Shown here: piece by piece, positions 1 to 37,144 of the stretch
Layout of the letters: each line of letters starts with the position of its first letter
Numbering within the stretch: the stretch's first letter is position 1
Source of the DNA: a virus
IMG/VR virus record: IMGVR_UViG_3300037189_007545
Location: 1-37,144 of that record
Strand: one strand, 5' to 3'
Length of the DNA: 37,144 bases
The notes under the pieces: generated by a model
What the model saw: only the letters and a program-made list of their open reading frames with translations
Told to the model about the DNA's origin: nothing
Databases searched by the model: none
Translations under genes and position numbers: made by a program

Positions 1-1486
1 CTGCAGCGCCGTATGTCGCAAATTGACCTCCATACATTGCAGCGCGACCTATTGCAGACCCTAAGCCCCCACCCGGAAGCAATCCACCCGCTCTAGCTCC
101 TGCGGCGTAGCCAAAACCAGCACGTTGAGTGCCTAATTGCTCAGCAGCAGCGGATCTTGAAACAGTAACGCCAGCAGCAGCATCTGTCCTACCAGCTCTA
201 AAGCCACCCAAAACTGGCCCGGCAAGAAGTTTAGTAAGGCTAAATGCTTGTAGCGCCAATAAAACTTTTGATAAAGCTGTAAATGCAATTACAAGAGTTC
301 CGACCTGCTGCACTATTCGACTGCTAATTATGTTATTGATTGCTTTTGCAGCCACGTTTGCCGCATCAACAATTTTTTCTAAAATACCAAGAAAAGGAGT
401 TCCTGCTGCGGCTACAGTTTGAGACATTGTTTCGCCCAACATAGTAACAGAATCGTTAACTCCACCCAAAGCTTCTTTTGCCGCTTCAGTTGTTGAATTG
501 TTTCCATAACTTGATGCAGCCGTGTCAATCATGCCGCGAACATCTGATTTACCTAACGCAGAAATAGCCTTAAAACTGTTAACGCCTTCAAAACCAAGCG
601 CATCCAGTGTGCGAATTGCATCAGGACCTTGCTTTTTAATAGCCTCAGAAAAACGAATAATTGCTTCAGTTGGATCGGCTTCAAACAAAGACTTAAGACT
701 ATCTGTTGTCATGCCAAGAGCAGCAGCATACTCTTTAATTTCAGGAGATCCTGTGCGAATTGATTTATTCATGTCAAGCATGATTTTGTTAACTGCGTTG
801 CCTGCTCGGTAACCATCTTCACCAAGAGTAGACATAGCAGTTGAAAGACCAATAACAGAAGTTTGATTTAGCCCTACAACCGAGGCAATAGGCGCAATAC
901 CTTTAGAAAAAGCCACAACAGCGCTAGCAGAAGCACCAAACTTTGCAGTTGTGCTAGTTAATGAATCGTTAAAAGATTCAATCTGAGATGTTGAACTGCC
1001 AAAAGTTCTAGAGATTTGGATCATATCTTCAGCGATACTAGGGTTAAATTCACTTGTTGCTGCCTGAAGATTTATAAAAGCTTTGCCAAGTTTTTCAATT
1101 TCTTTAGTACTTGTAACACCTGTTTTTTGTAATTGGCGAGTAGTTTCAACTGCCTTGTCCATGCCAATAGGAAAATCCTTAGCAAACTTCATTGTTACTT
1201 TAGATAAGTTTTCGTATTGCTTGCCTGTAATTTTGGCAGTTGCTTCAATGCCAGAAAGTTTTTGCTGGTAAGCAGCGGCTTGAGCAGCAGCAGTCTTATT
1301 AGCGCCAGTCACGCTAGAGGTAGAAGTTACTAGTTTTACCGTAATTGTATTTAATTTAGCAATAGAACCAAGAACGCCATCGGCGCCAGCGGTAAATTGC
1401 CCAAGGCTAGCAATTGCTTGGTTTAGTGACTGTGTAAAAGGCGCAACATTGGCATTAAAGTCAATATTGACTTCTTCATTGGCCAC
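1..1486 (-). CDS. Tail tape measure protein, N-terminal part (runs off the left edge)
   Basis: The minus strand is open from 1486 to the window edge, giving about 495 residues of a longer protein. The start is a GTG at 1484-1486 with an AAGGAG ribosome binding site six bases upstream; the first residues read VANEEVNIDFNANVAPF. The text is rich in Ala, Ser, Thr and Lys, with TP901-type features: a region like GKAFINLQAATSEFNPS, a conserved ALGMTTDSL segment and GFEGVNSFKAISALG. A hydrophobic stretch around residues 360-400 is followed by Gly/Ala-rich sequence. Tape measure proteins set tail length and help DNA ejection. Its place directly after the frameshifted chaperones is the standard order. 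The C-terminus and any lysis domain lie outside the window. Confidence 0.9.
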   Translation of the reverse strand, partial: MANEEVNIDFNANVAPFTQSLNQAIASLGQFTAGADGVLGSIAKLNTITVKLVTSTSSVTGANKTAAAQAAAYQQKLSGIEATAKITGKQYENLSKVTMKFAKDFPIGMDKAVETTRQLQKTGVTSTKEIEKLGKAFINLQAATSEFNPSIAEDMIQISRTFGSSTSQIESFNDSLTSTTAKFGASASAVVAFSKGIAPIASVVGLNQTSVIGLSTAMSTLGEDGYRAGNAVNKIMLDMNKSIRTGSPEIKEYAAALGMTTDSLKSLFEADPTEAIIRFSEAIKKQGPDAIRTLDALGFEGVNSFKAISALGKSDVRGMIDTAASSYGNNSTTEAAKEALGGVNDSVTMLGETMSQTVAAAGTPFLGILEKIVDAANVAAKAINNIISSRIVQQVGTLVIAFTALSKVLLALQAFSLTKLLAGPVLGGFRAGRTDAAAGVTVSRSAAAEQLGTQRAGFGYAAGARAGGLLPGGGLGSAIGRAAMYGGQFATYGAA

Positions 1487-1489
1487 GCC

Positions 1490-1810
1490 TTACTCCTTCA
1501 AACCAGGTGCCCTTTTTGGTTGATTCTTCATTTTTTCGACATGAAGTTTAGGCACTAATGTAATTGTAGAGCCTGGAAGGGAATCAGACCCTTCTCTTGA
1601 GATTTCCTTTGTGTAACAACCCCAACACTGTTTTTGTGCAGGCTCGTAAGCAAAGCGATCTTCTTCCCATTCCCAATCAGCAGTGCCACACATTTGACAC
1701 TTAGCGCTGCTTTCTAACAAATACGCAGTTAATTTGGCACGATCTTCATCGTCCCAATCAAGCAAAGCCGAATGAGGTAAGCCGTGTTCCGAAGCCCACG
1801 ACACTTCCAT
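1490..1810 (-). CDS. Second frame of the tail assembly chaperone, made by -1 frameshift
   Basis: This 106-residue frame encodes WASEHGLPHSALLDWDDEDR followed by a likely zinc site: CQMCG near residues 38-42 and CWGC near residues 62-65, with WEWEEDRFAYEP between. This protein type is common next to the tail assembly chaperone of actinobacteriophages. The ATG at 1810 has no Shine-Dalgarno sequence. The frame is open upstream through 1846, where it meets the slippery site of the preceding gene, so the main product is probably a fusion of about 243 residues: 125 from the first frame and 118 from this one. The linker would read QRRRLRYDPTFY. Its stop codon lies four bases before the tape measure start. 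Confidence 0.8.
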   Translation of the reverse strand: MEVSWASEHGLPHSALLDWDDEDRAKLTAYLLESSAKCQMCGTADWEWEEDRFAYEPAQKQCWGCYTKEISREGSDSLPGSTITLVPKLHVEKMKNQPKRAPGLKE

Positions 1811-1830
1811 GTAGAAAGTAGGGTCGTACC

Positions 1831-2220
1831 TCAGCCGGCGTCGTTGAAAGGGACATCAAGGCCTTTGGAGTTAACCTCAATGCAGCCAATAAACAGTTCA
1901 GTAAGTTCCCCGCGCGACCATTCATTAGACTCCCAAATTTGGGTAGCCTGCTCTACGTTTAGCGAAGGGGTTACTGAGCAAGCCGAAATCAATGCAGGAG
2001 CAAAGGTTTCGATGTTATAGGCGTTGCCCTCTTTTTTCTGCTCGTTAGTTGGCGGATGTGCCGCGAGCATATCATCGTAAGCCTTAGAGCCGATAGCCTT
2101 TAAGGTTACGATGAATTCGTTAGTGGTTTTGCCACTAGCCGAAGGTGTGTTAATTACAAGTTCTTTGGTGCGGGCTGGCTTCTTTAATAGATCTTCCAGC
2201 GTTGCTGCTTTACGTGCCAT
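1831..2220 (-). CDS. Tail assembly chaperone (first frame)
   Basis: The product is a 129-residue protein starting MARKAATLEDLLKK. I chose the ATG at 2220 because a GGAG lies ten bases upstream; the ATG at 2283 would add a 21-residue basic leader but has no ribosome binding site. Size, position between the major tail protein and tape measure genes, and the frameshift site near its end identify it as the equivalent of lambda gpG. Such proteins coat the tape measure during tail assembly and are absent from the finished virion. The sequence itself has no diagnostic catalytic motif. The last codons, after the slip site, are N-D-A-G-stop. Confidence 0.85.
   Translation of the reverse strand: MARKAATLEDLLKKPARTKELVINTPSASGKTTNEFIVTLKAIGSKAYDDMLAAHPPTNEQKKEGNAYNIETFAPALISACSVTPSLNVEQATQIWESNEWSRGELTELFIGCIEVNSKGLDVPFNDAG
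1846..1852 (-). promoter_or_regulatory. Programmed -1 frameshift site CCCTTTC of the tail assembly chaperone
   Basis: On the minus strand the end of the chaperone frame reads GTC CCT TTC AAC, which contains the heptamer C CCT TTC, the X XXY YYZ pattern in the right phase. A -1 slip re-reads base 1846 and continues CAA CGA CGC CGG CTG AGG TAC with no stop into the frame starting at 1810. Frameshifting between two overlapping genes just before the tape measure gene is an established feature of long-tailed phages. I see no obvious stimulatory stem-loop, only the self-complementary GCCGGC a few bases downstream. Confidence 0.8.
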
Positions 2221-2297
2221 TATGTATTTTCTCCGTCTGGTCTGTTTAAGCTTGCGCTTATTACGGGGCGTGGGTGCCGACATTTATTGATTGTATA

Positions 2298-2323
2298 GGA
2301 GGCGCCCCCGTAGGAGCGCCCCC
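2298..2323 (-). other. GC-rich hairpin with a UACG tetraloop between major tail and chaperone genes
   Basis: On the minus strand GGGGGCGCTCC and GGGGCGCCTCC can form an 11-bp stem (two G-U pairs) around the loop TACG, closed by C-G. C(UACG)G belongs to the very stable UNCG tetraloop class. No T-run follows, so it is not a typical intrinsic terminator. It sits just after the major tail protein stop and about 80 bases before the chaperone start. It may act as a 3' stability element or RNA processing site that keeps major tail protein mRNA abundant, which is inference. Confidence 0.6.
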
Positions 2324-2337
2324 GACACATTTAGTGA

Positions 2338-3117
2338 TTAGCTAGTTGTTGCAGACTTTGCAGCAGTTTGTGTGCCAGTTCCGGAACCGTTAACTGCAGC
2401 TACCTTGAAGTAGTATGTAGTTGCGGTTGTTAGGGACGAAACGGTAGCAGTTGTGCCAGCCTTGACAATGCCAGATGTAACGTTGGTGTATGTTCCACCA
2501 AGAGTTGAACTCTGGTAAACATTGTACGAAGTTACGGCACTGCCAACAGGAGCATCCCAGTCAAGAACAATAGATGAACTTGATGCAGCAGTTGCAACTA
2601 GGTTAGTTGGAACGCCTGGTACGCCTGAACCTGCGGTAACAGTTACTGCTTCTGTTGGCTCACTAGGTACGGAACCTGTAACAGTAAATGTCTGAACAGT
2701 GTTGTTTGACATTGCTGCTGAAGTGCGAGAAACAATAGTTACTGGCCAAACTTCAACAATGTCATCAGCAATTGGCTTGTTACCTGTGCCTGCGCCACCG
2801 TAACGAGAAACTAGGAAATATCCAGTTGTTCCACGAGTTAGTGTTTCCCAAGCTGTGTCTGAAGTGTCATCACGATAGAAGTCAGCAGTAAAGGTAGCAG
2901 TTGATGTGCCAATGATACTTGTTTCAAAAAGTGAATCAAGCGCAGGAGTTGGAACAACGTTGCCCTGCGAAGATGCATTTAGAGAAATTACAAAACCAGT
3001 TAGGTTAGTTGCGCCGTCAACCAAGTTTGTCGTGACAGTATGAGAGCCGCCAGATCCGCCTGGAGCGGTAGTTGTGAATGCAATAAACGAATTGTCATTC
3101 GGAATAATTCTTGCCAT
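2338..3117 (-). CDS. Major tail protein with a C-terminal fibronectin type III domain
   Basis: The gene encodes 259 residues with a strong GGAGG ribosome binding site nine bases before the ATG. Residues 1-160 are beta-rich (MARIIPNDNSFIAFTTTAPG...; DSLFETSIIGTSTATFTADFYRDD; WETLTRGTTGYFLVSRYGG), which matches tail tube proteins. Residues about 167-259 form a fibronectin III domain: VPGVPTNLVATAASSSSIVL start, LDWDAP strand, SYNVYQSS and YYFKVAAVNGSGTG. Fn3 or Ig-like add-on domains on tail tube subunits are known in several phages and probably decorate the tail surface, where they may bind cell-surface carbohydrate. The gene lies upstream of the chaperone pair, as expected. Confidence 0.85.
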   Translation of the reverse strand: MARIIPNDNSFIAFTTTAPGGSGGSHTVTTNLVDGATNLTGFVISLNASSQGNVVPTPALDSLFETSIIGTSTATFTADFYRDDTSDTAWETLTRGTTGYFLVSRYGGAGTGNKPIADDIVEVWPVTIVSRTSAAMSNNTVQTFTVTGSVPSEPTEAVTVTAGSGVPGVPTNLVATAASSSSIVLDWDAPVGSAVTSYNVYQSSTLGGTYTNVTSGIVKAGTTATVSSLTTATTYYFKVAAVNGSGTGTQTAAKSATTS

Positions 3118-3185
3118 AGTCGTCGGCCTCCTAAGCCAATCGCGCGATTAATTACCGGTACTTCTGATGTTACTAAACAAAATCA

Positions 3186-3635
3186 CTAAATATGCACGCG
3201 AGAACAAATTAATGAAAATGTATCAAAAACCTGCCAGTATGGTGGATTGACAGTATCAATACGAGTTACAGCGCCAAGATTTTCCCAGTCAACGTTAATT
3301 ACCTTGTATGGCAACGCCTGAGAACCAAAAATAGTTTTATTCATTTCGTCAATAGATTCACGCGCTTTTTGCGCAATCCAATCAACTTGTTTGCGAGAAC
3401 CACCAAAACAGCGTGTATTCCATGTCACGTGCCAATCAACCTTGTTAGTAAAGTCTTCAATGACTACACGTGCACCTTGCGAAACAACCACAATATATGG
3501 AACAAAAATGCCTTGATTAGGTTGTCCACTAGCCCAACCTCCACCATCAGGAGCAACTCCATCGCCAACAAGTTGTCCAGAACTAGAAGAAACTTTAGAT
3601 ATCAAGGCATCGGTAAGCAAACCGTGGTTAATCAT
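3186..3635 (-). CDS. Tail terminator or tail completion-like protein
   Basis: A protein of 149 residues, starting MINHGLLTDALISKV. Its ATG overlaps the stop of the preceding gene (ATGA) and has AAGGA upstream. The order connector, gp10-like, this protein, major tail protein matches the place of tail terminator proteins. The text VDWHVTWNTRCFGGSRKQVD and WIAQKARESIDEMN is consistent with a small alpha/beta fold, but I do not recognise a named family with certainty. Assignment rests mainly on position. Confidence 0.6.
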   Translation of the reverse strand: MINHGLLTDALISKVSSSSGQLVGDGVAPDGGGWASGQPNQGIFVPYIVVVSQGARVVIEDFTNKVDWHVTWNTRCFGGSRKQVDWIAQKARESIDEMNKTIFGSQALPYKVINVDWENLGAVTRIDTVNPPYWQVFDTFSLICSRVHI

Positions 3636-3925
3636 TTAACAATCCTTTGCAAAACATCTTGAGAAACATTTTTAATTTCAGCCTTAATATTATCTTGAAT
3701 TTTTTTGCTTAAATCACGAGATAATTTGGGATTAACCTTAGAGCCTATAACGGGTCTAAAAACAACCTTAGAGCCTTTTTCAGTAGGCATTGTGTACCCA
3801 GACATATTAGGGGCTAAAATGGCTGAAATAGCCCTCTGTGAGCCTTGAATAGCCTGTTCTCTAGCAATTTTAGGCGCGTTGCGCTGCATGCCAATAAATT
3901 TACGTTTTAATTCCTCTGGTGTCAT
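3632..3925 (-). CDS. HK97 gp10-like head-tail joining protein (probable)
   Basis: This small basic protein has 97 residues when started at the ATG at 3925 (MTPEELKRKFIGMQRNAPKIA). That ATG overlaps the upstream stop as ATGA, so I prefer it to the GTG at 3934, which would add three residues. It is helical at both ends, with a central segment MSGYTMPTEKGSKVVFRPVIG. Small basic proteins at this position in siphovirus head-tail modules are usually of the HK97 gp10 or neck-protein type. There is no motif that proves it. Confidence 0.55.
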   Translation of the reverse strand: MTPEELKRKFIGMQRNAPKIAREQAIQGSQRAISAILAPNMSGYTMPTEKGSKVVFRPVIGSKVNPKLSRDLSKKIQDNIKAEIKNVSQDVLQRIVK

Positions 3926-4389
3926 ACATACCACTCATTAGGAATGTTAGGGTCTTTATTCCAACCTTCCCATCTTTGTGCGCCAGTAACCGACATAGTG
4001 CGAGCAGATTCAAATTGACCGGCAGCTTGCACATCCATTACACGAAACACTCGATCAATCATTAAAGCATCGTGATGATCAGTAACCGTGACTAAATCAT
4101 TAACCTGAGGCATTGTAGGGTTGCCGTCAGCTTTAACCAAAGGAATAGACACTTGTGAGCTAGAAAAATATTGAGGTTCTTCACCAAAAGAATACTGAAC
4201 TGGACCACTAACAGTTGTAACTCTAGCTTTTCCTGTATAAACAGTTAAGTAAGTTGTAGCGCTAATTTGACCTGTATTTGAAACAGAACTTGGAGCATTT
4301 GGGCGCGTAATAGTAACTTCTGCATTCATATTCATTTCGGCATATTTTTGAGCATATTTACGCACTAAAGACGTATTAATTTTGTACAT
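3922..4389 (-). CDS. Head closure / head-tail connector-like protein
   Basis: The product has 155 residues, starting MYKINTSLVRKYAQKYAEMNM. The N-terminal helix is followed by beta-rich sequence: AEVTITRPNA, TVYTGKARVTTVSGP, SQVSIPLVKADG, QVNDLVTVTD and VFRVMDVQAAGQFESARTMSVTG. The pattern of a short helix then a barrel with a V-x-D-L-V-x-V-T segment resembles the actinophage DUF6093-type or SPP1 gp16-like head closure proteins. It is in the expected position after the adaptor protein. Assignment is by fold-like pattern and synteny. Confidence 0.6.
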   Translation of the reverse strand: MYKINTSLVRKYAQKYAEMNMNAEVTITRPNAPSSVSNTGQISATTYLTVYTGKARVTTVSGPVQYSFGEEPQYFSSSQVSIPLVKADGNPTMPQVNDLVTVTDHHDALMIDRVFRVMDVQAAGQFESARTMSVTGAQRWEGWNKDPNIPNEWYV

Positions 4390-4391
4390 TT

Positions 4392-4892
4392 TTAGCCCCA
4401 GACGACAGGTTCATTCTGAACGTCAGAATTCCACCAATCAACTGCACGACCTGGATGATAATCGCCATAATTTTGTCTACCTGCAAGGTAGTTATCGTTA
4501 AAGCCAACACCAAATACAAGTGAAGGAATAGATGGATCCCATCTCATGTCCATAATGCTAATAGCAGTTATTGGATCAAAGTTGCCGTAAAGCGCCTTGT
4601 ACTGATCGCGAAGTGAAGCAGCCAAATCGTTGTAGCGCTGTTGTAGATCACCAATTTGTACAGAAACACCATCAGCAGACACGCTTACTTCACGAGCAAA
4701 CTTAGCTGCAATGTTTTCCGCAGCAACTGCAGCGATGTATAAAGGAGCACCGTAAGTATCAGTCCATTGAGTTAAAAGAAAGTCAATTTCTTCGTTAGTC
4801 AACAATTGAAAATTAGTGTCGGTATCCCCAACATAAAAGCGTACTTGATCGCGATTAGATGATGCAGGATTGCCAGAATAAGACCAACTCAT
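4392..4892 (-). CDS. Head-tail adaptor protein (gp6/gp15-like)
   Basis: This 166-residue protein has AGGA upstream of the ATG. The N-terminal part reads RDQVRFYVGDTDTNFQLLTN, then EEIDFLLTQ, then the helix IAAVAAENIAAKFAREVSVSA, then DLQQRYNDLAASLRDQY. This is the familiar layout of phage head-tail adaptors: a D-x-VRF-x-VGDTD opening, a 'LTNEEI' helix cap and long helices that line the connector ring on the portal. The C-terminal 40 residues (AGRQNYGDYHPGRAVDWWNS) are typical tails. It sits between head and connector genes. Confidence 0.75.
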   Translation of the reverse strand: MSWSYSGNPASSNRDQVRFYVGDTDTNFQLLTNEEIDFLLTQWTDTYGAPLYIAAVAAENIAAKFAREVSVSADGVSVQIGDLQQRYNDLAASLRDQYKALYGNFDPITAISIMDMRWDPSIPSLVFGVGFNDNYLAGRQNYGDYHPGRAVDWWNSDVQNEPVVWG

Positions 4893-4934
4893 AAAGTTAA
4901 TCCTACTTTCAAATACAGTAAATTACTTTACTGA

Positions 4935-5291
4935 TTAATCGTCATTATCTGTACGACGAGCAACAAGATTTTTCATTTTGGCTTTTGTTCGATCAGAAGC
5001 GGCTTTACGTCGCTTAGCGCCATCGCGCATTTTTTCTTTATTGCCAGTGAAAAGTCCAGCGTACATATCTTTGCGCGCCTTGTTGTATTCCATAAAGTCG
5101 CTTTTGTTTACATGATCAGAATCATCTTCAACAATAATTGCGTCAGCAATAGCTTCAAAATTACGCATAGCCTTGCTAACAATAAAAGACTTTTCTACAG
5201 ACATACGGGCATTCTTACAGGTCTTGCAGTTGCAATCGCAACCCTTTGCTGGCTTGCCTGGCTTGCATCCACATCCACATGAAGCGCACAT
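4935..5291 (-). CDS. Small protein with a metallothionein-like cysteine-rich N-terminus
   Basis: The 118-residue product has eight cysteines in its first 25 residues (positions 2, 5, 7, 9, 18, 20, 22 and 25), arranged as CxxCxCxC and CxCxCxxC and separated by a Lys/Gly/Pro segment. The rest is charged and probably helical (SFIVSKAMRNFEAIADAI; KARKDMYAGLFTGNKEKMRD; a basic end). AAGGA lies upstream of the ATG. The cysteine block suggests binding of zinc or other soft metals; this is inference. It lies between a Lys/Ala-rich small gene and the head-tail adaptor. I do not recognise a family. A shorter start at residue 30 would remove the cysteines but has no better ribosome binding site. Confidence 0.7.
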   Translation of the reverse strand: MCASCGCGCKPGKPAKGCDCNCKTCKNARMSVEKSFIVSKAMRNFEAIADAIIVEDDSDHVNKSDFMEYNKARKDMYAGLFTGNKEKMRDGAKRRKAASDRTKAKMKNLVARRTDNDD

Positions 5292-5294
5292 AAT

Positions 5295-5513
5295 CTATAC
5301 TTCCTTAATCATTCTGGCACGTACACGCGATTCCACTCGAAGCCACGTATGAGCGTCAGGAACAATGTCCCCAACTTGGTAGTCCACTCCGTTAGAAGTT
5401 AGTTTCTTTAGCGCCACATATTGTGGTACTGCAGATTCAACTACTACAGGAGCAACAGTCTTTTTTGCTGGCGCTTTCTTAGCCGCCGTTTTCTTTGCCG
5501 GTGTTTGAGTCAT
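5295..5513 (-). CDS. Small protein with histone H1-like Lys/Ala/Pro N-terminus
   Basis: In this 72-residue protein, residues 1-22 are repeats of A/P-A-K-K (TPAKKTAAKKAPAKK), like the tails of histone H1 and some bacterial nucleoid proteins. The C-terminal part, VALKKLTSNGVDYQVGDIVPDAHTWLRVESRVRARMI, reads like a small beta domain found in phage head-region proteins of unknown function. The basic tail may contact DNA or capsid. It lies directly after the fibronectin III head-region gene. The ribosome binding site is weak. Confidence 0.65.
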   Translation of the reverse strand: MTQTPAKKTAAKKAPAKKTVAPVVVESAVPQYVALKKLTSNGVDYQVGDIVPDAHTWLRVESRVRARMIKEV

Positions 5514-5522
5514 AGGACTATC

Positions 5523-6329
5523 TTATGCGGAAGTTGTGCCGTTCGTTGGACCAGCAATTGCGCCGTCCCCAACAGCCGTTACAGCGCGGATACGCACAGC
5601 GTAAGTAGTAGAAGCGGTTAAGCCAGTAATAACAAGTGGTGTAGTAATGTCAGCAGGTGAGAATGCTGTGTAAGCACCACTGTTAAGTGAGTACTTGTAG
5701 TTAGTAATAGGTTCTCCACCATTAGCGCCGGCAGTAAAGGCAACGTTAAGTGATGTAGAACTAGCAGCAGTAATACCAGTAATGGTTGGTGCGCTAGCAG
5801 TAGTTGCTGGAGTGGCTGTAACAATAGCTGAGTATGGGCTAGTGCCAGCGGAGTTAACCGCAGCAACACGGAAGTCGTAAGAGGTACCGTTTGTTAAACC
5901 AGTAACGGTAGCAGATGCTGTAGTTGAAGTACCATCAGCAAAGGTAGTCCATGATGAACCAGCGCTTGTCTTGTATTGGACAACGTAGTCTGAAACACCT
6001 GCTTCTGGACCAGTAACAGCAGACCATGCCAATGCAACCTGTGTGCTGCTACGAGTAGCAACAAGATTTTCAGGAGCGTCATTTACAGAAGTAGTCAAAA
6101 ACTTGTTTAAGGCATTTGGGCTAATGTAAGTAGGCGTAGGGGTAGATAGCTTTGTGCGACGGGCGCTGGGATCCAGATTAGGAATCACCAGACGCCGCGC
6201 CACATAAGCTTGCAGGTTCCTACCCAACAGTTGAATTTCGTTAGGACCAATGGTGTCGCCCTTAGCAAAGGACTCACCCATCAGGGTAAACGGACGACCA
6301 ACTGTGAAAGAGGTAGGAATGCGATACAT
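5523..6329 (-). CDS. Head-region protein with two fibronectin type III domains
   Basis: The protein has 268 residues. Residues 1-70 form a small unique domain (FTVGRPFTLMGESFAKGDTIG, then a VARRLVIPNLDPSARR segment). Two Fn3 repeats follow: about 83-175 (APENLVATRSSTQVALAWSA ... YDFRVAAVNSAGTSPYS) and 178-268 (APTITGITAASSTSLNVAFT ... YAVRIRAVTAVGDGAIAGPT). The start at 6329 is two bases after the major capsid stop and has no clear ribosome binding site, so translation is probably coupled. Position suggests a capsid decoration or head fibre protein exposing Ig-like domains. The major tail protein also carries an Fn3 domain. Confidence 0.75.
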   Translation of the reverse strand: MYRIPTSFTVGRPFTLMGESFAKGDTIGPNEIQLLGRNLQAYVARRLVIPNLDPSARRTKLSTPTPTYISPNALNKFLTTSVNDAPENLVATRSSTQVALAWSAVTGPEAGVSDYVVQYKTSAGSSWTTFADGTSTTASATVTGLTNGTSYDFRVAAVNSAGTSPYSAIVTATPATTASAPTITGITAASSTSLNVAFTAGANGGEPITNYKYSLNSGAYTAFSPADITTPLVITGLTASTTYAVRIRAVTAVGDGAIAGPTNGTTSA

Positions 6330-6331
6330 GA

Positions 6332-7312
6332 TTAAGCAACCACGTCTGCTAGGTAGACACCCAAATCAGGAGCAACAACCTTCATATCGTAGGTCATTTC
6401 TGCTTCAATGCGGTCAGATGCAGTGTGTTCCATGCGGAAACGCTTAATCTTGATGCCTTCAGAGTTGCCACCAAGGTAACCATTCCATGTGAAGGTGTAA
6501 CCAGCAGATGGAGTCATTAGCGAAGGTGTAGATGGTGCGTAAAGCAACAATGCAGACTTAGCGTTGTTGATGAACTCGTAAGAAGCAGCAGCATCCTGTG
6601 CACCAGCGTCTGGCTTTTGTGGACCAGTAGCCTTTGATGCGTAAGATGTGTAGATTTCGCCAACACCAAACATTGTTGCAATCAAGTCTTCAGTCACGAT
6701 ACCGCGCTGAGTGTACTTGATACGGTCAATGATGTCTGGGTGATTCTTAAGAGCCTTCATTACTTCAGCGCCAAGAACCATGATGTTAGGTGCAAAACCA
6801 GTGCTCTTGCGGAAGTTAATGACATACTGAGAAATCTGGCCAATTGGGTCAGAAGCAGCATCGCTCCACTTAGTGAAATCTGAGTCACCGTCGTAGTTAG
6901 TGTCCCAAACTCCAGTTGTGAAGTAGGTGCTAGCCCAGTCGATGTCGCGCTTCAAAAGAAGTTGGTTAGTTACAAACTCAGTTGAGTCGCGATCGAGTAG
7001 GAAGTTGCTATCAGCGTTTGCACGTAGCTGATCGTCAATGTCCTTGTGTACACCGTATACGTGCGCGAAGTACGAATCGGTGTCTACGTTCCAACCAACA
7101 CCAGGGGTCTCGGTTGAAGGGGCACGACGAGTAACGTCAGTACGACGCCAATCGCTCTTACTGTACTTCCAGTAAAGGTCTGACTGCTTCTTAACAGGTA
7201 CCTTTGGGAAGACTTTATCAGCAATGTATGAATCGGCTGACTGCATGTATGCGACGCTAACGTTAGTTAGCGGCACATTTACGTGCAGGTCGGATTGTGA
7301 TGGGGCAGGCAT
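6332..7312 (-). CDS. Major capsid protein
   Basis: The protein has 326 residues with an AGAGGAG ribosome binding site. It opens MPAPSQSDLHVNVPLTNVSVAYMQSA, typical of capsid proteins that need no long cleaved delta domain. Recognisable parts include YIADKVFPKVPVKKQSDLYW, TDVTRRAPSTETPGVGW, FVTNQLLLKRDIDWASTYF, APNIMVLGAEVMKALKNHPD, IVTEDLIATMFGVGEIYTSY and the C-terminal KIKRFRMEHTASDRIEAEMT segment, all typical of HK97-fold major capsid proteins. It is flanked by a decoration protein and a fibronectin III protein. The assignment is strong from sequence style and synteny. Confidence 0.9.
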   Translation of the reverse strand: MPAPSQSDLHVNVPLTNVSVAYMQSADSYIADKVFPKVPVKKQSDLYWKYSKSDWRRTDVTRRAPSTETPGVGWNVDTDSYFAHVYGVHKDIDDQLRANADSNFLLDRDSTEFVTNQLLLKRDIDWASTYFTTGVWDTNYDGDSDFTKWSDAASDPIGQISQYVINFRKSTGFAPNIMVLGAEVMKALKNHPDIIDRIKYTQRGIVTEDLIATMFGVGEIYTSYASKATGPQKPDAGAQDAAASYEFINNAKSALLLYAPSTPSLMTPSAGYTFTWNGYLGGNSEGIKIKRFRMEHTASDRIEAEMTYDMKVVAPDLGVYLADVVA

Positions 7313-7326
7313 TATTTAGTCTCCTC

Positions 7327-7770
7327 TTAGTTGCCCAGAAGTACCGGGATTAGTTCGCCCGCGGTGGACGAAGCGGCGAGTGCAGTTCCACAAACAACCT
7401 TTGGAGTTGTTGTGTATGATGCGTCAACAGTGAACTTAACTGCAGCACCTGCAGAGTCAGCAACAATTCTGTCACCAGCAGCAATGTTGGTGCTTGAAAC
7501 ACCTGCGCCAGTAACAACAAATGAGACACCAAAGATACCAACAGTTGCAGCAGCACCTGTGTTCTGTGGCTTGTTCTGTAGTACACCAATAACGCGGTCA
7601 GTTGCAGCAGTTGCTAGACCAGCAGTCTTAGCGCCTGTTACCTTGACAAAGCAGTACTGCTTGCCATTATTTGGATCAGCAGATCCTGGAAGACCAGGAA
7701 CGCCTGTGTAAATTCCAATGCTGCTGTCTGCAGCAAGGGAAATGCTTTTTAAGCCCTCTTCAAACGCCAT
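7327..7770 (-). CDS. Capsid decoration protein (DUF2190-like)
   Basis: The product has 147 residues rich in Ala, Gly, Thr and Val. Features are VTGAKTAGLATAATDRVIGV followed by LQNKPQNTGAAATVGIFGVS, then AGDRIVADSAGAAVKF and a C-terminal GTALAASSTAGELIPVLL. The 'A-x-D-R-V-I-G-V-L-Q-N-K-P' pattern and the single small beta-barrel with 'AGD-x-I-V-A-D-x-A-G-A-A-V' match the DUF2190-type capsid-associated proteins that sit beside major capsid genes. It probably stabilises the head as a surface trimer. The ribosome binding site is weak, and the gene starts a few bases after the previous stop. Confidence 0.75.
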   Translation of the reverse strand: MAFEEGLKSISLAADSSIGIYTGVPGLPGSADPNNGKQYCFVKVTGAKTAGLATAATDRVIGVLQNKPQNTGAAATVGIFGVSFVVTGAGVSSTNIAAGDRIVADSAGAAVKFTVDASYTTTPKVVCGTALAASSTAGELIPVLLGN

Positions 7771-7774
7771 GAGT

Positions 7775-8752
7775 TTATCGTCCGTTCTCTGCTAGGTAGG
7801 CGTCATACGCCGATGGATTTGCTTCAAACATAGCTGTGAAAGCTTGTTCGTAGGTTGCATCTGACTTGCCAACAAATTCGGAAGCTAATCCGTTTACTGT
7901 GTCAAGTACAGAATTATTTGAGGATTCACCAACATAGCCAATTTCGTTGTACAACGAATCGCCAATGCTTGAGAATAGTTCGTCAAGAAGATCTAACTCT
8001 TCTTCGGTAAGTGCCTCAGCGATGCTTTTTAGAATCGGTCCAAAAACTTCTGCGGAAACAGGAAGATTGTATTCAGCAGCTTTTGAGATGAATGCATCGG
8101 TGACGCGAGCGTCTTCGATTGCAGCAGCATACTCTAGTGCTTCTACGGCCTGTGCCTTAGCAATTTCGACTTCATCCATTGCTTTTGCAATGATTGCTTC
8201 GCGATCATATTCAGTGACCGCCTTGCTGAGCTCTTCAAGGATTGAATCGCCTAGGCTCATCTTGTCCTGCTTTCCGACCGATCCGGCCATGTAACCGCCA
8301 GCACCTATACCAGCGCCAGCACCGGCAAGAGCTTTGCCGGGATTCTTTTTTGCCCATTCGCCAGCCTTGGACTGCTTAAGCATGCCCATCTTATCCTGAG
8401 CGGCAAACTTGGCTTTAAATGCATTACGTGCAAAAGGATTCATTGCTTTTTCAACGTCATCATCTTCTGCATCTTCTGCATTATTTTCAAAATCTTCATT
8501 TTCATCTTCAACAAAAACGTATTCGTTACCTTCGTTGTCAAAAACAACATCGCCATTTTCCAAAGCATCGGTATCTACTGCTACGCCATCTGCGTCGTAA
8601 ACTTCCACGGCTTCATCAGCCATAGATTCCTCCTCATTAACGCCCGTGTCATTTTTGGCAAAGGCAATAAGACCGTGCTGATTAGCCGGCCGATCTACTA
8701 CTGAAACTTCATCGATTTCAATATCGAATAGTTTTTTAATGTTTCGATTCAT
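7775..8752 (-). CDS. Scaffold-like head protein with VDRPAN motif
   Basis: The gene encodes 325 residues. The N-terminus LFDIEIDEVSVVDRPANQHG carries the E-V-S-x-V-D-R-P-A-N motif found at the end of phage prohead protease domains and in scaffold-linked head proteins. Residues 40-100 are very acidic (VEVYDADGVAVDTDALENGD and repeated Glu/Asp/Asn). Residues about 105-170 are basic and Gly/Ala-rich (KNPGKALAGAGAGIGAGGYM), resembling the nearby Gly/Ala-rich proteins. The remainder is acidic and helical, ending DATYEQAFTAMFEANPSAYD. The location just before decoration and major capsid genes fits a scaffold. I see no complete Ser/His/Asp protease triad here; protease activity more likely lies in the gene at 10544-11248. 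Confidence 0.6.
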   Translation of the reverse strand: MNRNIKKLFDIEIDEVSVVDRPANQHGLIAFAKNDTGVNEEESMADEAVEVYDADGVAVDTDALENGDVVFDNEGNEYVFVEDENEDFENNAEDAEDDDVEKAMNPFARNAFKAKFAAQDKMGMLKQSKAGEWAKKNPGKALAGAGAGIGAGGYMAGSVGKQDKMSLGDSILEELSKAVTEYDREAIIAKAMDEVEIAKAQAVEALEYAAAIEDARVTDAFISKAAEYNLPVSAEVFGPILKSIAEALTEEELDLLDELFSSIGDSLYNEIGYVGESSNNSVLDTVNGLASEFVGKSDATYEQAFTAMFEANPSAYDAYLAENGR

Positions 8753-8810
8753 GGTATTTCAATCTTCTTAGAATTTTTGTTAGTTTGCACCACTGTTAAG
8801 AAAAAATTTT

Positions 8811-9449
8811 TTAAGTCCATGGTTGATTCCTTACGTCTACTCCACGCTTGTATGCTCCAGCGCCCAAAACACCTGACGCTAATGCGCCAAGGCTTAGCAA
8901 TGCGCCCTTTTTGCCTTTTGGCTTAATAACCCTAGCACCTTCGCGGGCAAGTTGGCCGCGAGCCTTGTCACCTAGGTAGACCGCGCCAAGAGCGCCTCCT
9001 GCAGAATACATGCCAATACGGCGTTGGCGATCTGCTTCAGGATCAAAACGGCGCTGCGCCTTGTCAACAAGACTCTTGCCGTGACCGCTTAATCGAACAG
9101 CGCCTTCAGCCTTACTAATCATTGACATGTCATTTTTCTTGACTTCTCTAAATAAGACTCTATTTGTCACAAGATCTCCTCCAAGATTTGCTGCCTGTAA
9201 ACCTACTGCTCCGCCTGCTCCAGCTAAGATTAAACGTTTTTGAGCAGCAGAAGACAACTTAAGTTTGCCAGCCATACGGGATGTTACTGGACCAGCATTT
9301 TTTGCTGATGGATTTTTGAATGCTTTGTTTTTAGAAGCAGCAGCTAATGCTGCGCCACCAGCAGTGATACCCAAGACATTAGAAGCAAGGCCAACAGAAG
9401 CCTGTCGCTTCTGATAGCGTTTTTCCTCTGCGGTTAAGCGTTGGCTCAT
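8811..9449 (-). CDS. Basic Gly/Ala-rich head-region protein, paralogous group member 1
   Basis: The product is a 212-residue protein of high pI. Hydrophobic Gly/Ala segments (SVGLASNVLGITAGGAALAA; LILAGAGGAVGLQAANLGG; IGMYSAGGALGAVYLGDKAR; LLSLGALASGVLGAGAYKRG) alternate with Lys/Arg-rich spacers. Its start overlaps the upstream stop as ATGA, and AGGA lies eight bases before. I do not recognise a family. The pattern resembles internal virion proteins that enter the cell with DNA and cross membranes, which is inference. Similar proteins occur at 9446-10540, 17774-18940 and 20706-21272 and in the C-terminal half of 21273-23357. Confidence 0.7.
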   Translation of the reverse strand: MSQRLTAEEKRYQKRQASVGLASNVLGITAGGAALAAASKNKAFKNPSAKNAGPVTSRMAGKLKLSSAAQKRLILAGAGGAVGLQAANLGGDLVTNRVLFREVKKNDMSMISKAEGAVRLSGHGKSLVDKAQRRFDPEADRQRRIGMYSAGGALGAVYLGDKARGQLAREGARVIKPKGKKGALLSLGALASGVLGAGAYKRGVDVRNQPWT

Positions 9450-10540
9450 TGCGCGCTTCCTCTTCCAATTGGGCTATAAATCATTCTACGCGAATCAAAG
9501 AACTGGGCATTGTTCGTGCCTAATTTTTTAGCTTGACGGCGAGATAATTTTTGGCCGTATCCAGCAGCATTAGCACGAGCCATCAAAATACCAGCAGATA
9601 AACTTTCTACTGGAGAAATAGGGTTTCGCCTTATTGGGTAGTAACTTTCGCGCCATTCTCTAATGTTTTCTGGTAAATAAGGGTATTCCCTAATGTTTGT
9701 ACCTTTGGAAACATTAGATTTTTCTTTTTGTCGTGAAGCATTTGCTGCGGCAATGCCAGCAATGCTAGCAATACCTGCTGTGGCTGCAGCACCAGAAGGT
9801 CCCGCGTGCGTACGCGCTAGCACTCTTTTCATGCGTCCTCCCGGAAGATTTGTTGGGTAAGTTTTAAAGTAATTGCGCCATTCTTTTGATCCAGCAACTG
9901 GAGTTCCCTTTGGCAAATTTGATTTCTTTTTATGCTCATTAAGAATTGCTCTGCCTTCTGCGCCAGTCTTTTTTCTTTTAGATGTACGCCCAGCATATTC
10001 TTCGGATAATTGTCGTTCTAAACGACGCTCAATAGGCTTTAAAGAGTACCCAGCGCCTTGATAAGCAACACCAGCAGTACCAGCCGCAGCAAGACCTAAA
10101 TCAACATCTTTGCGTTTAACATCAGATTTATTAACAGAATAACGAGATCCAATGACAGTAGCCGGAACAGCAACTGCTAAAGAGCCACGCATAAACTTGC
10201 CACGAGTAGCAGGGGTCCAAGGCACGTTTTTGCGTTTTTCGCCCAGTTCAACAATACGTGCGCCCTTGCGCTTTCCAGCCATGCGGTTTTCGTACTGTCT
10301 TTCAATTTTTCGCTTAGGGCTATGTTCGCCTTTAGCAGGTGCTTTAATTTTATCTACAGGTTTACCCGTAGCGTCTAAGCCAAACTTTCCATTTTTAAGT
10401 TCAGAAAGTTTGCGGTCAATGTTGCGTTGATACATTTCATTTCGCTTGTTAGCGATACGATTTGTATTTACTGCAGCAATACCAGCCCCCGCACCCACAG
10501 CAAGGGATGCGTTGGCGGCGCGCTTAGACTGATCGGCCAT
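9446..10540 (-). CDS. Basic Gly/Ala-rich head-region protein, paralogous group member 2
   Basis: The 364 residues begin QSKRAANASLAVGAGAGIAA and continue NTNRIANKRNEMYQRNIDRK, closely like the start of the 388-residue protein at 17774-18940. Basic spacers (KGKRKGAR-like runs, KRKIERQYENRMAGKRKGAR) separate hydrophobic patches (SLAVAVPATVIGSRY; VDLGLAAAGTAGVAYQGAGY; GAAATAGIASIAGIAAANAS). The C-terminus is Arg-rich (SRRQAKKLGTNNAQFFDSRR). The stop overlaps the next start. No enzyme motif is visible. It is probably a minor head or ejected protein, inferred from gene order between the protease and scaffold-like genes. Confidence 0.7.
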   Translation of the reverse strand: MADQSKRAANASLAVGAGAGIAAVNTNRIANKRNEMYQRNIDRKLSELKNGKFGLDATGKPVDKIKAPAKGEHSPKRKIERQYENRMAGKRKGARIVELGEKRKNVPWTPATRGKFMRGSLAVAVPATVIGSRYSVNKSDVKRKDVDLGLAAAGTAGVAYQGAGYSLKPIERRLERQLSEEYAGRTSKRKKTGAEGRAILNEHKKKSNLPKGTPVAGSKEWRNYFKTYPTNLPGGRMKRVLARTHAGPSGAAATAGIASIAGIAAANASRQKEKSNVSKGTNIREYPYLPENIREWRESYYPIRRNPISPVESLSAGILMARANAAGYGQKLSRRQAKKLGTNNAQFFDSRRMIYSPIGRGSAQ

Positions 10541-10543
10541 AAC

Positions 10544-11248
10544 TTACGAAATGGTTTCTTTACGTTTTCCTCGGCCGTGAATTGAAAAGCCAGTAACTTC
10601 GCCCTTTTTAACTTTTTCCCAAGCTTCGTCATCGTGGATTTTATAGCCAACCCACCAGCCAACAGGTGTATCTTCAGGAAGATTCATCTTTTCAATCTTC
10701 TCTGGAGTCATAACAAAAGACTCAATCATGTCGCCAGCGTGGAATGGCTGATCGCCATCTCGCTTATGCTGGTGGCCACCCTTACGTGACTTTAATACAT
10801 AGTCGTAAGCAGCCTTTTCAATTTCTTCAGGTGAAATCCAATCACCTTGTCTGTCAACAATAGGCTGTCCGTCAATCTCAACAATTGATGCCCATCCAAA
10901 AACCTGTCGCTTGTCTTCATCAGACTTAGCAAATTCGCCAGACCAAGTTACATCAAAGCCATCTTCGTCTGATTTTTCAACGCCAGCCATTGTATTGTCA
11001 ACTGTTTTTTTAGGAGAGCGCATTACAAAACTACCGCGCTTAGCCTTTTTTGGCTTTTCGTGGGTAGTCATGTCCGGTGAAGATGGGGACATCTTTGAAA
11101 TGCCATCCTTGGTATACATGAATTCCCAGATATCTTCGGCATGCACTGCATCGCCAAATAACGTTTTACACAATTCTGTAAAACCTGGATCTATTTCGTG
11201 CAATGCTTTAACAACTCGTAGGGAATCCACAGAGCCTCCTGAAATCAT
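10544..11248 (-). CDS. XkdF-type phage serine protease (prohead protease)
   Basis: The protein has 234 residues, with a strong GGAGG ribosome binding site and an ATGA overlap with the upstream gene. The C-terminal 120 residues carry the XkdF pattern: VFGWASIVEIDGQPIVDRQG, DWISPEEIEKAAYDYVLKSR, GDMIESFVMTPEKIEKMNLP, PVGWWVGYKIHDDEAWEKVK and a final GEVTGFSIHGRGKR. The family is described as a putative phage serine protease acting in head maturation; likely catalytic residues are in the GHQH and FSIHG segments, but I cannot prove which. Residues 1-110 are a linker with KKAKRGSF-like basic text and a small domain HEIDPGFTELCKTLFGDAVH. Confidence 0.85.
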   Translation of the reverse strand: MISGGSVDSLRVVKALHEIDPGFTELCKTLFGDAVHAEDIWEFMYTKDGISKMSPSSPDMTTHEKPKKAKRGSFVMRSPKKTVDNTMAGVEKSDEDGFDVTWSGEFAKSDEDKRQVFGWASIVEIDGQPIVDRQGDWISPEEIEKAAYDYVLKSRKGGHQHKRDGDQPFHAGDMIESFVMTPEKIEKMNLPEDTPVGWWVGYKIHDDEAWEKVKKGEVTGFSIHGRGKRKETIS

Positions 11249-13539
11249 TTTGTTCCTCCATTATGCCCTCTTTTGATGACGTAAGCATCAACCGCGGGAT
11301 TACTTGCTCTTTCTTGAAATCCTATTTCATATAGTTCAGATAAGTTTTCATCTTTACGTTTAGCTAATAGGTCTGCTAAACGACTAACATCTTCAAGTTT
11401 TTCAATTTTTGCGTCCCCAGATGCAAGTGCTTCAAAGTCGCTTTCTGATCCAATAATAATTTCATAAGGTTCTTCTGGATAAGGTACCCATTGGACTGTA
11501 TAAAATTCGCCCTGTGGAATGATTTCTAATTGGTAGATTAATCCATCATAAATTGGCTCTTGAGCTGTTTTATTTTTAATCTTAGATAAAGCAGATTCCA
11601 TTGCATTTGTAGGGCTTGTGTAAACCGCACCCTGCTCAAAAGCAATTGGCTTTGGGCCCTTTTGTTTTTCCTCATAAACATTGGCTGTGTCAAAATCAAG
11701 GATTAACGAGGAAATAATTGACGGATCGTTTATGTCTTCGCTGCCAAGCATAGGCGCTAATGGATAATTCTTGCTGTCAGTTAAAACGGAATTTAAGTGA
11801 TAATCGTTAGTAACGTCACTATCAGGACTATCTGGACTTATTAAAACACCAAATAACTGGTTAAAATCTAAAGGATTATTGCTTTGTACCATTGGGTAAA
11901 CGCGATTAGCAATCCTATTGCTTGCTCTATTGCTTATCTTTTCATTAACTTTAACTTGCTCTTTTTCAGCAAAAATATTTTTGTCTTGTGAAAAAACATT
12001 CTTAACATCAGATAATTTTTGAGAATCTGCTTGTCGTTCTTGTGTACCAATTTCACGCAAACGGTTAACTTGGTTTAATTTATTTAGCTTATCCAGTTTA
12101 ATTTGCGTTGCATTTTTACCAGCAAAACGTCCTATGTTATCGCGAGGATTTTCTTGATTAAATTCATAAAGTTCGGCGCCAGTAAGATTTTTGCCAAAAG
12201 TCCATTTTTCGTAATCGCTTAAATTATCGTGATTTGCTACATAATCTTCGGCAAAATCTCCGTCATTATCAAGCTGCATGTTAGTTGTAGGCAAATTAAA
12301 GTCTGTTCGCCCAATTTGAAAAGTGCCTACTGTATCGGTTTCATCTAACCTAAATCGGGCATTTTGGGCAATCTCTTTGCTCTGCAGTATCTTTCCGTGA
12401 CTTGGATAGTCTTCGCCCGTGTAAGTGATTGGAGTGTAATTAGTTCGCAGTAAAACGTATTCTTCGGTCAATTCTTGAACATTTGGAACAATAACATCAG
12501 CAAAATCCTTAAGATCATCTCGCGAATTAGCAAATAATGGCTTGCCTAAGCGACCGGCAACAAAGAACCCATTACCTTCGCGAATTGCCTTTAGGTCTTC
12601 TTTATGTAAAGCAATAAACAGCTCGGAAGGAACAATAACTGCTGGAAACGGCCCTGGACCCATAGGTTCGTCTACAGACCCTCCAAAACGCATAAAAGAA
12701 TCAAGATCGCGCTTTACATTTATGCGATTGCTAATTCTATTAGACGCCCTATTTGATGTTTTTTTATCAGCATTCTTTTCATTTCTGGTAAAAATATTAG
12801 TTACTGATGCTGCTTGAGCAAAGATATTTTTAGAATCTTTGGTCTGCTCTGGAGCAACTTGTCTAAGACGCTGAGTACGGTTTAAAGTGTTTAACCTGTT
12901 TAATTTATCTAATTTAGACTGATTAACAGCGTTTTTGTTCTTAAATTGCCCGTTTGGGTTTCGTGGATGATCTTCTTCATTAAATTCTCTGTCTTGCTTA
13001 GAAATTAGCTCATTATTAATTTGAGATTCACGATTGCCTACAGCAGAGGCGTAATCCATCAATGCTCTATCTGCGTAATCTGCTCTGACAATTGGGCTAA
13101 CGGAAGCAGATTTCATAACATTTGCGTAGCGCCCTAGTCTTTCAATTGGCACGCCATGGACTTCAGAGGCTCTTTCAACGGCATTTGGCCAAGCCATACC
13201 GGTTGCAGTCCATGTAGTAAGTAGCCGTTCAGTTGCCTCAGAAGCACGTTTATGGATGTCTTCTGCAAGCAGTTGACCATAACGATCAGATGAGCTACCC
13301 ATAATTGGACGAGTTGCGTTGCTTAACGCTTTGGCTATAGGTGCCAAATCAAGCCCGTCAAGAGCCTCACGCACGACTTTTTGGTCTACTAGTGTCTGAG
13401 TAGCAAGTGGTCTTAAAATGCCCATAGCGAGCCCGTGGTAGCCCAATAAAGCCGTTCCAACGCCATTTACTACATCTGAATCGTCAACTGACTTAAGAAC
13501 TACCTCAGAACTATCAGGGTTAGCCCACCAACGACTCAC
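11245..13539 (-). CDS. Minor head protein with internal duplication of an Asn-rich module
   Basis: This 764-residue protein starts with GTG at 13539, overlapping the ATPase stop as GTGA. Residues 1-180 are helical (GTALLGYHGLAMGILRPLAT; GQLLAEDIHKRASEATERLL; VHGVPIERLGRYANVMKSAS) and look like a minor capsid or head morphogenesis domain. A module of about 90 residues occurs twice, at 185-275 and 459-547: EFN-x-E-(D)-H/N-P-R-(N/D)-x-x-G-(Q/R)-F, then KLDKLN(R/K)LN, NIFA, and ISNRASNRI. Between and after are mixed alpha/beta domains, about 280-455 and 548-764, of unknown type. R-D-x-x-G-R-F linker motifs are common in phage structural proteins. Function beyond the virion is unknown. Confidence 0.7.
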   Translation of the reverse strand: MSRWWANPDSSEVVLKSVDDSDVVNGVGTALLGYHGLAMGILRPLATQTLVDQKVVREALDGLDLAPIAKALSNATRPIMGSSSDRYGQLLAEDIHKRASEATERLLTTWTATGMAWPNAVERASEVHGVPIERLGRYANVMKSASVSPIVRADYADRALMDYASAVGNRESQINNELISKQDREFNEEDHPRNPNGQFKNKNAVNQSKLDKLNRLNTLNRTQRLRQVAPEQTKDSKNIFAQAASVTNIFTRNEKNADKKTSNRASNRISNRINVKRDLDSFMRFGGSVDEPMGPGPFPAVIVPSELFIALHKEDLKAIREGNGFFVAGRLGKPLFANSRDDLKDFADVIVPNVQELTEEYVLLRTNYTPITYTGEDYPSHGKILQSKEIAQNARFRLDETDTVGTFQIGRTDFNLPTTNMQLDNDGDFAEDYVANHDNLSDYEKWTFGKNLTGAELYEFNQENPRDNIGRFAGKNATQIKLDKLNKLNQVNRLREIGTQERQADSQKLSDVKNVFSQDKNIFAEKEQVKVNEKISNRASNRIANRVYPMVQSNNPLDFNQLFGVLISPDSPDSDVTNDYHLNSVLTDSKNYPLAPMLGSEDINDPSIISSLILDFDTANVYEEKQKGPKPIAFEQGAVYTSPTNAMESALSKIKNKTAQEPIYDGLIYQLEIIPQGEFYTVQWVPYPEEPYEIIIGSESDFEALASGDAKIEKLEDVSRLADLLAKRKDENLSELYEIGFQERASNPAVDAYVIKRGHNGGTK

Positions 13540-14345
13540 TGTTTGACCATCTTCCCTTTTTGCACTTGCACAATGCCAATCTTGCTTGCTGCAACTTTAA
13601 CATCTTGTGAGGTGAACTCGCTAATAGCCTTATCCGTGGCGTTTTGGCCTGCTAAGCGTGTGGCGCGTGCCTTAATTAGCGCATCGTGAAGGTTACGTAC
13701 ACCACGAGCATTTTCAGGTGGATTTTTCTTTGCTAAAGCCGAAACAACGCTATTTAGAGTCTTTCCTGTCTTAGGATCAGCAACTCGATCTTGATTGCTT
13801 TGCATCATAGTGCCAAGAATTTGTGATTGTTCTTTAGCAGAGTAGTCAGGGAAATTAATAGTGCGAGGGAAACGACTAGCAAAACCAGGGTTGATAGATA
13901 TCAAATTCTGCATTTGCCTTGGGTAGCCAGCAATAATGACAACCGTATCGTCTTTATTCTCTTCCATTAGTTTCATGATTTGATTAGCAGCTCTGCGACC
14001 GTATTCGTCATCCGCAAGTGTGTACGCTTCATCAATAAACAAAACGCCACCCTTAGCCTGCTTAAATACTTCAGTAACATTGCTTTCGATCTTATTTGCG
14101 TACTCTCCAACCCAAGCACCCTTATCAATAGCCATAAACTTATCCGTAGGTAAAATACCCAAAGCGTTATATAGTTTGGCAACATCAGCAGCAATTGTAG
14201 TTTTACCAGTACCTGGATTACCACTAAATACAAGATGATTAGTTGTTTGCTGAACAGGCAAACCTAATTCTTCACGGCGCTTATTGTCAGAAGCAAGATT
14301 GACTAAATCTTCAATTTCACCGGCAACCTCTTGCATACCTACCAT
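13536..14345 (-). CDS. CbbX/EccA-type AAA+ ATPase, probably made as a frameshift fusion
   Basis: The 269 residues from the first ATG form a complete AAA+ module. Walker A is GNPGTGKT (42-49), a pore-loop-like AWVGEYANKIES follows near 77-88, Walker B is VLFIDEA (101-107), sensor 1 lies in VVIIAGY (135-141), and the arginine finger is R158 in NPGFASRFP. The order and wording match the CbbX/SpoVK/EccA group, ring ATPases that remodel or move protein substrates. There is no ribosome binding site before the ATG at 14345. The same frame is open upstream to 14504 with no ATG, GTG or TTG, and it meets a CCCAAAA slippery site of the overlapping 1127-residue gene. The extension reads as a Ser/Pro/Thr linker plus VNKVNQITTKIRS. 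Confidence 0.85.
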   Translation of the reverse strand: MVGMQEVAGEIEDLVNLASDNKRREELGLPVQQTTNHLVFSGNPGTGKTTIAADVAKLYNALGILPTDKFMAIDKGAWVGEYANKIESNVTEVFKQAKGGVLFIDEAYTLADDEYGRRAANQIMKLMEENKDDTVVIIAGYPRQMQNLISINPGFASRFPRTINFPDYSAKEQSQILGTMMQSNQDRVADPKTGKTLNSVVSALAKKNPPENARGVRNLHDALIKARATRLAGQNATDKAISEFTSQDVKVAASKIGIVQVQKGKMVKQ

Positions 14346-14380
14346 TGAACGAATCTTGGTAGTAATTTGGTTGACCTTAT

Positions 14381-17300
14381 TTACAGAAGCGGAAGACCCA
14401 ATTTGCGGCGTTGTTGAACTTGGATTGATAACGGATCGCTCTTGCTCACGACTCGAACCTGTCGGGACAAGCGCCCCGCTAGGTTTTTCTGAACTTTTGG
14501 GGCCTCATCACCACCAGCCTTAGGTATTTCAGACAAATAGTTATAAGCAGTTAAGCCAGACCAAGCATTTTGTATGTCTCGTGCGCGAAGCGTCAAACTA
14601 TCTTCATTAACGGCTTTTATGTTAGATGAAAGAGATTCACCAAGTGCGCGCTTAGCCAAATCATCATCAATTTCTGATTCATATGCCAAGTCCGATAAAT
14701 CTTCTTGTTTATTTTCTTCTGCAGCAGCTAAGCGCATTGGCTTAACGCCAGACTTTAACTTATTCAATGCATTAACTAATTCACTAGCATTAGTCGCTAA
14801 GTCTTTGTTGCTTGGAATTACTGAGCCTGCGCCTAAATCAACAGCAGCGCTGTAAATACTGCTATTTGACTGGAAGTAATTCATAACTTCTGAAGCGTCA
14901 GTAAAGTTTTGAACATCTGGCAAAAGTTGTGGAACTGAACCTGTGTGGAATGCTCCATCACTATTAGGTGCTACAAATGGCTCGCTGTAAGAAATCATAT
15001 CTTTTAGAGAGTTACCAAAATCTGTAACTTGCTTAACTGCATCATCTAAAGAATTAGCACCCAATGGAATAAAGCCAGCGCCAATGTATCCGCTATAAGC
15101 GCGGTTAATTGCAGCGCGCACATTTTCAGGATCTGATAGTAATCCTGCAACGCGACTAGGATCTGACTCAAATGCTTTTGTTGCCGCTCCTGGCTTAATA
15201 TTGTTGTTTATTAAGAAAGCAGTTGCGGTTATATCGTCTTCTTTAACTGTATCCCATTCGGTTGACTCATCCATATTGATGCTAGGTTGGCCCATTGCGC
15301 TAACAGTATTAGTTTCAAATTTCTTAAATGCCGTATTAGCCTCTGTCATTTTAGAACGACCAGAGCGCTGAATAACATCTACAAGATTGCTCTTAGGTAG
15401 TGGTGCTGAAGTACGAGTTGCAGTTGTCGCTACAGAAGTATCAGTTGCTGCAGTAGTGGCAGTAGTTGGCTCTTCAGTTTCTTCCATTCCAGCCTTTGGC
15501 TGAACACCTGCAGTTGTGCGGTATGTGCCTGATTTAACACGTTCAGCGCGTAATCCGCCTGGACGAACATAACCCTTGTCAGTAGAGCCAAGTTTCTGGC
15601 GAGCGCCAGCCTGACCGCCTTGGCGTAGGCCTTGTAAGAAACCGCCCTGAGCAGATGTTAAAGGTTGGTATGAAGCAGAACGAATAAAGTATGGGAATTG
15701 CTGTTGCAATGTTTGCAATGCTACGTCATAACCCTTTGCATTTAACCGTAGCTGGGAAACGCGCTTAGTTTGTTCTGCACTTACTAGTTCATCAAAAACA
15801 TCAGAAACTCTACGCTCTAAACGATCTTGTGAATACTTACGCCCTTCAAGTTCAACTTGCTGACGAGCTTGCGCCTCAAGTTCTTGTACTGTGTCATCAT
15901 CAATGTTTTGACCAGCTAGACGGCGTTGGCTCAATAGGCGTTCTTGAACGGCGCGGAATTCTTGTTCATCATTACCAGCAATTTGACGCGCCTGAGTATC
16001 AATCTTTGCTTTTTCAGCAGGAGTAATGTCTTGTACATACAATCCAGAATTTTCAACAGCATCGAGGATCTTGATGTACCGGTCATACATTTGACGTGCT
16101 TTATCTGAATTGGCACGTGCGCCTCGGAAATTAGGATCAAACTCAAGTGAGAACACACCAGAGGATGAAACTACCGTTGCCATGCGCGCACCCGTGCGAA
16201 CAGCGGTATAGATGTCTTCAGATGTTAAGCCGCCCTGTTGACGGGTGCGCACGTATTGTCCACCGCGTAAAGAATTAAGATTCTTTAAGTCAAATGGAAG
16301 ATAATGGTCATCTGTAAAGCCAACTGATTGAGTAATTACATCACCATCAGTGTCGATAATAACGCCTTGGCTAGGAAGTACCGTGCCAGCCTTTAGCGAA
16401 ACATCTGCTACGAATGGATCATCTGGAAGTGTGTCAAGTAAGTGACGCGCTGCAACATCAGCACGAACACGCATTGTTAATTCATCTGGTGTGTATGCAC
16501 CCCCGCGCGTACGCGAGAGAGTGTTCATTTGATTTTCTGCAGAGTTAACCACTACATCTTGTGTACCACTAGCCGCTTCATTAGCAAGTTTTTCAGCAAT
16601 GTCTCCACGAGGATCGTTTGCTGCAGCAGTTACTGCATTCATGCTTGGGCTATTGAATTGACGAATAAGAGCTAAATCTGGTTCTTTTTCTGTACCACGG
16701 TAACGGTAAGCGGCTTGCTGAACATAAGGACCAAGAACCTTTTCTGCTTCCGGACCAAAAGTTCCAACAAAACGAGCCATGTTGCCGTATTGGCTAGTTG
16801 GATCTATTTGCTGCATTACAGAGCCACCAGCAGCAACACGATCAAAAAAGCGACCTAAGCGGCTTTGTGATTCGGCTGAGTAGTTTCTATTTAGTGTCTG
16901 AGCAAGATTACCTAAGCGCTCATTATCTACCATTGCTACTTGCGCTAATGCTTGCCCGCCAACAACACCAAGAGTGTTATAGGCAGCAACCTTGTTTTGC
17001 ACATTAGTGTTTGCTCCAGGAGCAGCATCAATTTCAATAGAAACCAAATCGTCTTCTAGGTTCCATCCAGCAATGTCTGGTAGTTTTCCTGCCTTTATGT
17101 CTGTGGCAGAAATAACTTTTTGATAAGTAGGGCCGTCTGGTTCTTGAATATTCAAAAGCAAGTCAATGTCTTTACGATTTCCTGCAAAATTAGACAGCAT
17201 ATCGCCAACAATTTTATTTGCCTGCTCCCACTGACCTTGGTTAAGTTTTAAGCGGTCTTTTGCATCTTTATCAAGAGAATCATTGTACTGAGTTTGCTTG

Positions 17301-17764
17301 TTTTCATCTTGGTAAGTTAACTGACGAGCAGTTGGGCTTAAATCTTTACTTTGGCGCTGCAAAACTTCAACTGGCTTTTCTCGCTTAACACCGCGAGCAA
17401 ACCTACCGCGCACATCGCGGTTAACAGTACGGCGAACCCTTACACCGTTGTAATCTTGAAAAAATTCATCTTCTATGGCTTTAGAAACAATGTATTGCTC
17501 AATTCCACTAAGCCACTTAGCAGTTTGCTGTATATCTTCATCAGGATATGTTCCGTTTACCGTAGACTCAACGTAAGATTTGGCAATAGCGCGTTTTGCA
17601 ATAGCCGTATTATTTGCGATAAATGTGCCATACAAAGACTCTAGTTCTGGCTGCATTTCCTTAGCCTGATCAGCTAAATACGAGTAAACAACCTCGTTCA
17701 TTAAAGCAGAAGCACCTTCTGGATCTGATTTAATTGCCTTGGCAAAAACTTCCATAACGGACAT
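14381..17764 (-). CDS. Large virion-region protein (1127 aa), front part of a possible AAA+ fusion
   Basis: The start at 17764 has AGGAG six bases upstream. Residues 1-100 are helical; RDVRGRFA lies at 116-123, the linker motif also seen in the 764-residue protein. The middle holds alpha/beta sequence (GNMARFVGTFGPEAEKVLGP; VSLKAGTVLPSQGVIIDTDG) and a long coiled-coil-like Gln/Glu/Arg region around 590-690. Next come a segment YFIRSASYQPLTSAQGGFLQ and DKGYVRPGGLRAERVKSG, then a Thr/Ala-rich linker near 770-795. Without frameshifting the last 37 residues after K1090 are basic and end KLGLPLL. The slip would replace them with the ATPase. I recognise no named family. The gene lies between portal-side and minor head genes, so it is probably a virion or assembly protein. 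Confidence 0.75.
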   Translation of the reverse strand: MSVMEVFAKAIKSDPEGASALMNEVVYSYLADQAKEMQPELESLYGTFIANNTAIAKRAIAKSYVESTVNGTYPDEDIQQTAKWLSGIEQYIVSKAIEDEFFQDYNGVRVRRTVNRDVRGRFARGVKREKPVEVLQRQSKDLSPTARQLTYQDENKQTQYNDSLDKDAKDRLKLNQGQWEQANKIVGDMLSNFAGNRKDIDLLLNIQEPDGPTYQKVISATDIKAGKLPDIAGWNLEDDLVSIEIDAAPGANTNVQNKVAAYNTLGVVGGQALAQVAMVDNERLGNLAQTLNRNYSAESQSRLGRFFDRVAAGGSVMQQIDPTSQYGNMARFVGTFGPEAEKVLGPYVQQAAYRYRGTEKEPDLALIRQFNSPSMNAVTAAANDPRGDIAEKLANEAASGTQDVVVNSAENQMNTLSRTRGGAYTPDELTMRVRADVAARHLLDTLPDDPFVADVSLKAGTVLPSQGVIIDTDGDVITQSVGFTDDHYLPFDLKNLNSLRGGQYVRTRQQGGLTSEDIYTAVRTGARMATVVSSSGVFSLEFDPNFRGARANSDKARQMYDRYIKILDAVENSGLYVQDITPAEKAKIDTQARQIAGNDEQEFRAVQERLLSQRRLAGQNIDDDTVQELEAQARQQVELEGRKYSQDRLERRVSDVFDELVSAEQTKRVSQLRLNAKGYDVALQTLQQQFPYFIRSASYQPLTSAQGGFLQGLRQGGQAGARQKLGSTDKGYVRPGGLRAERVKSGTYRTTAGVQPKAGMEETEEPTTATTAATDTSVATTATRTSAPLPKSNLVDVIQRSGRSKMTEANTAFKKFETNTVSAMGQPSINMDESTEWDTVKEDDITATAFLINNNIKPGAATKAFESDPSRVAGLLSDPENVRAAINRAYSGYIGAGFIPLGANSLDDAVKQVTDFGNSLKDMISYSEPFVAPNSDGAFHTGSVPQLLPDVQNFTDASEVMNYFQSNSSIYSAAVDLGAGSVIPSNKDLATNASELVNALNKLKSGVKPMRLAAAEENKQEDLSDLAYESEIDDDLAKRALGESLSSNIKAVNEDSLTLRARDIQNAWSGLTAYNYLSEIPKAGGDEAPKVQKNLAGRLSRQVRVVSKSDPLSIQVQQRRKLGLPLL
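14495..14501 (-). promoter_or_regulatory. Probable -1 frameshift site CCCAAAA joining structural protein to AAA+ ATPase
   Basis: The 1127-residue gene reads GAG GCC CCA AAA GTT here, so C CCA AAA fits X XXY YYZ in phase. A -1 slip continues AGT TCA GAA AAA CCT AGC into the ATPase frame, with no stop to 13536. The ATPase frame has a stop (TGA, 14505-14507) just upstream of the heptamer, so the overlap is bounded as expected. Downstream, CCT-AG-CGGGG, loop CGCTTG, TCCCG-AC-AGG can form a stem-loop starting 11 bases after the heptamer, a possible stimulator. The fusion would be about 1409 residues (1090 + 319). Confidence 0.65.
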
Positions 17765-17773
17765 GCCTTACTC

Positions 17774-18940
17774 CTAACCTAAAGATCCACGTACGGCAGT
17801 TTGTTTGCCGGAAGTATTACGCCTGATGTATGCACCGCGAATACTAGGCTTTCTAAGGATACCCTTAGGACGAGCCTTTCCCCACTGTGGCGCACGAACA
17901 GACATAAAAGACTTTGCTAGATCTACTTGTTCTTTGCTAACACGACCTGTGCCATATTGATTTAAAGAGGCACGTTCTTTAGCCTTGCTTTTAATTCCAC
18001 CAATAGCGCGATTATACCCTTTGGTAGTTGAAAGTCTATCTGACGCATTGTTTATAGCCAATGCACCACCAAGAACACTTAATGCAGCGCTGCCTTTATT
18101 TCCGCGAGTTAAATCTTTAGCGCCGTATGCCAATAGACCGCCACCCAAAGCACCTTCGGCTGCTCCAATAGTTGCTTGCTTATTGCGAGTGGCTTTCATG
18201 CGATTGTATGAAGCTTCAGCTTTAGGGCTAATGCGCTCTTTATATTCCCTTAAAAATTTGTCATCGCGCTTTGCAACTTTAGATTCTCTTTTTGCCTCAA
18301 GACCTTGTAAGTGAGCAAAGTTAAATGAACCAATTGAACCTGTGCCAATAGCACCAATACCCAAGGTATTTGAAGCTTTTGTGTAGTTTGGCTCTTTAGC
18401 AATAATTTTTTGAAGCGACTTGCGAGTCTTTGGTACTTTTCGCGCAACTCCAGCAGCAATTTCTGGTGAACGTAAACCTAGTGCAGTTAGCCCTAAAGCG
18501 CCTGAAACTTCAGAAAGTTTACGCGCTCTTTTCTTGCTACTAATAATTTTTTCTTGTTCAGTGGCTTTACTTAAATGCTCACGACCCTTTTTAGTTGCGT
18601 CTTCAAAAGTTGCATTTCTAATTACAGGCTTCACAACGTCACCCTTAACATCTAATTTTCTATTCTTTTCTGGTTTAACAATTTGTGAAACACCAATTGC
18701 AGCAAGAGGAAGGCCTGTAACTTGCAAAGAGCGAGCACCTAGCTTAGCGCCAACAAGTTTTCCGTGGGTTCTAGTTAATTTACGAGCTTTAGTGGCATCC
18801 CATAAGCCAGGCTGGCCAGATCTACGCAACATACGATCAGCGCGATAATTAGCATTAGCACCAATTCCAAGCAAAGTTCCACCCGCAACGGCAGTGCCTA
18901 TTGCGTTTTGACGGTATTGCTTTTCTGTATCTTTGCTCAT
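17774..18940 (-). CDS. Basic Gly/Ala-rich head-region protein, paralogous group member 3
   Basis: The product has 388 residues and is strongly basic. It opens KQYRQNAIGTAVAGGTLLGI then GANANYRADRMLRRSG, the same plan as the 364-residue protein at 9446-10540. Hydrophobic Gly/Ala segments (KLGARSLQVTGLPLAAIGVS; TLGIGAIGTGSIGSFNFAHL; GAAEGALGGGLLAYGAKDL; SAALSVLGGALAINNASDRL) alternate with Lys/Arg-rich stretches. The start overlaps the previous stop (TAATG) without a good ribosome binding site, so translation is probably coupled. No catalytic motif is visible. Position beside portal and minor head genes suggests an internal virion protein; this is inference. Confidence 0.7.
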   Translation of the reverse strand: MSKDTEKQYRQNAIGTAVAGGTLLGIGANANYRADRMLRRSGQPGLWDATKARKLTRTHGKLVGAKLGARSLQVTGLPLAAIGVSQIVKPEKNRKLDVKGDVVKPVIRNATFEDATKKGREHLSKATEQEKIISSKKRARKLSEVSGALGLTALGLRSPEIAAGVARKVPKTRKSLQKIIAKEPNYTKASNTLGIGAIGTGSIGSFNFAHLQGLEAKRESKVAKRDDKFLREYKERISPKAEASYNRMKATRNKQATIGAAEGALGGGLLAYGAKDLTRGNKGSAALSVLGGALAINNASDRLSTTKGYNRAIGGIKSKAKERASLNQYGTGRVSKEQVDLAKSFMSVRAPQWGKARPKGILRKPSIRGAYIRRNTSGKQTAVRGSLG

Positions 18941-19197
18941 TAAGTTTCAATCAGTGCTAGTTGGGTGGTGATGCGTGCAAACGTCTCTTCTACATCAGGT
19001 TCGGCAGCAAGCATACTTATAATTATGCCAGCCCTTGCCAAACTCTCTAACGCCATAGGAAAAGACATTCCATCATCTCTTTGATCATTTAGATACAAAT
19101 TAATTAAGTTAACAGCATCAGCATGGTTATCTTTAGCTAAATGAGCACATGCGCCAGCAACAGTGGACTGAGCACGCAATTCGGCTTTTGGATCCAT
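18940..19197 (-). CDS. Small helical protein after the portal gene
   Basis: A small protein of 85 residues, starting MDPKAELRAQSTVAGACAHLA. GGAG precedes the ATG, which overlaps the portal stop as TAATG. It looks all-helical (DAVNLINLYLNDQRDDGMSF; MALESLARAGIIISMLAAEP; EETFARITTQLALIET). I do not recognise it. Tight coupling to the portal gene suggests a head assembly role, but nothing in the sequence shows what it does. Confidence 0.65.
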   Translation of the reverse strand: MDPKAELRAQSTVAGACAHLAKDNHADAVNLINLYLNDQRDDGMSFPMALESLARAGIIISMLAAEPDVEETFARITTQLALIET

Positions 19198-20705
19198 TAC
19201 TGCTCCTGTGGTGGCTGACCTTGTTGCTCTGGCATTTGCCCCATCATAGATTGAGTAAGCATTTGCTTTGCTTGAACATACTCGCTGTTTGCCTGCGCAA
19301 AACGAGTGGCTTCTGAGCGCAGTTGCATTTGACGCAAGCGCTCTTGTTCATCTTCATCTAACTTAGGCAAGCGCGCCGCATCACGAATAAAGTTCTCAAG
19401 TGTTGGATCTGGGAACCAAGTAACGCCAGTTCCAGCCATTGATTGCATAAATGAAGCCAATTGCGAAATATCTGGACTATCAACATCTGATGGAACAATC
19501 TTAGGTAGATTTGCAGGCTTCCAGCCATTAGCCAAGAACAAACGCGGGATAGCGTGGCGATTTAATGTATCTGCAATGTTTTCAGCAATGGAGTTTAGTG
19601 ATGTGCGGAAGATACCGGTCTTATCGGTATGCAAAGAATATGACCCAGTTGCTTGGTGTCCAACCATAATAAAGTCAGCCAACACAGTCATAAGAATGCG
19701 TTCTTCATAACGCTTAATAATTCCATCGGTATTAAATGCACGGCCTCCACCGCCACCCATTAACTCAAACGAATAAAGTGGCTGCTTTGTATCTTGGTCA
19801 TAAGCCATAGGGAATACGATGCCCTCTTGCTCGTCGCGACGCACAGACTTAACCATTCGCTTAAAAGCCTCAACGGTCTTAGCTTGCTCTGATCCTGGTT
19901 TAGCGCGCAAGAATTCCGCTGGTAATTTAACAATAGGTAAACCCGCAAGATCGCGCTCAACGCCAACTGCTTCAAACTCTTCAAGGCGCTTCTTCATGTA
20001 CCAAGGACGGTACGCATTGCGAAGCATTGACATACCTTCAGGGCTGCCTTTGTGATGACGGTAGCGGAATAACAATGAGCGATCCATAGGCAACACAGTT
20101 GTCTTGTAATGAGGTGGCGCTAATTGCGTCATGGCAATGCAATCACCTGATTCGTCAAATACCCAGCGCAATAATGTTTCCTGTGCACGAATTGGCATCT
20201 TGCGCCAACCAACCATGTTGTCTGTGTATTGCGACTTCTTTGTTGGATCTTTTTCCCATGGGGATACTCTGCGCTTGTACACAATTTCATGCCAAGACCA
20301 TCCGTAAACAAGGCTTGAAAGTACTTCAGAAATAAAGTCGCCCCAAGTGTGGGACATGTCATCCATGCAAGTTTCTACAAGTTTTGCAGCATCTTTATCT
20401 TCTTTAGATTTACCTGCTGGCTCAACGCGCCATTCAACGTTTCGTAGCAATCGGTCAACAGTAAAAATGAGCGCGCCAACAAGGGGATCGTTTTCCGACA
20501 TTTCCTTGTAAACCTGTACGGCCTTACGACCTCTAAGCTGTGGTAAGAATTCTTCGTCAAGATAGCCACCTGAACGCTTAAGTCCAGTAGCGCCAAGTTC
20601 CATAAATGGCGAAGTGCTTTGTATTTCTTTAAGTGCGGCTAAGTCAGTTCCCGTAGCATCAACACCATTTGTAGCACGACTATTTAAAATTACGTCGTCA
20701 GCCAT
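19197..20705 (-). CDS. Portal protein (DUF935-like)
   Basis: The protein has 502 residues. Typical portal text includes EMSENDPLVGALIFTVDRLL, NVEWRVEPAG, MSHTWGDFISEVLSSLVYGW with SWHEIVYKRR, RAQETLLRWVFDESGDCIAM, LPMDRSLLFRYRHHKGSPEG and SMLRNAYRPWYMKKRLEEFE. Near the C-terminus SLNSIAENIADTLNRHAIPR and LFLANGWKP match the DUF935/Mu gp29-like portal group, and the end is Gln/Met-rich (QMLTQSMMGQMPEQQGQPPQ), as in many portals. It forms the dodecameric DNA channel at one capsid vertex. Here it lies seven genes downstream of the terminase, separated from it by lysis, Dps and basic-protein genes. Confidence 0.9.
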   Translation of the reverse strand: MADDVILNSRATNGVDATGTDLAALKEIQSTSPFMELGATGLKRSGGYLDEEFLPQLRGRKAVQVYKEMSENDPLVGALIFTVDRLLRNVEWRVEPAGKSKEDKDAAKLVETCMDDMSHTWGDFISEVLSSLVYGWSWHEIVYKRRVSPWEKDPTKKSQYTDNMVGWRKMPIRAQETLLRWVFDESGDCIAMTQLAPPHYKTTVLPMDRSLLFRYRHHKGSPEGMSMLRNAYRPWYMKKRLEEFEAVGVERDLAGLPIVKLPAEFLRAKPGSEQAKTVEAFKRMVKSVRRDEQEGIVFPMAYDQDTKQPLYSFELMGGGGGRAFNTDGIIKRYEERILMTVLADFIMVGHQATGSYSLHTDKTGIFRTSLNSIAENIADTLNRHAIPRLFLANGWKPANLPKIVPSDVDSPDISQLASFMQSMAGTGVTWFPDPTLENFIRDAARLPKLDEDEQERLRQMQLRSEATRFAQANSEYVQAKQMLTQSMMGQMPEQQGQPPQEQ

Positions 20706-21272
20706 TTACATTCCATTCATTCGGCGGTAGCGATCACCCGCGGCCTGTCCTTCAGAAATTGATTTACGACGGCTAATTTGCTGAGTATTGCGTGCTTCCG
20801 CGCGATTAGGTCGTCGATACCCAACAGTACCACGCTTGGCTTCAAGGTTAACACCTGCAACGCCTGCACCTAATAATCCAGCAAGAGCAGTTAATTTACC
20901 GCCACGGGTAAGCATCTTAGCCTTGCCTGCTCCAGCAGCGTAACGACGCTGTGCAGACTCTGATTCACGACTAGCGCTAGCAAGTTCAGATAAAGCTTTG
21001 CTACGAGAACCTTTCATTCCTGTAGGAGCAATTGGTCCACCCGGACGATTTAAGTTTAAATCTGCGCGACCTACACGTGCGTTTGCGCGATTTACATCAC
21101 CAATTAAACTTTTGCTTTTTTCTCTACCGTAAGCAGCAGTTCCAGCGCCTACACCTGCAGTACCAACGCCTGCAAAAACACCATAAGTATTGCGATCCGT
21201 TTTACGACCAGCCTTGCTAGGAGCGCGACCAACTTCGGCTGCGCCACCGTAACGTGATTGAGAAATAGTCAT
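20706..21272 (-). CDS. Basic Gly/Ala-rich protein, paralogous group member 4, with SQSRYGG start
   Basis: The product is a 188-residue, very basic protein. It begins MTISQSRYGGAAEVGRAPSK, which resembles an internal segment of the preceding 694-residue protein (MTQSRFGGSSAVGKA at residues 358-372). Gly/Ala patches TYGVFAGVGTAGVGAGTAAY and LTRGGKLTALAGLLGAGVAG alternate with basic text such as ARVGRADLNLNRPGG and KRGTVGYRRPNRAEARN. AAAGG precedes the ATG. The shared start motif suggests it arose by duplication or splitting of the neighbour. It lies just before the portal gene. Function is unknown. Confidence 0.7.
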   Translation of the reverse strand: MTISQSRYGGAAEVGRAPSKAGRKTDRNTYGVFAGVGTAGVGAGTAAYGREKSKSLIGDVNRANARVGRADLNLNRPGGPIAPTGMKGSRSKALSELASASRESESAQRRYAAGAGKAKMLTRGGKLTALAGLLGAGVAGVNLEAKRGTVGYRRPNRAEARNTQQISRRKSISEGQAAGDRYRRMNGM

Positions 21273-23357
21273 TTATTGACCTTTTTCTTTCATTGATGCG
21301 CCCATACCTGCAAGTCCAGCGCCTCCAGCAAGAAGTGCTGCGCCTCTCCATCGCAAATCACGCTGCTTTAATCCAACAACTTTTTTGGCTTTTTTAGCGG
21401 TTTTTGCTTGAGATGCAGAAATGTCAGCCCGATTTTGAGCAACCCTAAGATTGTTTTGTGCACGCTTTAATTCAGTGCCACCTCTAAATTTTGTTTTGTT
21501 TGCGCCAGCAAAAGTAGCGGCTACCTTGGCATCTGAAAGGCGTTTGGCATTTGATGCGGCATTTCTTTTTGCTTGTGTTGCGGCGGCATCTGTTCTAACA
21601 GGCGCTACCCTAGCATCCCCAAACTTCTTAGCTCCAAAAGCAGCGGCGCCTATGCCACCTGCCATTGCAAGAGTAGACGATTTAGGTGGAATTTGGTTGC
21701 CAAACTCATCTACTGCCTTATTTACCTTTTTGTAACCTGTATATCCAACAACACCACCAACGCCAGCGGCAGCAGCAGCTTCTGGTGCATAAGAACGAGT
21801 TGTTACCTTAACTTTTTGCTTTTTAGGCTTAATTTTTTTAGCGGATGAAGCAACTTGAGCATCCGGCATACGTATCCCTGGCATACCTAAGAAAGTTGCT
21901 TGGTTGGATTTAACTGACCTTAGCGGTGTTGATTGTACAAATTCAGGAGTTCTTTTAGGGCGCACGGCTACTTCTTTACTTGCATTGCGCCCACTACGCG
22001 GGGCTGCCGGACGAACATTATCGGCAGGCTTAGCAATAGCAGCTAATTTTGACGGACGCAAAGCTATTTCTTTGCCTTCTACGCCCCGCATTGCGCGTTC
22101 AGCACGACGTCTCATATCGGCACGAGCGCCAGCAGACCATTCTGTAGTGCTTGACTGAGTAGCCTGAGCAATACGCTTTTGCGATTGCCCTACGCCAGAG
22201 CGAACAAGGCTTACAGCACTTTTTTCAACAGGCTCAACAAAAGCCTTACCTACGGCACTAGAACCGCCAAAACGTGATTGAGTCATAGAAAAATCATACC
22301 CCTTAGCAACGTAAACACCAGGCGTCTTAAGACGCTTAATTCCAGTCATATTCATGTGGCCGTTAACGCGACCAGTTGTTTTAAGTTTTAGTGGATTGTT
22401 TGGCGCAGATGAAGCAACAAGTTTTGACTTAGTAAAAATAATACTTCCTCGAGGCAAGATTCTTTTAACGTCTTTGTAGTCAATTACATCAAAACTATCT
22501 TTTACTGTTGGGTTTTTCCCAACAATACGTAGTGGAGTAGTTTGACCAGATAGATGCTTCCACATGCCAGTAACAGGTAATTTACGTGCTTTTGAAACTT
22601 TCATAGCAGCGGCTTTTTTCTTTGCATCAGCCTTAGACGATGCACCCCAAGCATTCAAAGACAATAGCAGGCGTGTAGGTTCGCCATTTGGTTTATGCTC
22701 TGGTCCAGGCATATTTCCCATACGAGCAAGGAAAGAAGCGCGACGAGGATTATTACCACGCTTTACAGGTGGCTTGAGGTTATGACCCTGCGCCTTAGCA
22801 GAAGCGCGACCCTTAGCGTTAAGCCCGCCATTAGGATTCTTGCCCTCACTACGAGTCCACGCAGGTGAGTCGTACTTCTTAACATCTGTATGCGGATTAT
22901 CTTTATGCCAGTTAGTGGTTGCTTTAACTCCATTTTTTACGCTTTTAACACCAGCCTTTTCAGTTAAGTTAATTTTGTCATAACTACCATTTTGCTTTTT
23001 TGTGCCAGCATGATTAACAACTACATCGCCATTTTTTTCTTTATAAACACGATGAAGTTTTCCAGATAATTTAAGTGATGCTTGATCGTCTTTTTTAACA
23101 CTTTTGGCAGCAGCCATGTTGTCAATAAGATTTGGGTATGGGCGACCTGCAGCCTTGGCTCTAGCTTTAGCAGATGCCTTTTTCTTTTTACTTAAATGAT
23201 CTTCTGTTTTTGTTGGGTCTGGTTTTTCCCACACAGGAATATCATTTTTGCGCACAGGAAGTTTTTTAATGTTTTTAGTTTTGCTAGCCCATTCTTTAGC
23301 CATTTCAGGCTTATTGGCAAACATCCATTTTGCTTGTGATTTAGATTCAAAAGGCAT
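21273..23357 (-). CDS. Mosaic 694-aa protein: PFESKSQ domain, DUF6321-like domain, basic Gly/Ala-rich tail
   Basis: Residues 1-35 (MPFESKSQAKWMFANKPEMA, KEWASKTK) match short phage domains of the 'PF-x-S-x-x-Q-x-x-W/F' type. Residues 163-255 (SPAWTRSEGKNPNGGLNAKG; NNPRRASFLARMGNMPGPEH; PTRLLLSLNAWGASSKADAK) strongly resemble DUF6321, found in cyanophage and other aquatic phage proteins. Residues 270-350 form a small separate domain. From M358 (ATG at 22284-22286) a basic region begins MTQSRFGGSSAVGKA and ends with Gly/Ala-rich hydrophobic patches (AAAAGVGGVVGYTGYKKVNK; LAGGAGLAGMGASMKEKG). AAGGGG lies 12 bases before that internal ATG, so a shorter C-terminal product is possible. Role unknown; probably a virion protein. 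Confidence 0.75.
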   Translation of the reverse strand: MPFESKSQAKWMFANKPEMAKEWASKTKNIKKLPVRKNDIPVWEKPDPTKTEDHLSKKKKASAKARAKAAGRPYPNLIDNMAAAKSVKKDDQASLKLSGKLHRVYKEKNGDVVVNHAGTKKQNGSYDKINLTEKAGVKSVKNGVKATTNWHKDNPHTDVKKYDSPAWTRSEGKNPNGGLNAKGRASAKAQGHNLKPPVKRGNNPRRASFLARMGNMPGPEHKPNGEPTRLLLSLNAWGASSKADAKKKAAAMKVSKARKLPVTGMWKHLSGQTTPLRIVGKNPTVKDSFDVIDYKDVKRILPRGSIIFTKSKLVASSAPNNPLKLKTTGRVNGHMNMTGIKRLKTPGVYVAKGYDFSMTQSRFGGSSAVGKAFVEPVEKSAVSLVRSGVGQSQKRIAQATQSSTTEWSAGARADMRRRAERAMRGVEGKEIALRPSKLAAIAKPADNVRPAAPRSGRNASKEVAVRPKRTPEFVQSTPLRSVKSNQATFLGMPGIRMPDAQVASSAKKIKPKKQKVKVTTRSYAPEAAAAAGVGGVVGYTGYKKVNKAVDEFGNQIPPKSSTLAMAGGIGAAAFGAKKFGDARVAPVRTDAAATQAKRNAASNAKRLSDAKVAATFAGANKTKFRGGTELKRAQNNLRVAQNRADISASQAKTAKKAKKVVGLKQRDLRWRGAALLAGGAGLAGMGASMKEKGQ

Positions 23358-23359
23358 AA

Positions 23360-23794
23360 TTAACCCTTAAACGACTTAAGTTGCCAAGCCCACTTTTCGT
23401 GCATATCAATGCGTTCGGCTATGAAATTAGCAATACCTTGCTCATTAGTGCTGTTTGCTACATCAAAAGTAGCATTTAAATTAACTAATACTTTTAAGTT
23501 AATGTCCATTAAAGAAGAAATCATAGCGTCTGCTGTCATTGGATTTTGATCTTTAATATCAGTTAATTGCGCAAAAGTTGATAAATGAAAAGGAGCAAGG
23601 CCGTCCATCTTACGAATGTTTTCAGCTAATGGATCAATAGCACTATAAACATCTTCATAGATTTCACCAAAAAATTCATGTAATTGTGCAAATTGTGGGC
23701 CAACTACATTCCAGTGGTAGCCATGGGCATGTAAATACATCGTAAATGAGTCGGCTAATGATTGCTTTAACGCATCAATTAGTTTGGTGTTCAT
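23360..23794 (-). CDS. Dps/ferritin-like protein
   Basis: This 144-residue protein has AAGG nine bases before the ATG. It carries the Dps core YHWNVVGPQFAQLHEFFGEI then YEDVYSAIDPLAENIRKMDG. Compared with E. coli Dps, the ferroxidase ligands H51, H63, D78 and E82 align with H27, H39, D54 and E58; the D67 position is G43, with E44 next to it. Dps proteins form 12-subunit shells that oxidise and store iron and protect DNA from peroxide damage. The basic N-terminal DNA-binding tail of E. coli Dps is absent. It sits between lysis and head genes, so it would be made late. It might protect packaged or replicating DNA, or handle iron; that is inference. Confidence 0.85.
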   Translation of the reverse strand: MNTKLIDALKQSLADSFTMYLHAHGYHWNVVGPQFAQLHEFFGEIYEDVYSAIDPLAENIRKMDGLAPFHLSTFAQLTDIKDQNPMTADAMISSLMDINLKVLVNLNATFDVANSTNEQGIANFIAERIDMHEKWAWQLKSFKG

Positions 23795-23814
23795 AAGTTA
23801 TACCTTATCTAAAT

Positions 23815-24042
23815 TTAGTGCTTAGTCTGAATATGATCGTCAAGTTTCTTTTCTACACGCTCTAAAGCTTTAATTGCATCTGGAAGGCTATTACCGCCAT
23901 TAGCGTGTGGCTGAATAGTGTAAGTCATAGTGTCAATGTAAGCCTTAATTGGCTTAACAATACCCCATTTAACAACTATTCCAACAAGTATTAAAATAGC
24001 TGTTATTGCTGCTGCGTATTGTCCTAATTCAATAATTCCCAT
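23815..24042 (-). CDS. Small single-pass membrane protein (holin-like / DUF2746-like)
   Basis: Started at the ATG at 24042, which overlaps the upstream stop as TAATG, this is 75 residues: MGIIELGQYAAAITAILILV then GIVVKWGIVKPIKAYID. Upstream GTG codons at 24057 and 24054 would add five residues but lie inside the previous gene. It has one transmembrane helix near residues 9-27 and a charged C-terminal coiled coil (IKALERVEKKLDDHIQTK). This layout is typical of second holin or spanin-like partners in actinophage lysis cassettes. It is the last gene of the lysis group. Confidence 0.65.
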   Translation of the reverse strand: MGIIELGQYAAAITAILILVGIVVKWGIVKPIKAYIDTMTYTIQPHANGGNSLPDAIKALERVEKKLDDHIQTKH

Positions 24043-24500
24043 TATGGTTGCCACCACTTAAATTGGCGCTGATCAGAATAGCATTTGCCGCCTTTAACTT
24101 TAAATTGAGCAATTATTGGATATTTAGTTTTAGATTCCCACCACAAAGATCCTTGCCAGTCACGTGTTGTGTCTTTAGTAAATGACCAAGTATTAGTTCC
24201 GGTTGTATCTAAAGTTCCATCAGGATGTAAACGCGCTAAACGAATCTTTACGTATTTTGGTCTTTTTTCACAGTTAATGTGAAGTTGAGCAAAAAACAAA
24301 GATCGATTGCCATTTAAATCAAAAGGCTCGCAATAAGCAAAATTTTGCCATTTGCCAGTAACTTGCTGATCTTTTTTAGATTTGCATAAACCTGACTTTT
24401 TAGCAGTTTTTACAATGTATGGTTCTGCCGATTGAGCACTAGATATAGAACCCGCAAGAACTATCAAGCCAGCAAGCATTACGCCTGCAGTCTTGCGCAT
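24042..24500 (-). CDS. Secreted Cys-containing protein in the lysis cassette
   Basis: The product is 152 residues with a clear signal peptide: MRKTAGV, hydrophobic MLAGLIVLAGSISSA, and a likely cleavage after AQSA (about residue 25). The mature part has four cysteines (near 39, 57, 78 and 139), compatible with two disulphides, and aromatic-rich beta text (NRSLFFAQLHINCEKRPKYV; KDTTRDWQGSLWWESKTKYP; CYSDQRQFKWW). I recognise no enzyme family. Its place between endolysin and a membrane protein suggests it acts at the cell surface or wall late in infection, for example in lysis or blocking superinfection. That is inference from position and export signal. Confidence 0.7.
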   Translation of the reverse strand: MRKTAGVMLAGLIVLAGSISSAQSAEPYIVKTAKKSGLCKSKKDQQVTGKWQNFAYCEPFDLNGNRSLFFAQLHINCEKRPKYVKIRLARLHPDGTLDTTGTNTWSFTKDTTRDWQGSLWWESKTKYPIIAQFKVKGGKCYSDQRQFKWWQP

Positions 24501-24502
24501 GA

Positions 24503-24892
24503 TTATGAACCAAGGATCTTTGCAGGATCAATATCTTGGCCAGCACTCCAGCGAATATTGTCTCTCATTTCAAAGTGAAGATGGGGACCGGAAGAATTTC
24601 CAGTGTTACCTGACTCCGCAATATGCTGATTTTTCTTAACAACATCGCCCGGCTTAACAAGAGCCTTTGATAGATGAGCGTAGATTACCCAGCCACCTTC
24701 AACTTTTTGCACCAACTGAGTCCCATAACTGGCCCCCCAGGTAGCGTTTTCAATTTTGCCATCAGCTACTGCAACAATGTCAGTGCCTACTGGACACGCA
24801 AAATCTACTCCGGTATGGTAGCCTTTTGACCACATCTTCCCCGGCTTCTTATATGCGCAAGTTACCTTGCCACCTTTAATTGGAAGAGCCAT
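24503..24892 (-). CDS. M23-family peptidase endolysin
   Basis: The 129 residues form a single M23 (LytM/lysostaphin-type) domain. Zinc ligands and catalytic residues are visible: H26-T-G-V-D30 (HxxxD), the YAH73 motif and H104-L-H106. The central G-x-x-Y-G-T-Q-L and SGNTGNSSGPHLHFEMR segments are diagnostic. It cuts peptide cross-bridges or stems of peptidoglycan. There is no signal peptide, so it needs the holin encoded just upstream at 24902-25156, and no separate wall-binding domain. AGG precedes the ATG. It is the main candidate lysis enzyme. Confidence 0.9.
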   Translation of the reverse strand: MALPIKGGKVTCAYKKPGKMWSKGYHTGVDFACPVGTDIVAVADGKIENATWGASYGTQLVQKVEGGWVIYAHLSKALVKPGDVVKKNQHIAESGNTGNSSGPHLHFEMRDNIRWSAGQDIDPAKILGS

Positions 24893-24901
24893 TTGATTTA
24901 C

Positions 24902-25156
24902 CTACTTTTCTTCTGGCTTTGCAGCCTGTGACTGAAATGATTCATTTATTTCTGATTCAGACAATTTACCATCATCTAAAAAGTTTCTTGACAAAGTTTC
25001 TGCTACAACTGCTACACCCAAAATAGAGGCTAACGCTGCGGCTTTCCACGCTTCAACACCAAGTATTGCGCCAGCACCAATAGTTCCCATTGCTGAAGCA
25101 ATAATTACTGCAATCATGCGGTAAGTGATGTCTTTTGCTTTTTGTTTTGCGCCCAC
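24902..25156 (-). CDS. Holin (two transmembrane helices)
   Basis: A membrane protein of 84 residues, starting with GTG at 25156 and an AGGAG ribosome binding site. Two hydrophobic segments are visible, about 13-34 (YRMIAVIIASAMGTIGAGAI) and 38-54 (WKAAALASILGVAVVA), followed by a charged tail with the text SRNFLDDGKLSESEINESFQ. This type, with the 'FLDDGKL(T/S)xxEIN' tail, is common as holin in actinobacteriophages. It lies directly upstream of the M23 endolysin, the usual arrangement. Confidence 0.8.
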   Translation of the reverse strand: MGAKQKAKDITYRMIAVIIASAMGTIGAGAILGVEAWKAAALASILGVAVVAETLSRNFLDDGKLSESEINESFQSQAAKPEEK

Positions 25157-25245
25157 GCAATACTCCTAAAGTTTAAGAGGCTACTGGTCTACAGCCATAG
25201 TGTTATTTCTTAAGGTTACAGTTTGGCAAAGACACTTGCATCTGT

Positions 25246-26748
25246 CTAAAGCCAAAAAACGCCCACAGTGTCATATCCTTCGCTTACTCTTACGTCTCCA
25301 GTTGTGTGACTATCTGCTTCTTTTGGATAAGTAAAGTCAACAAACTTGTTAGATGGGCGTAAATCTTTCTTAACTCCTTCACCAGCAGCAGGAGGTGTCA
25401 TGCGTTCAGCGGCGTAATGCGCCAGTGCAAATGCAGCTACGTCATCAGATAAGTGAGCATTCCATCTACCAGGATTGTAAACTTCCTCGACAGTTGTGCC
25501 CTTATGCGCGTCAAATGCAGGGCTATTACGGGCAAGTCTGTACTTTCCTCGCTCTACTGCAGTGATGTAATTAGTTAGCATTTCAGTTCTTGCTTTACCT
25601 GACATAACAAACTTAATTACTCGTTCATCCACAAGGTCATGCACAACGTTACCGATACCCGTAGCATCGTGGGCTGCCATGGCTTGATACTCGCTAACTA
25701 CACGATTAAAAGCCTCAATCATTTCTGGCCACGGTCGCCTGTTAAATCTGCGGTAATACACAAGAGTTCTAGGTTTAAGGTCTGTTCGGTAAATAGCAAT
25801 AACAGTTTTGTCTTGTTCTTTTGCCCAGTCAGCCCCTGCAGCATAAGTACCTAACGGCTCAGGTCTAGCAAAAATCCATTCATCATCATTACCTGCGTGT
25901 CGCTCGTCAACAATTTCTAGATCAACAAATGTTTGATTTAACTTATCCAAGTCGAATGCTCTTGAGCCACCTGCTGGTTCGCCAAGTTCATATTCAACTC
26001 GAAACATTTCTGCTGGCACAGACATGCGCTTACGCTCAATAAAATCTGCATCCATCCAGCCATGTGGCTTTAATTGCTCTCTGTAACACCAAGTACGTAC
26101 AGGCATGCCCTTTTTCAAAGCCTCATCCATTACAGATGAAAATGTGCCTACAGGATTTTGCCAAGTAGATGAAGCAACAAGCATTTCAGATACAGGGACT
26201 CCACGAACGTTTGGCTTAGTCATAGCTTGACCCATAGCAGCGTCATAGATCTTGCGTTCCATTTCGTCAATCTCATCAAGCAATGTCATTTGAGGGTGAG
26301 GGCCACGAACTGTCTTTTGTGATGCCGGAAGGGGTCTAATCCAGTTTCCACCAGAAAAAGTAATCTGAGTTTTAATCATGCTTGAAATAGCATGTCTTGG
26401 AGCGTGCTTGTATTGAGTTAAAGATTCTACGTGTTCATGAATGTTTTGAGATTGAGCCATAGAGCCACCAAGTAGTGTGACGTTGATTTCTAATAAAGCC
26501 GCCTTAGTAAGAGCAAGCAAAGCAAGCATGTATGATTTTCCTGTACCGCGCGAGCCATACCAAAGAACCCAGTTAAATTCATTTCCAAAGTAGGCTTCAG
26601 AAAATGCATCAAATGGTGCAATGTGATCAGGGCATACTTGAACGCGGGGAATTTCTACACCCCACAATGCTTTAACTGTCCACCACAATTCATCAGGTGT
26701 AGTGGGTGGTCGCCCCAAACTAAATACTGGTGCCGCTTCAATAGTCAC
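25246..26748 (-). CDS. terL: Terminase large subunit
   Basis: The protein has about 500 residues. The ATPase shows Walker A GSRGTGKS (65-72 in this numbering), Walker B MTLLDEID (154-161), and a motif ASSTWQNP near 196. The nuclease part has the acidic residues of the RNase H-like fold: GADWAKEQDKTVIAIY, HDATGIGN and LSDDVAAFALAHYA. It packages DNA through the portal. The open frame reaches a GTG at 26772, but that lies inside the tRNA-Asn gene, so I place the start at the GTG at 26748 (VTIEAAPVFSLGRPP). Neither has a Shine-Dalgarno sequence; only 17 bases separate the tRNA from this GTG, so the mRNA may be leaderless after tRNA processing. No small subunit is recognised nearby. Confidence 0.9.
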   Translation of the reverse strand: MTIEAAPVFSLGRPPTTPDELWWTVKALWGVEIPRVQVCPDHIAPFDAFSEAYFGNEFNWVLWYGSRGTGKSYMLALLALTKAALLEINVTLLGGSMAQSQNIHEHVESLTQYKHAPRHAISSMIKTQITFSGGNWIRPLPASQKTVRGPHPQMTLLDEIDEMERKIYDAAMGQAMTKPNVRGVPVSEMLVASSTWQNPVGTFSSVMDEALKKGMPVRTWCYREQLKPHGWMDADFIERKRMSVPAEMFRVEYELGEPAGGSRAFDLDKLNQTFVDLEIVDERHAGNDDEWIFARPEPLGTYAAGADWAKEQDKTVIAIYRTDLKPRTLVYYRRFNRRPWPEMIEAFNRVVSEYQAMAAHDATGIGNVVHDLVDERVIKFVMSGKARTEMLTNYITAVERGKYRLARNSPAFDAHKGTTVEEVYNPGRWNAHLSDDVAAFALAHYAAERMTPPAAGEGVKKDLRPSNKFVDFTYPKEADSHTTGDVRVSEGYDTVGVFWL

Positions 26749-26765
26749 AAAAAACAGTATAGTTG

Positions 26766-26838
26766 CTCCCACTACTGGATTTGAACCAATAACCCCAGAG
26801 TTAACAGCTCTGTGCTCTGCCGATTGAGCTAAGCGGGA
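26766..26838 (-). tRNA. tRNA-Asn (anticodon GTT)
   Basis: A complete 73-nt cloverleaf on the minus strand. The acceptor stem is TCCCGCT/AGTGGGA (one G-U pair); the D arm is GCTC-AATCGGCA-GAGC; the anticodon arm is CAGAG-CTGTTAA-CTCTG with anticodon GTT; the variable loop is GGGTT; the T arm is ATTGG-TTCAAAT-CCAGT. The discriminator base is G, as normal for tRNA-Asn. CCA is not encoded. It lies immediately before and, on the longest reading, overlaps the terminase gene. Phage tRNAs often supplement host decoding. Confidence 0.95.
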
Positions 26839-26891
26839 ATGTGAGCAGTTTATAGTCTGAGTATAGTGCTCAGGACTGGCCCCTTTATTTT

Positions 26892-26916
26892 ACCTGCGTG
26901 GCTGTAGCAGGTTTTT
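26892..26916 (+). terminator. Weak hairpin with T-run on the plus strand in the RNA-gene spacer
   Basis: ACCTGC (26892-26897) and GCAGGT (26907-26912) form a 6-bp stem around a 9-base loop, followed by five T residues on the plus strand. It could stop transcription entering from the left on the plus strand, opposite to the terminase transcript. The stem is short and no plus-strand gene ends here, so it may be incidental structure in the spacer between two RNA genes. Confidence 0.3.
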
Positions 26917-26944
26917 GGTTTCAGGCACTGCCTTACTACCAAGG

Positions 26945-27024
26945 TGGAGCAGCAGAGAGTTGAACTCTGGTCCTAGACACTACCTTCGTGAGGTTTTAAT
27001 GTCTAGTCGAAACCGTCCTGCCCC
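26945..27024 (-). ncRNA. Mini tmRNA-like RNA (tRNA-like domain only)
   Basis: The 80-nt minus-strand sequence folds like the tRNA-like domain of tmRNA. The acceptor stem is GGGGCAG/CTGCTCC with a G3-U70 wobble pair, the main alanine identity element, and discriminator A. There is a stemless D region GACGGTTTCGA, as in actinobacterial tmRNA; a helix 2 CTAGACA/TGTCTAG; then GAC and a T arm CAGAG-TTCAACT-CTCTG. Encoded 3' bases are ACC then T. In normal tmRNA several hundred bases, including the tag reading frame and pseudoknots, sit inside helix 2. Here only 20 bases do, with a small ACCT/AGGT hairpin. It does not fold as an ordinary tRNA: no D stem and no 7-base anticodon loop. Resemblance to mycobacterial ssrA ends is from memory. 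Confidence 0.75.
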
Positions 27025-27069
27025 TGTGCGTACAGTGTACACACACCATACACCAATGATGTGTATAGA

Positions 27070-27249
27070 TTAATCGTCACTATCTCTTAAAGGAAGAGTT
27101 AATAGCCACACAACTAATCCACCAACAATGATGTACCCAGTAATCAGCTTGGCTGATCCTGTCAATGTTGCATACGCTATTAGTAAGCCAACAAAGGTAT
27201 AGGTTTCTCCTGTGATTTCACGTAGGTATTTCTTTATCCACTTAATCAT
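27070..27249 (-). CDS. Small two-helix membrane protein (59 aa)
   Basis: This small protein starts MIKWIKKYLREITGETYTFV, with a strong GGAGG five bases before an ATG that overlaps the upstream stop as ATGA. Two hydrophobic segments, about 18-31 (TFVGLLIAYATLTG) and 36-52 (ITGYIIVGGLVVWLLTL), are flanked by a basic N-terminus and an acidic end LRDSDD. Coupling to the secreted protein before it suggests the two work together at the membrane. It could be a holin-like or accessory membrane protein; no family is recognised. Confidence 0.8.
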   Translation of the reverse strand: MIKWIKKYLREITGETYTFVGLLIAYATLTGSAKLITGYIIVGGLVVWLLTLPLRDSDD

Positions 27250-28625
27250 TTGATCCTCCTAACTTGTGCTACTTGTGTCACAATCACTGCTGCAACTACG
27301 GTATTTTGTGAAGTTTCACGTTCTTCTTCAGTCATGTCAGCTCCTACGTTTGCTAGCGCCTTAAGTGCTTTGCCAGGATCGCTAAATACTGTGGATAGAA
27401 GTTCTGCCGGTGTATCAAAGATCTCAATAGCATCAGCAACCTCAGCAGTAAGCACAACGCCGTTTTCCAAGATAATTAGAGTTTCGGGTGGTAAGTCATC
27501 ATAATCAAGGCCAGATGCTTCAAAAGCCTCAAAGCTAACTGGTTCCCCAGCAAACTCTTCAAGTAACGCATCCGCCACAAGTTCGCGCTCATCGTCAGTT
27601 AGTACGCCATCTGCCATTGCTTCATCTACAATTTCTTGTGTAGCCTCTTCAAGAGATGGCTCAGGCTCTATTACAGGTTCAGGAGATGGTGATTCACTTT
27701 GAATAGGTTCAGGTATTGGCGTTGGTTCTTCGTCCAAAGTTTGTTCAACGCTCGCAGTCGGTTCAGACTCTGGAGTCTGTGTTACTACTGGCGTAGGTAC
27801 AACAACTTCAGGAGTTGGTTCAAGTGATGGTGTTGAAGTATTTGAAGGCTCTGGGGTTGGCTCTACTGTCGGTGTGTCTGATGGCGATGGCTCTGGTGAT
27901 GGTGGGTCTGTCGGTGTGGGTGTTGTTGTTTCTGTGGGCAGCGACGTCGGCTCCGTAAGAGTTGGCTCTGGCGTAGGTGTTTCACTTGGTGTTGGAGTTT
28001 CTGATGGGATTACTGGTGGTTCTGTGAAAGATGATGGAGTTGGAGCTGGTGTTACTTCAACAGGAACTCCACCATCACCAACATCAAAAGCGCCATCAAT
28101 AGTTACTACTGGTTCTCCAGCTACATAACGAATACCTCGTCTTAAATCAGCCGGAAGCCAACCAAAGGTAGTTACTTCTCCATGCCATGTACCATTTGGG
28201 TATTTGTTAATAACCAATCGGATTTGAGTTAAATCTCCTGTTGATTGTGGATATGGACGCAAACTCCATTCAACACATAGTGTATTTTCAGTTGATCCAA
28301 AAGATACATAAGCACCTTGTCCAAATGTCACCCAGTCGTAACCTGCAACAGAAACGCTAGGTGTCTGTGGATAACTACTAAAGTTAGCATCTGGCTGTCC
28401 AAAGGTTAATGTACCATTGCTAGTAATAAATACGTTGTCGTACTCTGTAGGCCCTAGCTTTAGGCTAAATGGCAAGTTAGCAGGATAAGCAAAATCATCA
28501 TGTCCGGTATAGGTGTAAGTATTACAAACCACATTGGCGTAAGCATTAGTTGAGAAAAAGGGCAAAGATGCCACTAACAACAACATAAAAAATGCTGCAA
28601 TTGTACGCATTGATCTAAACGGCAT
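27246..28625 (-). CDS. Secreted protein with Pro/Thr/Ser/Glu-rich linker and helical C-terminal domain
   Basis: The product has 459 residues from the ATG at 28625 (MPFRSMRTIAAFFMLLLVAS), which has AGGA six bases upstream; a TTG at 28643 would add six residues. The signal peptide ends near NAYA. The mature N-domain, about 150 residues, is beta-rich (FSLKLGPTEYDNVFITSNGT LTFG; WVTFGQGAYVSFGSTENTLC). A linker of more than 120 residues of Pro/Thr/Ser/Glu follows, with PTP and PEP repeats. The C-terminal domain contains ADGVLTDDERELVADALLEE, like EF-hand or TerB-style D-G-x-L-T-x-x-E motifs, and ends with a weakly hydrophobic helix and RRIK. It is the first gene of the long minus-strand late region. 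It could be a cell-surface decoy or adhesion factor; function unknown. Confidence 0.75.
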   Translation of the reverse strand: MPFRSMRTIAAFFMLLLVASLPFFSTNAYANVVCNTYTYTGHDDFAYPANLPFSLKLGPTEYDNVFITSNGTLTFGQPDANFSSYPQTPSVSVAGYDWVTFGQGAYVSFGSTENTLCVEWSLRPYPQSTGDLTQIRLVINKYPNGTWHGEVTTFGWLPADLRRGIRYVAGEPVVTIDGAFDVGDGGVPVEVTPAPTPSSFTEPPVIPSETPTPSETPTPEPTLTEPTSLPTETTTPTPTDPPSPEPSPSDTPTVEPTPEPSNTSTPSLEPTPEVVVPTPVVTQTPESEPTASVEQTLDEEPTPIPEPIQSESPSPEPVIEPEPSLEEATQEIVDEAMADGVLTDDERELVADALLEEFAGEPVSFEAFEASGLDYDDLPPETLIILENGVVLTAEVADAIEIFDTPAELLSTVFSDPGKALKALANVGADMTEEERETSQNTVVAAVIVTQVAQVRRIK

Positions 28626-28694
28626 ATAAGTCCTAACAAACAAGCCGTTTTACTTAATCCTAATGGATAACTAATTAAGTGTTTTGTTTGTTGC

Positions 28695-28742
28695 AATAAA
28701 AAGCCCGCCACGGGTAGAAAGGAATAACACCCCGTGACGGGC
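28695..28742 (-). terminator. Strong intrinsic terminator just downstream of the minus-strand promoter
   Basis: On the minus strand GCCCGTCACGGG and CCCGTGGCGGGC pair over 12 bp (one T-G) around a 16-base loop GTGTTATTCCTTTCTA, followed by TTTTTATT. It lies about 20 bases after the expected transcription start at 28761 and 70 bases before the first late gene. Read-through would therefore need antitermination. The loop is complementary to the ribosome binding site of the divergent gene at 29111. Confidence 0.85.
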
Positions 28743-28761
28743 AGCTCTATGTTGGCAGTAT
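28695..28761 (-). ncRNA. Predicted 65-70 nt terminated small RNA with anti-Shine-Dalgarno loop
   Basis: A transcript from the promoter at 28768-28796 that stops at the terminator would be about 65 nt, mostly the terminator hairpin. Its 16-nt loop GTGTTATTCCTTTCTA can pair with 29096-29110 of the plus-strand mRNA (AGGAAGGAATAACAC) over 15 contiguous bases: 14 Watson-Crick and one G-U. That target is the Shine-Dalgarno region ending at the ATG at 29111. Phage precedents for short antisense RNAs blocking a ribosome binding site exist (P22 sar RNA). Expression has not been shown. Confidence 0.55.
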
Positions 28762-28767
28762 ATACCA

Positions 28768-28796
28768 TTTATACGCAAATAGAGATATGTTGTTAA
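28768..28796 (-). promoter_or_regulatory. Sigma-70-like promoter reading into the late region
   Basis: On the minus strand TTAACA (28791-28796) and TATAAA (28768-28773) are separated by exactly 17 bases. Each box has one mismatch to TTGACA and TATAAT. Transcription should start near 28761 and meet the terminator at once. It is the best promoter-like sequence I found in the window and faces the long minus-strand gene set. Confidence 0.65.
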
Positions 28797-28815
28797 CGCC
28801 TTACACCGAAGATGC

Positions 28816-28840
28816 AGTCTCATGATTAACTCGTGAGACT
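28816..28840. promoter_or_regulatory. 25-bp dyad, candidate operator between divergent units
   Basis: AGTCTCA (28816-28822) and TGAGACT (28834-28840) are perfect inverted arms of seven bases around 11 bases, with further partial symmetry inside (20 of 25 positions symmetric). It is 20 bases upstream of the minus-strand -35 box and its last base overlaps a possible plus-strand -35 (TTGACG). That placement suits a repressor/activator site controlling both directions. The regulator is unknown; the product of the gene at 29111 is one candidate. Confidence 0.45.
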
Positions 28841-28868
28841 TGACGGAATCTGATTCAGCTTTTAACTT
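28840..28868 (+). promoter_or_regulatory. Possible weak plus-strand promoter for the gene set at 29111
   Basis: TTGACG (28840-28845), a 17-base spacer and TAACTT (28863-28868). The -35 box is good but the -10 box is poor. It would give a leader of about 235 bases before 29111. That leader contains GATAAC-8-GTTATC (29005-29024) and an imperfect GTTGGTTAACAAC palindrome near 28985. No gene is convincing between 28626 and 29110. Confidence 0.3.
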
Positions 28869-29004
28869 TTTTCTTATGAGAAGTTTAAGGATTCCCATTC
28901 CGAATTTTCATTTTCAGTTTCTGTTATCTTCATCTTGTTCCGGCGTTTTTAAAGGGTAGCATATACATGCAAATCCATGTGGTGTTGGTTAACAACGTGT
29001 CGCA

Positions 29005-29024
29005 GATAACCATTTATTGTTATC
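29005..29024. repeat. Small inverted repeat in the leader of the plus-strand genes
   Basis: GATAAC and GTTATC, six bases each, are separated by CATTTATT. The repeat lies about 90 bases before the start at 29111 and near an imperfect GTTGGTTAACAAC palindrome. It could be a second operator or RNA hairpin; nothing proves a role. Confidence 0.35.
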
Positions 29025-29110
29025 ATTCTGTTACATAAATATTTACCTGTATGGCTTCTTATATTTCTGCTTTATGCATTAGTCTGTTGCTTAACAGGAA
29101 GGAATAACAC

Positions 29111-29335
29111 ATGGCTCTACGGTTACCTGAAGTAGTTAAGGAAACACGGAAGTGTTCCTTGGCTAAACTTACTGATCGGCTAGATGAAGTTGATCAAGAA
29201 ACACTAAGTAAATGGCTTGAAAGCAATATCAGCTCTTACCAAATATTTTTGGCCTTAAAAGCCGATGGACACCGTATCGGTAAACAAACCGTATATGAAC
29301 ATAGGATTGGATACTGTATCTGTGGCTCTGAGTGA
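29111..29335 (+). CDS. Small HTH-like DNA-binding protein
   Basis: The product has 74 residues and follows AGGAAGGAATAACAC directly, a strong Shine-Dalgarno. The text CSLAKLTDRLDEVDQETLSK then WLESNISSYQIFLALKADGH and RIGKQTVYEHRIGYCICG matches a small actinophage helix-turn-helix type: a helix, N-P/I-S-x-x-x-I-x-x-x-L-K-x-x-G-H, then I-x-x-x-T-V-x-x-H-R-x-G-x-C. These are usually called DNA-binding proteins of unknown role. It is the first gene of a three-gene plus-strand unit with a metallophosphoesterase. It may regulate the divergent region or act with the phosphoesterase on DNA; this is inference. Its ribosome binding site is the proposed target of the small RNA at 28695-28761. Confidence 0.7.
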   Translation: MALRLPEVVKETRKCSLAKLTDRLDEVDQETLSKWLESNISSYQIFLALKADGHRIGKQTVYEHRIGYCICGSE

Positions 29336-29336
29336 T

Positions 29337-30506
29337 ATGGCGAGCCCTGGTATGGGCAGCCCAAACCCGTCTGGTAAACATCCTAAGATCCCTAAAGGTT
29401 GGGAACCTAGAGTTGAATCAGATCCCGTTGCTGGTGGTTATTTAGTTACTAGGCCACGGGAAGTTCAACAAGATGATCCAAGCACTCTTGAGTTGTTTGA
29501 TCAGTTCAACATGAATCCTGATAAATGGCGTATTACCAATGTAAGACGCTCATCTTGGCAAAAGTTTGATGGCGAATGGCTAGAGTCTTTTAGAGCCACA
29601 TTTGTCCCTGCGAGCCTTACAGGGGCTATACAAGCCGATGCTGACGAATTAATCAAAATGGTATCTAAGCACAAGCCAGCCAAAAAAGAGGCTTCTGGAG
29701 GCTCTGAGAGCGCTTTATTCCCTATTGGTGATACTCAGATAGGTAAAGTTGACGGCGGTGGAACTGAGCAGATTCTTACTAATAGCCTGACCCGAATTGA
29801 CCAATCCGTTGAACGTCTTAAAGCATGGCGCAAAATGGGTTATGAAATTGGCGAAGTAGTGATTCCATGGCTTGGCGACTGTATTGAAGGTAACCAGTCA
29901 CAAGGCGGTAACGCAGCAGCAGCCGGGCGAATTGACTTGTCTATTACAGAGCAAGTACGAGTATTGCGACGCTTGATGATGTATCAAGTAAAAGCATTTG
30001 CGCCATTGGCACAAAAACTCATTGTCCCAGTAGTACCGGGAAACCACGATGAAGCAGAGCGCCATGGCAACATTACTCGCTCATACACAGACTCATGGGC
30101 TATTGAAGCAGGTTCGGCAGTAGCGGATGCTTGTGCTGAAAATCCAGATGCTTATGGTCATGTTTCATTTGTTTTTCCACATTATGACGAACTAACAATC
30201 ACAATGGAAACAAGTGGCACGATCATTGCTATGGCTCATGGCCATCAATTTGGCAGAGATCCATTTAAGTGGTGGCAAGAACAGTCACATGGACGCCAAC
30301 CAGTAGGGGAAGCCCATATTTTGATGGCGGGTCACTTGCACCATACTCACATTAAAGACACGGGTAAAGATCGCATCTTTATGCAGGTACCGGCATTAGA
30401 TGGCGGATCAAATCACTATAGGCATCGCAGAGGTGAAGATTCTAAGCCTGGTTTATTGTCCTTTATAACAAGTAATGGAGATTGGAAAGAGCTGAGCATT
30501 CTATGA
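29337..30506 (+). CDS. Metallophosphoesterase (Mre11/SbcD-like fold)
   Basis: The protein has 389 residues from the ATG at 29337, two bases after the previous stop; a longer frame from 29265 only re-reads the HTH gene. Motifs in order: FPIGDTQIGK (about 129-137; the usual D-x-H is D-T-Q), WLGDCIEGN (178-186), VPGNHDE (233-239), MAHGHQF near 296-302 and MAGHLHHTHIKD near 325-336. Together these form the two-metal site of calcineurin-like phosphoesterases. The phage versions are thought to be nucleases or phosphatases acting on DNA or nucleotides. The N-terminal 110 residues (PKGWEPRVESDPVAGGYLVT; SWQKFDGEWLESFRATFVPA) form an extra domain. It partners with the HTH protein upstream. Confidence 0.85.
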   Translation: MASPGMGSPNPSGKHPKIPKGWEPRVESDPVAGGYLVTRPREVQQDDPSTLELFDQFNMNPDKWRITNVRRSSWQKFDGEWLESFRATFVPASLTGAIQADADELIKMVSKHKPAKKEASGGSESALFPIGDTQIGKVDGGGTEQILTNSLTRIDQSVERLKAWRKMGYEIGEVVIPWLGDCIEGNQSQGGNAAAAGRIDLSITEQVRVLRRLMMYQVKAFAPLAQKLIVPVVPGNHDEAERHGNITRSYTDSWAIEAGSAVADACAENPDAYGHVSFVFPHYDELTITMETSGTIIAMAHGHQFGRDPFKWWQEQSHGRQPVGEAHILMAGHLHHTHIKDTGKDRIFMQVPALDGGSNHYRHRRGEDSKPGLLSFITSNGDWKELSIL

Positions 30507-30697
30507 AGCGGCACATAGTTGTATCTGTTAAAGGCGTAGAAATTGTCAACATTCTTCTTGAAGAAATAGATGATGATCCTGAAGAAGATCAATCAGATCA
30601 ACCTGGTCCAACAGCAGCAAGTATAGATGCTGGCGCAGGTAGTCAGATAGGGTTTTCTACGCCGTGGTCAGATTTGTATTTTGATGATGAAGATTAG
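30503..30697 (+). CDS. Small acidic protein
   Basis: The product is a protein of 64 residues from the ATG at 30503, which overlaps the phosphoesterase stop as ATGA. It opens MKRHIVVSVKGVEIVNILLE, then an acidic stretch EIDDDPEEDQSDQPG and ends SDLYFDDED. The first part may form a small beta-alpha element; the rest is probably disordered. Its 3' end overlaps the convergent gene at 30657-30896 by 41 bases. Unknown function. Confidence 0.6.
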   Translation: MKRHIVVSVKGVEIVNILLEEIDDDPEEDQSDQPGPTAASIDAGAGSQIGFSTPWSDLYFDDED

Positions 30698-30896
30698 CGT
30701 CTCTGTGCTTTGCCCAAATTTTTTTTCTACTGTCATCATCTAGAACAACTGTTAAATCAGACCAACCGCAGTTACAAGATGGGTACTTATTAACCTCAAA
30801 AGTATCGTCACTGTTGCGAACAATTGCAATGTTTGATTGATACCTACAAGGACGGTTGCCGTCTTTCTTAGAGGCTTTTTGGCTCTTTCTACCCAC
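30657..30896 (-). CDS. Small basic Cys-containing protein
   Basis: The gene encodes 79 residues starting with GTG at 30896 (M-G-R-K-S-Q-K-A-S-K-K-D), with GGAG nine bases upstream and an 8-base overlap with the glycosyltransferase gene. Cysteines occur at C17 and in YPSCNCGWSDL (about 41-43), with a His-rich C-terminus KHRDANLHHQNTN; metal binding is possible but not shown. It overlaps the end of the plus-strand gene at 30503-30697. Unknown function. Confidence 0.6.
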   Translation of the reverse strand: MGRKSQKASKKDGNRPCRYQSNIAIVRNSDDTFEVNKYPSCNCGWSDLTVVLDDDSRKKIWAKHRDANLHHQNTNLTTA

Positions 30897-31956
30897 CCTG
30901 TATGTCTCCTAAATAATGATTTAAATTATTAATTAATCTTTCGTCATTTGGTAATAACTCCAAAGCAATGCGCCCATGCATTAACGCAGACTGCTGATTG
31001 CCAGTATGCCATTCTGATAATGCAAGTAAATCATGGGGTAAGTATCCCCAAGCGTCAGCTTCGCATAGGTACTCTAATGGCTTTGTTGTAATTTCAAGGG
31101 CTTGCATTGCGTACTTTTTGCAGTTATCCCAATCGCTTTGAGTGTAGTAAGTAAAAGATAAATCAACTAAAGCTTCTCTTCGGCCGGGGGCTTCATTGAT
31201 TGCCTTTTCAAACCATTGGATTTTTTCTGAAATATCATCGCAGCATTTAGCAATCATTCTCATTGATGCTGCTCTTTCCGGAACCCATAATGCTTTTGGC
31301 AGTTCAAGATGGCGCATTAACTCCTTTTTTGCCTCATTTTTTAGGCCATACATGAATAACTCACGACCATAGTAAAAAGAGTTTCTGTCATCATGCGGAT
31401 CTTCTTCGACAGATAACTCAAGTAAATTTAAGTATTGACCTCTTGATTTAGTGTCATCTGCATGGTGATGTATTTCTAGTCCAATGTGCATCTGGGTTTC
31501 AGCTATGCGATCAATTTTAATTACTTCATGAACAGGATGTTTCCATACGTATCCTTTACGGGTATGAATTTTATCACCTTGGTACTGAAGCCCCGGAGTA
31601 CCATCTTCATTCCAATTCCAAGTGTAGGTATAACGAGGTCTTGTAATGTTTTTATTGTGCGCTTCTTGTAAGTGTTTGCGCCACCCAGGTTGTAATTCTT
31701 CATCCATGTCTAAAGCAATGCAATAATCTACATCTAATGGAATTAATGCTAAAGAAGCATTTCTTGCTGTATCAAAGCGCCAAGGGCTAATATTAATTGA
31801 AACTACATTAATTCCAAAAGATTTTGCTAGTTTAACGGTTTTATCAGTTGAACCCGTGTCTGCAATTAATAAATAATCTGCTTCTTTGCACGATTCAAAC
31901 CATTTTTTTACAAACTTTTCTTCGTTAAGAGCTATTGCGTAAACAGCAACTTTCAC
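30889..31956 (-). CDS. Family-2 glycosyltransferase with TPR-like C-terminus
   Basis: I place the start at the GTG at 31956, two bases after the previous stop, giving 355 residues beginning VKVAVYAIALNEEKFVKKWF. An ATG at 32016 would add a Ser/Asn-rich leader that only re-reads the neighbour. GT2 hallmarks are YAIALNEEKFV, DYLLIADTGSTDKT, WRFDTARNASLALIPLDVDY and the metal-binding CIALDMDEEL. PVHEVIKIDRIAE follows. The second half is TPR-like (NSFYYGRELFMYGLKNEAKK; KIQWFEKAINEAPGRREALV; CKKYAMQALEIT). It lies in the tail-fibre cluster, so it may glycosylate virion proteins or alter the host envelope; the acceptor is unknown. Confidence 0.85.
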   Translation of the reverse strand: MKVAVYAIALNEEKFVKKWFESCKEADYLLIADTGSTDKTVKLAKSFGINVVSINISPWRFDTARNASLALIPLDVDYCIALDMDEELQPGWRKHLQEAHNKNITRPRYTYTWNWNEDGTPGLQYQGDKIHTRKGYVWKHPVHEVIKIDRIAETQMHIGLEIHHHADDTKSRGQYLNLLELSVEEDPHDDRNSFYYGRELFMYGLKNEAKKELMRHLELPKALWVPERAASMRMIAKCCDDISEKIQWFEKAINEAPGRREALVDLSFTYYTQSDWDNCKKYAMQALEITTKPLEYLCEADAWGYLPHDLLALSEWHTGNQQSALMHGRIALELLPNDERLINNLNHYLGDIQGG

Positions 31957-31958
31957 CG

Positions 31959-32192
31959 CTAAATTTCGCTTACTACTTGACGAATTATTGGAGGAGTTAT
32001 TACAGGATGAGTCCATGACCCATCAGAATTACGTATAGATCCAATAGTTACGTATGTGTATGAATCATCTTCTTCGCAAGGATGAGGTTCTACTGAAAGA
32101 CCTTCTCCAGGATTGTATTCAGAAATACCGTCCCACAAAATAATATTTAAAACTTTATTTTTTGAATCTAGAACTAAATATCTATCAGACAT
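31959..32192 (-). CDS. Small protein of the tail-fibre cluster
   Basis: This 77-residue protein begins MSDRYLVLDSKNKVLNIILW, then DGISEYNPGEGLSVEPHPCE. The pattern 'Y-x-V-L-(D/N)-x-x-N-x-V-x-N-I-I-x-W-D-G-x-x-x-Y-x-P' is common in short phage proteins encoded beside tail fibre genes. Their role is not established; attachment or chaperone functions have been suggested. AAGGA lies 14 bases before the ATG. It precedes the glycosyltransferase. Confidence 0.65.
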   Translation of the reverse strand: MSDRYLVLDSKNKVLNIILWDGISEYNPGEGLSVEPHPCEEDDSYTYVTIGSIRNSDGSWTHPVITPPIIRQVVSEI

Positions 32193-32237
32193 AATAAAAT
32201 ATTTTCCTTTCGATATACATCTCTATGTTTATAATTC

Positions 32238-32912
32238 TTAACCATACCAGACTTTTACTACAACAACACCTAATCCACCGCCACCTGCACCATAAATTTG
32301 TCCACCAGCACCTGATGCAGTTCGACCACCAGGTATTGGCAGGTTATTTCCAAGACTTCCACCTATTGTTGAATATAGAGGGCTTTCTCCGCCACCGCCT
32401 CCATATGCAAATACTTCAATGTCTCCCTGCTGATAATGATATGTCGAACCATCTTGCCCTGGTGCTCCACCGTAACTAGTAGCACCAGAATTGCCGTCAA
32501 AAAACCCACCATAACCATCTGTATAACCATCTTGTCCACCGCCGCCACCATTGTATTTTCCATATCCACCATCTAAATTAGTGCTGGAACCCGCTTTTAA
32601 TGTGCCGAATATAGATGAAGAATCAGAGGCTACAGTTACACTTACAGTACTTCCCAACAAAGATGCATCAAAAAATGCAGAAGTTAATGCTCCACCACCC
32701 ATACTTATTCCAGTGCCAATTGCTGTTACATGAACAATTTTTGCTTGACTAGGTTTAGTCCAAGTACCAGAACCAGTAAATACTTCTACTGAAACTCCAT
32801 TAAAATTTTGCCAATCAATTAGATTCCAAGAGTTAGAACTTGAAATGTATTCCCAAGTTACATTACCAATTGTGTATTGCTCTCCGTTATCAGGACTTAC
32901 TGGAAAAGGCAT
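32238..32912 (-). CDS. Glycine-rich tail fibre/adhesin protein, paralogue C (224 aa)
   Basis: The N-terminus MPFPVSPDNGEQYTIGNVTW and EYISSSNSWNLID is a short W-containing module. A signature GSGTWTKPSQAKIVHVTAIG then leads to Gly/Ser/Tyr-rich sequence (KYNGGGGGQDGYTDGYGGFF; GAGGQIYGAGGGGLG), ending VVVVKVWYG. The same plan occurs in the two following paralogues. Glycine-rich domains of this kind form collagen-like or polyglycine-II bundles in phage receptor-binding tips, such as T4-like adhesins. It probably helps bind the host surface. Confidence 0.75.
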   Translation of the reverse strand: MPFPVSPDNGEQYTIGNVTWEYISSSNSWNLIDWQNFNGVSVEVFTGSGTWTKPSQAKIVHVTAIGTGISMGGGALTSAFFDASLLGSTVSVTVASDSSSIFGTLKAGSSTNLDGGYGKYNGGGGGQDGYTDGYGGFFDGNSGATSYGGAPGQDGSTYHYQQGDIEVFAYGGGGGESPLYSTIGGSLGNNLPIPGGRTASGAGGQIYGAGGGGLGVVVVKVWYG

Positions 32913-32917
32913 CTAAA

Positions 32918-33814
32918 TCACCCATACCAAACTGTTATAGCAACTAATCCGCCGCCACCAGCACCACCAGCACCACCTGCGCCAGAAGCACCACCAGTCG
33001 AACCTTCTCCACCACCGCCACCGCCACCGCCTGGAAGCCCACCAGCGCCACCAACAGAAGGAGTAGTTGTCGAAGAAGCAGCACCAGCGCCACCCCCGGC
33101 TGGAGCATTGTAAGAAGTATTACTGCTGCCTGCTTGACTTGCAGTAGTTGCTGCAGTTAGAGAAGTGCAAGCAGATATACCAGCACCAAGCATGTTATTA
33201 ATAAACGAATATCCACCATTTCCACCTGCACCCCCTCCTGCATAAATGCTAGTAGCAGATGGAGTAGACGAATCTACATTTGAATTACCAATCCACATAC
33301 CACTTCCACCTACACCCCCTCCGCTACTAACACCATTTGCTCCAGTTCGCCCAGCACCGCCACCTTTTGCTACAAGAAAAGTACCAAAAGAGGAGTCTCC
33401 GCCAGCGCCACCAGCATTGCCAGATAAAGCAGTAGTACCTGTTGCAGTTACAGTACCTCCAGTACCACCACTACCTACGGTATAAGAAATTACAGTGCCA
33501 GCTCCTCCAAGTTCAAAAGCAGAAAACATTCTTTCGGAGAATCCCCCTCCTCCGCCGCCGCCGCCGCCACCGTTATTAGCAACATTTCGAGCGCCACCAC
33601 CGCCACCGCCACCTGCACCAATTACTACAACATTTAACACTTTTGCTCCATTAGGGATCGTAAAAGAACCAGAAGATGTGTAGTAGTTAAATGTAGGAGC
33701 AGTGTTTTCTGTGTGAGTCGTTACTGTCCAAGTATTATAAACAGAAGAATACGTATACAAAACATTGTCTTGTAAAGCAGTTTGTCCATTTGTTGGATTA
33801 GAAGGAAGAGCCAT
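32918..33814 (-). CDS. Glycine-rich tail fibre/adhesin protein, paralogue B (298 aa)
   Basis: Start at the ATG at 33814 (MALPSNPTNGQTALQDNVLY), in line with its paralogues; a GTG at 33823 overlaps the previous stop. The N-terminal module P-x-N-P-T-N-G-Q ... Y-x-Y-S-S-V-Y-N-T-W-T-V is followed by FTIPNGAKVLNVVVIGAGGG and very Gly-rich text, including runs of eight or more Gly. The end is GGLVAITVWYG. Low-complexity Gly runs are a likely site of recombination and length variation among related phages. Probable receptor-binding component. Confidence 0.75.
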   Translation of the reverse strand: MALPSNPTNGQTALQDNVLYTYSSVYNTWTVTTHTENTAPTFNYYTSSGSFTIPNGAKVLNVVVIGAGGGGGGGARNVANNGGGGGGGGGGFSERMFSAFELGGAGTVISYTVGSGGTGGTVTATGTTALSGNAGGAGGDSSFGTFLVAKGGGAGRTGANGVSSGGGVGGSGMWIGNSNVDSSTPSATSIYAGGGAGGNGGYSFINNMLGAGISACTSLTAATTASQAGSSNTSYNAPAGGGAGAASSTTTPSVGGAGGLPGGGGGGGGEGSTGGASGAGGAGGAGGGGLVAITVWYG

Positions 33815-33819
33815 AAATA

Positions 33820-34764
33820 TCACTCATACCAAATTGTGATAAAAACGCAACCTTGAGCGCCAGCACCGCCAGCACCTGAGCCAGTACCACTAACTCTAAG
33901 TCCACCACCGCCACCGCCGCCTCCGCCATAAAGACCACCACTACCTCCAGGGTATCCTGTCGTAGAGGCAGAACCAGAGCCTCCACCACCTCCACCACCA
34001 GGAAGAGATTTACCAGTAGTTCCACCGTTAGAGCCACCACTACCTAGTGTAGCATTTCCCGTTGCTGCTACACCGTAAGCGATACAACCACCACCAGCAC
34101 CACCAGTACCCTGTCCAGTTCCAGTGCTTGAGCCACCTCCACCCCCACCAGAGCCAGCAGCACCACCTGCAGATGCAGAGTTTACACCACCGCCACTACT
34201 CCCCTCACCACTGTCGCTAGAAGGGTACATACCTGGAGTTGCATATGTAAAATTAGAACCTGAATAATATCCAAAGTCACACCCTGCACCTCCATAGGCT
34301 AATAATGTTCCTAAGTTGCTAGATGTTCCAAGTTTTACAGAACTGGTTCCACCAGCACTTCCAGCATTTCCATAACTGACGACACTAGTTCTTGATGCTC
34401 CTCCAGAACCGCCAGCACCAACAGTGATTACAGCAGTTGCGTTATACCCAGCAATAAGATTGTAAGTTGCTTCGCTCATCTGTCCACCAGCACCGCCACC
34501 GCCGCCGATAGATTGCGTACCAGTTTGATAGGCACCACCAGCACCGCCACCGCCACCGCCAATGCAAACAATATGCATTACGCGAGCGCCAGTTGGAATA
34601 GTCCAAGAAGAAACAGATGATGTAAAAAGATGAGTTGTTGGAGCCTTTTTTGGCACAGATGTGTCAATAGTCCAGTTTTGTAAAGCTGAGTTATAAACAT
34701 ATTGGGTTGATCCAACAATGTATGTTTGACCATTAGTAGGCGAAACAGGAAAATTAGTTGGCAT
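33820..34764 (-). CDS. Glycine-rich tail fibre/adhesin protein, paralogue A (314 aa)
   Basis: It opens MPTNFPVSPTNGQTYIVGST then QYVYNSALQNWTID, followed by SSWTIPTGARVMHIVCIGGG and a long Gly/Ser/Ala-rich body (GSGGASRTSVVSYGNAGSAG; SLPGGGGGGGSGSASTTGYP). The end is GAQGCVFITIWYE. It shares the N-terminal 'P-x-N-G-Q ... Y-x-Y-N-S-x-x-x-x-W' module, the '(I/K)-P-x-G-A-(R/K)-V-x-(H/N)-(I/V)-V' signature and the hydrophobic -WY(E/G) end with the next two genes. Tandem paralogues suggest repeated duplication and diversification of an adhesin. Confidence 0.75.
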   Translation of the reverse strand: MPTNFPVSPTNGQTYIVGSTQYVYNSALQNWTIDTSVPKKAPTTHLFTSSVSSWTIPTGARVMHIVCIGGGGGGAGGAYQTGTQSIGGGGGAGGQMSEATYNLIAGYNATAVITVGAGGSGGASRTSVVSYGNAGSAGGTSSVKLGTSSNLGTLLAYGGAGCDFGYYSGSNFTYATPGMYPSSDSGEGSSGGGVNSASAGGAAGSGGGGGGSSTGTGQGTGGAGGGCIAYGVAATGNATLGSGGSNGGTTGKSLPGGGGGGGSGSASTTGYPGGSGGLYGGGGGGGGGLRVSGTGSGAGGAGAQGCVFITIWYE

Positions 34765-34775
34765 AATTTATCTTA

Positions 34776-34937
34776 TCATCCTGTTTGATCATCAGAAATT
34801 TTCCAATCGTCTACCATGCCACCGCAAGGTCCACACATAAAAGTAGTTTCTTCTGGTCCTTGACCACGAACGGTTACATTATTCCAATCACAACCATCCG
34901 TGTGACAAGTGATTTCATACCAAACTAATTTATCCAT
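34776..34937 (-). CDS. Tiny zinc-ribbon-like protein (53 aa)
   Basis: This minus-strand frame starts [20 protein letters not shown] at the ATG at 34937, sharing one base with the collagen-like gene stop (TAATG). Cysteines at 11, 16, 35 and 38 (C-x4-C ... M-C-G-P-C-G-G-M) make a compact zinc-ribbon-like site. The end is VDDWKISDDQTG. It fills the gap between two fibre genes. Small zinc proteins of this kind are frequent in phages; role unknown. Confidence 0.7.
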   Translation of the reverse strand: MDKLVWYEITCHTDGCDWNNVTVRGQGPEETTFMCGPCGGMVDDWKISDDQTG

Positions 34938-37135
34938 TATTGAGTCGCTATCCATGAGAAGGGTACCGCTGCAGCACCATTATTTCCATTATTTCCATAT
35001 ACCGTAAAGGTTGTTGCGCCAATGTTTCCTACAAAAATGTGGGTGTTTGTTGTTGATGAATAAGTATTTGAACGAATACTTACTACAACGCTTGACGGTG
35101 TTGTACCAAGACCGTGAGTAACAGTTTGGTTAGAACCCGATGTTGTAGTTCCTTGCCCACCAATAACAGTCCTAATTGTTAAACCAGAAGAATTATATGT
35201 TGCATACGTAGCACTATTGGCACTACTGGCACTTCCAGCACTAGTGGCAAAACCATTTAAATTTCCATTAAATGTTCCTGCCGTTACACTTCCTGTATCT
35301 GATAATTGAAAAATAACAGCATTGTAAGCACTATTAACAACTTCAAGTGTACCAGCGTTGGTTGTTCTAATGTATTTACTTGGATTAGTAGCACCAGCCG
35401 TTGTATTAGTTAATGTTAGAAATCCAGCATATCCAGTCCCTCCATAATCATTAGATGAAGTAATGTTTACTTGACTAGAGCCAGTGCCGTTTACGTTTAA
35501 AGTACTAGCCGTTACGGTTCCAGTAAATGTTGGATTAGCAGTGGGTGCTATGCCAGTTACCACACCTGTCAAGCCATTTACTGATGTAACTCCACCAGCG
35601 GCTCCAGTAGGACCCGTGGGACCTGTGACTGTTGACGCAGCACCCGTTGGACCTGTAGGACCGGTAGGGCCTGTGACTGTTGAAGCTGCTCCAGTTGGTC
35701 CAGTAGGTCCAGTAACTGTTGATGCTGCTCCAGTTGGACCAGTTGGGCCTGTTACTGTTGAGGCCGCTCCCGTAGGGCCTGTAGGACCCGTAACCGTACT
35801 GGCAGCTCCTGTAGGTCCAGTAGGACCCGTAGGACCGGTAGATCCTACGTTGCCAGCACTGCTTATTGTCCATGCTGCAAAAGTTCCTGATCCACCAATG
35901 GCATCTACAGTCATCACCATAGAAGTTCCTGTTACGGTAACAATGCCTTCCATGTAGTTTGCAGGCGTTGTTGTATTTGCTGCCCTTACTCTCATTCCAG
36001 TTACAAAAGCGCTATTTGCTGTAATCGTAAATGTTCTAGAAACTGAATTAGCAATAGTTAAAGAAGTTGATGAAGTTACACCTGAATATCCAGAACCGGT
36101 TGCTCCTGTAGGGCCTGTGACTGTTGAAGCTGCTCCTGTCGGCCCCGTTGGACCGGTAACAGTTGAGGCTGCGCCAGTTGGGCCTGTAGCTCCTGTAGGT
36201 CCAGCTACAGTTGATACTGCACCCGTAGGTCCCGTTGCTCCAATTGGGGATGATCCAATTTCAACCCAATATGTTCCGTCATACACATAAGTCTTGCCGT
36301 TGTCAGAGTTATACCACATACTTCCCGTTGTAGGAGATGCTGGTGGGGTAGCACTAGTAACAGATGTAAGCCCTGTAGGCCCAGTCGGTCCCGTTACTGT
36401 TGAAGATGCACCCGTCGGACCCGTCGGACCTGTTACGGTTGATGCAGCGCCTGTTGCTCCAGTTGCTCCAGTTGGACCTGTTGCTCCAGTAGGTCCAGTA
36501 ACTGTTGATGCTAATCCAGTTGCTCCAGTAGGTCCTGTAGGACCTATGTTTCCTGCTGCGCTTATTGTCCAGGCAGCAAAAGTACCAGACCCACCTGTTG
36601 CATCTGAAGTCATTGTCATTGTCGTGCCAGAAACTGTAACAATGCCTTCCATATAATTTGCTGGAGTAGTTGTGTTTGCTGCCCTAACTCGTTGACCTGT
36701 TGTAAATGCACTACCAGCAGTTATAGTAAAAACTTTTGATCCGGTTCCAATTAATAAAGAAGTTGTAGATGTTACCCCAAAATATCCAGCACCAGTTGGA
36801 CCTGTTACGGTTGATGCAGCGCCTGTTGGACCCGTAGGTCCTGTAACCGTACTGGCTGCGCCAGTTGGGCCCGTAGGTCCCGTAACCGTTGAGGCTGCGC
36901 CAGTTGGGCCTGTTGGACCTGTTGGACCTATTACTGTACTTGCTGCACCCGTAGGTCCAGTAACACCTTGAATTCCTTGTGGACCCGTAGGTCCCGTTGG
37001 TCCAGTGGCACCAGTCGGTCCAAGTTGAGTGTACATAACTTGAGTGGCAGTAACAATCATCGAAGCAACTGCTGGAGATGCAGGTGAAGTAGTTGCTGTT
37101 TGTGCTTCTAAAGTATTGGCCGCATCATTGCTCAT
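34937..37135 (-). CDS. Collagen-like tail fibre protein
   Basis: This fibre protein has 732 residues. Most of it is Gly-x-Thr/Pro collagen-like triplets, built from the unit [13 protein letters not shown] repeated many times (four main blocks). Two copies of a globular insert of about 80 residues occur near 115-195 and 345-425, sharing [14 protein letters not shown] and [12 protein letters not shown] small module [20 protein letters not shown] then GTYWVEIG sits near 270-305. The C-terminal 220 residues are a beta-rich tip ([20 protein letters not shown] ... [17 protein letters not shown] ... FSWIATQ). Collagen-like phage proteins form trimeric fibres. The ATG lies nine bases from the right edge, so its ribosome binding site is outside the window. 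Confidence 0.85.
35590..37040. repeat. Collagen-type tandem triplet repeats in the fibre gene
   Basis: Degenerate DNA repeats encode [12 protein letters not shown] units, interrupted by two copies of a globular insert at about 35850-36100 and 36540-36790. Codon choice varies among units (for example GGTCCT, GGACCC, GGCCCC), so the repeats are old or under selection against identity. Long open frames on the plus strand here (35484-35957, 36294-36656) are mirror images of the repeats, not genes. Confidence 0.8.
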
Positions 37136-37144
37136 CCAAACAAA

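Follow-up and report, generated by a model that had tools for sequence, protein, structure and literature searches.

The 37,144 bases analysed here (hereafter the window), a tailed-phage IMG/VR record, carry a gene for an 80-nt RNA that comprises the complete tRNA-like domain (TLD) of tmRNA, the RNA with which bacteria free stalled ribosomes, and from which the tag-coding part is absent. This TLD-only mini-tmRNA lies at 26945-27024, exactly where the initial annotation had placed a tmRNA-like RNA devoid of its mRNA-like part, and is encoded on the minus strand. From sequence comparison, we interpret it with moderate confidence as an alanylatable TLD that would bind SmpB, compete with host tmRNA and be made mostly together with late genes.

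The assignment to tmRNA was checked with the covariance-model search that had been proposed for it. Against the Rfam tmRNA model (RF00023) the RNA scores 62.0 bits (cut-off 47; E = 4.8e-22), in a match that spans model positions 1-374 end to end with about 294 positions, including the tag-coding region, deleted; the pseudoknots PK1-PK4 are missing, as is the mRNA-like domain with its resume codon, tag frame and stop. The RNA runs from G1 at 27024 to the discriminator A at 26945, after which the genome continues with CCT, so that the final A of the CCA end must be added. Its 7-bp acceptor is formed by GGGGCAG (27018-27024, with G3 at 27022) and CUGCUCC (26946-26952, with U70 at 26948), which creates the G3-U70 pair. 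The D region (27007-27017), GGACGGTTTCGAC / GGACGGUUUCGAC, has no stem and contains the tmRNA-type D loop GGUUUCGA. Helix 2 pairs CUAGACAUU (26998-27006) with AGUGUCUAG (26973-26981), both strands covarying, with double compensatory changes at eight of nine pairs, and GGAC is found between it and the T arm (CAGAG-UUCAACU-CUCUG, 26953-26969), which is delineated by the Rfam match, the fold and covariation. Every element listed in the initial annotation, namely the acceptor with G3-U70, the discriminator A, the stemless D region, the CTAGACA/TGTCTAG helix and the T arm with TTCAACT, is present. Its count of 20 bases enclosed by helix 2 also holds for the 7-bp core, but these bases are structured: UU/AG stacks on the core and so extends helix 2 to 9 bp, beyond which come a bulge of AAA and a small hairpin. 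The A-rich segment AAAA (26994-26997) has A as the family majority in these columns, and a pair is possible between its last A and U43 in the capping hairpin ACCU-CACGA-AGGU (26982-26994), which replaces the pseudoknots and the tag frame. The predicted fold of the whole RNA has an energy of -30.5 kcal/mol (z = -3.6). The RNA does not have the D stem and anticodon arm of a canonical tRNA: the D stem is absent from the fold, and ARAGORN, which called only the neighbouring tRNA-Asn in the window, missed the mini-tmRNA; annotation pipelines that rely on ARAGORN overlook such genes.

Related sequences provide the evidence that this structure is maintained. In an alignment of 21 sequences built without fitting to the structure, pairing holds in 98.4% of cells and both partners have changed at 17 of the 24 pairs, with a covariation score of 0.71 compared with 0.18 after shuffling and at most 0.14 after sliding. 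The corresponding values for 80 distinct sequences, aligned by fitting to the model, are 0.70, 0.14 and at most 0.11. Covariation extends over helix 2, the acceptor, the T stem and the hairpin capping helix 2, where the window has U-A at pair 34-40 and relatives of its subfamily have G-C, A-U or C-G. By contrast, G3-U70, the alanine-identity pair, is found in all 80 distinct aligned sequences, whereas acceptor pairs 4-6 next to it each occur as four or five pair types. On these comparative grounds, we judge that the mini-tmRNA is under strong purifying selection. The same cannot be said of a coding function. The initial annotation had suggested a micro-tagging RNA and pointed to the frame ATT AAA ACC TCA CGA AGG TAG, which does exist in the window; across 117 sequences, however, neither the frame nor its stop is conserved. 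No frame has an in-frame stop in more than 62 of the 117, and an Ala codon followed by a stop occurs in 40 sequences compared with 34.7 expected after shuffling. A micro-tag or conserved loop stop was rejected on these counts.

The wider family was collected from IMG/VR with sequence patterns. The first, in which parts of the D loop and the T arm were fixed and the acceptor was unconstrained, returned at least 120 loci, and a simple script found a perfect 7-bp acceptor in 115 of 120 among the matches listed; since the pattern left the acceptor free, the mini-tmRNA is not a chance match. At least 120 distinct family sequences were collected and confirmed with a covariance model, R1, built from 21 length-matched sequences, and later searches added more. 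Members score 45-96 bits with R1, full-length tmRNAs 25-29 bits, and ordinary tRNAs and host full-length tmRNAs below 30; the window copy, itself one of the 21 seeds, scores 90.8 bits (E = 1.1e-20). A second IMG/VR search, which imposed U70 and left the D loop and G3 free, yielded at least 91 distinct sequences. Among the matches listed, all 91 place G3 opposite U70 in a perfect acceptor, 47 carry the GGTTTCGAC D loop, and most others differ slightly from it and end in TCGAC or TCGAT. We estimate about 290 IMG/VR contigs for the GGTTTCGAC form alone, by comparing one length class that was searched exhaustively (32 contigs) with its share of the sample of at least 120 loci (13/119). The examination of related phages envisaged in the initial annotation has thus turned up the same short element, with compensatory changes in helix 2.

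Cellular genomes tell a different story. Over 257 Gb, only five of 49 pattern matches are true members, and most of the 49 were rejected as chance pattern matches. Three of the five adjoin genes that match phage families, all five genomes also carry their own full tmRNA, and the TLD of the latter differs from the mini-tmRNA in those genomes where the tmRNA ends were extracted. Because true cellular members are rare, lie beside phage-like genes in three of five cases and differ from the host TLD where the two were compared, we regard the mini-tmRNA as a virus gene. Unannotated copies are present in the cultured phages Pontimonas phage phiPsal1 (MG835450, 5569-5647) and Streptomyces phages pSt2308 (PV588686, 33356-33433), LuckySocke (OR725497, 17977-18054), BRock (NC_048650) and Shaeky (MT701595, 42932-43010), and another in phage GiJojo (PP725410, 17025-17102), where a predicted protein gene overlaps it.

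A number of further sequences came to light during these searches. Candidates in Microbacterium phages Dismas and Armstrong, Gordonia phages GodonK and GMA2, Synechococcus phages S-CAM1 and S-CRM01, Salinibacter phage SRUTV-1 and Bacillus phage FADO score 20-34 bits with R1 and were not accepted. Those of Dismas (locus L197, 3939-4027) and Armstrong (L312, 1438-1527) are unannotated tRNA-like RNAs of about 90 nt with G3-U70 and discriminator A, located directly before annotated tRNAs and scoring 28-34 bits; they are possibly a more divergent TLD-like RNA. The alphaproteobacterial genome of Microvirga lenta carries an 87-nt TLD-like sequence twice, on two scaffolds (L122, 2190-2276; L130, 6794-6880), with a tmRNA D loop, a CCA end and an R1 score of 32.8 bits. 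Streptomyces phage Riptide (L176, PV654398) encodes a full-length-type tmRNA of 269 nt (92.9 bits; 94862-95130 of the record) and a second, divergent TLD-only copy at L176 2477-2553 with the D loop GGTTAGATA, which is perhaps decaying. In Streptomyces phage Alone3 (L314, OR725492), the mini-tmRNA at 487-563 has decayed, its T stem, helix 2 and D loop all being broken, and its position matches that of the intact copy in LuckySocke. The 136-kb contig IMGVR_UViG_3300027749_000047 (L041, L066, L336, L344), which contains two terminase genes and two different mini-tmRNAs, is two joined phages or a misassembly. At two loci (L056, L102), an array of 26-28 tRNA genes in about 12 kb adjoins a mini-tmRNA.

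In the window, the mini-tmRNA sits among genes for terminase, portal, major head protein and tail, most of them encoded on the minus strand. The portal protein most closely resembles its counterparts in Arthrobacter phages, and the tRNA-Asn those in Streptomyces and Rhodococcus phages; these similarities make an actinobacterial host likely. Downstream on the same strand lies the tRNA-Asn (GUU) at 26765-26838 (called by ARAGORN; Rfam 63.5 bits), and the next protein gene downstream is the terminase large subunit (ORF 25246-26772, minus; PHROG terminase, E = 1.5e-15), whose true start is probably inside the ORF, 3' of the tRNA. On the other side, a putative small membrane-protein ORF of 58 aa (27073-27249, minus), its ATG preceded by aggaggatcaa, ends 48 nt before the mini-tmRNA. 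Scans for promoters and terminators around the mini-tmRNA gave nothing above shuffles. Elsewhere in the window, 34937-37135 (minus) encodes a protein of collagen-like Gly-X-Y repeats that is probably a tail fibre.

Comparison across lineages separates the RNA from its surroundings. Among the window's terminase relatives, the mini-tmRNA lies 191-961 nt upstream of the terminase match and is 85-93% identical to the window copy, whereas the 80-nt flanks on both sides show 44-57% identity against a shuffled baseline of 44-51%. In this lineage the neighbouring tRNA may be Asn, Trp or missing while the mini-tmRNA stays, and at 101 of 131 loci with a mini-tmRNA there is no other tRNA gene, which led us to reject a passenger of tRNA clusters. 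In other lineages it is found between the prohead protease and major capsid genes, as in phiPsal1: each of the 32 major-capsid matches lies downstream of it in the same orientation, 31 at a distance below 300 nt (33-299 nt), and all 27 prohead protease matches are upstream. Further copies lie near replication or early genes, or among the clustered tRNA genes of Streptomyces phages. The placement in several genomic contexts, with maintenance in each, suggests, as far as comparative data can indicate, that the RNA as such has a function. Its distribution is nonetheless uneven; only the closest TerL relatives carry it, one close relative (L339) and the more distant ones do not, and it is present in nine of the best 80 capsid relatives, some of the others being too short to tell. 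Given this patchy presence and the decayed copy in Alone3, the mini-tmRNA is dispensable.

What might such an RNA do? Host tRNA enzymes would process it out of the phage transcript, and once completed with CCA it would receive alanine from the host AlaRS and associate with the host's SmpB and EF-Tu, thereby displacing host tmRNA from SmpB and from stalled ribosomes. Having no resume codon or tag frame, it would reduce host tagging and proteolysis of incomplete, notably late phage, proteins. The determinants of SmpB binding and of alanylation are present in the RNA. Published work supports several of these steps: an isolated TLD binds SmpB, can be alanylated and gains protection from EF-Tu (PMC3989591), a TLD in the A site takes over the stalled peptide (PMC8012679), and TLD and SmpB support alanyl transfer in vitro (PMC3989591, PMC8012679). 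No SmpB gene was found in 48 sampled phage records and no encoded peptidyl-tRNA hydrolase in 39; a phage-encoded partner of either kind was therefore rejected, and the mini-tmRNA would act with host factors. Among the roles put forward in the initial annotation, a competitor of host trans-translation appears the best supported, by analogy with the TLD-only RNA of phage DS6A, which is reported to inhibit tmRNA in E. coli (PMC4131195, PMC11915505); the alanine donor also suggested there is a possible role. The benefit to the phage is our inference.

As G3-U70 is invariant, the charged form presumably matters, and the mini-tmRNA probably goes beyond soaking up SmpB, entering the A site in its charged state and accepting the nascent peptide. 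A passive decoy, which would only titrate SmpB (or AlaRS or EF-Tu) without peptidyl transfer, is in keeping with the reported inhibition of tmRNA by a similar TLD-only molecule, chargeable or not, perhaps through titration of SmpB (PMC4131195), as well as with the tmRNA-type D loop, the SmpB site, having been retained though the search left it free. An uncharged decoy should, however, sometimes lose G3-U70, which is constant over 80 distinct sequences while neighbouring pairs drift, and since DS6A-type inhibition is reportedly independent of charging, simple titration alone leaves this pair unexplained. We consider the passive form unlikely, and active capture of stalled peptides would appear more likely than a pure decoy because alanine identity is never lost. 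The invariant alanine identity and the missing tag frame, together with the alanyl transfer seen in vitro with TLD and SmpB (PMC3989591, PMC8012679), would also suit a tag-less rescue, in which the Ala-charged RNA accepts the stalled peptide, the ribosome recycles or the peptidyl-TLD drops off, and the phage gains ribosomes with no tag being added. This reading is rather improbable: without a resume codon, release needs another factor, none of the 39 phage records has a peptidyl-tRNA hydrolase, and the DS6A-type RNA is reported as an inhibitor.

The remaining alternatives do not involve trans-translation. Location on the same strand 33-299 nt upstream of the capsid gene at 31 loci, and ahead of TerL in the lineage of the window, is what one would expect of RNA-processing punctuation, where RNase P and 3' enzymes cut the tRNA-like fold and so detach the message for capsid or terminase from the genes before it. 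Any tRNA would serve that end, though, which leaves G3-U70, the tmRNA-type D loop and the capped helix 2 unexplained, and many copies are near early genes or in tRNA clusters; we regard such a role as improbable. It is far less probable still that the RNA is functionless, either a piece of host ssrA left at an integration site, the refutation foreseen in the initial annotation, or a decayed phage tmRNA. The gene ssrA commonly serves as an integration site (PMC11915505), Riptide has both a full tmRNA and a divergent TLD-only copy, and the Alone3 copy is decayed. Against this, both halves of the TLD are present and covarying, and the element has been kept with compensatory changes while its flanks diverged to random, as befits a maintained gene rather than an attachment-site remnant. 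Moreover, a tyrosine integrase, the class of integrase searched for, is absent from the window and from 34 of 39 records, and the five cellular carriers have their own full tmRNA, with a different TLD where the ends were extracted.

Taking the competitor reading, preferably with active capture, to the whole family, we tentatively envision a widespread phage counter-system in which alanylated TLD-only RNAs, made together with capsid and terminase genes, would enter stalled ribosomes with host SmpB, take the peptide untagged and so disarm or re-route rescue late in infection; this broader picture is possible, and we hold it less firmly than the competitor reading itself. Hundreds of copies under strong selection suggest that interference with trans-translation is a common phage strategy, and the family makes the old question of the role of tmRNA during infection testable, as the invariant alanine identity sets a charged, ribosome-entering mechanism apart from a passive decoy.

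The idea is less new than the initial annotation had assumed, as the mycobacteriophage DS6A RNA (tmRNA Website tmID 11587; PMC4131195, PMC11915505) is prior art. Judged by its published description, it is likewise a phage gene consisting of the TLD only and without a tag frame; compared in this way, by description and not by sequence, it is a single reported instance, whereas here we have a family of many. Searches of openly accessible journal articles revealed no account of TLD-only RNAs as a broader phage family. Full-length tmRNA (ssrA, RF00023), including that of Bxz1-type mycobacteriophages and Streptomyces phages, shares the G3-U70 acceptor, the stemless D loop, helix 2 and the T arm, but has about 270-370 nt rather than 80 and possesses the resume codon, tag frame, stop and pseudoknots that the mini-tmRNA lacks; the two are separated by their R1 scores (25-29 versus 45-96 bits). 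Two-piece tmRNA in marine phages, Melnitz and pelagiphages (PMC9004378), is also a tmRNA borne by aquatic phages, yet it is permuted and keeps the tag-encoding piece, whereas the mini-tmRNA is unpermuted and the tag is absent. The CDS-less tmRNAs of Mallomonadaceae plastids (about 65 bp) and some mitochondria (PMC11915505) are similarly reduced to the tRNA-like part; they are, however, the organelle's own tmRNA, arrived at via genome reduction, while the mini-tmRNA is an extra phage gene in hosts with a full tmRNA. What was known before is thus one phage RNA and the reduced plastid and mitochondrial tmRNAs, and what is new is the breadth of the family, its capped-helix-2 consensus, the invariant G3-U70, the placement before capsid or terminase genes and the unannotated copies in cultured phages.

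Follow-up and report, generated by a model that had tools for sequence, protein, structure and literature searches.

The loop of an intrinsic terminator in a 37,144-base virus record (the window, that is, the whole stretch of DNA analysed) is antisense to the ribosome binding site (RBS) of a divergent operon, and in the reading we prefer, with a confidence a little above even, this terminator loop carries antisense repression of the translation of that HTH/MRE11-nuclease operon. On the plus strand, the loop TAGAAAGGAATAACAC (28715-28730) and the leader CAGGAAGGAATAACAC (29095-29110), which comprises the Shine-Dalgarno region and the spacer directly before the ATG at 29111, agree in 14 of 16 bases, the final 12 being identical, just as a first, sequence-only reading of this DNA had claimed. 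The two copies lie 380 bp apart and are the sole direct repeat reported in the region. Exact copies of AAGGAATAACAC occur across the 37 kb at the loop and the leader only, and a single copy with one mismatch was found at 25200-25211 (minus strand). On the RNA level the antisense loop GUGUUAUUCCUUUCUA (28715-28730, minus strand) forms 15 contiguous pairs, one of them G-U, with 29096-29110 at a duplex energy of -22.2 kcal/mol; these pairs over the Shine-Dalgarno sequence had likewise been predicted, and the site proved to be the best in the window. The next-best among 40 gene starts reached -15.1 kcal/mol, and among 4,941 sequence windows on both strands none outside the target site fell below this value. 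Opening costs of 4.8 kcal/mol for the leader and 0.3 kcal/mol for the loop leave a net energy of about -17 kcal/mol, with both sides accessible.

The terminator (28703-28742, minus strand) has a 12-bp stem with 10 G-C pairs and a dG of -25.2. The 16-nt loop is open in the MFE structure, and the hairpin is followed by UUUUUAUU, with the U-tail at 28698-28702. For the 91 nt around the hairpin a z of -3.9 against shuffles was obtained, and no other strong intrinsic terminator was found in the window. The hairpin was also considered on the plus strand, with a Shine-Dalgarno sequence in the loop, but this reading was dropped, as there was no fitting gene and no T-run on the plus side. Upstream of the hairpin a sigma-70-type promoter is predicted (28768-28796, minus strand), with the -35 element TTAACA at 28796-28791, a 17-nt spacer and the -10 element TATAAA at 28773-28768. 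It matches 10 of 12 consensus positions, is the best match in the divergent region and has a predicted start near 28761; the automated promoter scan had skipped TTAACA-17-TATAAA, as it demands a T at the last -10 position. Together the promoter and terminator signals predict an RNA of ~67 nt (28694-28761, minus strand), consisting of a short 5' leader, the hairpin and the U-tail, which would be a separate small RNA. In an Rfam scan of the window the predicted RNA had no match; only a tRNA and a tmRNA were detected at gathering score. An inverted repeat GTTAACAACRTRTC (28784-28797 and 28988-29001; 14 nt, 86%) was also observed; the -35 of the minus-strand promoter falls within its left arm, and its right arm precedes the HTH gene. 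By its sequence it is a candidate operator or shared promoter element.

The divergent region of ~480 bp separates a minus-strand block, with a 465-codon ORF first, from the plus-strand HTH operon. The first target gene (29111-29335, plus strand; phrog_1738, unknown function) encodes a small HTH-like protein of 74 aa with a C-terminal CxC and is paired with a nuclease gene in relatives. The second (29337-30506, plus strand; phrog_284) encodes a metallophosphoesterase or MRE11-like exonuclease of 389 aa, the homologues of which are annotated MRE11 or exonuclease in isolated actinophages. A small acidic ORF (30503-30697, plus strand) overlaps the stop of the nuclease gene and is the probable third target; by eye it resembles the third gene of the corresponding operon in the relative L154. 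The initial description of an HTH-phosphoesterase gene set was right for this order of an HTH gene, an MRE11-like nuclease/phosphoesterase gene and a small acidic ORF. The host probably belongs to the Actinobacteria, judged only by the actinobacterial hosts of the nuclease homologues. The 465-codon ORF (27246-28625, minus strand; probable start ATG 28625, listed TTG 28643) is the first gene 3' of the terminator, and its N-terminal part is 69-85% identical in relatives. In a lambda-PR'-like late leader, an antiterminator protein lets polymerase read through a leader terminator into the late operon. In the window the terminator precedes the first late gene, and by eye no good promoter follows it; no antiterminator gene was identified. 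The link to antitermination made in the sequence-only reading may lie in this position ahead of the first late gene.

Several further elements were observed in the minus-strand block. The near-copy AAGAAATAACAC at 25200-25211 is followed by T-ATGGCTGTA and a 5-codon ORF and lies between the terminase gene and the next gene. An 83-nt RNA gene (26942-27024, minus strand) scores 56-62 bits against the Rfam tmRNA model, a range that includes the copies in relatives (L020 5430-5512, L026 5354-5436 and L030 5763-5845, plus strand). Apparently only the tRNA-like end is left in this element, with no room for a tag ORF or pseudoknots; by eye it has an alanine-type G3-U70 pair. The element is conserved upstream of the terminase gene in several related phages. 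In the window a tRNA-Asn (GTT; 26765-26838, minus strand) lies beside it, and the listed GTG start (26772) of the terminase ORF falls inside the 3' end of this tRNA.

Among the alternatives, chance survives best: a pyrimidine-rich loop of an ordinary terminator may happen to resemble an anti-Shine-Dalgarno sequence and to fit one start, which we regard as unlikely, though of some weight. The loop holds UCCUUUCU, which fits Shine-Dalgarno sequences generally, but the match runs through AUAACAC past the Shine-Dalgarno core, and with the anti-Shine-Dalgarno core TTCCTT fixed only 28 of 20,000 random loops matched the HTH leader over 12 nt. Besides, the target gene is the neighbouring, divergent one. 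When the loop was shuffled at constant composition, a 12-nt exact match to any of the 77 Shine-Dalgarno-bearing starts of the window arose in 46 of 50,000 cases. A 12-base match had been described as beyond chance expectation, which agrees with these shuffles, but correction for the screening of 43 intergenic terminators brings the shuffle probability of the window to about 0.04, so that the window taken alone is borderline. The match is lifted above this level because the target is adjacent and parallel cases exist.

The screen covered 27 records, in which terminator-like hairpins with a loop of 8-20 nt numbered 43 in intergenic and 21 in genic positions; each loop was scored against the translation starts of its own record and compared with 60 shuffled loops. 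An earlier large screen had been discarded, since hairpins that overlapped their own start regions and loci rich in G+C had made its result unusable. Intergenic hairpins had a mean z of -0.80, genic ones of -0.06. Two outliers were seen, L158 (z -5.65) and the window (z -5.29), the next values lying at -2.1 and above. Eight records with the invariant loop CTTATGCTTTGT had z values from -1.5 to -2.0, and one of them, the fragment G010, had its best start at another gene. Most other intergenic terminators among the 43 had no target, a result in keeping with chance. The 10-nt loops TTTACCCCTT of G022 and TACTCCTATC of G021 pair over almost their full length with AAGGGGTAAG and ATAGGAGTA, respectively, and did not exceed their shuffles. 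Terminator-like hairpins with 10-nt loops almost wholly complementary to a Shine-Dalgarno region of their own record were noticed at L309 15719-15752 and L310 1774-1807 (both minus strand).

Against chance stand an independent 14-nt case in L158 and the invariant loop of its sister phages. Among the terminator-like hairpins of the fetched loci, L158 provided the only other match of at least 12 nt. Its terminator follows a lysis/nuclease operon and carries the loop CUUUUAUCCUUUGU, which is antisense over 14 of 14 nt to the RBS of an early gene at 5208 and pairs over 13 nt with the RBS at 4584 of the first gene past the terminator; 7 of 50,000 shuffles reached 14 nt. By sequence, the principle of a terminator loop antisense to an RBS recurs in L158 as an independent parallel. 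Sister phages have a terminator at the same place, with the 12-nt loop CTTATGCTTTGT invariant and stems that vary with pairing kept; five of these loops were below the T-run threshold and were found by reading the sequence. In all seven sister phages with the early region fetched, the best translation start for CTTATGCTTTGT was that of a single-strand-annealing gene (phrog_3290). The pairing covers ACAAAGC and the start codon with 11 pairs at a moderate -13.3, and the leader of the annealing gene varies upstream, with ACAAAGC kept. Over the seven sister genomes, which are not independent of each other, 8 of 500 shuffled loops reached the observed summed energy. The own loop beat foreign loops on the own leader in the window, in L158 and for the annealing gene of the L141 group. 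The loop of L156 differs and so does its annealing-gene leader, but the new pair is weak, and so is L156 as a case of co-variation. The loop/target pairs differ among L141-type, L158 and L156 phages, and related phages in general have a different terminator loop, aimed at other genes than that of the window. A further conserved terminator family was observed ~300 nt after the nuclease gene in L138, L143, L144, L152 and L153; its long loop is close to AAGCCGTAGGGGAAGACGGCAA and can form an inner hairpin.

L158 bears also on an origin of the match at the DNA level, in which the 12-mer would be an operator bound twice, e.g., by the HTH protein, or the remnant of a short duplication, its position in the loop being incidental. 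The direct repeat 380 bp apart, the adjacent repressor-like gene and the near-copy at 25200-25211, likewise just before an ATG, are what one would expect from it. However, the copies coincide precisely with the loop and with the RBS, and the inverted repeat GTTAACAACRTRTC makes the better operator candidate. In the window, terminator and target are on opposite strands, hence the copies are direct repeats; in L158 they share a strand, and its copies are inverted. The feature shared by the two is therefore RNA antisense and not DNA duplication, and we consider the DNA-level origin improbable. We also rejected a protein that binds an mRNA motif as what connects the two copies, because it is the complement of this motif that is present in the small RNA. 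Somewhat less probable again is an excludon-like arrangement, in which leftward fibre/glycosyltransferase transcripts cross the nuclease-HTH operon in antisense direction as far as the terminator, so that the leader would be silenced by this long overlapping RNA and the loop match would be redundant. Minus-strand genes are indeed present on the right-hand side of the target operon (30889-37135), with no strong minus-strand terminator found between them and 28703. However, the hairpin has a good promoter immediately upstream, and a loop match would not be selected for by a long antisense transcript.

The exact pair of the window was sought in relatives, in collections that may lack very close records, and was not seen elsewhere. 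L154, the nearest nuclease relative found (71%), has retained the HTH-nuclease operon, the leader of which is ACAGAAAGGTTACTG; its region, read directly, has no such hairpin, and hence gives no co-variation evidence for the window's exact pair. Relatives by terminase and portal (~80%) have other genes in the region and no matching hairpin. A search of viral contigs for the loop plus part of the stem gave two chance matches with no hairpin, and the same stem with any loop was not found. In a scan with the HTH protein no relative was confirmed, although HTH relatives did appear beside the nuclease gene, and blastn against isolated phages gave no match. A similar ~200-nt stretch with no obvious gene was noted in L026 (~3780-4070) and L020 (~4730-4970), flanked by a promoter-like site and by a terminator AACCCTTGC-loop-GCAGGGGTT-TTTTT immediately ahead of the first late gene; on its sequence it is possibly a leader or a non-coding RNA.

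Repression of the HTH/MRE11-nuclease operon by a terminator loop would resemble P22 sar and 6C/B11 in its working principle rather than by demonstrated kinship. The sar RNA of phage P22 is encoded opposite its target region, whereas the window RNA is encoded ~350 bp from its target, with no overlap between the loci 28694-28761 and 29095-29110, and only its loop is complementary. Sar has 68/69 nt and is antisense to the translation start of ant (PMC12197685). By analogy, both would be short phage RNAs of near-equal length that block translation initiation by pairing, and the window RNA has, by sequence prediction, the sar-type feature of a short terminator-ended RNA complementary to a translation start. 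Unlike sar, with which it has no sequence relation, it also forms the leader of another operon. For the 6C/B11 RNA of Actinobacteria, PMC10470900, where Mai et al. 2019 is cited, describes hairpin loops that pair with RBSs and repress translation, reportedly without RNA chaperones. Loop-on-RBS pairing as described there is like that proposed for the window, and Actinobacteria are the phylum whose phages encode the nearest homologues. B11 acts with short C-strings on many host mRNAs, whereas the window has one long specific loop for one phage operon. Two features of 6C/B11 are absent: there is no Rfam match, and one main hairpin with the loop GUGUUAUUCCUUUCUA in place of two with C-string loops. 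The c4 RNA of P1/P7, a short phage RNA of 77 nt (PMC12197685), pairs in trans with a phage mRNA and acts on it in this way, as is proposed for the window; it targets the ant mRNA in coliphages, and no structural relation to the window RNA was seen. In the case of IsrK of Gifsy-1, one promoter gives rise to a short terminated RNA or a read-through mRNA (PMC4825925). The short form works in trans on an mRNA of the phage, as would the RNA of the window, but IsrK activates translation of its own longer form, whereas repression of a separate divergent operon is proposed here.

Under loop-mediated repression, polymerase starting near 28761 would stop at ~28695-28702 in many rounds and free the ~67-nt hairpin RNA. 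Its open 16-nt loop, computed to pair over 15 nt with the Shine-Dalgarno sequence of the HTH operon, would do so in trans and keep the 30S subunit off the leader. Firing of the late-side promoter may thus lower the translation of a DNA-processing operon in trans. The sequence-only reading had a small RNA, released by early termination of late transcription, silence this operon; the analysis bears it out in the loop antisense to the RBS and adds a promoter that predicts the ~67-nt RNA and the parallel in L158, these being the parts that it covers. In related phages the device would work with different loops: the lysis/nuclease operon ends in a terminator whose loop is antisense to translation starts of the downstream early operon. 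In general terms, the device would serve as a translational brake, coupling the transcription of one operon to the silencing of another.

More tentatively, and at somewhat less than an even chance, we suggest that phages probably infecting Actinobacteria use the loops of operon terminators as exchangeable anti-RBS elements against recombination and early genes, loop and target being re-matched in evolution. The stem would end transcription, and the loop would serve as anti-RBS for an MRE11-like nuclease, a single-strand-annealing protein or small early genes. Such a use of phage terminator loops was not found in the literature searched, the coverage of which is incomplete. The usual explanation of early-to-late switches in phages invokes transcription factors, sigma factors or antiterminators. 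If the suggestion is true, the terminator itself carries the off-signal of the other operon, with no extra gene and no Hfq needed; in Mycobacterium tuberculosis no Hfq homologue has been identified (PMC11188477). A simple rule would then apply to any phage, namely to compare the terminator loops with the translation starts of the same genome, and the co-evolution of loop and target would become directly testable.
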